Assembly (NCBI RefSeq): GCF_027887165.1
Contig: NC_077231.1
Span: 187,678,834 to 187,742,833, forward strand
DNA: 64,000 nt
Reading direction: 5' to 3'
Source of the DNA: Monodelphis domestica
Taxonomy: Eukaryota > Chordata > Mammalia > Didelphimorphia > Didelphidae
Each line of letters opens with the position of its first letter. The first letter of the stretch is position 1. Under the pieces are notes generated by a model. That model was not told the origin of the DNA. It saw only the letters and a program-made list of their open reading frames with translations, and made no database searches. The translations under genes and the position numbers were made by a program. This document shows, piece after piece, positions 1-64,000 of this stretch.

Positions 1-701
1 TTTTACAGAAGAGGAAACTAAGGCTGAGTGTGTTTCACAAGCTTGAATTGTTAGTGAGCAACAAAGAAAAAATTTATGCTGAAATCTTTCTGACTGTAAG
101 TCTAGCATGCTATCCACTGAACCACTCAGTTACCATGACAATGCAAACCTATTAGTTTTGATTTTTAAAAGATGTGGGATTTCATCAGTGTGGATACTCT
201 CTTCCTTGACATAGATTACAAAACTCTACATTCTTAAGTAGACAGTTTCTATTGTTTCCCTTTCTTCCCTCCTTTGCCCAATTAACACATGGTAGTCAAC
301 ATTCCACTGATCATTTCTAGTGATCATTTTCATAAATTTAGCTAGACTGGTCCTTGAATGACATAACCTTCAGAGCATAACAGGATCTATACTCAAAATC
401 ATCAAATTTTCATAGGATATAATAAAATTTGTATTCTATTGTCATAACCTCCATGAACCCAGAATGACACTATGCCATTATGAGGCTTTGGGGATGTACA
501 TTAATTAAGGTAAATTATTATCTTATAGGATTTTTCAGCTTTAAGTAGTCAATTAAACAATAAATTTGATTGTTTCTCTAGGCTAGACTACTTTTTCAGT
601 TAGGTAGCCAATTGTCAAAATGGTTTCTCATTGAAAGTAGACTTTGGGGTATAAAGGATTTAAGAATTTAATGAGTTGTCTTATTCTAGCCAAATATTTA
701 A

Positions 702-702
<1 letters not shown>
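1..702. other. AT-rich unassigned sequence
   Basis: No gene, RNA or confidently named repeat is visible here. The sequence is AT-rich and ends at the TA microsatellite. Short open frames are chance-sized. Confidence 0.5.

Positions 703-736
<34 letters not shown>
703..736. repeat. (TA)n microsatellite
   Basis: An uninterrupted TA dinucleotide run of about 17 units is read directly from the sequence. Confidence 0.95.
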
Positions 737-740
<4 letters not shown>

Positions 741-1173
741 CAAGCTGCCTAACTCTAACCCACAACAATTAACAATTAACATTTTTATATTAATATCTTT
801 AGAGTTTTTGAAACATGAATATATCTTTTGATAACTATTTCTGTCATCTTCTAAACTCCTGAAATCCTAGGCTTCTATTTAACTTTGTAAAGAAAACAAT
901 TCAGATAGTTTTCATTCTGGTTTTGTTTCATGTGCTCAAGGGACGAATGTGGGATTTACTATACCAAAGAGAACCCTCTGGGGTTACTTTCTTTCTTTCT
1001 ACCTTTAGCAATTGGTGGGATAATTAGATGGGCTAGCATATTAAGTAAATTCACCTTACTTCTAAACATTTGTCATATTCCAATACCCTGCCACAATACA
1101 ATTGTTTTGTTAATTGGAATGAAAGAAAAATATATTTTAGTATATTGCATTTCTTTTAAAAGTAAATGGATAA

Positions 1174-1354
1174 GGGCTGTTAGGCATCTCAGTAGATAGC
1201 CAGGCCTGAAGATGAGAGGTCCTGGGTTCAAAATCTGGCTTCAGATATTTCTTAGCTATGTGAACCTAGACAAGTCACTTATCCCCATTTGCCTAGACCT
1301 TACTACCATTCAGCCTTGGAACCAATATTCAGTATCAATTGTAAAAAAAAAAAA
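1174..1354 (+). repeat. Marsupial tRNA-derived SINE
   Basis: A tRNA-like head with a B-box-like 'gggttcaaaatc' is followed by a tail 'gccttggaaccaatattc' and a run of 12 A. Other copies in this window (3' tail near 4,045, and near 13,878, 31,000 and 52,776) share this tail, which is typical of marsupial SINEs. It is a non-autonomous element probably mobilised by a LINE. The flanking 'aaaagtaa' strings may be remnants of a target-site duplication. Confidence 0.85.
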
Positions 1355-1440
1355 GTAAGGATTTTTAAAAAATAATAGGTATTTCTCTGTTCTGAAGGTA
1401 ACAGATACTTATGTTACTAAAATGGGGGTATACTCTAGAG

Positions 1441-1660
1441 CAGTGGTTTTGAAACCCAAATAGAAATGGGGACCACGAAACAGTATGTAAGGATCCTTGC
1501 AGTCAACATATTGACTTTGAAAACCATATACATACAAATACATATACATAATCTATATCTATAAACTATTATATTTTTATTTATTTTGTTAAACATTTCC
1601 CAATTATATTTTAATCTGAATTATTATTATAGCCTGGAGACCTTGAGTTTGACATCTCTG
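1441..1660. mobile_element. Small hAT-type DNA transposon (MITE), 220 bp
   Basis: The ends are inverted: the left begins 'cagtggttttgaaac' and the right, read in reverse complement, begins 'cagagatgtcaaac'. The 8 bases outside are ctctagag on the left and ttctagaa on the right, sharing the core tctaga. An 8-bp duplication of that type is the hAT hallmark. There is no transposase, so it is non-autonomous. The family name is not assigned. Confidence 0.75.
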
Positions 1661-1714
1661 TTCTAGAAATACCTATATCAGATATCTTGGTATAATGAAA
1701 AGGAGACTTTAGTT

Positions 1715-1900
1715 TGAGTTAAGGAATTTGGCTTTGAAACTTGCCTAGAGTGCTTCTTAGAAAGGAAACCATGAGAAAGTCACTTGAAATTTCAGAGCCA
1801 TATTTTCTTATCTAAAATATCAGGATAGTAATACTTGCAATGCCTATCCCATTTATTTGTGAGAAAAAATCAGAAACCTTAAAGCTCTACAGGAATGATT
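1715..1900 (+). repeat. MIR-like (CORE-SINE) copy
   Basis: The order of blocks follows MIR: 'gagttaaggaatttggctt', then 'gagaaagtcacttgaa', then 'ttttcttatctaaaatatcaggatagtaat'. It is strongly diverged, as expected for an old copy. Confidence 0.65.
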
Positions 1901-4040
1901 TGTTATTATTCAGCCCAGTTAATATGATATTATGTGAATGATGACTTTTCTTAATTGGTATGAATTCTTAAGTAAAATTAAATTAAATTGGATGCTAAAG
2001 GACAAAAGTATTATAAAGCTTTCAAATTAAAAGGTGTTTTGTTTTTACCAGGTTGCTCAATTTTAAAATATTCGCTAAAATAAGAAATGCAGAAATGTGA
2101 TGAAAACATGATGTACTTTCTGTCAAAACAAGAAAATCACTTTGTGAAAATGATGGGAAATAAAGGCTAACAGGCATCTTTTCAGGGACTAGTAATAACA
2201 CAAAGATAACACTAACATATTTGGATGCCAAGATGAAAGGAAATGGCCCATTGAAAGGGCAATACATTATGTTCTATCCTACAGCTGCAGTTATAATGAG
2301 CAGACTCCTTAGTCATTTGCACTCTGAAAGAGTACTTGTGGCTGCTTTTTTGACTTATACACTAAGGAGATCTGGACCTAGTCAGTACTTGGATAATGGA
2401 CTGCTGCTGATGATAACAATGAGGAAAATGACTTGAACATACAAATGTTTATCCTTTGAGAGATGAAAACACATTTTAGCATCTGATCAAATGAATCTTT
2501 ACCCTTTGGCTATAAATTTACCCAGATTGGGCAGGGGGAAAGGGAAATAAGACATGGTGGCTGGGAAGGAATTCACATTTTGTTATTTTTTTCTTCAGCT
2601 TTCTCCTTATAGATGCTAGAAAATGTCTTGCAATTTAGTAATATTTTTTGGGATTGTATAGATTTGGAAGGATCTCCAATATATAGCAAACAGAACTGAG
2701 GTAAGGATACATTATGAAAATAATCCAACTATAATCCAGCTGTGGTCCAGAAGCTAAAGAGTTTATAATTTCAACCAACTTGATAATAAAGAATGGATTT
2801 ATAGAAACAATGTCAGTGAACAGAATCAGATATATGTGCACTAGAATCTTTGTGGGTCACAATAGTTTTGTGCAACTCATTACCATTTAAATGTTGGAAA
2901 AGAAATGTGAATGGTTCTCAAATGACTCCTTAATTTATATTCTTTGATCCATAAAGACTCAGTGTATTTCGTGGATCATATCTTTGACAAATCTAATGGC
3001 TCAGTACATTTATTCAAAAATGTTTAGGTATAAAACCAACTGGTACATCTTTATGCTTTTAATAGTTTGAGTCAAATATATCTTTAATGACAGTTTAAAT
3101 TAAAAGCTCATGGATTAAAATGCCACTTGTCTTTCAATCCTTAATTTAATATTGCATTCCTCAATACACATTTCACTTTGGTTGAGTTCACAAAGATGAT
3201 TTATTTGAACACCTGATCCATCAGCTAAGGCTATCAATAAACTCGGAGCCTTTGATGAAAGGTAGATTGAGTCCTTGTCAAAAGGCCACTTCAGTCTGTT
3301 AAACAATGGATACATTTAGTACTCATTCAACATCAGATGTCACAAAAATTGTTCTATTATTTTTTGTGACTGCCAGCAACTCATTTGCCTTCCTGCTTCA
3401 AATTAAAGATTCCAATAGTTCCTAAGGAACTGAAAAAATTCTTCTTTTAAAAATTAAGGCATAGAAAAGCCAGTAAAGTTAAAAAACTAAAGCAAAGACA
3501 TCTTTTCTCTTATACGATAGATATTTTGAAATTAAAAAGGTAATTTTATCTAATTTTCCACAAATCAAAATGTATGTAATTTCACGTTCATAATGCTAAG
3601 AATCTTTTTTTTTCTTTTCTTGTTAAGTATTCACTTGGTGAATATTTGGAACAACACTGAAAAGAAGCTTAAAACTCACTTATATTTGTGAACTTGGGGG
3701 ATGTGCCAACAAATTTTACTCTGATATATCTTCTGTCCCATTGAGCAACCATTTAGAGATATATTGACACTAATGATTTAGTTTTGCATCCTAAAAATGA
3801 AAAAATAGTGAAGCTTAAATGAAATTAATTGAAAGTTACAAATACTTTCTATAAAAAGCTAGCAATAAATACAGTGGTAAGCCAACAGCTAAAAACATGT
3901 AATAGCTTCCATTGCATGAATCATAGGAGGCAGTTTGATCCCTTTACTTTGAGATACACAACAATCTCAGCTTATGTATTGGGATAACATATATATGAGA
4001 GTAAATCAGACTTGTAGCAGCATGCTGATATCAGGACTTT
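1901..4040. other. Unassigned, apparently unique sequence
   Basis: I see no gene or recognisable repeat in this 2.1 kb. Several open frames of 60-80 codons occur on both strands but none shows a domain, codon bias or conserved motif. Confidence 0.45.
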
Positions 4041-4044
4041 ATAT

Positions 4045-4135
4045 TAACCTGTATTGCCCAGCCCTCAATTTTCTTCTATCTTGGAATTAATACACAGTAT
4101 TGATTCTAATATGGAAGGTAAGGATTGTTTTAAAA
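4045..4135 (+). repeat. Marsupial SINE, 3' tail fragment
   Basis: Only the 3' part is recognisable: 'cttggaattaatacacag', then 'attgattctaatatggaagg', then 'taaggattgttttaaaag'. This matches the tail of the SINEs at 1,174 and 52,776. Confidence 0.65.
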
Positions 4136-4596
4136 GAATAAGTATACTCACTGAGGAAACATAGATTGCCCCAACAGGTATTCATGAAAATAATTGTGAA
4201 TAGATAAGAGGAACATTAAGAATACACCAAAAGGTAGTAGAGTTCTAAATGGAGGAGATTTAGTTTGGGAGCTGACTTAAGTCTCTTGAAAAACTTACTA
4301 TAGACCTTTGACTTTTGTTTTTTGCAATATCTCATTACATATTCTCTGATTCCTCAAAGTATTAAATCCTAAATATTGCATAATCCTGATTGTGCTTCCT
4401 TGATCTTTGATTTTTTAAAATTTATGGCTGCTTTTTTGGAAGTTGTGAAGTTTGGCAGTCACCTTCCTGGGAATTTTCATTTTGATGTTTCTTTCAGAGG
4501 GTGATCAATGGATTCATTTAATTTTCACATTGTGTCTTATTTTAATATATCTGGACAGTTTTCTAAATAAAATCCCAAGACAAAATACATATTGCT

Positions 4597-5165
4597 ACTA
4601 ATTAGAGAAATGCAAATATAAGTAATTCTGAGATTCCACCTCATGCCCATTAGAATTGCAGATGACTAAAAAGAATACATAGTAGAGTACCTATGCTAAG
4701 CCATGCATATTGATATATAGCTTATGAAACTATGAGTGTGTAAATCATTCTAGAAAGAAATTTGGAACTTTACACAAAAATGACACAAAATTCTATATAT
4801 TTGAGTCAAGCATATACCACGAAAGAAGTCAAAGAGAATAGAAAAGATACATCATGTCAAATAAGCAGCTCCTTTTGTGGTGGGATGGCAAACATCAAAC
4901 AAAAACTGGAAACACGGAATGCCCAACAATTAAGGAATGGTTGAAGACTTTGTGGTATATGAAAGTGATTAGGCCCCTTTGAAGTATAAGAAACAAATTA
5001 GTAGATTAATTTTAAAAATTATGAAAAGAAGAATTTGAACTGATATAGAGTGAACTTAGCAGAACCTAAATAACAATTTATTCTATAGCATTAGTATTAT
5101 AAAAATGAATAATTATTAAACTTTGATAAATTGAAGAACAAAATCATCTGATTTATGAAAATGAT
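4597..5165 (+). mobile_element. L1 3' fragment (ORF2 end), plus strand
   Basis: Around 4,890-4,970 the sequence encodes a degraded 'TRNAQQLRNG*RLCGI'-like stretch. It corresponds to the conserved L1 ORF2 C-terminal 'KWKxRGCPSIGEWLNKLWYML' region seen in better copies here. Downstream 'gaactgatatagagtgaacttagcagaacc' is the usual block before the L1 3' end. It is old and full of stops. Confidence 0.7.
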
Positions 5166-5615
5166 TTACCCAGTAATGACCACATTAAAAAACAAACAAC
5201 TCTGAAAGCTATAATAATAATAATCAATATAATAAGCATTCAAGATCCCAGAGTTTCAGTTATAAAACATGTTATCCACTAGAGACATGACCTATTTTGG
5301 ATACAGAATGAGGCAAATTATTTTTTATGTTGTCATTGAGTGAATTTCTTTGATTGACTATACAAGTTTTTTTTTTTGTTACCAGAAATGAATTTACCTT
5401 TCTTTTTTCTACCAAAAATGAGAAAAATAAACTGGAGACATATTAAATTCTTAATTATTAACATAATAATTTAAGTGGACTGATAAATATTTGAAGGAAT
5501 TTAGATCATTATCATCTGCTTTCTTGAGCCTATTCAGCTGGAAGTTCTGCTATATCTAGACACATTGATTTTCAAATGAATGTCCTTGATACATTTGTAG
5601 GTCCAAGTTTTAGAC
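5166..5615. other. Unassigned AT-rich sequence
   Basis: Nothing recognisable lies between the L1 fragment and the MIR copy, apart from short A and T runs. Confidence 0.4.
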
Positions 5616-5619
5616 TTTG

Positions 5620-5770
5620 CAAAGACCTTTACAGATCATTAAATTCAACCTCCATTTTTTCAGAACAGAAGCTGAGAGATTTTGTAGATCACACAGGCTA
5701 TGAATAATAAGTTTTGAACCTACACCCTCTAATATGAACCCAGTGCTATTACCCCAATATCATATTGGCT
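5620..5770 (-). repeat. MIR-like copy
   Basis: On the plus strand the sequence reads as the reverse complement of MIR: 'cattttttcagaacagaag', 'ctgagagattttgtagatca' and 'cacaggctatgaataataag', in the order expected for the 'gatgaggaaactgaggc ... cacacagctagtaag' blocks. Confidence 0.65.
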
Positions 5771-6224
5771 CTTAATATGCAATAGTTTTGTCTCTCTTTG
5801 GCACTTGAATCTCATGATAACCTTACATTTGTTCTCCCAACTAACTTTCTTGCTTTCAGTAGTCATAATAATATAACCTCATCTCATTCTTTATTAATCC
5901 AATAGGAAAAAATAAACTATTTTAATTCGTAATTTACGTGAGTAGCAATCCTATCACATGCTCCTGCCCCCATCCTTGAAACCACAAAATTGTGTCCATA
6001 GTGTTTGGATTCTGGTAGTTTGCTGTCTGGAATGAAGAAGACAGGTTTTGTTTTTCTAACCACAGTTTTCTCAAGATAGCACTTTTGAAGGAATTATATC
6101 AAGAATCTGAGAGTGTAATCATTAAAGAAAAAATGGTTCACAATAGTGAAACATGAAGTTTGCTTTAAACTTTTGAGCTATAACATTTGATTATTTTGAT
6201 TTCACCTGTTCTCCATATTTTTCA

Positions 6225-6345
6225 AGCAATAAATAAGTATTTATGAAGTGCCTACTATGTGTCAGGCATTCTATCAAGAACCAGGGACACAGAGAGAGAA
6301 AAAGACAACACCTTCCCTTAAGAAGCTTCTATTCCTTGGAAGACG
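6225..6345. repeat. Ancient interspersed repeat, family not assigned
   Basis: The string 'gtgcctactatgtgtcaggc' followed by 'ccagggacacagagagag' and a 'cttcccttaagaagcttct' block is a widespread mammalian repeat pattern. A second, weaker copy lies at about 35,611-35,705 ('ccctgccctcaaaatgcttt'). I do not name the family. Confidence 0.5.
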
Positions 6346-6524
6346 TTTCCTCAATTACTTTTGAAACATCTTCATGAGACTTTACAAATATTTAACAAAA
6401 GTTTCATATTTTAAGAAAATTCAAAATATATGCAATATATCCTTTTTATTATCCAGGCATATGTTATTGATTCATTTTCAGGGTGGCATGTGTGTACTTT
6501 ATTTAAATCCTAGAAATAAAATGG

Positions 6525-6715
6525 GGGTAGTGGAAGGAACATTGGTTTTGGAATCAGAAACTCTGGCTTTGAATCCTGGCTCTTTTATCTGCTACTCCTA
6601 TTCCCTTATATAAACCACATAGCCTTACAACTTCTTTTCTTTGCCAAAAAAATAAAGAGATTGTACTAGAAGATCTCTAAGATTTCTACAAGCTCTTAAA
6701 TTCATGGTTTCTTTT
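6525..6715 (+). repeat. MIR/tRNA-SINE-like copy
   Basis: Blocks 'ggaacattggttttggaatc', 'ctggctttgaatcctggctc' and 'ataaagagattgtactagaa' follow the order of MIR. The B-box-like 'tttgaatcctgg' is the clearest part. Confidence 0.65.
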
Positions 6716-6904
6716 CTGGAATTTGTTAACTATATAATTACAAGCACGTCAATCATTCCCTTTGAGGAAAATAAAATGTGTTTGACTGGGAAATGCTGAT
6801 GAATCCCAAATGGCTATAACTGGGGGCTATATTCTAATAGCCTCATTTATAGTGACCCCAACTTTTCATTTATTTTTGGCAAAGATACTGAAGTAATTTA
6901 CCCT

Positions 6905-7065
6905 TTTATTTCCCAGGACATTTTACAGATGAAGAAATTGAGGCAAATTGAGTTTAATTGACTTGTTCTGTGTCACACAGTTAGTTAAATGTCGGAGGCC
7001 AGATTTGGAGCCCAGAAGATGAGTGTTTCTGACTCTAGAGCCAACAGGTTATCATTTTTGCCACC
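6905..7065 (-). repeat. MIR copy
   Basis: The reverse complement of MIR is clear: 'cattttacagatgaagaaat', 'tgaggcaaattgagtttaat', 'tgtgtcacacagttagtt', 'ggaggccagatttggagccc'. It is the best preserved MIR in the left third of the window. Confidence 0.8.
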
Positions 7066-7754
7066 AACTCCGCTGAATACCATCACTACATACTCCATAT
7101 CTACTAATCTGCCTAAATCCTCCTTTTGAAAAACTTAGGCAAATCATTTTCATTTTAAAGTATCATATGAAACATGATTTCCATTACCTCAGCATACTTT
7201 TTTTCCTTTTTAAGTATCTGAAAGAGGGAAAATCATTATCATGTTCTTTATTGCTGATTATACATAAATTATAGAAAATGTCACATAATCATGACATAAC
7301 TGCCATTTAATATCCTGTCTGTCATTTTTTTAAGGGTAGCAATAAAATGTCAAGAAAATGGTAATTATGTAACTATTATAAGATGTTTTCTATAACATAT
7401 GCATAATAGGGCATTAAAGGCAATATAGTGAAAATGTCAATTTACATATGTCCTTAATGGCAGATCACACAGACACCCTAATTTCCTCATGATAGAAAAT
7501 GTGTGCTGTGCATCATATCTGAGACTGTCATGGCATAGGAGAAGTAAAATATAACGTGATACAAAGTTGATGCCTGGAAAAGTGAAGATTCTTTAACCTA
7601 AACAGAGGAAAGACTTGCAAGAACCTAAATGTTATAGTGTGACCTCCAGTTTTCCATCACTGCATCTCTGGTGCAGCTGGTTATACCAGGCTATTTCCCT
7701 TATTGGAAGCAGAAGACAGAAATGGTCTGAGTGACTGATTATAGTCCCTCATAT
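7066..7754. other. Unassigned AT-rich sequence
   Basis: No repeat or gene is recognised here. The stretch ends at the target-site duplication of the next L1. Confidence 0.4.
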
Positions 7755-7766
7755 CTAAGAATTTCT

Positions 7767-8435
7767 TTTTTTATTTGAATTTTTTAATTTAATTAATTAA
7801 TTTAGAATATTTTTTCTATGGTTACATAATTTATGTTTTTCCTTTCCCTCCTCCCACACCCCTCACATAGCCAAAGAGCAATTCCACTGGGTTGTACATG
7901 TGTCATTAATCAAGACCTATTTCCATATTATTGATATTTGCACTAGGATGACCATTTTGAGTCTACAGCCCCAATCATATCCCCATTGACCCATGTGATC
8001 AAGCAGTTGTTTTTCTTCAGTGTTTCTACTTCCACAGTTTTTCCTCTGAATGTGGATAGTCTTCTTTCTCCTAGGTCCCTCAGAATTGTCCTGGATCATT
8101 GCATTGTTGCTAGTAGAGAAGACCATTACATTTGATTGTATCACAGTGTATCAGTCTCTGTGTATAATGGTCTCCTGGTTCTGCTCCTTTCACTCTACAT
8201 CAATTCCTGGATGAATCATTCCAATTCATATGGAATTCATCCAGTTCTTTATTCCTTTGAGTGCAATAGTATCTCATCACCAACAGATATCATAATTTGT
8301 TCAGCCATTCTCCAATTGAAGGACATCCCCTCATTTTCCAAATTTTTGCCACCACAAAGAGTGAGGCTATGAATATTTTTGTACAAGTCTCGTTTTTCCT
8401 GTTATCTCTTTGGGGTACAAAACCAGCAGTGATAC
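7767..8435 (-). mobile_element. 5'-truncated L1, 3' end only, with 12-bp TSD
   Basis: On the minus strand this is the last part of L1 ORF2 plus the 3' UTR. The plus strand starts in a T-rich tract (the poly(A) tail) and ends in sequence matching the ORF2 stretch at 57,340-57,390. It is bounded by an exact 12-bp duplication, ctaagaatttct, at 7,755-7,766 and 8,436-8,447. That proves insertion by target-primed reverse transcription with strong 5' truncation. No ORF remains. Confidence 0.9.
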
Positions 8436-8447
8436 CTAAGAATTTCT

Positions 8448-9078
8448 ACCATATATATATGAAGAATTTTTTTAAATCTTTAAAAATCTTTAAATTTTTA
8501 AAAATATTTTAAAATTCTTTTTTGTAATGGTTGCTTTATTTATTCTAGAAATTTTAATTGAATTCATGCCCAGTCTGTATTTACTTGTGGATATTTACTT
8601 GTCAATTCTCTTTATATGTGCTTGTATCTTGAATCCCTCCCACCAGTCCTTGGTTTGGTTCTGTTCTTGTTTGCCCATTTTTCCATGCTCCTTTTTGACT
8701 TTGGACTTGATATTAGGGCTTTGCCACAATATTGGAGGAAGGGTCTGTACTTTTCCTGTACTGCTTTCTTGGGGTATTGAATACTGTGTTATTCCACTCT
8801 CAGGGGTAACCTTGGGACTCTTTAAACTTTCAGCCCTGCAAGTTCCTGACCTGTGTTTAGGTCTAAGCTACATCAGCATGCTGCTAGACTTACATTAACT
8901 GGCTGAAAGCTCTGCTGGTTCAAAGTGACAGATTGTAGATTCCTACTTGGTGTGAGTTTCCTGCCTTGTTATCCCTCTTCGGGCTGGACTAGATGCTGGA
9001 AATGAGGTTGTATTCAGAGCTCAGATCTGAACCACACCACTGATGCCACTGGCTTCTGAACTTTACCATTTATTACTA
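8448..9078. other. Unassigned sequence flanking the Tigger-like MITE
   Basis: The longest frame (8,527-8,898, plus, 123 codons) is hydrophobic and shows no motif I recognise. The wording and base composition resemble the 5' UTR regions of the L1 at 26.2-26.9 kb, so this may be a decayed minus-strand L1 5' region continuing to about 9,750. That is only an impression. Confidence 0.25.
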
Positions 9079-9430
9079 TAGCTGTCCCTTGCTATATCAC
9101 AGTTCACTTGTTGCAGCTTCACTGTATCTCAGGTTTTTAAAAACTATATATGCAATTCTGTATCATGGAGTTTTTGCTATATCACAGGATTTTGTGGATG
9201 AATACCATACTGTACACAATGGAAATGCAGTATGCCACTACCACTTGTGCAAGTTTGCCAAAGTGAGATTGTACATGACATAGTATTGGTTGATGGAATT
9301 AAAGGTGACCAACCACAGCACTGTGTTCTGTATCCTGGGTGCTGATTGGCTCAGTGACTGTACTTCATGGATTTTCACGTATCACAGGGGTCTCTGGAAT
9401 GTAACTCCTGTGATAGGTGAGGGACCACTG
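9079..9430. mobile_element. Tigger/mariner-type MITE, 352 bp
   Basis: The left end reads 'tagctgtcccttgctatatc' and the right end in reverse complement reads 'cagtggtccctcacctatca'. Both fit the Tigger (pogo) terminal pattern CAGT-GTCCCTCGCTATATC. A TA dinucleotide lies immediately outside both ends (9,077-9,078 and 9,431-9,432), as expected for Tc1/mariner insertion. Internal 'ttttgtggatgaata' also recalls Tigger MITEs. No transposase frame is present. Confidence 0.75.
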
Positions 9431-9754
9431 TATACCGTATATCATATAGGGCCTCCCTATTTGATAATACCCAACTGAGTGCATGTTCCCTTCTGACGTT
9501 GCCCATTATTTATGATCCAGGGCTGTGTAACAGGTTACAAAGTTACTAGTAGGGCCAGTTGGGACTAGTTTGCTGATATGCTTGGCACACTGGAATTCTC
9601 TGTGCTTTGCTACATGCCTCAACTCTGGCTTCTGTGTCTACATACCTTTGTCTGTCTTCCAATGCCATCCTAGACTAGACAAAGGATTCACTATGACTTT
9701 TTCTGTTTTTTCCATTAGGATTTGGCCTGGTGCTTTGAGTGCTCATTTGCATTG

Positions 9755-10102
9755 TGTAAAAATTAAAATTAGTCTCAATACAAAAATTATATTTTAGGAG
9801 ATTTATTAATGATCATTAGAAATCAAGGAATAAAAAGGTTACAAAATAAAGACCACGTGACAATGGCTGATCAGCCAGTTCAAATGCCCGCCTTACCACC
9901 ACCAAGCTCAGGATAGGAAGTAAAGAGATGGGACCCTCTGCGTCCCTGCCGAATATCCCCTGTCTATAGGAAGTACATAATGACAGGAAGTTCATGGACT
10001 CCCAGGTAATATAGTTCTTTTTTAGGGTCTGTCAAGGAAGTTTTATCCTCTCCCCCTTCTGAGGGGCTTTACCTGTCTATCAAACATTCCTGACATACCA
10101 CA
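9755..10102 (-). mobile_element. Solo LTR of short ERV family A
   Basis: Its reverse complement matches the right half of the LTR at 60,712-61,035. Shared strings include 'atcagccat', 'cacgtgg', 'ccttgatttctaat' and a final '...aatttttaca'. The plus strand begins TGTAAAAA and ends ...ACCACA. The flanking 4 bases are attg and gttg, a near-match duplication. No internal retroviral sequence was seen beside it, so it is most simply a solo LTR left by recombination. The left half is more diverged from the 60.7-kb copy. Confidence 0.75.
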
Positions 10103-10139
10103 GTTGTGCCAGGTTTTGTGTCAGTCAAGGTGCTGTGTA

Positions 10140-10235
10140 TCAATAAAGGTCAAGGCTTTGGGAGAATTGTGGGAGAACTGAGGGAGAATTTGGAAGAATT
10201 GAGGGAGAATTGGGGAGAATCGGAGAGAATTGGGG
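10140..10235. repeat. Imperfect GGGAGAATT minisatellite
   Basis: The motif gggagaattg, with small variants (ggaagaattg, ggagagaattg), is repeated about seven times in tandem with 12-17 base spacing. Confidence 0.7.
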
Positions 10236-10539
10236 GATAACCAAGAAGAGAACAGAGCAGGTAGGTGAGGGGGAAGAAGGAAAGAGACTGGCAGGCTGGG
10301 GATCACGCAGTCAGGTTACTTAGGAATGATTGTCTACCCTTCCTAATAAACTTTATAAAATATATATCTGGGTAGAAATATTATTTAATTCTTACAAGGG
10401 TAACAGATTTTCAATTATACAATTGCTTCCTTCTACTCTGCCTAAGAACTGGGTTTGGATAACCTTGTACCTGGCCAATATTGTGAATATTGTGTGGTTA
10501 CTAATCCCAGTGTTTGCCATTTTAAACAATCATAGGTTG

Positions 10540-10541
10540 TA

Positions 10542-10578
<37 letters not shown>

Positions 10579-10595
10579 GCATATATATATGCATA
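10540..10595. repeat. (TA)n microsatellite
   Basis: AT/TA dinucleotides run for about 55 bases, with two 'gc' interruptions and one 'ac'. Confidence 0.95.
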
Positions 10596-11090
10596 TTATC
10601 CCATTAGGGGTGTATGGGGTGCTCAGGGAGGAATAGTATCTCTGGTATGGAGGGCTTGTCATGCCCTCTTAGGGAAGCTCTCCAACCTCTGACCCTCACC
10701 TGACACCCAGCTCTCACTTGTGGCTTCCAGCTTCGACAGGCTGGCTAAACCTTGTGAGGGTAGCCATCGGGTCGTCGACCCCTAGTGAACCAGGGCTTTG
10801 CTCACCCAGCATGTGAAGACTGCTTCGGCGGAACAGGCAGAAGAAACCAATAAGAAGGTTCAACGGCTGAGATGGCGATGCAGCAAAGCACTGTGGAGTG
10901 CTTAGGGCATGTTGGAGCACAAAGGACAACACGGCCATCCAATGCAGCTGAGGAAGCCTCCAGGTGTAACGACTTTTTGTGCCACTGGACCCAGACTCCC
11001 AACGCCGAGAGAGTGGGACTGTCTCTGTGCATCAACTTTTCCACTTAAATCTCCTTCATGCACAAGTGTCTTTGTGCACACTCATCTATC
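10596..11090 (+). mobile_element. RTE-like LINE-derived repeat (tentative)
   Basis: This block is richer in GC and CpG than its surroundings. It contains 'ctgtggagtgcttagggcat', 'aacacggccatccaatgca', 'gccactggacccagactccc' and 'cacttaaatctccttcatgc'. I recognise this series as part of a repeat common in marsupial genomes and probably RTE-related. A second fragment is at 39,780-39,890. Overlapping short frames on both strands show no conserved domain, so no gene is called. The family name needs a library search. Confidence 0.5.
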
Positions 11091-11970
11091 ATAGATGAAA
11101 ACACACAAAGACAATCGTCATCCTTGGTTACCGAGAGACTACTACTACTATATATATGAATATATGTTATTTCGATCCTTAGAACATTGCCAAGAGTTAG
11201 ACTCTATTTTAGATAGCAGGACTCCAGAAACAAATGGTGTTTGGGATTTTTTAATATGTATAATTCAATATTTCACTAGTGGCTTGTATATTACTAATAA
11301 ACACTGAAATTGGTATAACCGTGTTTCTGTTTCTTAATTTCAAGAGAGGGTATATGCTCCAAAGAGTATTTTAGTTCAGTTCAGTGACCCTTTTTAAAAA
11401 AAGGCACTTAAAAGCTGCATTGTATTATGAAACTGTAGGGTTCAAAATTATACTGAGACCTCAGTTTGTTTCAGAGAAAGGTAAAAGTGTAGTTTAAAGT
11501 GATCTTTCCTACTAGAGAGGAAGAGAACAAGCATTTAAAGTATTTAAAGTATTTAAATCCTGTTTCTGACATATAATAGTTGTCTGATTTATTGTTGATT
11601 CTATAATACATGTCGTTTATTCCAGATTGTATGCATTTCCTAGAAGAGATCATACACTTTTAGTGTTCTAGGTAACTCTTAATATTGAATGCTGAGAGGC
11701 CCCATGAGACAATCAAAAGTGAGCTGCCTCCCAAGTCAGGAAGATATAGTGACTGGGTGTCCATAAGCAAGTCACATGATCTCTCAGTGTTGTAGATGGC
11801 TAAACCTGAAAACTGCAGTGAAGGTATTGACATCAAATAATAAAAGGAGATTTTTGTATTTGGGTGTTGCTTATGCCAAGGAAATCATAGGTCTAATGCC
11901 TATCCCTTTAAAAAAAAGATGTAAAGTGAAGAGAAAGTGCAAACCCAAATTGGTAAAGGGCATTATTTTC
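11091..11970. other. Mostly unassigned, possible SINE near 11,700-11,830
   Basis: At 11,700-11,830 'ctgcctcccaagtcaggaag' and 'ccataagcaagtcacatgat' resemble a decayed plus-strand MIR/tRNA-SINE. The rest shows a short triplet of 'agtatttaa' at about 11,535-11,560 and no gene. Confidence 0.35.
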
Positions 11971-11974
11971 TTTT

Positions 11975-12806
11975 ATTTTTTTTCCTTTTAAATATTATTT
12001 TATTTGGTCATTTTCAAACATTATTCATTGGAAACAAAGATCATTTTCTTTTTCTCCCCCCTCCCCTCCCATCACCCCTTCCACAGCCTACGTGTGATTC
12101 CTTTGGGTGTCATATGTGTTCTTGATCTGAACCCATTTACATGTTGTTGGTATTTGCATTAGGGTGTTCATTTAGAGTCTCTCCTCAGTCATATCCCCTC
12201 CACCCTTGTAGCCAAGCAGTTGCCTTTCCTCGTTGTTTTTACTCCCACCATTTGTCCTCTGCTTGTGGATAGTGTTTTTTTCTCCTAGATCCCTGCAGAT
12301 TGTTCAGGATCACTGCATTGACACTAATAAAGAAGTTCATTACATTTGATTGTACCACAATGTATCAGTCTCTGTGTACAATGTTTTCCTGGTTCTGCTC
12401 CCTTTGCTCTGCATCACTTCCTGGAGGTCGTTCCAGTCTCCATGGAATTCCTCCACTTTATTATTCCATTTAGCACAATAGTATTCCATCACCAACATAT
12501 ACCACAATTTGTTCAGCCATTCCCCAATTGAAGGGCATCCCCTCGTTTTCCAATTTTTGGCCACCAAAAAGAGTGCAGCAATGAATATTCTTGTACAAGT
12601 CATTTTCCTTATTATCTCTTTGGGGTACAAACCCAGCAGTGCTATGGCTGGATCAAAGGGAAGGCAGTCTTTTAGTGCCCTTTGGGCATAGTTCCTAAGT
12701 GTCCTCCAGAATGGTTGGATCCAATTCACAACTCCACAAGCAATGCGTTAATGTCCCAACTTTGTCACAACCCCTCCATCATTCATTACTTTCCTTTGCT
12801 GTCATG
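11975..12806 (-). mobile_element. L1 3' part (left half of an LTR-split L1)
   Basis: On the minus strand an uninterrupted ORF2 C-terminal frame ends at 12,340. It contains 'CLPFDPAIALLGLYPKE', 'FIAALFLVAKNWK', 'GCPSIGEWLNKLWYMLVMEY' and terminates after 'TETDTLWYNQM'. The 3' UTR follows to a T-rich tract (the poly(A) tail) at about 11,975. The element continues right of the inserted LTR, at 13,728-13,875. Its subfamily resembles the L1 at 56,709. Confidence 0.9.
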
Positions 12807-13159
12807 TGTGAATCTAAAATTTCTCAGACTCTACCTTGGAACATTATCTTAAGGTTAAGGTTAAAGCTAGTCCCCATTTAAACAATGGAGGTACTTGATC
12901 AGGAATGTACTGGGAACTTTAAAATTGCTCCACCCATACTTAGGCATACCTTAGGGGAAGATAAAGTTGTAAAATTCCTTACTGAACTATGAAAAAGTAC
13001 TTAACCCATACTTATAGTGAGGCAAAAGCCCTTATGCTAGGTTTATTTTTAGATCTAATACAAAAGGGTGCTAAGTACCTATGAAGGTTAAATTAATCAC
13101 TAAAAGGGCAAGCTTAGCAAAGAGATATGAATTGCTCAGAAGTTTTAGTCTACCCAGAG

Positions 13160-13234
13160 AAGGTGATAACAAGATGTGAATTAAGAAGGTGATAAGATGT
13201 GAATTAAGAAGGTGATAAGAAGATGTGAATTAAG
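13160..13234 (+). repeat. Three tandem 23-26 bp repeats in the LTR U3
   Basis: Copies begin 'aaggtgataa' and end 'gatgtgaattaag' at 13,160-13,185, 13,186-13,208 and 13,209-13,234. Tandem repeats in U3 often carry enhancer activity in retroviral LTRs. No activity can be inferred here. Confidence 0.9.
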
Positions 13235-13490
13235 AGTGGTCAGTCCTTTGGAAAATGTCTACTGTGATTGGTAGATGTGAAAATTTAGGGGAGGTGACTT
13301 AGGAGAAATTTCCCTTTAAAAGGAGCTGTCTGAACCAGTTCAGGGGAATTCGATTTATTTCAGCTTTGGTAGCTGAATTGGAGGTCAGGAGTCATGGGAA
13401 GCTGCTGGGTCACTGAACACTAGAGTTTTGCTTGGAAAGATCTTGTGATGAGCAATTAAAGACTGACTTAGTTTCTTTCTTAAAGAGAAA

Positions 13491-13513
13491 GGCCTAGGCC
13501 ATTGGCCTAGGCC
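13491..13513. repeat. Doubled palindrome ggcctaggcc-att-ggcctaggcc
   Basis: Two copies of the perfect 10-bp palindrome ggcctaggcc are separated by three bases. The block is both a direct and an inverted repeat and lies inside the LTR downstream of the presumed promoter. Confidence 0.9.
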
Positions 13514-13727
13514 CTAGCCTTTTCCTACTATTTCCTCTTACTCTGTCTTTTTCCCTTTCCTTAATTCCTTCATTTATATTAATTAAAATCTCCATAAAAC
13601 CCAGCTGACTTGGGTATTTCATATTTGGGAATTATTTTCCCCATGGCAACCACTTATTTTTTATTTAAAATCAAGATGCTAAAAATTATCTTTACAGTTT
13701 AGGCAATTCACAGTCTTGAAACCCACA

Positions 13728-13875
13728 CATGTTAGCCAATCTACTAGGTGTAGTTGTTTTGATTTGCATCTCTCTAATTATAAGAGATTTAGGACACTTT
13801 TTCATATGCTTATTAATAGTTTTGATTTCTTTAACTGAAAACTGCCTACTCATGTCCCTCATGAATCTCTTTTAA
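13728..13875 (-). mobile_element. L1 fragment (right half of the LTR-split L1)
   Basis: After the catg duplication the L1 ORF2 resumes ('ttagccaatctactaggtg', 'gttttgatttgcatctctct'), matching 57,550-57,690. It stops at about 13,875, the 5' truncation point of this copy. Confidence 0.85.
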
Positions 13876-13877
13876 AT

Positions 13878-14075
13878 CATTACCTTTTATCTTAGAATCA
13901 CTAATGTTTATTGGTTCCAAGACAGAAGAGTGGTAAAGACTAGGCAATGAGGATTAAGTGACTTGCTCAGGGTTACAGAGCTAGAAAGTATCTGAGGTAA
14001 GACTTGAACCTAGGACTTCCTATTTCTAGGTCTGGCTTTCAATCCACCGAGCCAACTAGCTATTCACTTGGGTAT
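13878..14075 (-). repeat. Marsupial tRNA-derived SINE
   Basis: The reverse complement shows the tRNA-like head ('agctagttggctcggtgga'), the 'gggttcaagtcttac'-type B-box region and the tail 'ggaaccaataaacattag'. It is the same family as the copies at 1,174 and 31,000. Confidence 0.85.
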
Positions 14076-14079
14076 TGTG

Positions 14080-14785
14080 TTTGGGTTTTTTTTTTCAACT
14101 TGGAATTTCTATGTTAATGACCTTACATGGTCTTTCCATCATAACTTTGTCATTCTCTATTGATATGGACCAGGGTTTAATCATAATTTTGTATCATATT
14201 ATATTATTTATATTTAATTTAAAATGAGTTTCCATGGATCTGTTCAAGTCTTATAGGAGAACTTTCATAACTTATTCCTTATGAAGCAAGTATTAACAAT
14301 TCAGTTTTTATTATGTAAACCAAATAAAAATAACCTAATAAATATATGTCATGCACCAACTATGTTAAGTTATGGGAATCCAATGTCAAATATAAAATGT
14401 TCTTTGCCTTCAATATGTTTATATTCTAGACTGAGAAAAAACTAAACCCTCCAGAAGTCATTATTTTAAAAATAATCCTTCTCTTTTTCAGTTTTTGTTT
14501 TTCCCACTGTCAGTGAATATGCCTGTACTGAGTAAAATTGCAGATTTCACATAAGCAAATAAAATATCTTTCAATAATTGCCTGACAAGATTACTATGTG
14601 GATCTTAACTTCCATATTATTATACACAATGAAAATCTTGCACAGATTAAAACATTTAATTGCCTAGCACTTGATAATCTTATAATGCTAACATTTGCTT
14701 GAATATTATATGAAAATTGTTTCCTAATTCCAATTCTTTTGACTACACTTTGCTAAGGGAAAATACATACACCCACTCACACACA
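14080..14785. other. Unassigned AT-rich sequence
   Basis: No gene or recognised repeat is visible up to the CA microsatellite. Confidence 0.4.
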
Positions 14786-14788
14786 CAG

Positions 14789-14789
<1 letters not shown>

Positions 14790-14820
<31 letters not shown>
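14790..14820. repeat. (CA)n microsatellite
   Basis: A pure CA run of about 15 units, preceded by imperfect CA/CAA units from about 14,768. Confidence 0.95.
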
Positions 14821-14823
<3 letters not shown>

Positions 14824-14825
14824 TA

Positions 14826-15145
14826 CATGTTCTTATTTAAATTACCTAAAACACCAGAGGACTTCATCTTTAAAATAAATAAAATCTGGAAACACAATAG
14901 TTTGTGCCCGTTGAGAGGGAAATCAATAAGCAAAGTGATGGATATGGATTCAATGGGATACCATTATGCTTTAAAAAATAATGAAAGTGAAAAATTCAGA
15001 GAAATGCAAGTAGATTTGTATGAACTGATACAACACAAATAAAGTAGAGGCTAGGGAAAATATTAAATATAATTGTAATGAGGTAAATGAAATAAACAGT
15101 AAAATATCAAAATTCATATTGTAAACTATCATCAAAGAACTACTT
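14826..15145 (+). mobile_element. L1 3' fragment, plus strand
   Basis: The frame at 14,827-15,042 ends in 'GYHYALKNNESEKFREMQV', an eroded version of the conserved L1 ORF2 C-terminal region ('MEYYxAxxNN...'). The following 'tttgtatgaactgatacaac' block is the usual sequence near the L1 3' end. Confidence 0.65.
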
Positions 15146-15419
15146 ATGAAATAGCAATAGACATGTGATGGATTAAGGGTATAGATAGTTTGACTATGCA
15201 GTTAATCAGTGATATGGACTTGGTTTATTTAACCCCCCCCTTTTTTTTGCAATGAGTGATGGTTTTATTAACCAGAGGATTAAAAGATGAATTCTGATTT
15301 TTGAAATTGAAAAAAGGTAAATAAATCAAATATTTGTAATGAATTTCATCCATCTTACAAACACAGTAAGTGGAATAACTAGTAGAAAAATAAATAACCA
15401 TATAATTGGAAATAATAGG

Positions 15420-15690
15420 CAACTAGTTAGCACCCTGGATAGAATATTGGAACTGAAGTCTGAAAGATTTGAGTACAACTCTTCCTGAGAAGGTTATTAG
15501 CTATGTGACTGTAGGCAAGTCAATTGATGTCTGTCTACCTCAGATTTCTCATTTCTAAAATGGGTTTAATAATGATACCTGTTTCTTGGGGCTGTTCTGA
15601 GATTAAATTAAAATTATTTTTTAAAAGCTCTTTGTAAATTCCAAAACACTTTATACATAGTAGTAGCTAAAAGTTAATTCTTTATTTACT
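15420..15690 (+). repeat. MIR/CORE-SINE-type copy
   Basis: The order 'ctagttagcaccctggatag', 'gctatgtgactgtaggcaag', 'cctcagatttctcatttcta', 'ggggctgttctgagattaaa' and 'aaaacactttatacatagta' follows a full-length MIR-type SINE. Confidence 0.8.
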
Positions 15691-16465
15691 AAAATTTGAA
15701 CTTTGTTGGAGAGGAAAATCATATTATTTAGGGAAATTTTGACGTTAGTTTAATGATACATGTTTAAAATTAATATCCTCTGACCACCATCAGTATGTGA
15801 AATATACCAAAATGATGACTGTGTACATAGGGTACAATCTGGCTGTAACAATAATATAAGCTAATTTATGTAATATGCCAAGGATTTATTGTCAGTCAAA
15901 AGTTATTTCCTGCTAAGTTGAGAGATTCAATAAAAAGGAAAAAAAAGAAATGTGAGATAAATAGATTAGATATATCTGACATTCTAAAAATTATCTTTTC
16001 AATATATTTTGCTATTAGGATAAAAATTAAATTAAACTCACATGTAAGTGTATCATATTTTAAAATATATATTGTCACTCCTTTCCAGGCAGTATTATAT
16101 ATTTTTTTTTGTTTATAGCAATCACAGTTTATCAATTCATGGACTATCTGTGATCAGTCATTTGTCCTACCACTGGCTGAGAGAATTTAGAGTTTCTGGC
16201 AGGGTAGTCTCCATCTCTGTTAGAACTTAGGACATCTGCATCTAAGTGTCTTGGCTTATAAAGTTCTCTTTTCAAGGCACAAGAATTTTGCTACTTTTTA
16301 CTCTGAGCTTTTGGGGAATAACTTGAGTACTATTGATTTAATACTTTTCCTTTAAGCTTATTTCCTTATATAAGGTGGAAAAGACACTTGATGAGGAATT
16401 TGATGTATCTGAACCAACAGATTCATTAGGTTATCCTCTGTGATATTTTCCCTCTATCACCTTTT
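15691..16465. other. Unassigned AT-rich sequence
   Basis: Open frames of 60-80 codons at 15,896-16,230 overlap on opposite strands and show no motif. No gene is supported. Confidence 0.4.
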
Positions 16466-16469
16466 GACT

Positions 16470-17060
16470 TTATTGATAATCTCTTAAGCTCTTCAAGCTC
16501 TCCCTATTAATTGGCAATCTTCCTTCCCAAATATTTGAGTCTTCTCTATTCTATAACAATCTTCCTTTGACATGCCTATCTTTTCAAGTTATCATTTGCC
16601 TCTTTCTTCTCATTCCCTATTAAGCTTCACCTAAATCATTGCCATAGCATCCTTCCTGTTACCAATTCACCCATTCTTTGGATCATTCTTCATACATCTA
16701 TCTGAGTAATATGTCTTATTCTCCACATTTATCACATCATGCATTTGCTAAAAAAGCCTTCATTGGTTTCCCACTTCATTTAATGACCTTGATGATATCA
16801 CTCTAAATATAGCTTCATGCTTTTCTCACAAAAATCCTTTTTTTATGCCAATTTTCTGTCCCCCATTTAGTCATTCTTCTTCTGTTTGTGCTTTTGTTAA
16901 CCCTGCATTTTGTTGAATTTCCATACCTCAATTCTATTTTTGTGATGAAGCCTCTCCTATTGCCCCACTCCTATGCTAGATCATCAAGAGTATTATCCTG
17001 TTCCCTTTACATGAAAGTGATGCCTCTTTCATAAATTGTTTATCTTCTAAATTTATTTGA
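16470..17060 (+). mobile_element. L2 LINE fragment
   Basis: Strings such as 'taccaattcacccattcttt', 'aaaagccttcattggtttcc' and 'tgaagcctctcctattgccc' follow the L2 3' region order. It is an old copy, interrupted on the right by the L1 at 17,065. Confidence 0.65.
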
Positions 17061-17064
17061 ACAT

Positions 17065-17492
17065 TTCTACATGCGAGAGGAGCAGAACCAGGAGAATATT
17101 GTACACAGAGACTGATACACTGTAGTACAATTGAATGTAATGGACTTCTCCATTAGTGGCAATGAACTGATTCTGTACAGCCCAGAGGGATCTATGGGAA
17201 AGAACACTGTCCACATTCTGAGGAAAAACTGTGGGAGTAGAAACACAGAAGAAAAACAACTGATTGATTACATGCATCAAGGAGGATATGATTGGGGATA
17301 TAGACCCTAAATGAACAGACTAGTGCAAACATCAACAACATGGAAATAGGTTCTATTCAAGGTCACATGTAATACCCCCTGTAATTGATCATTGACTACA
17401 GGAAGGGCAGGGGCAGGGGAAGGATGAATAGAATATGATTTTTGTAACCAAGGAATAATGTTTGAAATTGACCAAATATAAAAAAAAAAAAT
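17065..17492 (+). mobile_element. L1 3' end with poly(A), plus strand
   Basis: The sequence 'gagaggagcagaaccaggag', 'tacacagagactgatacac' and 'gaggaaaaactgtgggagta' is the sense strand of the L1 ORF2 end and 3' UTR. It closes with a 12-A tail at 17,481-17,492. The 5' end is heavily truncated. Confidence 0.9.
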
Positions 17493-17545
17493 GAACCAAG
17501 ATTAGAGTGAAGTGTGTAAAATCATAGAACTGAAAAAGTCATTTA

Positions 17546-19998
17546 GTTTCCTTTCTCCCTCCCTTCTAATCCCCCCTTATTTTCCCTGTAGTCTTTCTAA
17601 AACTACCCCCTACCCTCTACCTCCCTTGTACTGCTTCCCTCCCCTCCAGTCCATTTGTTACCCTTCTACTCCCCCACAGCACGCAAATCTGTTCTCTGCC
17701 CCAATAGATTGGATTGTTCTTCTCTCTTTGAGTCTATTTCAATGCACATACGAGTTGAGTATTTCCTATCTCCAACCTCTTTAGCCTTCCAATGTATTAA
17801 TGTTCTCTCCCCTCCCACCATGAGGTTCTTTGTGACCTATAAATTTACCCCCATTTGTTTCTTTTCCCATTTCTTTTAGTATTAGCCTCTTTTTTAGCTC
17901 TAGTTATATATATGTATATATATACATATACATTTATATATATACATGTATATGTATTTATGCATGCATATATCTATATATCTATTTATGTCTTGTCCCT
18001 TCATCCTATACAGTTTGTCACTGTTCACGCTAAGTGTAGTTCTTCTAGCTGCCCAGGTGATAACAACAGTTTTTAAGAGTTACCAATGACCTTTTTTCTT
18101 AAAGGGATCCATATCATTTTAACTTATTGAATCTCTAAAAAGGGGGGAGGGTTGTTTGTTTGTTATGTTTTATTTTTTCTATATTCCAGATTTTTTTAAT
18201 TACCTTTTGATGATTCTCTTGAGTTCTGTGCTTGGGCATCAAATTCTTTGTTCAGGGCTGGTCTTTTCTTTACAAATTCTTGGAATTCTTCATTTTATTG
18301 AATTACCATATGTTTCCCTGTAAGAATATAGTCATCTTTGCTGGGTAGTTGATTCTTGGTTGTAGACCTAGTTCCCTTGCTTTCCAGAATATCATATTCC
18401 ATGCCTCTCAGTTCCTCAGTGTGGATGCAGTCAGATCCTGTGTTATCCTCACTGTGGTTCCATGGTATCTGAATTACTTCTTGGCAGCTTGTAATATCTT
18501 TTCTTTGGTCTGATAGTTCTTGAATTTGGCTATAACATTTCTGGGAGTTTTCAGTTGGGGATTAAGTATAGGAGGTGATCTGTGGATTCTTTCAATCTCC
18601 ACTTTTCCCTCTTGTTCTAGAATATCAGGACAGTTTTCTTGAATGATTTCCTGTAGCAGTCCAGGCTTTTTCTTTTGTCATGGTCTTCTGGTAGACCAAC
18701 GATTCTTAAATTGTCTCTCCTCAAATGATTTTCTAAATCCTCTGTTTTGTGAATGAGATGCTTCATGTTTTCCTCAATTTTTTCATTCTTTTGGTTTTGT
18801 TTTATAGTGTCCTGATGCCTTTGAGGTCACTTAATTCTAATTGTTGTATTCTGGTTCTTAAAGACTGGATTTCATACCTGGCTTTTTGGTCATCCTTCTC
18901 CTTCTGGTCTGATTTTCTTTGTAGGTCATCTTTCATCTTCTTTACCTCATCTTTTATCTCCTTTGCCTCATTTTCCAGCTGGTTAATTTTGGCTTTCAAG
19001 ACACTATTTTCTTGTTTCAGTTCAAGTGCCTCTGTTTCCAGATGACTTATCTTAGATTTTAAGTTTGTTTCCCAATTGTCTTCAGCCTTTCTTAATTTTT
19101 TAAAATTTCCTTTTGAGTTCTTCCAAAGCCTGTATCCAATTTGCTGGGATTTCTGATTTATCATTTGCTGATCCCTCCCCCTCTGTTCCTTTTGTTGAAT
19201 AGAATCTGTCTATTTTAGTTTCTTTCTTCTTTTTCTGTTGTTTGCTCATATTCACCCCTTGGTTACTTTCTGCATTTGTCTGTGCTCTTGCTCCTCTCAT
19301 TTTTTTTTGGTTTTGGGGGCTTCTGTCAGTCTCCCCTCTTGTAGCTTTGACAGAGGATATCTCAGTGCAGTCTGTGGGGGAGGGTTATTGGAGTTTGAGC
19401 TTCCCTGTCCTCTGGAGGCTTTTGATTGGATTAAAGCCCAGCAGGTCCTGAGGGGAGAGGTGTTGGAGCCTGGGATTCCCTGAGTTCTGAAGACTTTTGA
19501 TGGGATTAAGTTGAGCTGGGTTGGGCTGGGTGTGCTCTGAAGGCAAAACCTCCTGGAAGGCTAGAACAATATGGAGGATCTCCACAGCTCTGTCCAGGCT
19601 TCTAGCTCTATGTTCACTCTCCAGCTCCTTCCCCGCTGTCTGTGTTCGATGCTCTGAGCTTGGCACAGCCCTGCCCACAAGGCAAACATTCCAGGCCAGA
19701 GCCTTTGCCCACCCCATGTTTCCCACTACCTCTGGGGGCTTAGTGCTCTGGGGGTGGGAGGGGTCCTAGTACCTTCCTTCTGCCTTCCCCTTAAACCCTA
19801 GTGTTCTCAGATTCTGGCTTTTTTTTGGGGGGTGTATCTTTTGAATTGAATCCAGCAGGAGGGTTCCTTGGCTCTGTCTTGTTGTTAAGTTTGAATTTCA
19901 GTACACTATGAGCATTCAGTTTGTGATCAGTAAGGAAGGGTATTAAGAGGTCTGAACTTCTTCCTTCTAGGCCACCATCTTGTGTCTGACTCTCTCAG
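17546..19998 (-). mobile_element. Half-L1 (HAL1-like) element with 12-bp TSD
   Basis: The insertion is bounded by the exact 12-bp duplication aaaagtcattta at 17,534-17,545 and 19,999-20,010. On the minus strand it starts with an L1-type 5' end ('agatggtggcctagaagga'), followed by about 730 bp of GC-richer 5' UTR, an ORF1 and about 650 bp of pyrimidine-rich 3' sequence (plus-strand view) with a TA-rich microsatellite. There is no ORF2. This is the layout of HAL1 elements, which encode only ORF1p and depend on L1 for reverse transcription. The 3' end lacks an obvious long poly(A). An internally deleted L1 is the alternative, but the intact TSD at both ends argues that it inserted in this form. 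Confidence 0.75.
18205..19250 (-). pseudogene. ORF1 of the half-L1 (RNA-binding ORF1p), frameshifted
   Basis: The frame starts with 'MSKQQKKKKETKIDRFYS', a typical L1 ORF1 N-terminus. It continues through a long heptad-rich coiled coil ('SHLETEALELKQENSVLKAK') and then the RNA-recognition segment 'DNLRIVGLPE' (plus-strand 18,684-18,715), the ORF1p RRM signature. The C-terminal domain follows with several stops. Frame breaks are visible at about 19,105 and 18,805, and later stops interrupt the C-terminal domain. ORF1p normally forms trimers that coat the element RNA. This copy cannot make the full protein. No ORF2 follows. Confidence 0.8.
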
Positions 19999-20014
19999 AA
20001 AAGTCATTTATTAA

Positions 20015-24514
<4,500 letters not shown>

Positions 24515-24515
<1 letters not shown>

Positions 24516-25326
24516 ATAAATATTAAATTAACTCTCCCCTGATTGTGAAAATGAAATTAGTTAACTCTCTCTTGATTGTGAAGATTAAATTAACTCCTCT
24601 GCCCATTTCTTGATTTAATCACCAAAAATGTAAATATTCCACTTAATCATTGAGTGGGGGAGGTCTGTGACCCACATATGAGATAGAGGGTGATGAAGCA
24701 GAATCAAACTGACTGCCCCTGGGCAGTACTAAGCAAAACTTCAACTGTAATTGGTAGACAGAGAAGTGGAGGCAGGCATAGGAAGTAACACAAAAGAAAG
24801 CACCTTTAAAAGGGAGTTACAACTGCTTCTGAGAAGTTATTTGTGCTTGGATATCTGAGTGATCTCATTCTTCAGAGTTCCAAGTTTGAGTTAGAGGATG
24901 GTGAATAATCTGCTGCCTGGACCTGAGATGCTGCAATTGATAAGATCCTCCTTGAATCTCTCCCTTTGAATTGACATGTAGTTAGAGAAAGAGCTGATTC
25001 TTTTTTTTCTGGATTTTCTGAAGAGACTAATCTCAGGAGAGACCTATCCTCTTGATTGAGGCTTCCTGCATCCCAGGGTCCTTTGCTACAAGGGCCAAGG
25101 GCCCTCCAGCTAAGGAGTAACTAGCCCTGCCTGTTTTTGAGCCAGGGGTAAGAGCAAAATACTTAGTGCTTAGGCTAGATATCTTGCCCTATTCTCTCAT
25201 TTTCTTACTTCACTCCTTCTATACTTTGTAATTAAATTGCAAATATATCTCTTTAGAATTAATTAAAATTCCTTGTGATCCTATTCTTAAATAATCCAGT
25301 AAAATCTTTTATAGAAAGCCCTCCAA
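24515..25326 (+). mobile_element. ERV LTR inserted in L1 ORF1
   Basis: L1 ORF1 homology stops at about 24,515 and resumes at about 25,327 ('aatagcattttgctggatag'). The insert has the family-B layout: a 'caactgtaattggtagacag' block, 'acctttaaaagggag' and the closing 'ttgtaattaaattgcaaata'. It begins with three imperfect tandem copies of 'attaaattaactct...gattgtga' (24,521-24,613). Exact ends and TSD could not be fixed, so limits are good to about 20 bases. Confidence 0.65.
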
Positions 25327-27051
25327 CAATAGCATTTTGCTGGATAGGTGACTCTGGGTTGTAAACATAGATCTTTTGCCTTCCTAAATATAATATTCCA
25401 AGCATCCAACCTTTTAATATAGAAACTGCTAGGTCCTGTGTGATCCTCATTGTAGGTCCATGGTATTTGAATTGTTTCTTTGTGGTTGTTTGCAGCATTT
25501 ACTCCTTGGCCTGTGAGCTCTTGAATTTAATGCTTATATTCTTGAAAATTTTCATTTGAGGTTTTCTTTCTGGAAGTGACCTGTGAAATCTTTCAATTTC
25601 AATTTTATTTTCTTGTTTGAGGATATCTGGGCAGTATTCTTTGGTAATTCCTTTTATTATGATGTCCAACCATTTTTTTCTTTTTTTTTTAAATCATGGT
25701 TTTTAGATACTCCAATAATTCTTAAATTATCACACCTTGATCTATTTTTCAGATCACTTGTTTTTTTTTTCCAATAAGATATTTCATGTTTTTTTCTGTT
25801 TTTTTTTTATTCTCTTGATTTTTTTTATTGTTTCTTGATTTGTCATGAAATCATTTGTTTCTGGAAGCTCAATTATATTTTTAAGGTCTCTTTTTCTCCC
25901 TCAGCTTTTTTCATTTCTTCCATTTCTTTCCACCACTTTTCCTCTGCCTCTTAATTTTTTTTTGATACTTTCTTTGATTTCCTCCCAATTTTGTTTCTAT
26001 ACCATATTTTTTCTTTTGGACTTTGTGTGTGTTTGTTTTGTTTTCACTGCACCCTTCTATGTCTGTACCTTTCTATTTGTCTGCATAACAATTCTTTAGA
26101 GTTAGGTTCTTTTTTGTTGTTTGCTTATTTTTCCCTATATTTTTATTTATAGGCTCTGTTTTTTGGTAGATTATTGTAAAATTCACTCCTTCCTTAATGC
26201 TACCCTTAGCTTCTTTTCTGAGGTTCCACCAGTTTTAGTTCTTTAGAGATGATATGATGGCCTGAGGGCTGGGGGTGCTGAGGGCCTCTTCCCACTGCTA
26301 ATTCAATTAACCCTTGAGATGCTGATAGCTTAATGACTTGCCCCAGGCTTTGGTGTGAGTTTTGGATCTCACTCTCAACTTGATCAGGTCAGGGCCTGCT
26401 CAAATTCTAGCCCTAGGCTTAGTGCAAATTCCTTGTCTCACTGTGTACTTGATCCAATAAGAAACACAGTTGATTGTCCTGTCCTGGATCTTGTTCCTGA
26501 GACTCTAGCAAAAAGATCTAGACCCCTCTCTTGGGTCAATCAGCTACCTCAAATTCAGATATATGTCCTCACCACAGGCTCAGACTGGGACTCCTGGCTT
26601 TGCTCTAGGCCCACATAGATCAACCTACTGCAGTACAGACTTCTCTTTCCTGGGATTCCAGACATTACCACAGGTTTGAAATCTCAGGAAGAGTGCTTTG
26701 ACTTGGACCTCTATTTGCCCACTAAGGATCCCAGTATATGAATGTTGGCTTGGGCTTAGATTCAGAACCTGGCACAGCAGATATGGTGTGGGAGTGTGTG
26801 ACTTGCTCTTGGCTTGCTCATCACTCCTTGTATAGCCTTGAAGACTGTTCTCCCCTCTCACCCCAGTGTCCCAATTATTCTCTGCCAAGTTTTTAAGTCT
26901 TTATTTTATTGAAAGTTGTTTCTCTGTCTCCTTGTTGGTTCTTTCACTCCTGTATTTGTTTTTGTGACATTATTTAATATCAGTTAGAGGGGATTCTCAT
27001 TGTGATCTTAAGCTTCTCTGCTCTACTTCGCCATCTTGGCTCCATCTCCAG
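25327..27051 (-). mobile_element. Long L1, 5' UTR and ORF1 part
   Basis: On the minus strand the L1 begins at about 27,051 ('tggagatggagccaagatgg'), a full-length-type L1 5' end. It has about 900 bp of 5' UTR and an ORF1 starting near 26,130. The ORF1 C-terminal domain is still readable at 25,259-25,498 ('KKQFKYHGPTMRITQDLA', then 'YNPESPIQQNA'). Most of the coiled coil has decayed into T-rich plus-strand sequence. This was once a complete L1, now cut by the LTR at 24.5-25.3 kb. Confidence 0.85.
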
Positions 27052-29565
27052 AAATCCATCATACTCTTTTTAATGAACTTGTCTCTCATAGTATATTTAG
27101 AAAGGATAAAATGAGCTTGCTTTTTTAAATTGTTAATCATTTTCCCCAACTTTGCCTAATTTCTTTTCATGAAGCTGGTGGTAAAGTGTAAACTTCAAAA
27201 GAAAGTTGGTATTTTTTAAAACTTCTGTTACCTTTTAGTAGTAGTAGTTGTTGCGTGTTTTTTTTTTCCTCTTGAATAACTTGTTAAACAGAAAAAAATG
27301 TTTTTTCCCCAAAGTTTTGTACAAGTCTGAGTAAATTACCACCAAACAGTATTAATTATTAAATGTATAGTGTCATAAAATTATATTATGATAAAAGGTT
27401 TTTATATCCATTGTTTAAAGATTTCTCTACAATATGTATTGATTTAGAATTTTGAACCCTAGAGACTACATTTTTCATAACCCTTTTTCCCTTTTCCTGT
27501 TTGTGCATCTCCTTACATGGATTGGGGTTTTGAGTTTCCGTTTCTACCTATGTGGTCTCTCTGGCTGGTATCAGCATGGAGGAGGGAGGGTTTTTTTTGC
27601 CTTTTCTTTTTTATTTCTTTGGTTGTTTTTAGTTTCTCTCTGCTCTAAGTGGATTTTAATAAATTGTATTAAAATAATATTCAAAGTATCAAATATTAAT
27701 TTTAATCTTTACAAATAGAAATATAATAATAAAGTATGATTACCAAAAATTCCCTTTGAGCCAGGAGAATTGGCCATGACAAATATTTAAAGGCACAATT
27801 TTTTTTCAGCATGGCATTTGCAGAATAAGTTAAAAATTAAGTGACTACTGTGAAAAGTAGAAGATTCAAATAAATTTAGAAGCTATAGTGAATATATGTG
27901 AAAATAGTGATATTATTTTTTAGAAATATTGTGATCGACTCTCTGCTTCACTTCCTTCCCTAATTAACCATGGTCTGAATTCAAAGCTAGAGGAAAAATC
28001 CAGGAAGAACCCTCTCGGGATCACTATTTTCTTAATATTGGGAGTAAGAAGAGTGTTCTACTAAAAAGTTACTGAACAATTAAAAGAGAAGTTAACAGTG
28101 ACCCTTTTTTGGTGCTATTACTCCTCCTAGAATAACTTAATATTACAACCACTATTACTACCACCACTAATAATAACAACAACAATAAAAATCCTTTGCA
28201 ATTAATCAGCTTCCCCTTGGGAAACATAACATTGAACTAAAATAATTATTAGAGCCTTAATGTTTTCATTTCCTAATTTTAAGCTGAAATGCCTTTGGAA
28301 TAGTTTGACTTTTTTTAAACAAAAGATAGGAGAGATTTTTGGTGTGTATTTCCACTGATAGGACTCAAAATACCTAAGAAATTAATTGTTCATGGGAAAT
28401 ATTAAAGTTGTTTGAGTAGTAATGGTTTTATGTTATTTTTAAAAAGCAAAATACTGGCATAAATTATATGAAAAATTTGAGTTATTCATTATTCTTCCCC
28501 AAATCTTATCTTTTACATACTCCTCATTTAAATATAATAATATAGCAACAACCTATTTAAAAAAATGGCAAATTCTAAAATTGTGGATTTATTCAAAATC
28601 CCTGATTTTCTTTTTTTCTTTGGCATCAAGGGGGAAATTTATTCTATATGAATGATGGCCTCTGTGGGACACAGAGTATATATTTCAATTTTATTAATAT
28701 AAGTTTTATTTCTATACTATCCACATTTTTACATCACTTAAACCTTTTATTTACTCAGCAATGAAATAATCCAAGAATAGTTGGACATTGTGTACTAACT
28801 ATAATAATCAGCATCTGAAAGACAATGCTATATTAGTTTTAATCATAATTAAAGTAATCTCACAATATCAAAAAGTAATCAGAAATGTTTGCTAATGAGG
28901 TGGACCTGCCACCATGATTTTCAAGGTCAAGTTGAGGAGTCTCCTGAGAAGACATTCTACCTCCAATACTCTTAAGTATTTGTGTGGAAATAGTTCACAT
29001 AATTTTACCTACTGACCTCTCTTGCTGAGATGCCTCATTAGGAAAGGGATGACCTAATGTCAGTTAAAACAGCTACAACATTTACCTCTTTTAACTTTTC
29101 AATTTTTCCTCCTGAAAGTAGATCAGAAAGAAAGTACATTCTGATAACAGAGACATTTTATTTATTTTTTTAGATTATTTCAAAATGTTTTAATTTAGTT
29201 TTGTTTCATTTTTCAGATTGTATTTAGCTTTATTTAGATTATTTCAAATCTGAAAGTTAAGTATATTAGAACAATAAATGTATTCTTATGTATGAGAATG
29301 AAAAAAAAGTATTTTTTGAAAATAGTTGAAATGTAGAATACCCCACATTTGGTTTCTTTCCTGCCTGGGAATTTTGGGTTCTGGAGCCAAAGACTTTGAA
29401 TTCCATAAGGAACATGGGATGTTTATTTTGTGAAAAGAACAATATATCATAGAATCATTGATATATAATGAGGATGTTCAGAATTCCTATATTCCAGAGC
29501 TTATTAAACTTAACTTTTTCAATATTATAATAATTATAATATTTAACATGTACATTGCATATTAT
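27052..29565. other. Unassigned, apparently unique AT-rich sequence
   Basis: No gene or named repeat is visible. A short run of 'aac/aat' triplets lies at 28,150-28,190. Confidence 0.45.
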
Positions 29566-29569
29566 ATCT

Positions 29570-29830
29570 ATATAACACTTTCAATGGGTCAGAGATTTTG
29601 CTAGTTAGTTTACAACTATTATTTGATTTTTTCCTCACAACTATTCTGGTCACTAAATGCTATTATTATCTCCCTTTAATAGATAAGAAAACTGAGACAA
29701 ACAGGAATTTACTGACTTGCCCAGGGTCATATAGCTAATAAGTATCTGAGGCAAAATTTAAACTTACGTATTTTTTACTCCAAGTCTGGCACCCTATACA
29801 GAGTGCCATCTTTCTACCCAATATAATCAA
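29570..29830 (-). repeat. MIR/CORE-SINE copy
   Basis: The reverse complement of MIR is clear: 'cctttaatagataagaaaac', 'tgacttgcccagggtcatat', 'agctaataagtatctgaggc' and 'aagtctggcaccctatacag'. Confidence 0.8.
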
Positions 29831-30277
29831 ATTCCTTTGTAACCCTATGTATTTTGTATTATGTATTTTAAAACATTATTCTGAGAAGGGATCATTAGAC
29901 ATTATCAGACTAACAAAGAGGTCTATGTCATAGAATGGTTTAGAACAAAGTGTGAAAAGTAAAAAGGATTCACTGAGTGATTGAAATTAGGAGCTAGATA
30001 TAATTCTGAAGTTGTTACTTCAGAGAGATTTCTGCCCAGTTTCCAATTCTCTTTTCCCATTATACTCTTTAAACAATCACTTGGACCTATTTAATAGAAC
30101 TCAACTCTCATTTATGTAGAATTGGGTCTATTCAGCAATTCTAGCAGGGAACTCTAAAGCATTCCTTTTTCATTTGACAAGGATTCTCAGACCAACTTGA
30201 CAAGGATTCTCAGTACCTGGTCAAGGTACTAAACTGGAGTTTGATAGTAGTGTCTCTTATTTACTAAGTCTCTAGAC

Positions 30278-30449
30278 CCATGTTGGCAAACCTATGGAAC
30301 ACATCTTGGAGGGGTCTACTTCCTTACATGTCTCCATGTGCACCTGAGGACATTTCTCACATCACCTGCCCTTCTGCCTAGCATCCCGATGGGAGCACTT
30401 CCTCCCTCCCTAGTCTGGGTATTCATCTCTGAAATGTTTACCATTTCTG
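30278..30449. mobile_element. hAT-type MITE, 172 bp
   Basis: The left end 'ccatgttggcaaacctatgg' and the reverse-complemented right end 'cagaaatggtaaacat' are diverged inverted repeats of the same type as the hAT at 45,319. The 8 bases outside are ctctagac (30,270-30,277) and ctcttggc (30,450-30,457), six of eight identical. No coding sequence is present. Confidence 0.65.
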
Positions 30450-30999
30450 CTCTTGGCAATCAATATTTCCTGAAGGGATAATCTTAGTATAGGAAACAAG
30501 AAGATATTATAATACACCCAAAATAACAATTTATTTTATTTTATAGCTGCTAGTAGGTATTTGCATATTTACTTAAGTTATGGACTATTAGTGATAGAGA
30601 GGAGTGGGATAAAGCAGTGATCTCAGAGTTTGAAATACTTTAGTACATGGTGAGGGTGTGACTCCAGGAAAGAATCTCAAATCCTTTGTCTTTCAAGTAT
30701 ATATTTAAGTCTATAAGTTGCAGAAAAGTTTCTTGTCTATCAGTAGTTGGCGTTTCTTCACTGAGTATTTCTTATAACATTAAACTTTAGGTATCCTCCC
30801 ATGTAATCCATTTAAAAATTCAATGGTACTTGAATATAAGGTAATGGGGTTGTGAGACTAAGATATGTCTTAGTCATTACTGTTGTAATTATTAAGCCTA
30901 CACACTGGACAATAGTATCAAGAAGAATATTTTACACAGAATACATTTACTAAATATTTCTTGCTTTTATAAAACACCATAAAACTATTAAAAATCAGC

Positions 31000-31210
31000 T
31001 ACCACCTGGAACAACTTGATGGCTCAGTGGATTGGGAGCCAAGCCTAGTGATGGGAGGTCCTGGTTCAAATCTGACCTTAGATACTTTCAAGCTCTGTGA
31101 TCCTGGGCAACTCACATAACCACCATTGCCTAGTCCTTATTGCTTTTCTGCCTTAGAACAAATATACAATATCATTTCTAAGAAGGAAGTTAAGGGTTTA
31201 AAAAAAATGA
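31000..31210 (+). repeat. Marsupial tRNA-derived SINE
   Basis: 'ttgatggctcagtggattg' is the tRNA-like A-box region and 'ctggttcaaatctgac' the B box. The tail is 'cttagaacaaatatacaata' and 'aaggaagttaagggttt' with an A run. It lies just outside the WWTR1 retrocopy. Confidence 0.88.
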
Positions 31211-31268
31211 TCAGTCACCACCTCGAGCTTTTGAGGAATTAATTCACTCATTCAACAAACTTTTTATT

Positions 31269-34200
31269 TTTATTTTTTGAAATTTTAATTATATGTATTT
31301 TTCTTGTACAGGATCAGAGAAAAAACCAATGTCAAACTTTGGCTACAGCAGTTTGATCTGATTGGTTTGACTACATACATCTTTGTATGCATAGCCATCT
31401 AAATTAAAAATAAACACTCACACGTATGTCATATAACAAAAATGTAAAAGTAAATTAAAAAATTAAGACACTAGAACATAGATGGATGTAGTGTATTAGG
31501 AAACATTCTTTGTCAATCACCCATTTTCCCCATTTAAAATAATGTATGATGTCTTTTACAAATAGAATTGTATCATTGAGTCTTGCTTCTTCTGAGAACT
31601 ACATTCTAAGAGTGTTACCAGAATAAAGGTTACAATACACAACTTCTTTCTTGTTCCATATCACCAGCACTGATGTGGAACTGTCCTACTCAGCAAGGGT
31701 CAACTGTGTGCCTGGGCACTTTGGCATATTCACTCTGTATGTATCCTATACACCCAAGAAAACTGTTTAAAAAAAAAAAAGAAATGTCACTTCACATTCT
31801 TAAATAATGCAGTGAAATACTGTCTAAGAATTACTGCATAAAAGTTTTGTCCAAGAATTCAATTCAAATTCCTTTTAGATCAGAAAAAAAGGATAGGAAG
31901 GAATACACTGTAAACGGTATCTTTCTCATGCCAAAATTGGTTCTTTTTTCCTTTATCTCATCATTGTCATTTCAAACTAAAAAGAATCCTAGCAATTGCT
32001 TTATAATCTAATAAAACTTGTAAGATAGCACCTTCTATTTAATTTGGTAGGAGGTTCATGATTGTAATCAATTGAAACTATGTATTTTAGAGCTTTATTG
32101 CCTTCAAATTTTCATATTTTAGTATCTATCTATCTTCCTTTTTCTCTCTCCCTTTCTTCCTTCCTTCTTTCCTTCTTTCCTTCTTTCCTCCCACACTCCC
32201 TTCCTTTCTTCATTTCTTTCTTTCATTCTTTCTTTCTTCATTTCTTAGTTTCTTTTTTAAACAATGTTTTACATGCCACTAAAAAAAATCTACTTGGCTT
32301 TCTTTAGGTGATAACACCGTATTGATCAATGCTTTGCTTTACCCTGGGAGAAAGTGTAGTTTCCTTAATAATAAATGCTTAACTAGTTTTTCTAACAAAA
32401 AAAGAAAAAAATTACCTCATATTTATTAATTTGAATTATAGCATACTAGAAAATTCATTTCTGAAAATAGACTCTATAAATCCCTAAAAATTTTTAAGGC
32501 AATGAGGGATTGCTATTTCAGATTTAATTTGATAACCTGAAAACAAGTCTTAAAGAAAAAAAAAACTTTAAAAAAATATAGTAACACTACTTATCATTGT
32601 TAGGTCCCTTGTTTGTTCAAAATGATTGTTCCATTCCTTTTGCAACAGCAAAAGGGGGAGGGGAATCAGTGCTCCCTTCATTTTTTTGGAGAAACATTTC
32701 CGTCCAGCTGCACTTCCTCATCCCAACACCCTCATTGGGTGTAGGAAGGAAAAAGTGGGACAGAGAAAATAATAAAGAAATGGAACGGGGTCTGGGGAAA
32801 GGTAAAGGAGAATATAAAGGGAGGAGGGGGCAGAAAATATTATCAGACAAACATACGGGGGAGGAAGGGAGCAAAAAAAAAATCCTCTACTATTTAGGGA
32901 AAAAAGTTTCATTGTTTTGGAAGTAAGAGTAGTTTTATCCTCAACCTTCTCATTCCTTCTTTTGTCTTTCTGTTCAATGTAAAGTGCCCCAAAGGAGTTT
33001 GTTTGCTTGTTTTAAAAACAAAATAGAAAAAACATTTGGAGTAAAAGTAATCATAGAAAAGAGTTTTTATAAAACTCTCTTGATGCCTTCTATTTGGGCA
33101 CCCAAGCTCTTTTCACTTCTGGGGCATGATTACATGTCTATCCATATAGATTTCTTAGCTTTCCATGTTTCCATAATATTGCTACTTGAACTCTGACTTT
33201 TTCACCTGCTTTCTTACCAACAAGAAAAAAGATATTCTATACTTCTTGTGTCTTCTAATACAAAAGAAAGAATCTGAATTAATAGACCCTCAACAAATAA
33301 ACACTTAATTGAGTGATCAACCTCCTGTGTTTGCTAGGACATAGGTTATAAATAATGACAATAAAATAAATAGTTTATAAATTCATAGGTTATAAATAAT
33401 GACAATTAAAAATATTAAAACATTTGAGGGCTTCAGTGGCACACTAGGGGAGCTGAATGCTAGTTATACTTTATGCTCTCTCAGTCCTAAACATCTCAAA
33501 AAGAAATTTCTCTTGATTACATGAGAGGTATTAAGTATATATGATATCAAGCCTTTTATACCAATAGGAGCAAGCGGAAAAGTTTGTATAATAGAATTAG
33601 CAGACAGGGAATAGTCTGACTGAATTCAGAAACATTTGCCTCCATCATATACCCTCCCCATAAAGCAGGCATGTGTTTACAGGCCATTCAGTGATCGGTC
33701 ATTCACGATTATAGTTTCATCTGTCTGATTCAATTCCTCATTGCCTCTGCAACAAGACCAACAAGGCTTACAAAAAAGGCAACTGGGTATTCTATTGTCA
33801 AGCTGTAAATTGTGCCATACTTTCCCACCTTGATATATTTTAGGATTATTTTCTAAGAATAAAAAAAAAAACAGTTGCCATAGATATATAAAAAAATATG
33901 TTGCTAATTATAATCAGTTACAAAATTACAGTGAGTGCTTAATAAAAATAAGCATCATAATCTAAGTTGCATTTTATTATGATTGCATGTCTTTCCATTC
34001 TGCTGGCTTATTTTTCTAGTTGTGGTGGTGCTTAGTACAGATATGGTCTCTTTTACAGATTCTTTAGTATAAAGTGGTTACTAGACAAATCTGCTACTTT
34101 TTAAATTAGAATTGTTCATTTTCTGGAACCCATACAATAATACACTGGGGAATAAACAATAACAATATTGTCTGTGCCTCTGAAAATATAGAATAATTAT

Positions 34201-34793
34201 TATTATTATCATAGTCAGCATGGATTCAAAACTACTCAGCATTCCATACAGTACTATTTGACTAACAATACAATGATTTTTTTAAAGCTCAAGTTAAATA
34301 GAGTTTTATTTTTTTATTTTTGTAAAGCACTTGACACTACTGTCATAAATATAGCTACTGACCTATACTTTTGTGTCTAATCTGGTATAACGATGCTGGC
34401 TGAAGCTGTCACATCAAACATAAAGCCTTTTCTTTTTTTTTTCTTTTTTATCAGCTTATATGAACACCCACACGCATATTCAAGGGTCAATGAAAAGGGA
34501 AAAGAGAGTATACAATTTCTGCAGGTTCTCTCCCTGAAATCTGGGCTACAGACATGCCTCAGCCAGGATGCTGTAGCATTCAGATACAATTTAAAAAGAA
34601 TGTGAAAATATACACTTTTATATTTATATTTTAAACTTAAGTTATTGTCAGTCAGATTCAGACAACAATTTCAATTGACCATGTGGATGTAAAGATTGTT
34701 AGAAATCTCAAGTTCTTTCTGGACTCCACCTATTTTCCAAAGAAGAGAAGGTGAGAGAGGATGTAGGGGGCAGGTCAAAGCCAAGAGTGCAGA
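31269..34793 (-). pseudogene. WWTR1: 3' UTR part of the WWTR1 (TAZ) retrocopy
   Basis: This 3.5 kb follows the retrocopied WWTR1 coding sequence without a break I can detect. On the minus strand it ends in an ATTAAA signal, a short spacer and the A-rich tail aaaaaataaaaataaaaa. The tail abuts one copy of a 15-bp duplication whose partner sits at the other end of the retrocopy. I infer that the whole block was reverse-transcribed from WWTR1 mRNA. The length fits the long 3' UTR of mammalian WWTR1. It contains a TTCC-rich stretch (32,130-32,245), a purine-rich block (32,640-32,880) and a local duplication near 33,350. The UTR identity rests on the TSD and continuity, not on a database match. 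Confidence 0.75.
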
Positions 34794-34796
34794 TGA

Positions 34797-35595
34797 CAGC
34801 CAGGTCAGAAAGGGCTCGCTTTTGGTAAGGATAGACTCCACATCATTGAAGATTAGAATCAGGTCCTCTGACTCCAGAGTCTGTTGCAGGAAGATAGTCA
34901 AGGAAGTCAGGGAAATGGATCTGCTGGACATTTAGGTTCATCGGTGTATTGGCTACAGTTTCCCCTGTGTCCATCTCATCAATGTTGCCAAGGAAATCTT
35001 CAGGAGTCGTTGGTATGCTGTAGCATCCTAAGACAAGGCCACTGTCAGTGCTCTGTTCCCTAGAATGGTTTGGCCCGCCATTGAGAAATGGATCCGAACT
35101 ATTATTTGTTATTGGTCTTAGTTCCTGGGCTATGGCAGGTGTATTCCCAGCAGGTTGAACAGAGGCCATTTTCTCTGATTCCATGGGAAGTTGTTGACAC
35201 AAAATAGCTTCCTGTCTAATGAGTTCCTACTGGCACATTTGGATTCTTTCTCTTTCCATTTGGATCTGCTGAAGCCATAGTTTCTGTTGAGGTTACTGCT
35301 GGGTGGTCAAGGCTTTGGGCAAACTCATCAAGTCATCCTGTGGGTTTGGGGCTGGATGGTTTTGCTGGGACAGAGTGATATTGGATGTTATCTGCTGCTG
35401 GTGCTGGTGGTTCATCACAAGGTTGGGCTGAGACATCACCATGGAATCTAGGACATTGGGGTTGAAGTTGCCGAGGGATGGAAAGCCATGTGGTTCAAAG
35501 TTTGAGTTATTGTCTTCTGAGGGTCTTGCCATGAGGTGATTTTTTCTATGTGATTGAGAAAATACCGCTGGCCAGTGGCAGTGAAAGTCATCTCA
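34797..35595 (-). pseudogene. WWTR1: WWTR1 (TAZ) processed pseudogene, coding part, 5'-truncated
   Basis: WWTR1/TAZ is the Hippo-pathway co-activator that binds TEAD factors in the nucleus. The copy begins inside the WW domain ('MTFTATGQRYFLNHIEKITS', then 'WQDP') and runs without introns through 'SQPNLVMNHQHQQQ', 'RPITNNSSDPFLNGGPNHSR', 'EQSTDSGLVLGCYSIPTTPE' and 'DVESILTKSEPFLTWL', the C-terminal PDZ-binding motif. About 266 codons remain, close to the corresponding human span. Defects are a frameshift at about 35,445, an in-frame TAA at 35,293-35,295, an in-frame TAG at 35,227-35,229 and a frameshift or small deletion at about 34,885. TCA stands at 34,794-34,796 where the stop should follow FLTWL. 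The TEAD-binding N-terminus is absent, so no TAZ function is expected. Confidence 0.96.
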
Positions 35596-35610
35596 AACAA
35601 ACTTTTTATT
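35596..35610. repeat. Target-site duplication of the WWTR1 retrocopy
   Basis: aacaaactttttatt at 35,596-35,610 is identical to 31,254-31,268. The two copies flank the retrocopy, with the A-rich tail adjoining the left copy. This is the signature of L1-driven retroposition. Confidence 0.92.
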
Positions 35611-35867
35611 AGGTGTCTCTCATATACAAACCACTATTCTAGTTGCAAAGGATAGAGATAAAAAAAAAGTCCCTGCCCTCAAAATGCTTTCCTTTCACTG
35701 GAGGAATAAATCAGTTAATTAAAAACATACAAAGACTTTTGTTCATGGAGCAGGTATGTGGAGTAAATAAAAGAATTTATTAAGTTCTCCCTCAAACTTT
35801 AAAAAAAAGCCTCAAATAAAATTCTGGAGTAGCAGAGCCATCAAAATGATAGAGTAATATATCCTAC

Positions 35868-36880
35868 TGTTAGAGGTAAAATTAGGGTTGTTGACTGAAT
35901 ATATTATTTTAGGGGTCGCCAGGGATTTAAATTCAATCCCAATAAAATACTAAAGTAAGTTTGGGGTTTTTATGGTGGTTTAATTACAATAGTAGGAAGA
36001 GATTAAGAAGAAGAGAGAGAGGAAAGCTTATAAGATTTCTTGGGCCTAGCCTAAGCTAAAGGAAATTCAGAGACCTCAGTCACGAGGACACCTCCATGAT
36101 CAGGGTTCTCCTTGGAGGATAGTGCTTTAGGAGGTAAAGGAAAGGAGGAATCAGCAGCCACTCACTAAGGTCGCTCAGGGAAGATGCCTCACGAAAACCA
36201 CACTACAGAGTTTCTCCCATTAACCTCACTGCCAAGTCACAAACACCAAACCTCCACCAGGAGCTCCCAAGCTCCACAAGCCTCATCGCTGAGTGAGCCC
36301 AATGTCTCCAAGAGAGAAAGCCCAAAGTCTCCAAGAGAGAGTGAGAGTGGAAGTGATGCAAAATAAATAGGCAAGTCTTTACATCACTTCCTGAGTATCA
36401 CATGTACCAATGGTAGCTTAAGCTTGACTTAGGACAGCCCAGTGGGTATGCCAGTTGTTTCTGATTTGTCACTTGCTAGCATGTATTGGTCATAGGACAT
36501 CTTCCTCACAAGTAATCTGTAAGTGGGGTTGTATACATTCCTGGTTGCTAGAATTCTAAAGATTAAAAAGGATCGAGTAAAACTAAAATCCACACTTCCT
36601 TGCCTAGACAACTTAGAATCTTGGAAAGTGAGAACTATGCCACAGGGAAGAAGGCCAGTCTGGAATCCACATGGATGAAATGGAAGAGTGAGATGATATA
36701 GTAATGACAAAACAGCAGCAATTCTGGGAGCTCCCAAGCCAGAGATGGTAAGGGGATCTGTTGACTGGTCAAAAAGAGATTGTAGGATACTCCAATGCTG
36801 GTGGTGAACACAGTACCAGTCACTGTTTGGAAACTTCATTATCTATACCTACTTCTGGGGCATAATTTAAGGGTTAAAAG
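35868..36880 (-). mobile_element. ERV LTR, family B-like
   Basis: The plus strand starts TGTTAGAGG at 35,868 and contains 'ttaggggtcgccagggattt' and 'gtttttatggtggtttaatt'. These are the reverse complement of the 'ccctggcgacc' and 'attaaatttctctataaaac' blocks of the LTR at 53,203. A frame at 36,184-36,366 is an antisense by-product of its GC-richer middle. The right limit is uncertain because the U3 end has diverged, and no TSD was found. Confidence 0.6.
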
Positions 36881-36999
36881 GACAACTTTCCATCAAGATG
36901 AAAGGAGACATCCTGAGGAGAACTATTGATTGCAAAACCAAGTGATCATGGGCCCTTCCTATGTAAGAACCAGGGTACAGACAGAAAACAGTGAACACT

Positions 37000-39780
37000 T
37001 TTCCTCATATCACATTATCTTATAACCATGAAAACTTCCAAACTCCCAGAATTAGTTCTTAAAACAGAGGTACAAAAAAATCTAACACTTGAGAAAGGGC
37101 CTTTCCCCCCCATTTCCATCTCTATTCAAAGAACAGAGACCACATTAACCTAAAATTCCAAATCAAGAAATAAAGTGGAAAAAATAAGTAAATAATAAAA
37201 AGACTAGATGCTTAAAAAAACTGCAATGGTAATAAAAAAGATCAAGACACACACAGAAGATAATGAAGTCAAAATAGTCATGGGAAAATCCTCAATAATA
37301 GTGTCATTTGGACATAAGCCCAACAAGAATTCTTACAAGAGCTAAGAATTATATTATCAATCAAGCATGAGTGGTAGAGGAAATTTTTAAGTAATGAATT
37401 TAAGCAAAGAAAAAAATCATTAAACGATAAGGAAAAGCTTGATAAAAGATGCACAAAACCCTGATGATAATATTATCTTAATAAACTAAATTGGCAAAAC
37501 AGAAAAGAGGTACAAAAACCCACTGACAAAAAAGAACTCCTTGGAAAGTAGACCTGGAAAAATGAAGGAAATGTCATTGAAGGAAAGAATTCCTTAAAAA
37601 TTAGAAATGGGCAAGTGTAAGCTAATAAATTTATGAAACATAAAGAAACGATAAAAGAGAATAAATGAATTTTAAAAAGTAGAGTTAAATGTGAGATACC
37701 ACTTTGGAAAAACAACTGACCTAGATTAAAGGAAGATAATTTAAAAATTGATGAATTATTTGAAGGCCATGATCAAAGCAAGAAATTACATATTTCTATT
37801 CATAAAATAAACCAAAAACAAATCAAGGAAATAAATAAAATGTTATGGGAACATTCATATATCTAAATGCTTGCATTAATAAAAGAGAGAAATAGTAGAT
37901 CAATGAATTGAACATAAAATTTAAAAAGTGTCCCCAATTAATCCCCAATTAATAACCAAATGGAAATCCTGAAATTCAAAGGAGAGATGAATAAATTATA
38001 AAGTAATTAAATTAATAAATAAAATTATGAGCTCAATTTATGAAAAAAAAACAATGCAATGAATAAAACATTGGGTAATTTAATCTCTGAAAAAAGAAAG
38101 AAAAAAGAAACTACTATTACAAAAAATGAATGAAGAAATAGCCTATCAATGAAGATGAACTTAAAAGAATCATTAAATGTTATTTTGTCCAATTATATGC
38201 CAGTAAATCACAATCAAATATGAGTAGTAAGGCAAAATTTAAAGTAAAGAAATAAAAGCAAAGGAAACTCATTAAAAGTAATTAATAACTTGATGAAAGA
38301 AACACAAAACACTGAAGGCAATACCTAAAAACAGAATCCAGATGAAATAGATGAATATTTATAAAAATATGAACTACTCAGATTAACAGAAGAGGGAATA
38401 TAATAAGTAACTATATCTTAGGTAAGGAAATTGATAAAGCCATCAATGAATTCCTTAAGTAAAAATCCTCAGGTACAGATGGATTAACATGAAAATTATA
38501 CCAAAATTTAAGCAACAACTAATCCCAATATTACATAAATCATTAGGACACCATAGGTAAAGAAAGAGTTCTGTCACATTCCTTTTATAACACAAATATA
38601 ATTTTGACACATAAACCAGGGAGAGCAGAAACTGAAAAAGAAAGCTGTAGATTAATTTACTTAATGAATATCAATGCAAAAATTTTAAATAAATAATAGC
38701 AAGGAAATTACAGCAATAAAATACAAATTATAACACAGTAAAACCTGATAGGATTAATACAAATTCATGATTGTCTTAACATTATGAAAAAAACTATCAA
38801 TATAATTGATCATATAATGAATAATAAAAAATGTAAGTATATTAATAGAAGCAGAAAAAGCCATTGACAAAAAATAAATTCCTATTAAAAATGCTAGAAA
38901 ACATATAAATCAATGAAGCCCTTTCTTTAAATGATAAGTGATATCTCCTTAAAACAAAGAGGAAGCATTATCTATAATGGAAATAAATTTGAAAACATCT
39001 CAATAAAAATCATGAATGAAGCAAGGATATACATTATCACAAATATTATTCACCTTTGTAATAGAAATACTAGCTAAAGCAAGCAGCTGAAGAAAAGCAG
39101 TTGAACAAATAAAATGAGGCAATGAGGAAACAAAAATATCTTTTTGCAGGAGGGATTATGGAATACTTAAAGAATCCATAGAATCAGATGAAAAACAATG
39201 AAACAATTAACTTCATTAAATTTGCATAATATGAAATAAACCCACATAAATCATCAGTATTTCTACATACTACCAAAGAAACTCAGCATCAAGAGATAAA
39301 AAGGGAAAATCCATTTAAAATAACTACAGAAAAATACAATTCCTGAGAGTCTATCTGTCAACATAAGTTCAATAATTTTATGAACACAATTATAAAACAC
39401 TTTTAAGAATAATAAAGATTGATCTAAATAATTAGAGAAATATTAACTGCTAATGGGTAGGCCATGTCAATGTAATAAAAATTACAATCCTAACTAAATT
39501 AATTTACTTTTTCAATGCCATGCTAATCCAAATTAGAAATAAGTGTTTTGCACAGCTAGAAAATAGTAACAAAGTTCATTTGAAAAAAAAAAAATCTGGT
39601 TAAAATTATCCAAAGAATCAATAAAAAAGATAATGTAGTAGGAATCCTAGAAACTCCAGATTTCAAAATATATTACAAAGCAGTAATCATCAAAGCACTA
39701 TCATATTTGCCAAGAAATAGAGCCGTAGATTTGGACAATAGATTACAAAAAACCAAGGAGTAATGTGTAAATGGGGACAA
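37000..39780 (+). mobile_element. Old plus-strand L1 (ORF1 end and ORF2), decayed
   Basis: A-rich sequence preserves L1 landmarks in scattered frames: an ORF1-like Lys/Glu-rich part at 37,560-37,900, 'SSGTDG' near 38,460 (from 'KSPGPDG'), 'AEKAID' near 38,850 (from 'AEKAFDK') and 'LFAGGIMEYLKN' near 39,140 (from '[12 protein letters not shown]'). Stops and indels occur every few dozen codons. It is older than the minus-strand L1 copies. Confidence 0.75.
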
Positions 39781-39890
39781 TTTATGCCGTCTTGAAGGTG
39801 GCTGAACCAAGTTCTGTGGAGTGCTTAGAGCTTGATCAGACAAAGAAGATACAAAGATCATCCACTGCATCCTGGACCAACACGAGTTTG
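39780..39890 (+). mobile_element. Fragment of the RTE-like repeat
   Basis: 'tctgtggagtgcttagagct' and 'gatcatccactgcatcctgg' match the corresponding blocks at 10,885-10,945. Confidence 0.6.
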
Positions 39891-39996
39891 AAGTAAGTAT
39901 AGAGGAAGCAATAGCAAAGGGAATTATGAATAAGTGCCAGATTTACCAGAAGGAAATATGTGTGAGAGAAGATATTTTCCTAGGTTAAACAGAAGT

Positions 39997-40122
<126 letters not shown>

Positions 40123-40639
40123 AAAATAAAAAAAATAAATAGCTTTAAGAGTTCTTTAATGATTTAATTTAATAATTTAATTTAATTATTATTACTCATT
40201 AATGTTAATTATTTAATTACTTAGTAATTTAATTCATAAATAATAATAATTTAATGAATTAATGATCTGAAATGTATTTGAGATGGTGTTCTTTAATAGA
40301 AGCAACATCAATGTCTTTTCATACTTGTGAAAAGCATAACTACCTTAAAGTTTAACTAATTCAAAGAATACTTGATGTAAATGGAGGTATATGCGAAGTG
40401 ACAAAATAAGAGCCTCCAGAGGTGAGAGAAAAATACAAGCAACATCTGTTTCCCTTGCTTAAAATGTCAGTTATGATTAACTTTGCATGATAAGGTAAGC
40501 AACAACTGCTCATGTTGTTTTATCTCAATGAAATACTGCTGAAGTACATGATGAAGGGAAAGGAACACAAATCACTTAAATGTTCTACTGGATTAACCAA
40601 GCTTACGTACATTTTTGTTTTGAGATATTGAACCATGTT

Positions 40640-40800
40640 TATGCACTGAATAAACACTATATTTGGAGTCAAAGAATCTAGGTCTAAATTCTGGCTCTGA
40701 GTTTGGTCAAGTCATTTCCACTCTCTGAGCTTCAGTTTTCCAGTTTAGAAAATGTTAGAATCTATGGTCTCTAAAGACCCTTTCAGTGATGAAGCTGATT
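40640..40800 (+). repeat. MIR-like SINE copy
   Basis: 'tatatttggagtcaaagaat', 'tctaaattctggctctgagt', 'ggtcaagtcatttccactct' and 'tgagcttcagttttccagtt' follow the MIR order. A further decayed SINE head ('aagttcttggttcaaatctt') occurs at 40,865-40,990. Confidence 0.75.
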
Positions 40801-40990
40801 AAATCTACAAATATTACCCTGCCTCCCACCCTGTCCCTCAGCCATCACCATACACAATGGGAAAGTAGCATGGCAAAATTGATGCTTCAGAGTCAAGAAG
40901 TTCTTGGTTCAAATCTTGATTGTAATATATATTGACTGACCCTAAATTACTTAGCCTAAGCTACTCTATGCTCCACAGAGCTCTAAGCAA

Positions 40991-43470
40991 CTCCCTAAAA
41001 CTATAAATTACAGGGCAGTTTTCAATCTGCAATAAAGAAGAGAGTTTCTACATTGATTGTATCCTATGTTGATGCAATTCTGACCAAATTCAAAATGAGT
41101 CAAAAACTGAAAATTAAGGTCATTTTCCCATGCTCTAATAATTTGAGCCAGTGAATTCAGCCCCCCCCCTTGGTATTGTGATGATATCTACTACCAAATA
41201 ACATAATTCAGTGCTTTCATTTTATTGTTATAGCTAAAATTCCATAATTAAATAAGAAATTATGATAAAAATATAAACTCCTAGAGAATACTAGCACTAA
41301 AACAAAGATCTTCCTCATCCTGTCTGACATTTCTTTATAATTTTTCCTGAAATTCATAATTTTACTTTGAGACAGTAGCAATTCTTTCATCTGTAACTTT
41401 GTGTTGTCATTCTAGCATGATGTCTTCTTTGTATAGAAAAAAAAAAACATTTAATAAGTACTTGATAGTTATTTGTTTGATTCTACTGTTCCAGGTATAC
41501 ATTCTGACATTGCTTATGGGAAGTCCTACATACTTCATTCCAATACTAGTTCCCATCTTCCCATAATTTCACCAAACATATTAAAGTACCTCCTTTGGGT
41601 CTCAGCGTTAGCAGGGTCATAATGTATCATCAAATTTTATTCATCTGTTACTCCCCATTCTTGTTACAAGCCTGGTTTACCTTTTCTCCTAGTCATACAT
41701 CTCTTTGATAATAACTTTTATGACACTCTTATATGCAGTTTTTCCCTAGAAATAGGCAGCAACTTATTTACATCCATCATGCATCTCTCTTAAAGCCCTT
41801 TGAGTGACCTGTAATTTTGATTCATTTCAAAATAAGATATAACAGGACTGACAGCCATTAATCTTCACAGGAAGAATATTGGACTTAAAATACTAGTGAT
41901 TAATTAGAAATTAATTTAGATCAGCAAGAGTCTTTTTGAAAAGGCAAATTAGTGCACAGGAAGATTAGGCAGGCTATCTATCATTCATTCACACCTGCCC
42001 TTGAATTAGTTAAAAAAAAAAAAGATCTTTTCTTGATAATAATTAAATCCTACTTATTGGAAATCTCAGCTTTGATTCTCTGCACATAGATAATGAGGAC
42101 TTTGATGGGAAACAAAAAAAATCATTCTGAACAGTGGCAGATGAGGTAGGGAGTGCAAAATATTTCATCTGATACCTATACGCTATGAAAACCAAGATAT
42201 GAATGACTGGAGAAATCTGTGTTCTTCCTGCTGAGGATTTAGGAACCACCACAAGGCAGGAGTAGTTTCCATTGATTAGCTTGCTTCTATTTTCTCCTTC
42301 AGTAAAAACATAAGGAGAGGCCTCTATGATTTACTTTAGCTGAGTGTATGTTCCTTGCTTCAAAATGTTTGTCATAAACAGAGATTTAGTGGTCTAAATG
42401 TTAGGTTTAGAGACCTTGAGTCTCTAGTCTATCACCAGTGTGTTGACATTACAGGTCTCATAACATTTCTGCTAAGAGCAGTCATTTGCCTCTGTCCTTG
42501 GTCACACATTTCTCTTCCCCACATGATTGTGTATGTGCTATTTGCCATTTTGACACCCACTATAATCATTGTTAGGACTCTGAAATATCATTATTAAAAT
42601 ACATAATAACCATCCATAGGATTCATGAGTATTTTTCCTTTTTCTTTTATATAAATGGAGACTTTAGTTACTTTACAAAACAACAACAAACCTTATGTAT
42701 GACCTGTCATTCAACCATTTTCATTCTGATTCTCAACAAGTTTACTCAGACACCCATATGTTCTGGTTTTTGTTTGTTTGTTTGTTTGTTTTTCCTTCTT
42801 ATTATCATTGTGAAATCAGTTGACCTCTGATTCAAGACTCAACCTCCTTATCTGTGAAATAAGAAGTTTGTCCTAGATCATCATTATTCTTCCTAGTTCT
42901 AATGATAATATAAATTTTAAAAATTCTTTTCAGCATCCATGATCCCATTGATTTTAGATTTGGCTTTTAGTTCAATTCCAATACCACAATCCAATATCAT
43001 AAGTCAAGCTTTTCTGTTTTCAGGATTAACCACCTCAATTTTTTTTCTGAAGGAGAATGCCTATGAATCAGTACCTTTCTGCCCATCATTTTTGCCTTCA
43101 TCTTTACTTTTTAAACATAATTATGACTGTTTTCTGGAATAAGACTAATTTATATCTTTATCAGCAATGTATTAGTATGTTTCTTCTACAGCTCTTTTAC
43201 TGTTAACTACTGACATAATTGCTATCATATTTGTCAATTTGCTAGATAAAACATAAACAATTTAAAATTTTTGAATTTCTCTTATTAGCAACTGAAACAT
43301 TTTATATTTGTATTAATAGTTTATTTTTTATGATTTGTTTATATTTAGCCCTTTCCCAACAAAGAATGGTTCTTATTATTACAGATTTATAATAACCTTA
43401 GATATGTTTATATGATGATATGCATATTTTGTATAGCACATATATATGTATATATAAAAGCATGCCCTTA
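40991..43470. other. Unassigned, apparently unique sequence
   Basis: No gene or clear repeat was found, apart from C- and A-homopolymers (41,161 and 42,010) and a (TTTG) run at 42,770-42,790. The 70-80-codon frames at 42,043-42,597 have no recognisable features. Confidence 0.45.
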
Positions 43471-43474
43471 TTAA

Positions 43475-43900
43475 ACATTTTGGTGCCTCCTCCAAACTTG
43501 GAATGCTTTAGTAGCCTTCTAATTAGACTCCCTGACTTAAATATCTCTCCTGCAATCCATTATCTATATAACTTCAATTTTTCCTTAAACACAAATCCAG
43601 GCATGTCATTTATATACTGAATAAACTCTACTAGATTCCTATGATAAAATATGAGCTCCTCTTTTGGGCATTTAATACTCTTCATAACCTGGCCTCAACC
43701 TGTCTTTCCAATTTCATTATATATTACTTTCCTTCCCATAGTCTAGGAGATTAGTAAACTAGCCCTCTTCCTATATCTGATTCACTCTCATCTTTGCCTC
43801 ATAGATGCCACAATTTTTTCAGTCTTATAGTCTTTTATTGATGTATCTTGTCTGTTAACAAGCCTAGATGTATTAAAAGAAAATCATCACCTGATTGAAC
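43475..43900 (+). mobile_element. L2 LINE fragment
   Basis: 'aaactctactagattcctat', 'cataacctggcctcaacctg' and 'tctttccaatttcattatat' follow the L2 3' region ('CACAACCTGGCCCCAACCTACC'-type block). Confidence 0.7.
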
Positions 43901-45135
43901 AGAAGATGATTAATTTTTCAGCCATAGCTACTCTGGTACACCATTTACTAAGTGGTAAAAGGATTCGGAGTAGTCAAAAGAGGTCTGGCATAACAAAATT
44001 GTAACACTTTTAAATATTTGGTGAAACATATAGCATATATTTATATTTGTAAAATTATAAGTAATTATATTATATAATTATGTATATAATTATATAATTA
44101 TAGTTTTGTGGAATATATTTTCTTCATTTTATAGTAAAGGATTTGAGCTAGGAAAAAAAAAACATAATTACTAATAATAGCATACATCCACCATTCAATA
44201 TATTAGGATATAAAACCAAGTTTTTATAATTGTATTTTTTTCTATTTGTAAGGAGAAGTAATTACCTCTGATTTATACATTTTCTATCCATGAATTATGA
44301 CTTGCTAAGCCTTTGACATGGAGCTTTAATTTTCCAATTAACTCAGTTATTATGTGGTCAGTAATATCTTTTTTTCTAATCATTATTTCTGCATTTCAGC
44401 TGACAACAGCTTGGAAATTTGGTAAAATTTTTTTCAGATTTTGCTTTAAAAAATAAAGTTTTAGTTAAAAATACTATAAAAATGAATTTAATTTTCAATC
44501 TTGGGGCCATTTTACTTAGTTGTAATCCATGTCAACTGAACTAAGCCAAAGATGAATATATAGGCTTTACACAGGATTAAAAAACTTTTTCTTTTATTTT
44601 TTTACTCTAAAACCTTCTCATATGATTATTTGGCTTTGGTCCTCAGTTGTCTCATTCTTCCATCCTCAAAGTGAGTTTATTTGTGAAAGTGTCAGTGACA
44701 GTGTTTGTGTGTGTGAATGTGCATGTATATATGTGTTTGAATGATATAGAGATTGAGAGAAAAATGCAGAATAATGGGAAAGTTTAATTTGTACCTTCAT
44801 TTTATTCATTTTTGATGTTATAAAATAATTTTTCTACAGAAGAATGGTCTAGAAGAATGATTGATATAACTCCTGATTACAATTTCATGTTGGCACAAAG
44901 TTTTGGAGCTATGCTGTACCTTCAAACCTATGTCAGCATCCTCTGTGCTCACAGTGCAATATGACTTCCTTCCCTCACATAAATTTCATTAATATTATCT
45001 CTTTCCTGCACCAACCTTTTACATTTTCCCCAAATACTTCTGTCTCTATTCATTGCCCTAAAGACGTCTGTCTCCATAACCTTACAAAAATATCTGAATT
45101 GTAACATATTAAATTTTACATATTTCTTTGCAAGG
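43901..45135. other. Unassigned AT-rich sequence
   Basis: No gene or recognised repeat. Short TG/TA-rich patches occur at 44,090-44,110 and 44,695-44,740. Confidence 0.4.
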
Positions 45136-45310
45136 ATTTTATTTAATCAATTAATTAATTTAGAATATTGTTCCATGGTTACATGTTTCCTGCTCTTTCC
45201 CTCCCCTTTGCCCACCCCCATCTTATAGCCAATGAGCAATTCCACTGGGTTTTACCTGTGTCATTGATCAAGACCTATTTCCATATTATTAATATTTGCA
45301 CTAGGGGAGT
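45136..45310 (-). mobile_element. L1 3' UTR (left part of a doubly interrupted L1)
   Basis: 'ttagaatattgttccatggt' and 'gagcaattccactgggtttt' match the L1 3' UTR at 7,800-7,950. The element continues after the hAT at 46,280 and after the LTR at 47,729. Confidence 0.85.
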
Positions 45311-45318
45311 GTTTAGAG

Positions 45319-46271
45319 CAGTGATGGGCAACCTTTTGAGCTTGGTGTGTCAAAATTCACCAAAAAACTGAGCATAACTTGGGTGGTGTGTCACTTCAAG
45401 AACAAAAAAAAATTCATGATATTTGTAATTTAAATAACAAAAATGTATAATTATAATATATAATTGTATTTAATAAACCAAAAAACTAATTATTTAACTT
45501 GTCTGCTTAGTGACTTCTTTGTTCCTCTGTCAGTCAGTTTCTTTTGTTGGTGTTGATATTATTTAACTTGTGTGGGGTGCCCTGTACTAAGATAAGTGAG
45601 GGTGAGGGGGAATTCTTTAACTAATCTACTTATTGGTGACTTTTTTGTTGCTGAATTTCATTGGCTAAATCTTCAATTGAAGGTTGGTATTTTGTACACT
45701 TCAAGCCCAAGCAAGGGCTACTAACTTCATCTGTCAATCTGTTTCTTTAGTTGGTTTTGATATTATTTTACTCTAAGAATAGGGTCTGACAAAAGTATGT
45801 AGAGGGAAAAATTGTGAGTAAAGCCACTGTTATATTGTTCAGGGTGCAAAAAGTGTCTGGTAATCTGTTCCAGGCACTCCTTCCTTGCACATGGGCTGGA
45901 GCCCTTCCCAATCTTCCCTGGCCCAGCCCTGTTTCTCCCTGCCCCTCCCCAGCTGGCTGGCCTGGGGGAATCTCCAGAGCAGCAGCTACTGCCCACTAGC
46001 CTACATCCCCAGGCAAGCTTCTTGTGCTTGTGCTCCTCCCCTCCCTTTCATCACCCACCCCCAGCCCCCTTGCCAAGCACATGGAGCAGCCCTCCCCCCC
46101 CTCTTCTCCCCCAGGCTGAGCCAGGGCATGGCCACAGCAATAGCTGTGGGCACCCCACTTCCCGGAGGAGTCCCAAGCACCAAGATGAACTGAGCCTGCA
46201 TATGACCTCATGTCATGGAAAATAGCAAACCTATCAGTGCTGACATGCATGTCATAGGTTTGCCATCACAG
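45319..46271. mobile_element. hAT-type non-autonomous transposon, 953 bp, exact 8-bp TSD
   Basis: The left end 'cagtgatgggcaacctttt' and the reverse-complemented right end 'ctgtgatggcaaacctatga' are terminal inverted repeats. The exact 8-bp duplication gtttagag flanks it at 45,311-45,318 and 46,272-46,279. The host L1 sequence rejoins across the insertion. The left half is AT-rich and the right half (about 45,870-46,195) is strikingly C-rich. That part generates overlapping frames on both strands of up to 102 codons without any transposase motif, so none is called as a gene. Confidence 0.9.
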
Positions 46272-46279
46272 GTTTAGAG

Positions 46280-46785
46280 TCTACATCCCCAATCATATCT
46301 CCATCAACACATAGGATCAAGTAGTTGTTTTTCTTCTACTCCCACAGTTCTTTCTCTGAATGTGTATAGTATTCTTTCTCATAAGTCCCTCAGGATTATC
46401 CTGGATCATTGCATTGCTACTAGTAGAGAAGTCAATTACATTTGATGGTACCACAGTGTATCTGGCTCTGTGTATAATGTTTTCCTGGTTCTGGCCCTTT
46501 ACCTCTGCATCACTTCCTGGAGGTCATTCCAGTCTCCATGGAATTCTTCCACTTTATTATTCCTTTGAGCACAATAGTATTCCTTCACCAACATATACCA
46601 CAGTTTGTTCAGCCATTCCCCAATTGAAGGATATCCCCTCATTTTCCAATTTTTTGCCACCACAAAGAGCACAGCTATGAATATTCTTGTACATGTCTTT
46701 TCCTTATTATCTCTTTGGGGTACAAACCCAGCAGTGATATGGCTGGATCAAAGGGCAGACAGTTTTTTAGCACCCTTTGGTCATA
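46280..46785 (-). mobile_element. L1 ORF2 end (middle part of the interrupted L1)
   Basis: The sequence matches the L1 ORF2 C-terminus and 3' UTR ('gttcagccattccccaattg', 'tggctggatcaaagggcaga'). Minus-strand frames are broken by stops. Confidence 0.88.
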
Positions 46786-46789
46786 GTTC

Positions 46790-46935
46790 TGTGACAAGGA
46801 AATCACTTTAAAAGACTGATATATATTAATTTAAGGTCACCAAGGAATTCAGCTATGTAATTCCTAAATGAAAACTCAAGTCAGCAGTCAATCTTTTATG
46901 GAGTTTTTAATTACAAACAGGAGGAAGAAAGGTAT

Positions 46936-46970
<35 letters not shown>

Positions 46971-47724
46971 GAGAGAGAAGGGAATAGGGCTTAAATACCC
47001 CCTCTGTTTAGGCTGGGCCAAAAGGCCCAAGCCTTTAGATAGCTGAGGCAAAGAAAAGAGATCAGTCCCTATCACTCATGTGACCAAAATGGAGAAACAG
47101 TCTCAGGGGCCTCCACCTCCAGCCTCTTTCAGAGCAAGCCCTCCTTTCAGAGCAACCTCCTCAGAGCAAGACCTCCTCGAAACCCCAGTCCTCAGACCCC
47201 GCTATCTTTAAGGAAACCACCTAAGTTCCCTCCCCTCAGTTCTCACATCTACCAATCACTGTCCATGTCTTCCCTGTGCCAATGGTGGCTCTAGCTTAAC
47301 CCAGGACCACCCAGAGGTCTGCCCCCTTGCACATGTCTGTTGAAGGTCATATTGTCAAATAATTAAATCTTGATCCTTGCTGCAGCCCTTCCTAAATCCC
47401 TTTACTCTGAGTAGGGTGGAGATTGTAGTTTCAAGACCTGGTTCTGTCATTCCAAGTATCTCTATTGTATCAATTCTAAAATCAATCATGACTCAAAGAA
47501 CTTCCTGTTCTATGCTTAAGCATAGGTCAAAGCCCTTTCCATTGTTTAGCAAAAGGTTTCTGTACTAAAATAGTCTTAGGTAGGGAGGAGAAGGATCCTC
47601 CCATGACTGGGGGTTTCACATTCCAATAGAGTTCCTACTATCAGTAGGAAACTCTTTCCAGTATGAGATTTCCCAATGGGGAAATTTCCAACATTCATAA
47701 GTCTAAGAAATTTTAAGGTTTACA
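46790..47724 (-). mobile_element. Solo LTR of ERV family B, 935 bp, gttc TSD
   Basis: The plus strand begins TGTGACAAGG and ends GGTTTACA. The 4-bp duplication gttc lies at 46,786-46,789 and 47,725-47,728, and the L1 continues on both sides. Read on the minus strand it is a close relative of the plus-strand LTR at 53,203: both begin TGTAAACCTTAAAATTTC and share 'acctatgcttaagcatag' and 'cagacatgtgcaagggggca'. A (GA)n run (46,935-46,978) lies in the 3' half. Confidence 0.9.
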
Positions 47725-47762
47725 GTTCCAAATTCACAATTCTACCAGTAATGCATTAATTA
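47725..47762 (-). mobile_element. L1 fragment (right end of the interrupted L1)
   Basis: 'ccaaattcacaattctacca' and 'gtaatgcattaat' match the L1 at 57,460-57,495. Homology ends at about 47,762, the 5' truncation point. Confidence 0.75.
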
Positions 47763-47899
47763 GATATATTTTTCAATAAATCCCCATTTCAACTTTTTAT
47801 TTCTTATGACTATTTTTCTTTAAGATTTTTATTTTTTATTCTCCATTTCCAAGGTTACTCCATTACTAAATTACTAGCAAACAATTCCTGAAATTTTAT

Positions 47900-49625
47900 G
47901 ACATTTCTTGCTAATTAAGTATTGGAAAAGAAAGGACAAATGATTTTCATGCTTTTTCATTTCTTTGCCTTCTTCCGGTTCCTACACATCTATTATTATC
48001 TTTTCAGTCCTTTTATATTTGAACCACTTGGACATATAACATTTCCCATTATTTTAACTTCTCTTCACAGCATCTTTAATATTAGAATATTTCTTCTTCC
48101 CAAACTACCTATCTTCTTCTTTCATCTGTGTTCAAATTTCTGACTAAATGTCCTAAACTTTTTAATTATTTCTATCATCCCATTTAACCAAACATTAATT
48201 TTACTGCTTCCTTTCATTACCAAACTTCAAGAATGTATGGTCTTTACTTCCTATCTACCCATTCTCTTATAATTGATTGAAATTTGGATTCTATTTAATC
48301 TATCACTGAATGTTCTGACTCTTCTCCCTGAACAGGATATTCAATTGAATATTTCCTCAGCTATCCTCTCTGACTTCTTCCCCATAATGGATAATGTTAA
48401 TCACTGGCTTGTTCCTGGAAAACTTTCTATTGATTTCCAAAACACTAAACTATTTTTCTATTTCTTTTATTCCTCATTTTCTATCTTTACCATTTTCTCT
48501 TCTCTATATTTTTATGTTTTCCCCCAAGTTTATATTCAAAACTCTTCATTATCCTTTTACAATACACACTCTTCCTTGGTAAGGCAAACTCATATACTCT
48601 CATGGCTTGAATTTTTCATTCTGCAATCTCAGAACTTTCACTTCTGTCATGACTCCAAGTTGCACACCACTCATATTTCTGAGAACATTTTCACTTTAAT
48701 GTCTTACTATCTCTCCCGACTCAACATTTGTAAAGCAAAACACATTATCTTCCCTTTTTACCTCAAAATTTCTCCTTTCTGTTAGTGAAATGATTATTGT
48801 TTTAGTCTTGAAAGTGAATTCATAACCTTACCACATCACTGATGCATTTCTCTTATTTATCTTCTGTTAATACTTTGTTTCTATGCTTATAAAATTATTC
48901 ATTGGGCAATGAATGTTGATTCTTGTAAATATTCTTAATGTCAAATCTATCATTTGTAATTGTCATGCATATTATTTTCTCCAATTTCTTAACAAGTACT
49001 TTTGTTCCTCCTGTCCAGAATATTTCCTAATTAATATTCTTCATAACACTTCAAATTTATATTTCTATCAATATTTTGCTTATTTACAGCCTATTGTGCC
49101 AAATGCATACCTCTCCATATGACTTTGAACCCTTTACATACTGGTTTTCTAATCTTATTTTCCACTTTTCCCACCAAACTTATTGACATTTTCTCTGTAC
49201 ACATGAACATCCTACTCATCATGTCCCATTCCCAAAATAATTTTCTTTCTTCTCTAGCTTTGCAACCTCAAAAGATATCAAAAACCTGTATTTGTGAAAA
49301 GACTTACTTAGATGACTCTTCTGCATATTGATGATTATTCAAGTAATTCTCCAGCACTTGTTAAATATGTGCTACCATGAAAATTATTGATGCTATGAAG
49401 ACAAAATTATGTCTTTAACCTAAAAATCATGCAGAATACCACTCAAAGCTCTTTTCTAATCCCTTCATGTGTGTGTTGCTGTTGTACCTTAAACTAGAAA
49501 GCAAATTCCTTGGGTACAGGAGACATATGGTACCTCATGTTTGTTTGTTTTGTTTTGATTTTTTTTTTGTATTTCTCATATGGTATATAACACAAAGTAA
49601 ATTCTCAGTAAATAATTTTTAAATG
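47900..49625 (+). mobile_element. L2 LINE with reverse-transcriptase remnant
   Basis: The frame at 48,273-48,785 contains 'FCHDSKLH', an eroded form of the CR1/L2-clade 'YADDTQLY' catalytic motif. It is followed by 'YLSRLNICKAKHIIFP', which resembles the 'LKLNPSKTEVLLFP' block. The 3' end near 49,500-49,620 ('aaattccttgggtacaggag', 'aattctcagtaaataatttt') is the usual L2 end. The copy is old and non-functional. Confidence 0.7.
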
Positions 49626-50065
49626 TGTATTTCAACATGGAAGGACAAAATACATTTATAGTTAGCTAAATAACTTTCTCTGCCTCTGATTCTGATAATG
49701 GTTGGGAATAGATGAGATTTGTTTTTCTTTTAATTTTCTACTTAGTCTGCCCTAACATGGAAAAACAAAATCAGTTGTAAGCAAAACATTAACAACATGG
49801 AATAGTGAATGGAAGAGTGTTTGTGAAAAAAATGTTGATAATTGTAGAATGCATGAAATGAACTCGTTGATGAAAAAAATTACTTCATTTCAATCATTGT
49901 ATGCATAATACCAAACAATGTCCTATAGACAATAGATGCTTAATAATTATTTGCTGACTTGATCTGAATTATTAAATAACCCCAAATAACCTGTGCTAGA
50001 AGTTGTAATTGCTGCTTCTGTTAAATGGTAAGTTTGACCAGTAATAAGGTTATTTGAGTCTTCTT
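49626..50065. other. Unassigned AT-rich sequence
   Basis: Nothing recognised beyond short A-rich runs and a weak 'gacaatagatgcttaataat' string. Confidence 0.4.
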
Positions 50066-50067
50066 GT

Positions 50068-50850
50068 TGTTTAACTGCTCCTCTCTGGCCTGAGGGCAAG
50101 CTGGATGCCCTCTAGCTTGGAGTTCACTAACAAACACTATCTGATTTTCTCGTTAACAAAAAGAGGTTTATTAAAGTTGAAATTCAGAACAATAAGGAAA
50201 GGATGATGGGCTAGGAAGATCCCTAATCTTTTCCCAAGCTATTTTTCCCAATACCTTCTGACTCTTATGGGTATCTTCTGTGTTCAACAATGTTGAACCT
50301 ACTTTGTCTCTCTTTATCTAGTTCCCACCATCCTGTCTAAATAAACTAAGCTAAGCCCAATCAAACAGTTGTTGAATCAAGGTCAGAGCTCATTGATTAC
50401 TCAGAAGGATGATGGTAAAAATGACTTTGCCACCTCAGTCTGTAGGTTGAGCCTACTGGAAGTAATTTAGAAGTCCAAGCCAATTTCTGTGGTAGAGTCT
50501 TCTTGGGAGTCAACAGCTGTAAATTAGATAACTGGGATCACTCTAGAACAACAAGAACTAATGTAGGAAATTTGGGTTGATTGCCACTCAATTTGGTGAA
50601 AACTAAGGGTAGGAGATGTGTCTTCCTCCACACCAACCTCATTCTCCCCCAACTGCCAATTCTAGGCATTCAGAACTCTTGGTTCAGAATTCCAAGCTCT
50701 CTTACATTCTATTTTCTGCTTTTGGCACACACCTGTATCTGGTTCTTCACATTCACCCAAATTTCTGCCCTTTTACTTCTAAGCATATAGAAGAGGGATT
50801 TTATTGGGAATATGTTTCTCATCCTTACACATATCCTACTCAAGTCACCA
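50068..50850 (-). mobile_element. Probable ERV LTR (family not assigned)
   Basis: The block is GC-richer than its flanks. It begins TGTTTAACTG, and the plus-strand 'aaagaggtttattaaagttg' would place an AATAAA signal near the 3' end on the minus strand. No TSD was found and the right limit is uncertain. A non-LTR origin cannot be excluded. Confidence 0.4.
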
Positions 50851-50859
50851 AATAATTTT

Positions 50860-51284
50860 ATGAAACTGTGACTGACCACATCACCTTTTCCTCTCCCTAT
50901 ACTTCATAAACCTCAGAAGAACCTTTCCTCTGGGATCAAAAATAAGCTCTTCTTTTTAGCAAATAAAATTTCTCTACAACCTGGTCCCATCTGAGCTTTT
51001 TGGATTTCTTATATTTCTCCTCTATACACTTAATGATTCAGTCATGCTAGCCTAAGTTTTGCTCCTTACTTACCACATTCCATTTCCCATCTCCCTGATT
51101 ATGTTTTGCTTCTCGCTCATGCCTATAAAACTCTTCTTCCTCACATCCACTTTGTTGGAGTCTCTGGTTTCCTTTAAGACTCAGCTTAATGACCAAAATC
51201 TATCTACATGAAAGCATTCCTACACCCCCTAGATCCTGGTGACTTCCTCTCCAATGTAAGCTTGCATGTGCTCTATATGTGTTT

Positions 51285-51361
<77 letters not shown>

Positions 51362-51515
51362 TGTGTGTGTGTGTGTGTTTTGTTTGTAGCTTTTATGTAT
51401 ACATGTTCTTTCCTCCACTAAAATGTAAACTTCTTGAGGCATGGACTATTTTGTTTTTGAGCTTATTTTATATTACCTAGGAAAGAATAGGTATTTAATA
51501 AATGCTTGATTGATT
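50860..51515 (+). mobile_element. L2 LINE 3' end, with (TA)n(TG)n inside
   Basis: 'ctctacaacctggtcccatc', 'cctttaagactcagcttaat', 'cttcttgaggcatggactat' and 'taataaatgcttgattgatt' give the complete L2 3' end order. A compound microsatellite at 51,297-51,377 (TA then TG) has expanded within it. Confidence 0.85.
51297..51377. repeat. Compound microsatellite (TA)n(TG)n
   Basis: TA units at 51,297-51,322 pass directly into TG units at 51,323-51,377, with a single 'gg' slip. Confidence 0.97.
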
Positions 51516-52039
51516 AATTCTTTTTAACATGGGTACATTGGAAGAGAAGGAAAATTTGAAGTCAATATGGTGAGGACAATTAAAAATACAGTCATTATTG
51601 ATAGAAAAAATCTAATTAAAGTTGGACATAAATTCACCAAATAATGCAATTTCTTTCTTTAATCATTTCTATAAAAATATATTTTTTCTTTTCTACTTTG
51701 TTATCCAAAACAATATCTAATTTTCCTAGGAATATCCTAGTCAATCAGTGCAGTAAGCTCTGTTATCTTGCATTCCATCAACCATTAATCTCTATTATCT
51801 GACATATTTAAGTTTCTCCAATATAATGGTCACTGAAGCTCATAATTATGACCTCAAAGTACTTCTAGGCACTAAAATGGCCTATGAATCATCAAATTAG
51901 TTTAAATTGTATTCAGATCAGGTTTGCAGCAAGTGTATTTTATTTCTTTGCTGTTTCTCTGAATATAGAATTGGTATAGGAGCAATACATAACTATAAGT
52001 TATTTAAAATACATGACATATTTGTATATATGGATGTGC
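51516..52039. other. Unassigned sequence
   Basis: No gene or clear repeat is visible between the L2 end and the composite SINE. Confidence 0.4.
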
Positions 52040-52292
52040 TATTTCTCAGTTGTTTTCAGTCATGTCCAACTCTCTGTGACCTTATTTGGGATTTCATGGG
52101 AAACAGTTTGGAATGGTTTATGATTTCTTTCTCTAGCTCATTTTATAGATGAGGAAACTGAAGCAAATAGGGTTAAGTGACTTTCCCAAAGACACACAGT
52201 TAAGAAGTGTTGTAGATCAGATTTCAACTCATGAAGATGTCTTACTAAATTCAGGACTGGCATTCTATCTACTGAGCCACCTAACTGTCCCA
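52040..52292 (-). repeat. Composite SINE: tRNA-like head plus RTE/BovB-type tail
   Basis: On the plus strand 'cagtcatgtccaactctctg' and 'gtgaccttatttgggatttc' form the RTE/BovB-like tail. They are followed by 'gatgaggaaactgaagcaaa', 'gacacacagttaagaagtgt' and 'ctactgagccacctaactg', the reverse complement of a tRNA-derived SINE. This fusion is characteristic of marsupial genomes and implies mobilisation by an RTE LINE. Confidence 0.88.
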
Positions 52293-52775
52293 ATATGTGT
52301 GTATAAATATATATGTATGCAATTCTCTTAATTATAATACTTGACTAACTAGAGGCTTTATCGCATAAAATTTAGTGAATATTTGTTCAAAAGTATCTAT
52401 ACTATCTTTCACTTATGACAGAGCAGAGATACACAAGTAGAATAAGAAGATTAAACATGGAATAACTGACAGTCCTAACAGCCACTATCACAATCCTATC
52501 TATCATAACCACTCCGTCAACCAATGTGATGTTGCATTTTAACTATTTTAATAGTTCCTTCTTTGTTATTAGAATTATTTATATATAAATAAAGGATAGG
52601 ATTGTCTCTTAAGATGACCAAGTAATCTGTCACCTTTATACTTCTCTTTCTCTCAATGCCTTAAATCAGAAACAACAAATATACCTTTACAAAATGATTT
52701 TTTAAATGAAAATACCAAGAGAAGAGAGGAATCAGTTTCTCCAAAAGTAATATAGGGAAAACAAGAAAGTAGGGG

Positions 52776-52958
52776 CTGCTAAGTAGCACAGTGGATAGAA
52801 TATTATACCTGAAATTGGGAGGAGGACCTGAATTTGAATTGGACTTCAGACATTTCCTAGATGGGTGATCCTGGTCAAGTTACTTAATGCTGATTGCCTA
52901 GTCATTGAAACTCTTCTGTCTTGCAATTTATTCTAATATGAAAGGTAAGGGTTTAAAA
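52776..52958 (+). repeat. Marsupial tRNA-derived SINE
   Basis: The head 'gctgctaagtagcacagtgg' and 'atagaatattatacctgaaa' lead to a tail 'tattctaatatgaaaggtaa' and 'gggtttaaaaat'. It belongs to the family at 1,174 and 31,000. Confidence 0.88.
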
Positions 52959-53202
52959 ATTAGACCCTAGTATTTGCTGTACAGTTCAAGTCCCAGATTC
53001 AGTCTAGCTTTAACCTGTTAGATCCTGTAAAAGAGAAGAAGAGGGGGGACTCCTTTCCTTCTCTTTTAAATAGAGTGGGGTGAATAGTTTGTCTCACTGA
53101 AAAGATATAAACTCCAGTGAAAGGTTGAGGGGTAATGTGATAATGGGAATACGGATGCTGATATATAAGCAGATGAGTTGAAGGAAAGATGGCAAGATCT
53201 AT

Positions 53203-54180
53203 TGTAAACCTTAAAATTTCTTAGACTTATGAATGTTGGAAATTTCACCATTGGAAAGTTTCATACTTGGAAAAAATTTCCTACTGATAGTAAGAACTCT
53301 ATTGGAATGTGAACCCCTTTGGCATGGGAGGATCCTTCTCCTCCCTACTTAAGACTACTTTAGGACAGAAACCTTTTGCTAAACAATGGAAAGGGCTTTG
53401 ACCTATGCTTAAGCATAGAACAGGAAGTTCTTTGAGACATGATTGATTTTAGAGTTGATACAATAGAGATACTTGGAATGACAGAACCAGGTCTTGGAAA
53501 ATACAATTTCCACCCTACTTAGAGTAACAGGATTTAGGAAGGGCTGCAGCAAAGGATCAAGATTTAATTATTTGAGAATATGACCTTCAACAGACATGTG
53601 CAAGGGGGCAGACCTCTGGGAGGTCCTGGGTTAAGCTAGAGCCACCATTGGCACGGGGAAGACATGGACAGTGATTGGTAGATGTTAGAACTGAGGGGAG
53701 GGAACTTAGATGGTTTCCTTAAAGATAGCGGGGTCTGAGGACTGGGGGGTCGAGGAGGTTTTGCTCTGAGCGAGGTGGCTCTGAAGGAGGACTGAGGAGG
53801 TTGCTCTGTGGGAGGACCAGGAGAGAAGGCTGACTCTGAAGGAGGAGAATTCTCTGGAAACATTTCTTGAAAGGAGGCTCTCTTGAAGGTGGAACCTGAG
53901 GTTGGCATGAGAAGCCTTACCTAGAGAGATCTTGGGTGAGTGATAAAACCAACTGACTGATTTATTCATTTTTATTCCTTTCTTAATTTCTCTCTTTTTC
54001 TATTGATTAATCAGTGTATTATAAATTAAATTTCTCTATAAAACCCAGATGGCTTGGGCACATTCATAAATTGGGAATATATTCCCTGGCGACCATCTTA
54101 TATTTATATAAAACCAAGACACAGTAGAAAACATATTTCAGCAGTCATAATTGTTATATATTTCCCTTGCTCCCAAAACA
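53203..54180 (+). mobile_element. ERV LTR, family B, plus strand
   Basis: It starts TGTAAACCTTAAAATTTC and is collinear with the minus-strand LTR at 46,790-47,724. The 3' part has 'aatttctctataaaacccag' and 'ttccctggcgaccatc'. The right limit is estimated by alignment with the 12,807 LTR, because no matching 4-bp duplication to ctat (53,199-53,202) was found. Minus-strand frames at 53,636-53,969 are antisense by-products. Confidence 0.78.
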
Positions 54181-54540
54181 TTTTAATTATCACAGTTTAT
54201 GACTCCCACTCTCTTATCTACAACTATTTGACACTCAAAACTATTTTAAATCTAACACTCTCCCTCCCAGAGTTAGCTGACAACAGAGCTTGAGGCCACC
54301 TCAGAGAGACAGAAAGGACTTTCTATCTCTCTTCTCAAAGGAAATTTTACAAATGATACCCCTTGAGTCCTAATATAAACACAACTACAGGGAAGATGTT
54401 TATATCCCTGATAAGCTTTCCCAAAAGAGAGATTTGTATTAAAGCCATCTTCTGTGGAGGGTTGTGGCAACCTAGGTCTAGTTTGTCCCAGATGAAATAG
54501 GATTCACCCTTGAATCCTGTTCTCAGTCACCCAACATTTC
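54181..54540. other. Unassigned sequence between two LTR-like blocks
   Basis: The sequence is not recognised. It could be ERV internal sequence or host DNA. Confidence 0.3.
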
Positions 54541-55400
54541 CCTTGTTATGAAACCCAGGCCAAACCCAAAATCTGAGTTGAACTAAGATTTTATTTGTAA
54601 AGGGAAAGTAAGGTAAGGAAAGGCAAAAGGTGCCCTGACAAGCCAAACCTTGTTTCTGGAGGTTTGAATCCGAGTCCCAAAGGACTCTTCCTCCTTTCCT
54701 GCTGTCAGTGTCCTCTATTTCTAAGGTACTATCTCTAGTCTTTAAATCTCAGTCAAAATTCAATGAAGGCAAAAGGGGAGACCCAGAAAGAAGTAAGCAG
54801 GATGATTCAGGTGAAAGAGTCCAAACCAAACTCCTTCTGAGTCTAGGGTTCTTGTTGGCAGGTGGAGAAATGGTGGTGAAAGGATTTCTTGATGCAAGCA
54901 GGTTCACAGATAAGCTGGATAGTCTGGCTCTTCTTCCTCTTGTGGTTTCAGATCCAATCAGCCACCCAGGAAAAGTCCCCTGTTTCCCTTCCAGAAATTT
55001 AAGTGCTGAGCTGTCCAGAATTCTCCTTAGCTCATAGCTCTTTACCCAGAATCCTTTGCTGACTCTCAACTGCCACCAAGCTGCTTGTCCATCAAACATG
55101 CAAAATTCTATCCAGGTCCCTTTTGCCATCCTTTACAATCCCTTCTCATACTCCTCATAAAGCCCATCCTAGACTGGTATGTTATCAAATTTCTCTTTCT
55201 AGTTCTAAATGGTCCCAGCCTGATAATTGCCCTGTTCCCATGAAAGAAAGTTATCACCATTCCATTCCACAGTCAATTCCAGGATATGACTCAAGTTCCA
55301 GAAATGAGGCCTCCCTTGAGTACTCCTTAGTAAGAGCCCCAAGTTCAACCAGTGTCATATGACCAGCAATAAAGTTCCATAATTTAAAACAGTTCTACAT
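54540..55400 (-). mobile_element. Probable ERV LTR (family not assigned)
   Basis: The block is GC-richer than its surroundings. The plus strand has 'TGTTATGAAACCCAGGCC' at the left and 'actaagattttatttgtaaa', placing an AATAAA-like signal near the 3' end on the minus strand. Opposing frames of about 110-126 codons at 54,708-55,129 have no retroviral or host motif. Limits and TSD are not resolved. Confidence 0.4.
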
Positions 55401-56115
55401 AGGATCAAAATGCCAAGGGGAACCCCAAAAGATAACTAATAATATATCAGAATTATTATAATATCTATACTATAGACAGTACTCCCCAAACACCATTCAT
55501 TAGCTCAGCTCTTACTTTGCACAATAGTGAAATGTTTGAAATAGAGGTAATCAGCAATCCAAGATTTGATCAACCGTATATGATATTAAAGAGAAAGCAG
55601 TTATAATAGGAACCTGATCACAGACAGACTGAAAGTAGTGAAAATGAACATAGAAGTGAAAGATGAAGATAAAAGGAGTATAGAGGATGCATACCCAAGG
55701 ATGTAAGGTAGTATGATACCCATGCTTAAACTGTTTGATATTGCTTTAGAAACATGATTTTTAATGTTATTATGACTCTTACTAACTCAAGAATTTAATT
55801 TTCCTCATTTATGAAATTCAATAATTTTTAAGCTCTATTCTAGCTCTAAAGTGATAGTCTCATGATCCTATGACTTTTTATACAGAACATTTCTACATCT
55901 ATTCCTGGGACTAACATTGCATAAAATAAAATCTATAGGATAAAAATGAGAAAAAGAAGGATAAAGAAGAGCAGAATTGGAAAGATAAGTAATGATTTTA
56001 GGAAGCAGAAAAAAATTTGAATATGTCAATAACCACTCTTTCTGTAAGGATGATAGAGGTAATCCAAAAGAAAATACCAGAGTAAAACTTAATAATACAA
56101 AACTAGATTCTAGAA
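55401..56115. other. Unassigned AT-rich sequence
   Basis: No gene or recognised repeat. Confidence 0.4.
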
Positions 56116-56336
56116 TATATCAATTCTCAAACTTTCATCTCTGGATACCCTTACAATCTTAAAAAAATATTGGGAATCTACACAAAGGTCTTTTTTCCCC
56201 ATGAGTTTTATCTATTAATTTTTTTTTGAAGTTAAAATGTTTTAGTATTATCCTACAGATAATTTTGTCTTTGGAGACTACAAATAGGGTCTTGGAAACT
56301 TCTGAGGATTCCTAGATCACAGGTTGAGAAGGACTG
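56116..56336. mobile_element. MER5/Charlie-like hAT MITE
   Basis: 'aattctcaaactttcatctc', 'cttacaatcttaaaaaaata' and 'gggtcttggaaacttctgag' followed by 'cacaggttgagaaggactg' reproduce the two ends of MER5-type elements. The flanks ttctagaa (56,108-56,115) and ttctaaag (56,337-56,344) share six of eight bases, fitting an old hAT duplication. Confidence 0.75.
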
Positions 56337-56796
56337 TTCTAAAGTATTAATGAGAAGTAAGAATTAGGAAGGAAAAAGAGTCTCTGTAGAGGTAAGGATT
56401 ATTAGGAAAGCCCAATTTATTATAAATGAATGATATTAAAGGTTAGAAAAAAGTTGAGAGAGAAGAGAATTTCGTATTACTATTTCATCTGATTTGGCAA
56501 AAAGGAAGTATAAACAAAAAAATAAAATGAATACCAGTTGATGAATTATTGAGGTGATATATTTTTAAATGGCAAAACCTATACTAATATTTAGATATTT
56601 CCCTATCAATTTAATTATCAAAGAGCATTTATCACATTTAGCAAAATGGTAATTTTATTAATTTGGAGAAGCAATAGGCCTAGCATTTCAGGGGTTTCTT
56701 ATCCATATTTTTTTTAAATATTATTTTATTTGGTCGTTTTCATACATTATTCACTGGAAACAAAGATCATTTTCTTTTCCTCCCTTTCCCTTCCCT

Positions 56797-56814
56797 CCCC
56801 CCCCCCCCCCCCCC
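56797..56814 (-). repeat. 18-base C run (G18 on the L1 sense strand)
   Basis: The homopolymer lies in a polypyrimidine block (56,780-56,830) in the L1 3' UTR. On the sense strand it is a G-rich purine tract, a known feature of mammalian L1 3' UTRs and a potential quadruplex. Confidence 0.95.
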
Positions 56815-57083
56815 GCCTTTCCCTCTCCCATAGCTGAAGCATGATTCCACTGGTTGTCACATGTGTTCTTGACTCGAACCCATTTCCCTGTTGTTGGAGT
56901 TTGCATTATAGTGTTCATTTAAAGTCTCTCCTCAGTCTTATCTCCTCCAACCCTGTAGTCAAGCAGTTGCCTTTCAGCGGTGTTTCTACTCCCACAGTTT
57001 ATCCTCTGCCTGTGGGTAGTATTTTTTTTTAGATCCCTGCAGATTGTTCAGGGAAATTGCATTGATACTAATGGAGAAGTCCA

Positions 57084-60000
57084 TCACCTTCCATTGTACC
57101 ACAATGTATCAGTCTCTGTGTATAATGTTTTCCTGGTTCTGCTCCTTTCGCTCTGCATCACTTCCTGGAGGTTGTTCCAGTCTCCATGGAATTCCTCCAC
57201 TTTATTATTCCTTTTAGCACAATAGTATTCCATCACCAACATATACCACAGTTTGTTCAGCCATTCCCCAATTGAAGGGCATCCCCTCATTTTCCAATTT
57301 TTGGCCACCACAAAGAGCGCAGCTATGAATATTTTTGTACAAGTCTTTGTGTCCATTATCTCTTTGGGGTACAAGCCCAGCAGTGCTATGGCTGGATCAA
57401 AGGGCAGACAGTCTTTTATCGCCCTTTGGACATAGTTCCAAATTGCCCTCCAGAATGGTTGGATCAATTCACAACTCCACCAGCAATGAATTAATGTCCC
57501 CACTTTGCCACATCCCCTCCAGCATTCATTACTTTGCATAGCTGTCATGTTAGCCAACCTGCTAGGTGTGAGATGATACCTCAGAGTTGTTTTGATTTGC
57601 ATCTCTCTGATTATAAGAGATGTAGAGCACTTTTTCATGTGCTTATTAATAGTTTTGATTTCTTTGGCTGAGAATTGCCTGTTCATGTCCCTTGCCCATT
57701 TGTCAATTGGAGAATGGCTTGATTTTTTGTACAATTGATTTAGTTCTTTATAAATTTTAGTAATTAAACCTTTGTCAGAGGTTTTTATGAAGATTGTTTC
57801 CCAATTTGTTGCTACCCTTCTGATTTTGGTTACATTGGTTTTGTTTGTACAAAAGCTTTTTAATTTGATGTAATCCAGATTATTTATTTTGCATTTTGTA
57901 ACTCTTTCTAATTCTTGCTTGGTTTTGAAGTATTTCCCTTCCCAAAGATCTGACATGTATACTATTCTGTGTTCGCCTAATTTTCTTATAGTTTCCTTCT
58001 TTATGTTCAAGTCATTCATCCATTTTGAATTTATCTTGGTGTAGGGTGTGAGGTGTTGATCTAAGCCTAATCTTTCCCACACTGTCCTCCAATTTTCCCA
58101 ACAGTTTTTATGAAATAGTGGATTTTTGTCCCAAAAGCTGGGATCTTTGGGTTTGTCATATACTGTCTTGCTGAGGTTGCTTGCCCCCAGTCTATTCCAC
58201 TGATCCTCTTTTCTGTCTCTTAGCCAGTACCAAATTGTTTTGATGACCGCTGCTTTGTAATATAGTCTGAGATCTGGGACTGCAAGACCCCCTTCCTTTG
58301 TATTTTTTTTTCATTAATTCCCTGGATATCCTTGATCTTTTGTTCTTCCAAATGAACTTTGTTATGTTTTCTAAATCAGTAAAAAAATTTTTTGGAAGTT
58401 CCATGGGTATGGCACTAAATAGATAGATGAGTTTGGGTAGGATGGTCATTTTTATTATATTGGCTCGTCCTACCCATGAGCAGTTAATGTTCTTCCAATT
58501 GTTCAAGTCTAGTTTTAGTTGTGTGGAAAGTGTTTTGTAGTTGTGTTCATATAGTTCCTGTGTTTGTCTTGGGAGGTAGATTCCTAGGTATTTTATTTTG
58601 TCTTGGGTAATTTTGAATGGGATTTCTCTTTCTAGTTCTTGCTGCTGAGCTGTGTTGGAATTATATAGAAATGCTGATGACTTATGTGGGTTTATTTTGT
58701 ATCCTGCAACTTTGCTAAAGTTGTTGATTATTTCAATTAGCTTTTTGGTTGAGTCTCTAGGATTCTTTAAGTAGACCATCATGTCATCTGCAAAGAGCGA
58801 TAATTTGGTCTCCTCCTTGCCTATTTTGATGCCTTCAATTTCTTTTTCTTCTCTAATTGCTACTGCTAGTGTTTCTAATACAATGTCAAATAATAGAGGT
58901 GATAATGGGCATCCTTGTTTCACTCCTGATCTTAATGGGAATGGATTTAGTTTATCCCCATTGCAGATGATATTAGCTGATGGTTTTAGATATATACTGT
59001 TTATTATTTTTAGGAATGACCCTTCTATTCCTATGCTTTCTAGTGTTTTTAGTAGGAATGGGTGTTGTATTTTATCAAATGCTTTTTCTGCATCTATTGA
59101 GATAATCATGTGGTTCTTGTTGGTTTGCTTGTTGATGTGGTCAATTATGTGGATAGTTTTCCTAATGTTGAACCAGCCCTGCATCCCTGGTATAAATCCT
59201 ACTTGATCATGGTGGATGACCCTTCTAATCACTTGCCGGAGTCTTTTTGCTAGTATCCTATTTAAGATTTTTGCATCTATATTCATTAGGGAGATTGGTC
59301 TATAATTTTCTTTCTCTGTTTTTGGCCTGCCTGGTTTTGGAATCAGTACCATGCTTGTGTCATAAAAGGAGTTTGGTAGAACTCCCTCTTTGCTTATTAT
59401 GTCAAATAGTTTGTATAGTATTGGGATTAACTGTTCTCTGAATGTTTGATAGAATTCGCTGGTGAATCCATCAGGCCCTGGGGATTTTTTCTTAGGAAGT
59501 TCTGTGATGGCCTGTTGGATTTCTTTTTCTGATATGGGATTATTTAAGAAAACTATTTCTTCTTCTGTTAGTCTAGGCAATTTATATTTTTGTAAATATT
59601 CATCCATATCACCTAGGTTGGTATATTTATTGCCATATATTTAGTTGGGCAAAGTAGTTTTTAATGATTGCCTTAATTTCCTCTTCATTGGAGGTGAGAT
59701 CCCCCTTTTCATCCTTGATGCTATTAATTTGCCTTTCTTCTTTCCTTTTTTTAATTAAATTAACCAGTACTTTGTCTATTTTGTCTGTTTTTTCAAAGTA
59801 CCAGCTTCTAGTCTTGTTTATTAGCTCAATAGTTCTGTCACTTTCTATTTTATTAATTTCTCCCTTAATTTTTAGGATCTCTAGTATGGTTTTCTTCTGG
59901 GGGTTTTTAATTTGTTCATTCTCAAGTTTTTTGATTTGCATTTCCAATTCCTTGGTCTCTGTCCTCCCTAATTTGTTAATATGTGCACTCAGGGATATGA

Positions 60001-60228
60001 ATTTTCCTCTAAGTACTGCCTTGGCTGCATCCCATAAGGTTTGAAAGGATGTTTCGCCATTGTCATTTTCTTCAACAAAATTGTTAATTGTTTCTATGCT
60101 TTCTTCTCTAACTATCCGATTTTGGAGTATCATGTTATTTAATTTCCAATTAATTTTTGATTTGGGTCTCCATGTACCCTTGCCGATCAATATTTTAATT
60201 GCCTTGTGATCTGAAAAGGCTGCAGTTA
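57084..60228 (-). pseudogene. L1 ORF2 (endonuclease end, reverse transcriptase, CCHC), two frameshifts
   Basis: ORF2p is the L1 endonuclease/reverse transcriptase. The surviving frame starts at 'SDHKAIKI', the last endonuclease block. It continues through '[13 protein letters not shown]', '[13 protein letters not shown]', '[16 protein letters not shown]', 'AEKAFDKIQ', 'GCPSPLLF'-type '[11 protein letters not shown]', the catalytic '[11 protein letters not shown]' (codons at 58,783-58,794 encode FADD) and the cysteine-rich 'CWRGCG...HCWWSC' near 57,470-57,530. It ends 'TETDTLWYNGR' at 57,084. Two breaks are seen: a 4-base insertion near 59,640 and one extra G in a five-G run at 58,288-58,292. 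Otherwise about 1,045 codons are open, so the copy is comparatively young. Confidence 0.95.
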
Positions 60229-60244
60229 ATATTCTTATCCATAT

Positions 60245-60711
60245 TAAATAAGAACTCTTACCAAATCTGGGGAGAACTGAGGCTTAGACAACCTTAGACT
60301 ATTTATGACAGTAATTAACTAAAAATGGCTATATAGAGTAAATATAAACTATAACTTCATAAATTTAAAAAATGAGGAAAACAATACCTTTTACAACTAT
60401 GTCTAGGTGATGTAATAGGGGAATAAACAACTAAATAGATACAATTATTCAAGTCAAAATTAAATTACATGTGAAAAGATTGATACAGAAATTATCAATA
60501 GAAATATGTAAGACCAATTGTCAGTTTCCAATGGATACACTGTAAAAGCATATGAACAAGTTTTTAAAAAAAGAAATCCAAATGACAAACAACAGTAGGA
60601 AAAAAATACCCCAAATAAATATTAAAAGAAAATATAACTAAAATAACCATAGTTTCACATGCATATCCAGTTGGAAAATTTCATTAAAAAATAGTGCCAG
60701 TCATTGAGGAA
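60245..60711. other. Unassigned AT-rich sequence
   Basis: Between the L1 duplication and the 5' LTR I see no gene or repeat. Confidence 0.4.
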
Positions 60712-61035
60712 TGTAAAAATGGATATTTTGAACCCCAGATTTCAATCCCCAGAAGTCTTTGGTATTTCCAATAATTCCCTATAATCTCACCTGAGTCCCC
60801 AATTTGGCCACATCACAATTTGTATTTAACTAGCAGTAATCCCTCCCACGCTCTCTTCTCTTCTGTCCTTTGCAATGATATAGCAAGTATAGTGGTAAGC
60901 TAAGGGCGGGTATTTTAAATAGGCTAATCAGCCATGGGCACGTGGTTTTTTTGTATCCTTGATTTCTAATAGATCCTTAAAAAACCTCATAAAATATAAT
61001 ATTTTTATTATTAGATATATAACTTAATTTTTACA
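60712..61035 (+). mobile_element. 5' LTR of a family-A ERV, 324 bp
   Basis: The LTR begins TGTAAAAATGGATATTTTGA and ends '...aatttttaca'. The same beginning occurs at 63,883, in the same orientation. The 3' half matches the solo LTR at 9,755-10,102. A 'tattttaaatagg' TATA-like box is at about 60,911-60,923. The 'cataaaatataata' block lies near the end. Confidence 0.85.
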
Positions 61036-63882
61036 GTTAATGGCAACCACTGGTTGACAAGAACTTCTCAATTTTTTTTTTTTAAGATAGACTAGAGAAT
61101 GTTTTTAAGACACGTTTCTCCTGCCAAGACTTTTTGCCCACACTTGCAAGCAAAGCTGCTTCTCTTGATTCAGCTCGCTCCTGCTGCTCCTGCCTCCAGC
61201 CATCCACTCGACCTTCTTAACCAAGATTGCTCACTTGGACCCGGCCCAGTCTGCCCCAATCTCAGGCTCATCCCCAGCCCCAGCCCCAGCAACTCTATTT
61301 CGGCCTCTGAGCCAGATTGCCCCAGGCCAGCCCCAGGACCTAGGCTGCTGATAGCTGCAACAATTAGCCTCCACATGGCAGGGGACCTCAGGGGGGAAAA
61401 CGAGGAGAAGGAAGAGACTTTTCCAAACAGGAAGTTGCAAGTGTGGTGGTCTATGAGAGAGCAGTGCATTGCCTATTTCAAAGGTTATTTTTTGAGTGCT
61501 CTGATCCATTTACTTATTTTACCTGAGATTCAGGGGAGAAATTCATCTCCCTGCAACTCTTTGTCATTTGGGCCTGCCCAATTTGGGATTCCTAAAACCC
61601 ATGTTCTTCCTCAATATGGGGAATTCCACAGTACTGACAAAAGGAATCTCAATGGATAAAAAAAATGAACTTTAAAGAGACTGGAGGTTATATTTTTAAG
61701 ACTTTTCAGACTCCAATGTTTTATAAAAATCTCTGTATTTTATTGAATTTTGCTGATTGTTTTGTTTAAGATTTAATTTTGTTGATTTTAAGTTCATATA
61801 TTAACGTATTTAATATTATTCTGTTACATTGAATTATTTTAATGTACTGGGTTTTAACTAAGGTTATATTCTGTTGCTTTCCCCCTATAACTATATGGAA
61901 CAAACATTATTGAATAAGCCTGTATATAAAAAACAGCCTTTTTTTTCTATTTTGGCTTTGTAAATTGTCACATAGAGGATGAATGGACTTCATCAAAAAC
62001 TGGTTTCAATTTTATAACAACCTTTGGAAAATTTAATGAGCTAAATATCTCAAATTGATTTTAAGGGGTCGTAGCCATGATTTTTAGGTTTTTTTTTTTT
62101 TTCAACAAATTTGATTAATTTGCCTGCCTCTCACAGGAGGAAATGTCCATTTTAGTAGCTGAAATGAAATACAATTGTAACTCCCACCTCCCACATTTAT
62201 AAAAATTTGAATGCATAGGACATTACAGTCTCATACCAAAAGAGCTGAGAAGTTAATCCCAGCACATGGTACCACTGGATGGCTACCAATAGGGAGCATC
62301 TCTCATTTATAAATCTTCAGCTCACTTTACTTCCACCAGAACAATCTAGATTCTTGATGATGTTCTAGACCCAAATAAGTTTTACTTTGTTTAAAAATAT
62401 GTTTGCCAAGGTTGAAACATTGATACACCTGAAAAAATTGTGACAAATATCCATCAGTTCATAGGGTTTTTTATGTGAAATATGATAGTGGGTTGGTTTG
62501 CTATTATAATTAACTGGGCTATTGCAAATTTGGGGGACTTTGATACTTCTTTGCATGTGTATTATCTAGTGTATTACTGTTTTGTTCTGAAAATCATTTT
62601 GTACTCACACATGGCTGACAGAGTGTGTCACTGATTTTAAGCTATATATTTTTGATTTTTAAAACTTTAAAAAAAACATTGATTTTTATTGCATGTGCAA
62701 TATAGTATCAGAGTTCTCATTTTTTTCTCTTTTTTGTATTTGAAGCACATGTCAAAAGTGAGAAGATTTTTCTTTAATTTTTTTTTATTTTGCAGTAATA
62801 TAAGTTTAAAATACATTTGTTCTAATATTAATACATACCTCAAAACTTTAGATTATAAAAATGATGCCCTTGATTGTTAAAAAATAATTAATGGGACTTT
62901 GCATAATGATTCCGTCTGATTCCAGGACTAGAGAATACAAAAAGAGCCATTGTACAGCACAAAGCTAAACTGTATATTGCCAATTGAGCACAAGGTCAAA
63001 GAAACCAACCAATCCTAAAGGGGTTGATGAAAATTTTGAGCCAAGGCAAGAGGACTTGAACATGTTTAGGGTTCGAGGTTGCAGCTATTTAACATGTGTT
63101 AAAGGCAGGTCTTCCGTGTTCCACATTATACCAAGTATCTCAAATTTGGCTCCTACCTGACTCGTATAATCTAGTCCCTTTTCTGTCTTTCATAATGTGG
63201 CAACTTTCTGTAGTCCTGGCTACTGATTGGGTAAATGCTTAAATCATTTTAATTGGGCCCTGACTCAAGAACCTGTTATAGATGTATTTTTCCTTTAATT
63301 GGAATTTTTATACATAAGATTTGATAGTCTATATTTCATCCAGAAATTATCATTTTTCATTTGGATTTTTTTGAGGTTTTTGCTTTCTCTTGTCAATTGA
63401 TTCATATACCTCATAACTCAGTCATTCATCCCTAAATGATCCCTGTTTTTCAATCACCCTCTTCAGGGGTGGGGGGATGTATAATTATTGTATATATTAT
63501 TATTTTAAATTGCAAAGTTTAAATTCCTTTTGAGAGAGAAATTTTAGGTTAAAAAACATGCTACCTCTCCAAATCCATAAAGTGAACTGTTTGGAGAAGA
63601 CAGCATGAAGATGCCTCCACAGACAACATGCTGCAACCAGAAGATTAAGAGTAAACTTTGGGAAGTGGTGATTTAAACTGTGTGGGGTTTGAATGCATTT
63701 GTTTTGTATGTATACTCTTATGCTGAAGGGGACTGCCCCCTACTTGGCTTTCTGTCAATGCTCCTGGCAATTATTGGTTTTGTTCTCTTTTCCTCTTATG
63801 CTTAAATTATTGTAATTTCCTAGCTGGCATGTTTACAAGACCCATCAGAGAGACTAGTCTTCCTCAGGCCTCAGGGGGGTAA
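61036..63882 (+). mobile_element. Internal region of a non-autonomous ERV
   Basis: The 2.85 kb between two like-oriented LTRs begins 'gttaatggcaaccactggtt', where a primer-binding site is expected. It ends in a purine-rich 'caggggggtaa' tract just before the 3' LTR, as a polypurine tract should. There is no recognisable gag, protease, polymerase or envelope motif in any frame. That marks it as a non-autonomous or internally deleted retroviral element dependent on another ERV. A GC-rich block (61,130-61,480) contrasts with the AT-rich remainder. The tRNA primer is not assigned. Confidence 0.7.
61099..61659 (+). CDS. 186-codon open frame in the ERV internal region, unknown
   Basis: This is the longest frame in the ERV interior, just downstream of the 5' LTR where gag would start. 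The product begins 'MFLRHVSPAKTFCPHLQA', has a leucine-rich start (residues about 18-28), a Pro/Ser-rich middle ('IPSPSPSNSISASEPDCPRP') and a C-terminal part without known motifs. No zinc knuckle, major homology region or late-domain motif is seen. The GC-rich base composition lowers the chance of stops, so the frame may be non-coding. I assign no function. Its being open over 560 bp in an element whose LTRs differ noticeably is the only argument for coding. Confidence 0.25.
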   Translation: MFLRHVSPAKTFCPHLQAKLLLLIQLAPAAPASSHPLDLLNQDCSLGPGPVCPNLRLIPSPSPSNSISASEPDCPRPAPGPRLLIAATISLHMAGDLRGENEEKEETFPNRKLQVWWSMREQCIAYFKGYFLSALIHLLILPEIQGRNSSPCNSLSFGPAQFGIPKTHVLPQYGEFHSTDKRNLNG

Positions 63883-64000
63883 TGTAAAAATGGAGATTTT
63901 GAACCTTAGACTTCAATCCCCAGAAGTCCTTGGTATTTCCTAGAAGTCCCTATAATCTAACCTAAGTCCCCACATCAGCAAGATCACAATTTGTATTTAA
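63883..64000 (+). mobile_element. 3' LTR of the family-A ERV, cut by the window end
   Basis: The first 118 bases are collinear with 60,712-60,829. By hand I count about 16 differences, mostly clustered at the segments corresponding to 'aataattcc' and 'aatttggccac'. The rest of the LTR and the outer duplication lie beyond the window. Confidence 0.85.

Follow-up and report, generated by a model that had tools for sequence, protein, structure and literature searches.

Truncation at the 5' end is a mark of L1-mediated retroposition, which leaves target-site duplications of ∼7–20 bp and for which the L1 endonuclease nicks the first strand at TT/AAAA or at a closely similar site. Further marks, listed in the excerpted text of PMC7692494, are the absence of introns, a poly(A) tail and the duplication. 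Alu elements in 3'UTRs are described in an excerpt of PMC5199112 as an aid to pseudogene formation, and constraint on the pseudo-3'UTRs of expressed pseudogenes has been reported genome-wide (PMC6278865, in the excerpt at hand). L1-type processed pseudogenes that retain their 3'UTR in full are already a known kind. In the literature searched, no paper was found that names both WWTR1 and retrocopies; three name WWTR1 and processed pseudogenes, with a single mention of each combination.

The window analyzed here is a stretch of 64,000 nucleotides (G000:C5:187678834-187742833) from a genome of 3.59 Gb and carries an insert on its minus strand at 31254-35610. The insert is confirmed as an ordinary dead copy of WWTR1 (TAZ) mRNA with a complete 3' end, inserted long ago. 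We regard it, with a probability of roughly 97%, as a processed retropseudogene of WWTR1, driven by L1 and 5'-truncated in the WW domain. Its features, in the sense of the insert and in window coordinates, are as follows.

35596..35610, minus strand: 5' target-site duplicate (insert sense), 15 bp; exact 15-mer
34797..35595, minus strand: WWTR1 coding remnant, beginning within the WW domain and ending at FLTWL; alignment to parent
34794..34796, minus strand: site of the parental stop codon (TAA), which reads TCA in the copy; alignment to parent
31279..34793, minus strand: copy of the WWTR1 3'UTR, end to end, ∼3.5 kb (3635 nt in the parent); alignment
34429..34450, minus strand: internal stretch, A-rich on the sense strand, as is the parental UTR; alignment
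31294..31299, minus strand: poly(A) signal position, with AATACA in the copy against parental AATAAA; alignment
31284..31289, minus strand: ATTAAA, common to the parent, 5–6 nt from the cleavage site; sequence
31269..31278, minus strand: poly(A) tail remnant, A-rich with one T, where the parent reads GCTGGTGGCC; alignment
31254..31268, minus strand: 3' target-site duplicate (insert sense), 15 bp; exact 15-mer

The parent gene was located by a genome search with the UTR and coding parts of the insert. It lies on contig C8 (C8:48754273-48829161), with five matched exons at 48754273, 48800668, 48818619, 48819706 and, running into the 3'UTR, from ∼48825337. All four introns between them have gt-ag borders, and the joined exons give an open frame through HIEKITTWQDPRK...FLTWL, followed by a stop. 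The search with the coding part returned seven matches, namely the window copy, one other copy (C1_296) and the five parent exons. We take parent and copy to be WWTR1, judging by the parent's glutamine-rich middle and C terminus, which resemble those of TAZ. A search of solved structures with the copy's N-terminal piece listed 24 matches, none of which names WWTR1 or TAZ; the top two were YAP1-dendrin entries.

Copy and parent align in one BLAST match that spans parental positions 2-4410 of 4410 at 87.2% identity when gaps are counted; without gaps, identity is 91.2% over 4230 sites (K2P 0.094). The alignment has 41 length differences, two of which are its ends (a 5' overhang of 42 nt and the 9-nt tail). 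The aligned parent transcript begins after the first 42–43 nt of the copy, which belong to a parental exon farther upstream. The four introns between the five parent exons are precisely missing from the copy, and the remnant crosses five parental exon-exon junctions without an intron, the first of these being read from its acceptor side only. Translated, the minus strand yields a YAP/TAZ-like protein, read alternately in two frames, that runs from EMTFTATGQRYFLNH to SEPFLTWL. The extent given in the earlier note, from the WW domain to FLTWL, agrees with a Pfam WW match at the start and ...SEPFLTWL at the end. The WW score of the N-terminal piece (24.1 bits, E 3.7e-05) falls below the Pfam cut-off of 26.9 because the domain is truncated.

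A first correction to the earlier note concerns the normal stop after FLTWL, which has been lost, TAA having become TCA (34794-34796, minus). As a protein gene the copy is dead: its reading frame is disabled by this loss, by three premature stops and by deletions of 1 and 14 bp. Changed codons among the 251 comprise 40 with non-synonymous changes (stops included) and 18 with synonymous ones. By codon position, changes number 17/252 at the first, 19/251 at the second and 30/253 at the third, with parental and copy branches pooled. Such an excess at third positions is compatible with some constraint on the protein, and is accounted for equally well by changes on the parental branch, which is under constraint and where synonymous change would be expected.

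Identity of the long noncoding part with the WWTR1 3'UTR had been inferred in the earlier note and is now observed, as 3.5 kb aligns with the parental 3'UTR from the stop codon to the cleavage site. The claim that the UTR is complete also stood, since the match spans all 3635 nt of the parental UTR and ends at the cleavage site, whose position was derived from the ends of the copies and AATAAA. The match ends at ...AATTAAAATTTCA; thereafter the parent reads GCTGGTGGCC and the copy an A-rich 9-mer followed by the duplicate. The A-rich tail noted earlier beside the left duplicate is thus present at the parental cleavage site, 9–10 nt long with one T, and its first A may be the last base of the parent. 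A second correction concerns the ATTAAA that had been put forward as the signal. It is indeed at 31284-31289 but is probably not the main one, because an AATAAA lies upstream of it in the parent. This AATAAA stands ∼16 nt before the cleavage point; at the aligned position (31294-31299) the copy has AATACA. The ATTAAA, common to parent and copy, is nearer the end (5–6 nt) than is usual. Elsewhere in the UTR, at 33340-33415, a 32-nt direct repeat (91%) adjoins a 46-nt deletion relative to the parent.

The 15-bp target-site duplication was found as described: the window contains two exact occurrences of the 15-mer and no more, one at 31254-31268, the other at 35596-35610. Two occurrences were seen in none of 100 shuffles. 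With up to two mismatches allowed, the 15-mer is found at two further places in the window, where 1.74 are expected by chance. Among 200,000 random pairs of 30-nt stretches lying 300–5000 bases apart in the window, a single pair had at least 15 common bases; the observed 15 came from 40-nt stretches. An equally good duplication to that of the window copy (15/15 bp) was given by none of 292 control pairs. No repeat hidden in the 3.5 kb came to light: with 30,900-36,100 masked, nothing else in the window matched the insert at E 1e-3.

By eye, and by likeness to a repeat consensus, the flanks (35611-35700 and 31240-31268) may be one old interspersed repeat split by the insert. A search with the joined flanks, for an empty site within the genome, yielded none and gave no confirmation of this reading: against the window and the extracted loci there were no junction-spanning matches, only weak ones (E 0.04–0.5), and in the window search at E 1e-3 the joined flanks matched only a stretch in the left flank. 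We take that stretch to be SINE-like. Farther off, 47137-47724 and 53203-53793 form an inverted pair of ∼590 bp, 93.8% identical and 5.5 kb apart, which looks like two copies of one repeat. A TCTT array of 45 copies (97% matches) occupies 23093-23272. The window contains no Rfam match at gathering scores and no tRNA.

We infer that the window copy is a product of L1. The L1 machinery would have used a spliced, polyadenylated WWTR1 mRNA as template at an A/T-rich site, reverse transcribing it from the poly(A) tail across the full 3'UTR and most of the remaining coding region. Synthesis would have halted inside the WW domain and the insert been sealed by the 15-bp duplication, after which it would have decayed without significant sign of selection. 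Some observations count against this explanation. On the sense strand the cut site reads CT/AATA, which resembles the L1 endonuclease consensus TT/AAAA only loosely; the tail remnant is short (9–10 nt, one T); third codon positions changed more than the others, as noted above; and 3 of the 7 family copies tested lack a duplication better than control. The window itself carries a reverse transcriptase frame at 58192-59607, minus strand (RVT_1, E 3.4e-48), in an element at 56708-60233, minus strand, that is presumably of L1 type. Another copy of WWTR1 (C1:182) is split by a 6.36-kb antisense element, which we likewise assume to be L1-type and which is bounded on either side by the 15-bp repeat AATTCATTACTTTTT. 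This element is 89.6% identical to that in the window over 3.5 kb, and the repeat flanking it indicates that elements of this kind make duplications of such length in this genome.

Besides the window copy and the parent, the genome search with the UTR part revealed at least seven further WWTR1 copies. The search gave 89 matches, 78 of them on a simple-repeat part of the query (2519-2703); the remaining 11 correspond to nine places (window copy, parent and seven copies). Seven is a lower bound, as 40 of 193 candidates were scored. Identities to the parent, gaps counted, are as follows.

C4:265.28 Mb: 97.3%
C1:182.02 Mb: 92–95%, in three pieces
C1:86.55 Mb: 90.0%
C1:492.32 Mb: 87.4%
C4:406.35 Mb: 84.9%
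C2:60.80 Mb: 77.3%
C1:296.09 Mb: 72–78%, in three pieces

In six of the seven, the match stops no more than 11 nt from the parental 3' end at the cleavage site. The youngest, C4:265, ends 7 nt past the usual cleavage site, which suggests that cleavage there may vary; this insertion may be polymorphic or specific to the lineage. This copy lies at G000:C4:265275545-265276475, with its 5' end within a GGAA repeat of the UTR. The C1:182 copy (G000:C1:182022789-182031746) is without ∼1 kb of the UTR (parent 2998-4011). In six of the eight WWTR1 copies found, the match contains no coding sequence, and for these UTR-only matches retrocopy status is not readable from the absence of introns. C1:296 is intronless across its coding part and, by eye, seems to start near the same spot in the WW domain as the window copy. 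Its 3' end has been lost, cut off by other sequence, and for this reason it was left out of the duplication test and the tree. That test covered the window copy and six others. Good duplications were found in four of these seven, the window copy among them: C4:265 (13/13; 0 of 291 controls as good), C4:406 (14/14; 1 of 288) and C1:492 (11/12; 2 of 294). No duplication better than control was detected for C1:182 (28 of 299 controls as good), C2:60 (283 of 283) or C1:86 (60 of 294).

Relationships were examined in a tree of eight rows, comprising the parent and seven copies (window copy included), over the last 711 parental positions. The tree is star-like as far as it is resolved, with a branch of 0.004 for the parent and 0.046 for the window copy. 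No inner branch of the five has full support, with four of them open, and the sole fork drawn joins the parent and C4:265 (83/94). To the extent that the data resolve, the star-like form indicates that WWTR1 was copied repeatedly and that the copies were not bred from one another. It is extremely unlikely that the source of the window copy was another WWTR1 retrocopy, whether by retroposition or by segmental duplication, rather than the gene. Seven other copies were at hand as possible sources, and identity of the window copy to C4_265 (91.4%, 898 sites) is slightly above that to the parent (91.2%, 4230 sites); C4_265, however, is confined to the 3' end, and its own identity to the parent is 98.0%. 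The other six copies are 76.7–91.0% identical to the window copy. The parent is the closest row (93%, 681 columns of the last 711 positions) and the nearest by path. No fork, among inner forks that are poorly supported, unites the window copy with another copy, and it is the longest of all, with a duplication of its own. There is a negligible probability that the insert combines two events, one giving a short coding retrocopy and the other a 3.5-kb unique or repeat sequence. Such a division could appeal to the A-rich sense-strand stretch near 34,430, where the earlier note had considered a second poly(A) boundary. There is no such boundary, because that stretch aligns to parental UTR that is A-rich too, and the match to the parent runs unbroken across it. 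The continuous match to the parent transcript refutes the two-event division, and one duplication encloses the whole insert; the single retroposition event proposed earlier is upheld.

If the pseudogene were transcribed, its long UTR might act as a microRNA sponge for WWTR1 (a competing endogenous RNA) and be kept by selection, a proposal that we consider very unlikely. The UTR is retained end to end, and the genome-wide constraint on pseudo-3'UTRs cited above, in the excerpted part of that source, lends the idea a precedent. Changes on the copy's own branch, with C1_296 as outgroup, also lie in the predicted direction (27/807 UTR sites and 32/677 coding sites), but the difference is not significant (Fisher p = 0.18) and the 807 UTR sites are limited to positions that can be aligned to an old copy. 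UTR rates were higher with other outgroups (105/1411, 43/646 and 25/657) and with any copy but C4_265 (156/2722 UTR sites changed); since the outgroups differ, these figures are not strictly comparable. The own-branch rate is low in the 3'-most part of the UTR (25/657). Overall identity to the parent is 91.05% for the coding part against 91.24% for the UTR. The comparison of own-branch rates thus revealed no significant constraint on the copy's UTR, and there is no positive evidence of function for the window copy. A dead, L1-driven retropseudogene remains our reading of the insert.

The number of copies raises the possibility that WWTR1 mRNA has been a recurrent L1 template in this lineage, with at least eight copies made over a long span, mostly of bare 3'UTR, perhaps through germline expression or a feature of the 3' end. 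We offer this tentatively and think it doubtful on balance. UTR-only copies of this sort would escape protein-based annotation; retrocopy counts that rely on protein alignment would miss the six of eight found here whose match has no coding sequence. The graded series of UTR copies is also a record of past states of the parental UTR and its cleavage site. The window copy provides a worked example of a UTR-dominated retrocopy delimited by its duplication, the parental cleavage site and the parent gene.

The seven other WWTR1 copies share the parent of the window copy, and all are shorter or interrupted. Expressed pseudogenes with conserved pseudo-3'UTRs, such as BRAFP1 (PMC6278865, as excerpted), resemble the window copy in retaining the parental 3'UTR and differ from it in that the window copy shows no significant constraint. 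The closest likeness is to the processed pseudogenes that L1 makes in mammals, with which it has in common the lack of introns, a poly(A) remnant at the cleavage site, a target-site duplication, 5' truncation and decay of the frame. From these it differs only in degree: ∼80% of the window copy is 3'UTR, and its coding part starts in mid-domain.
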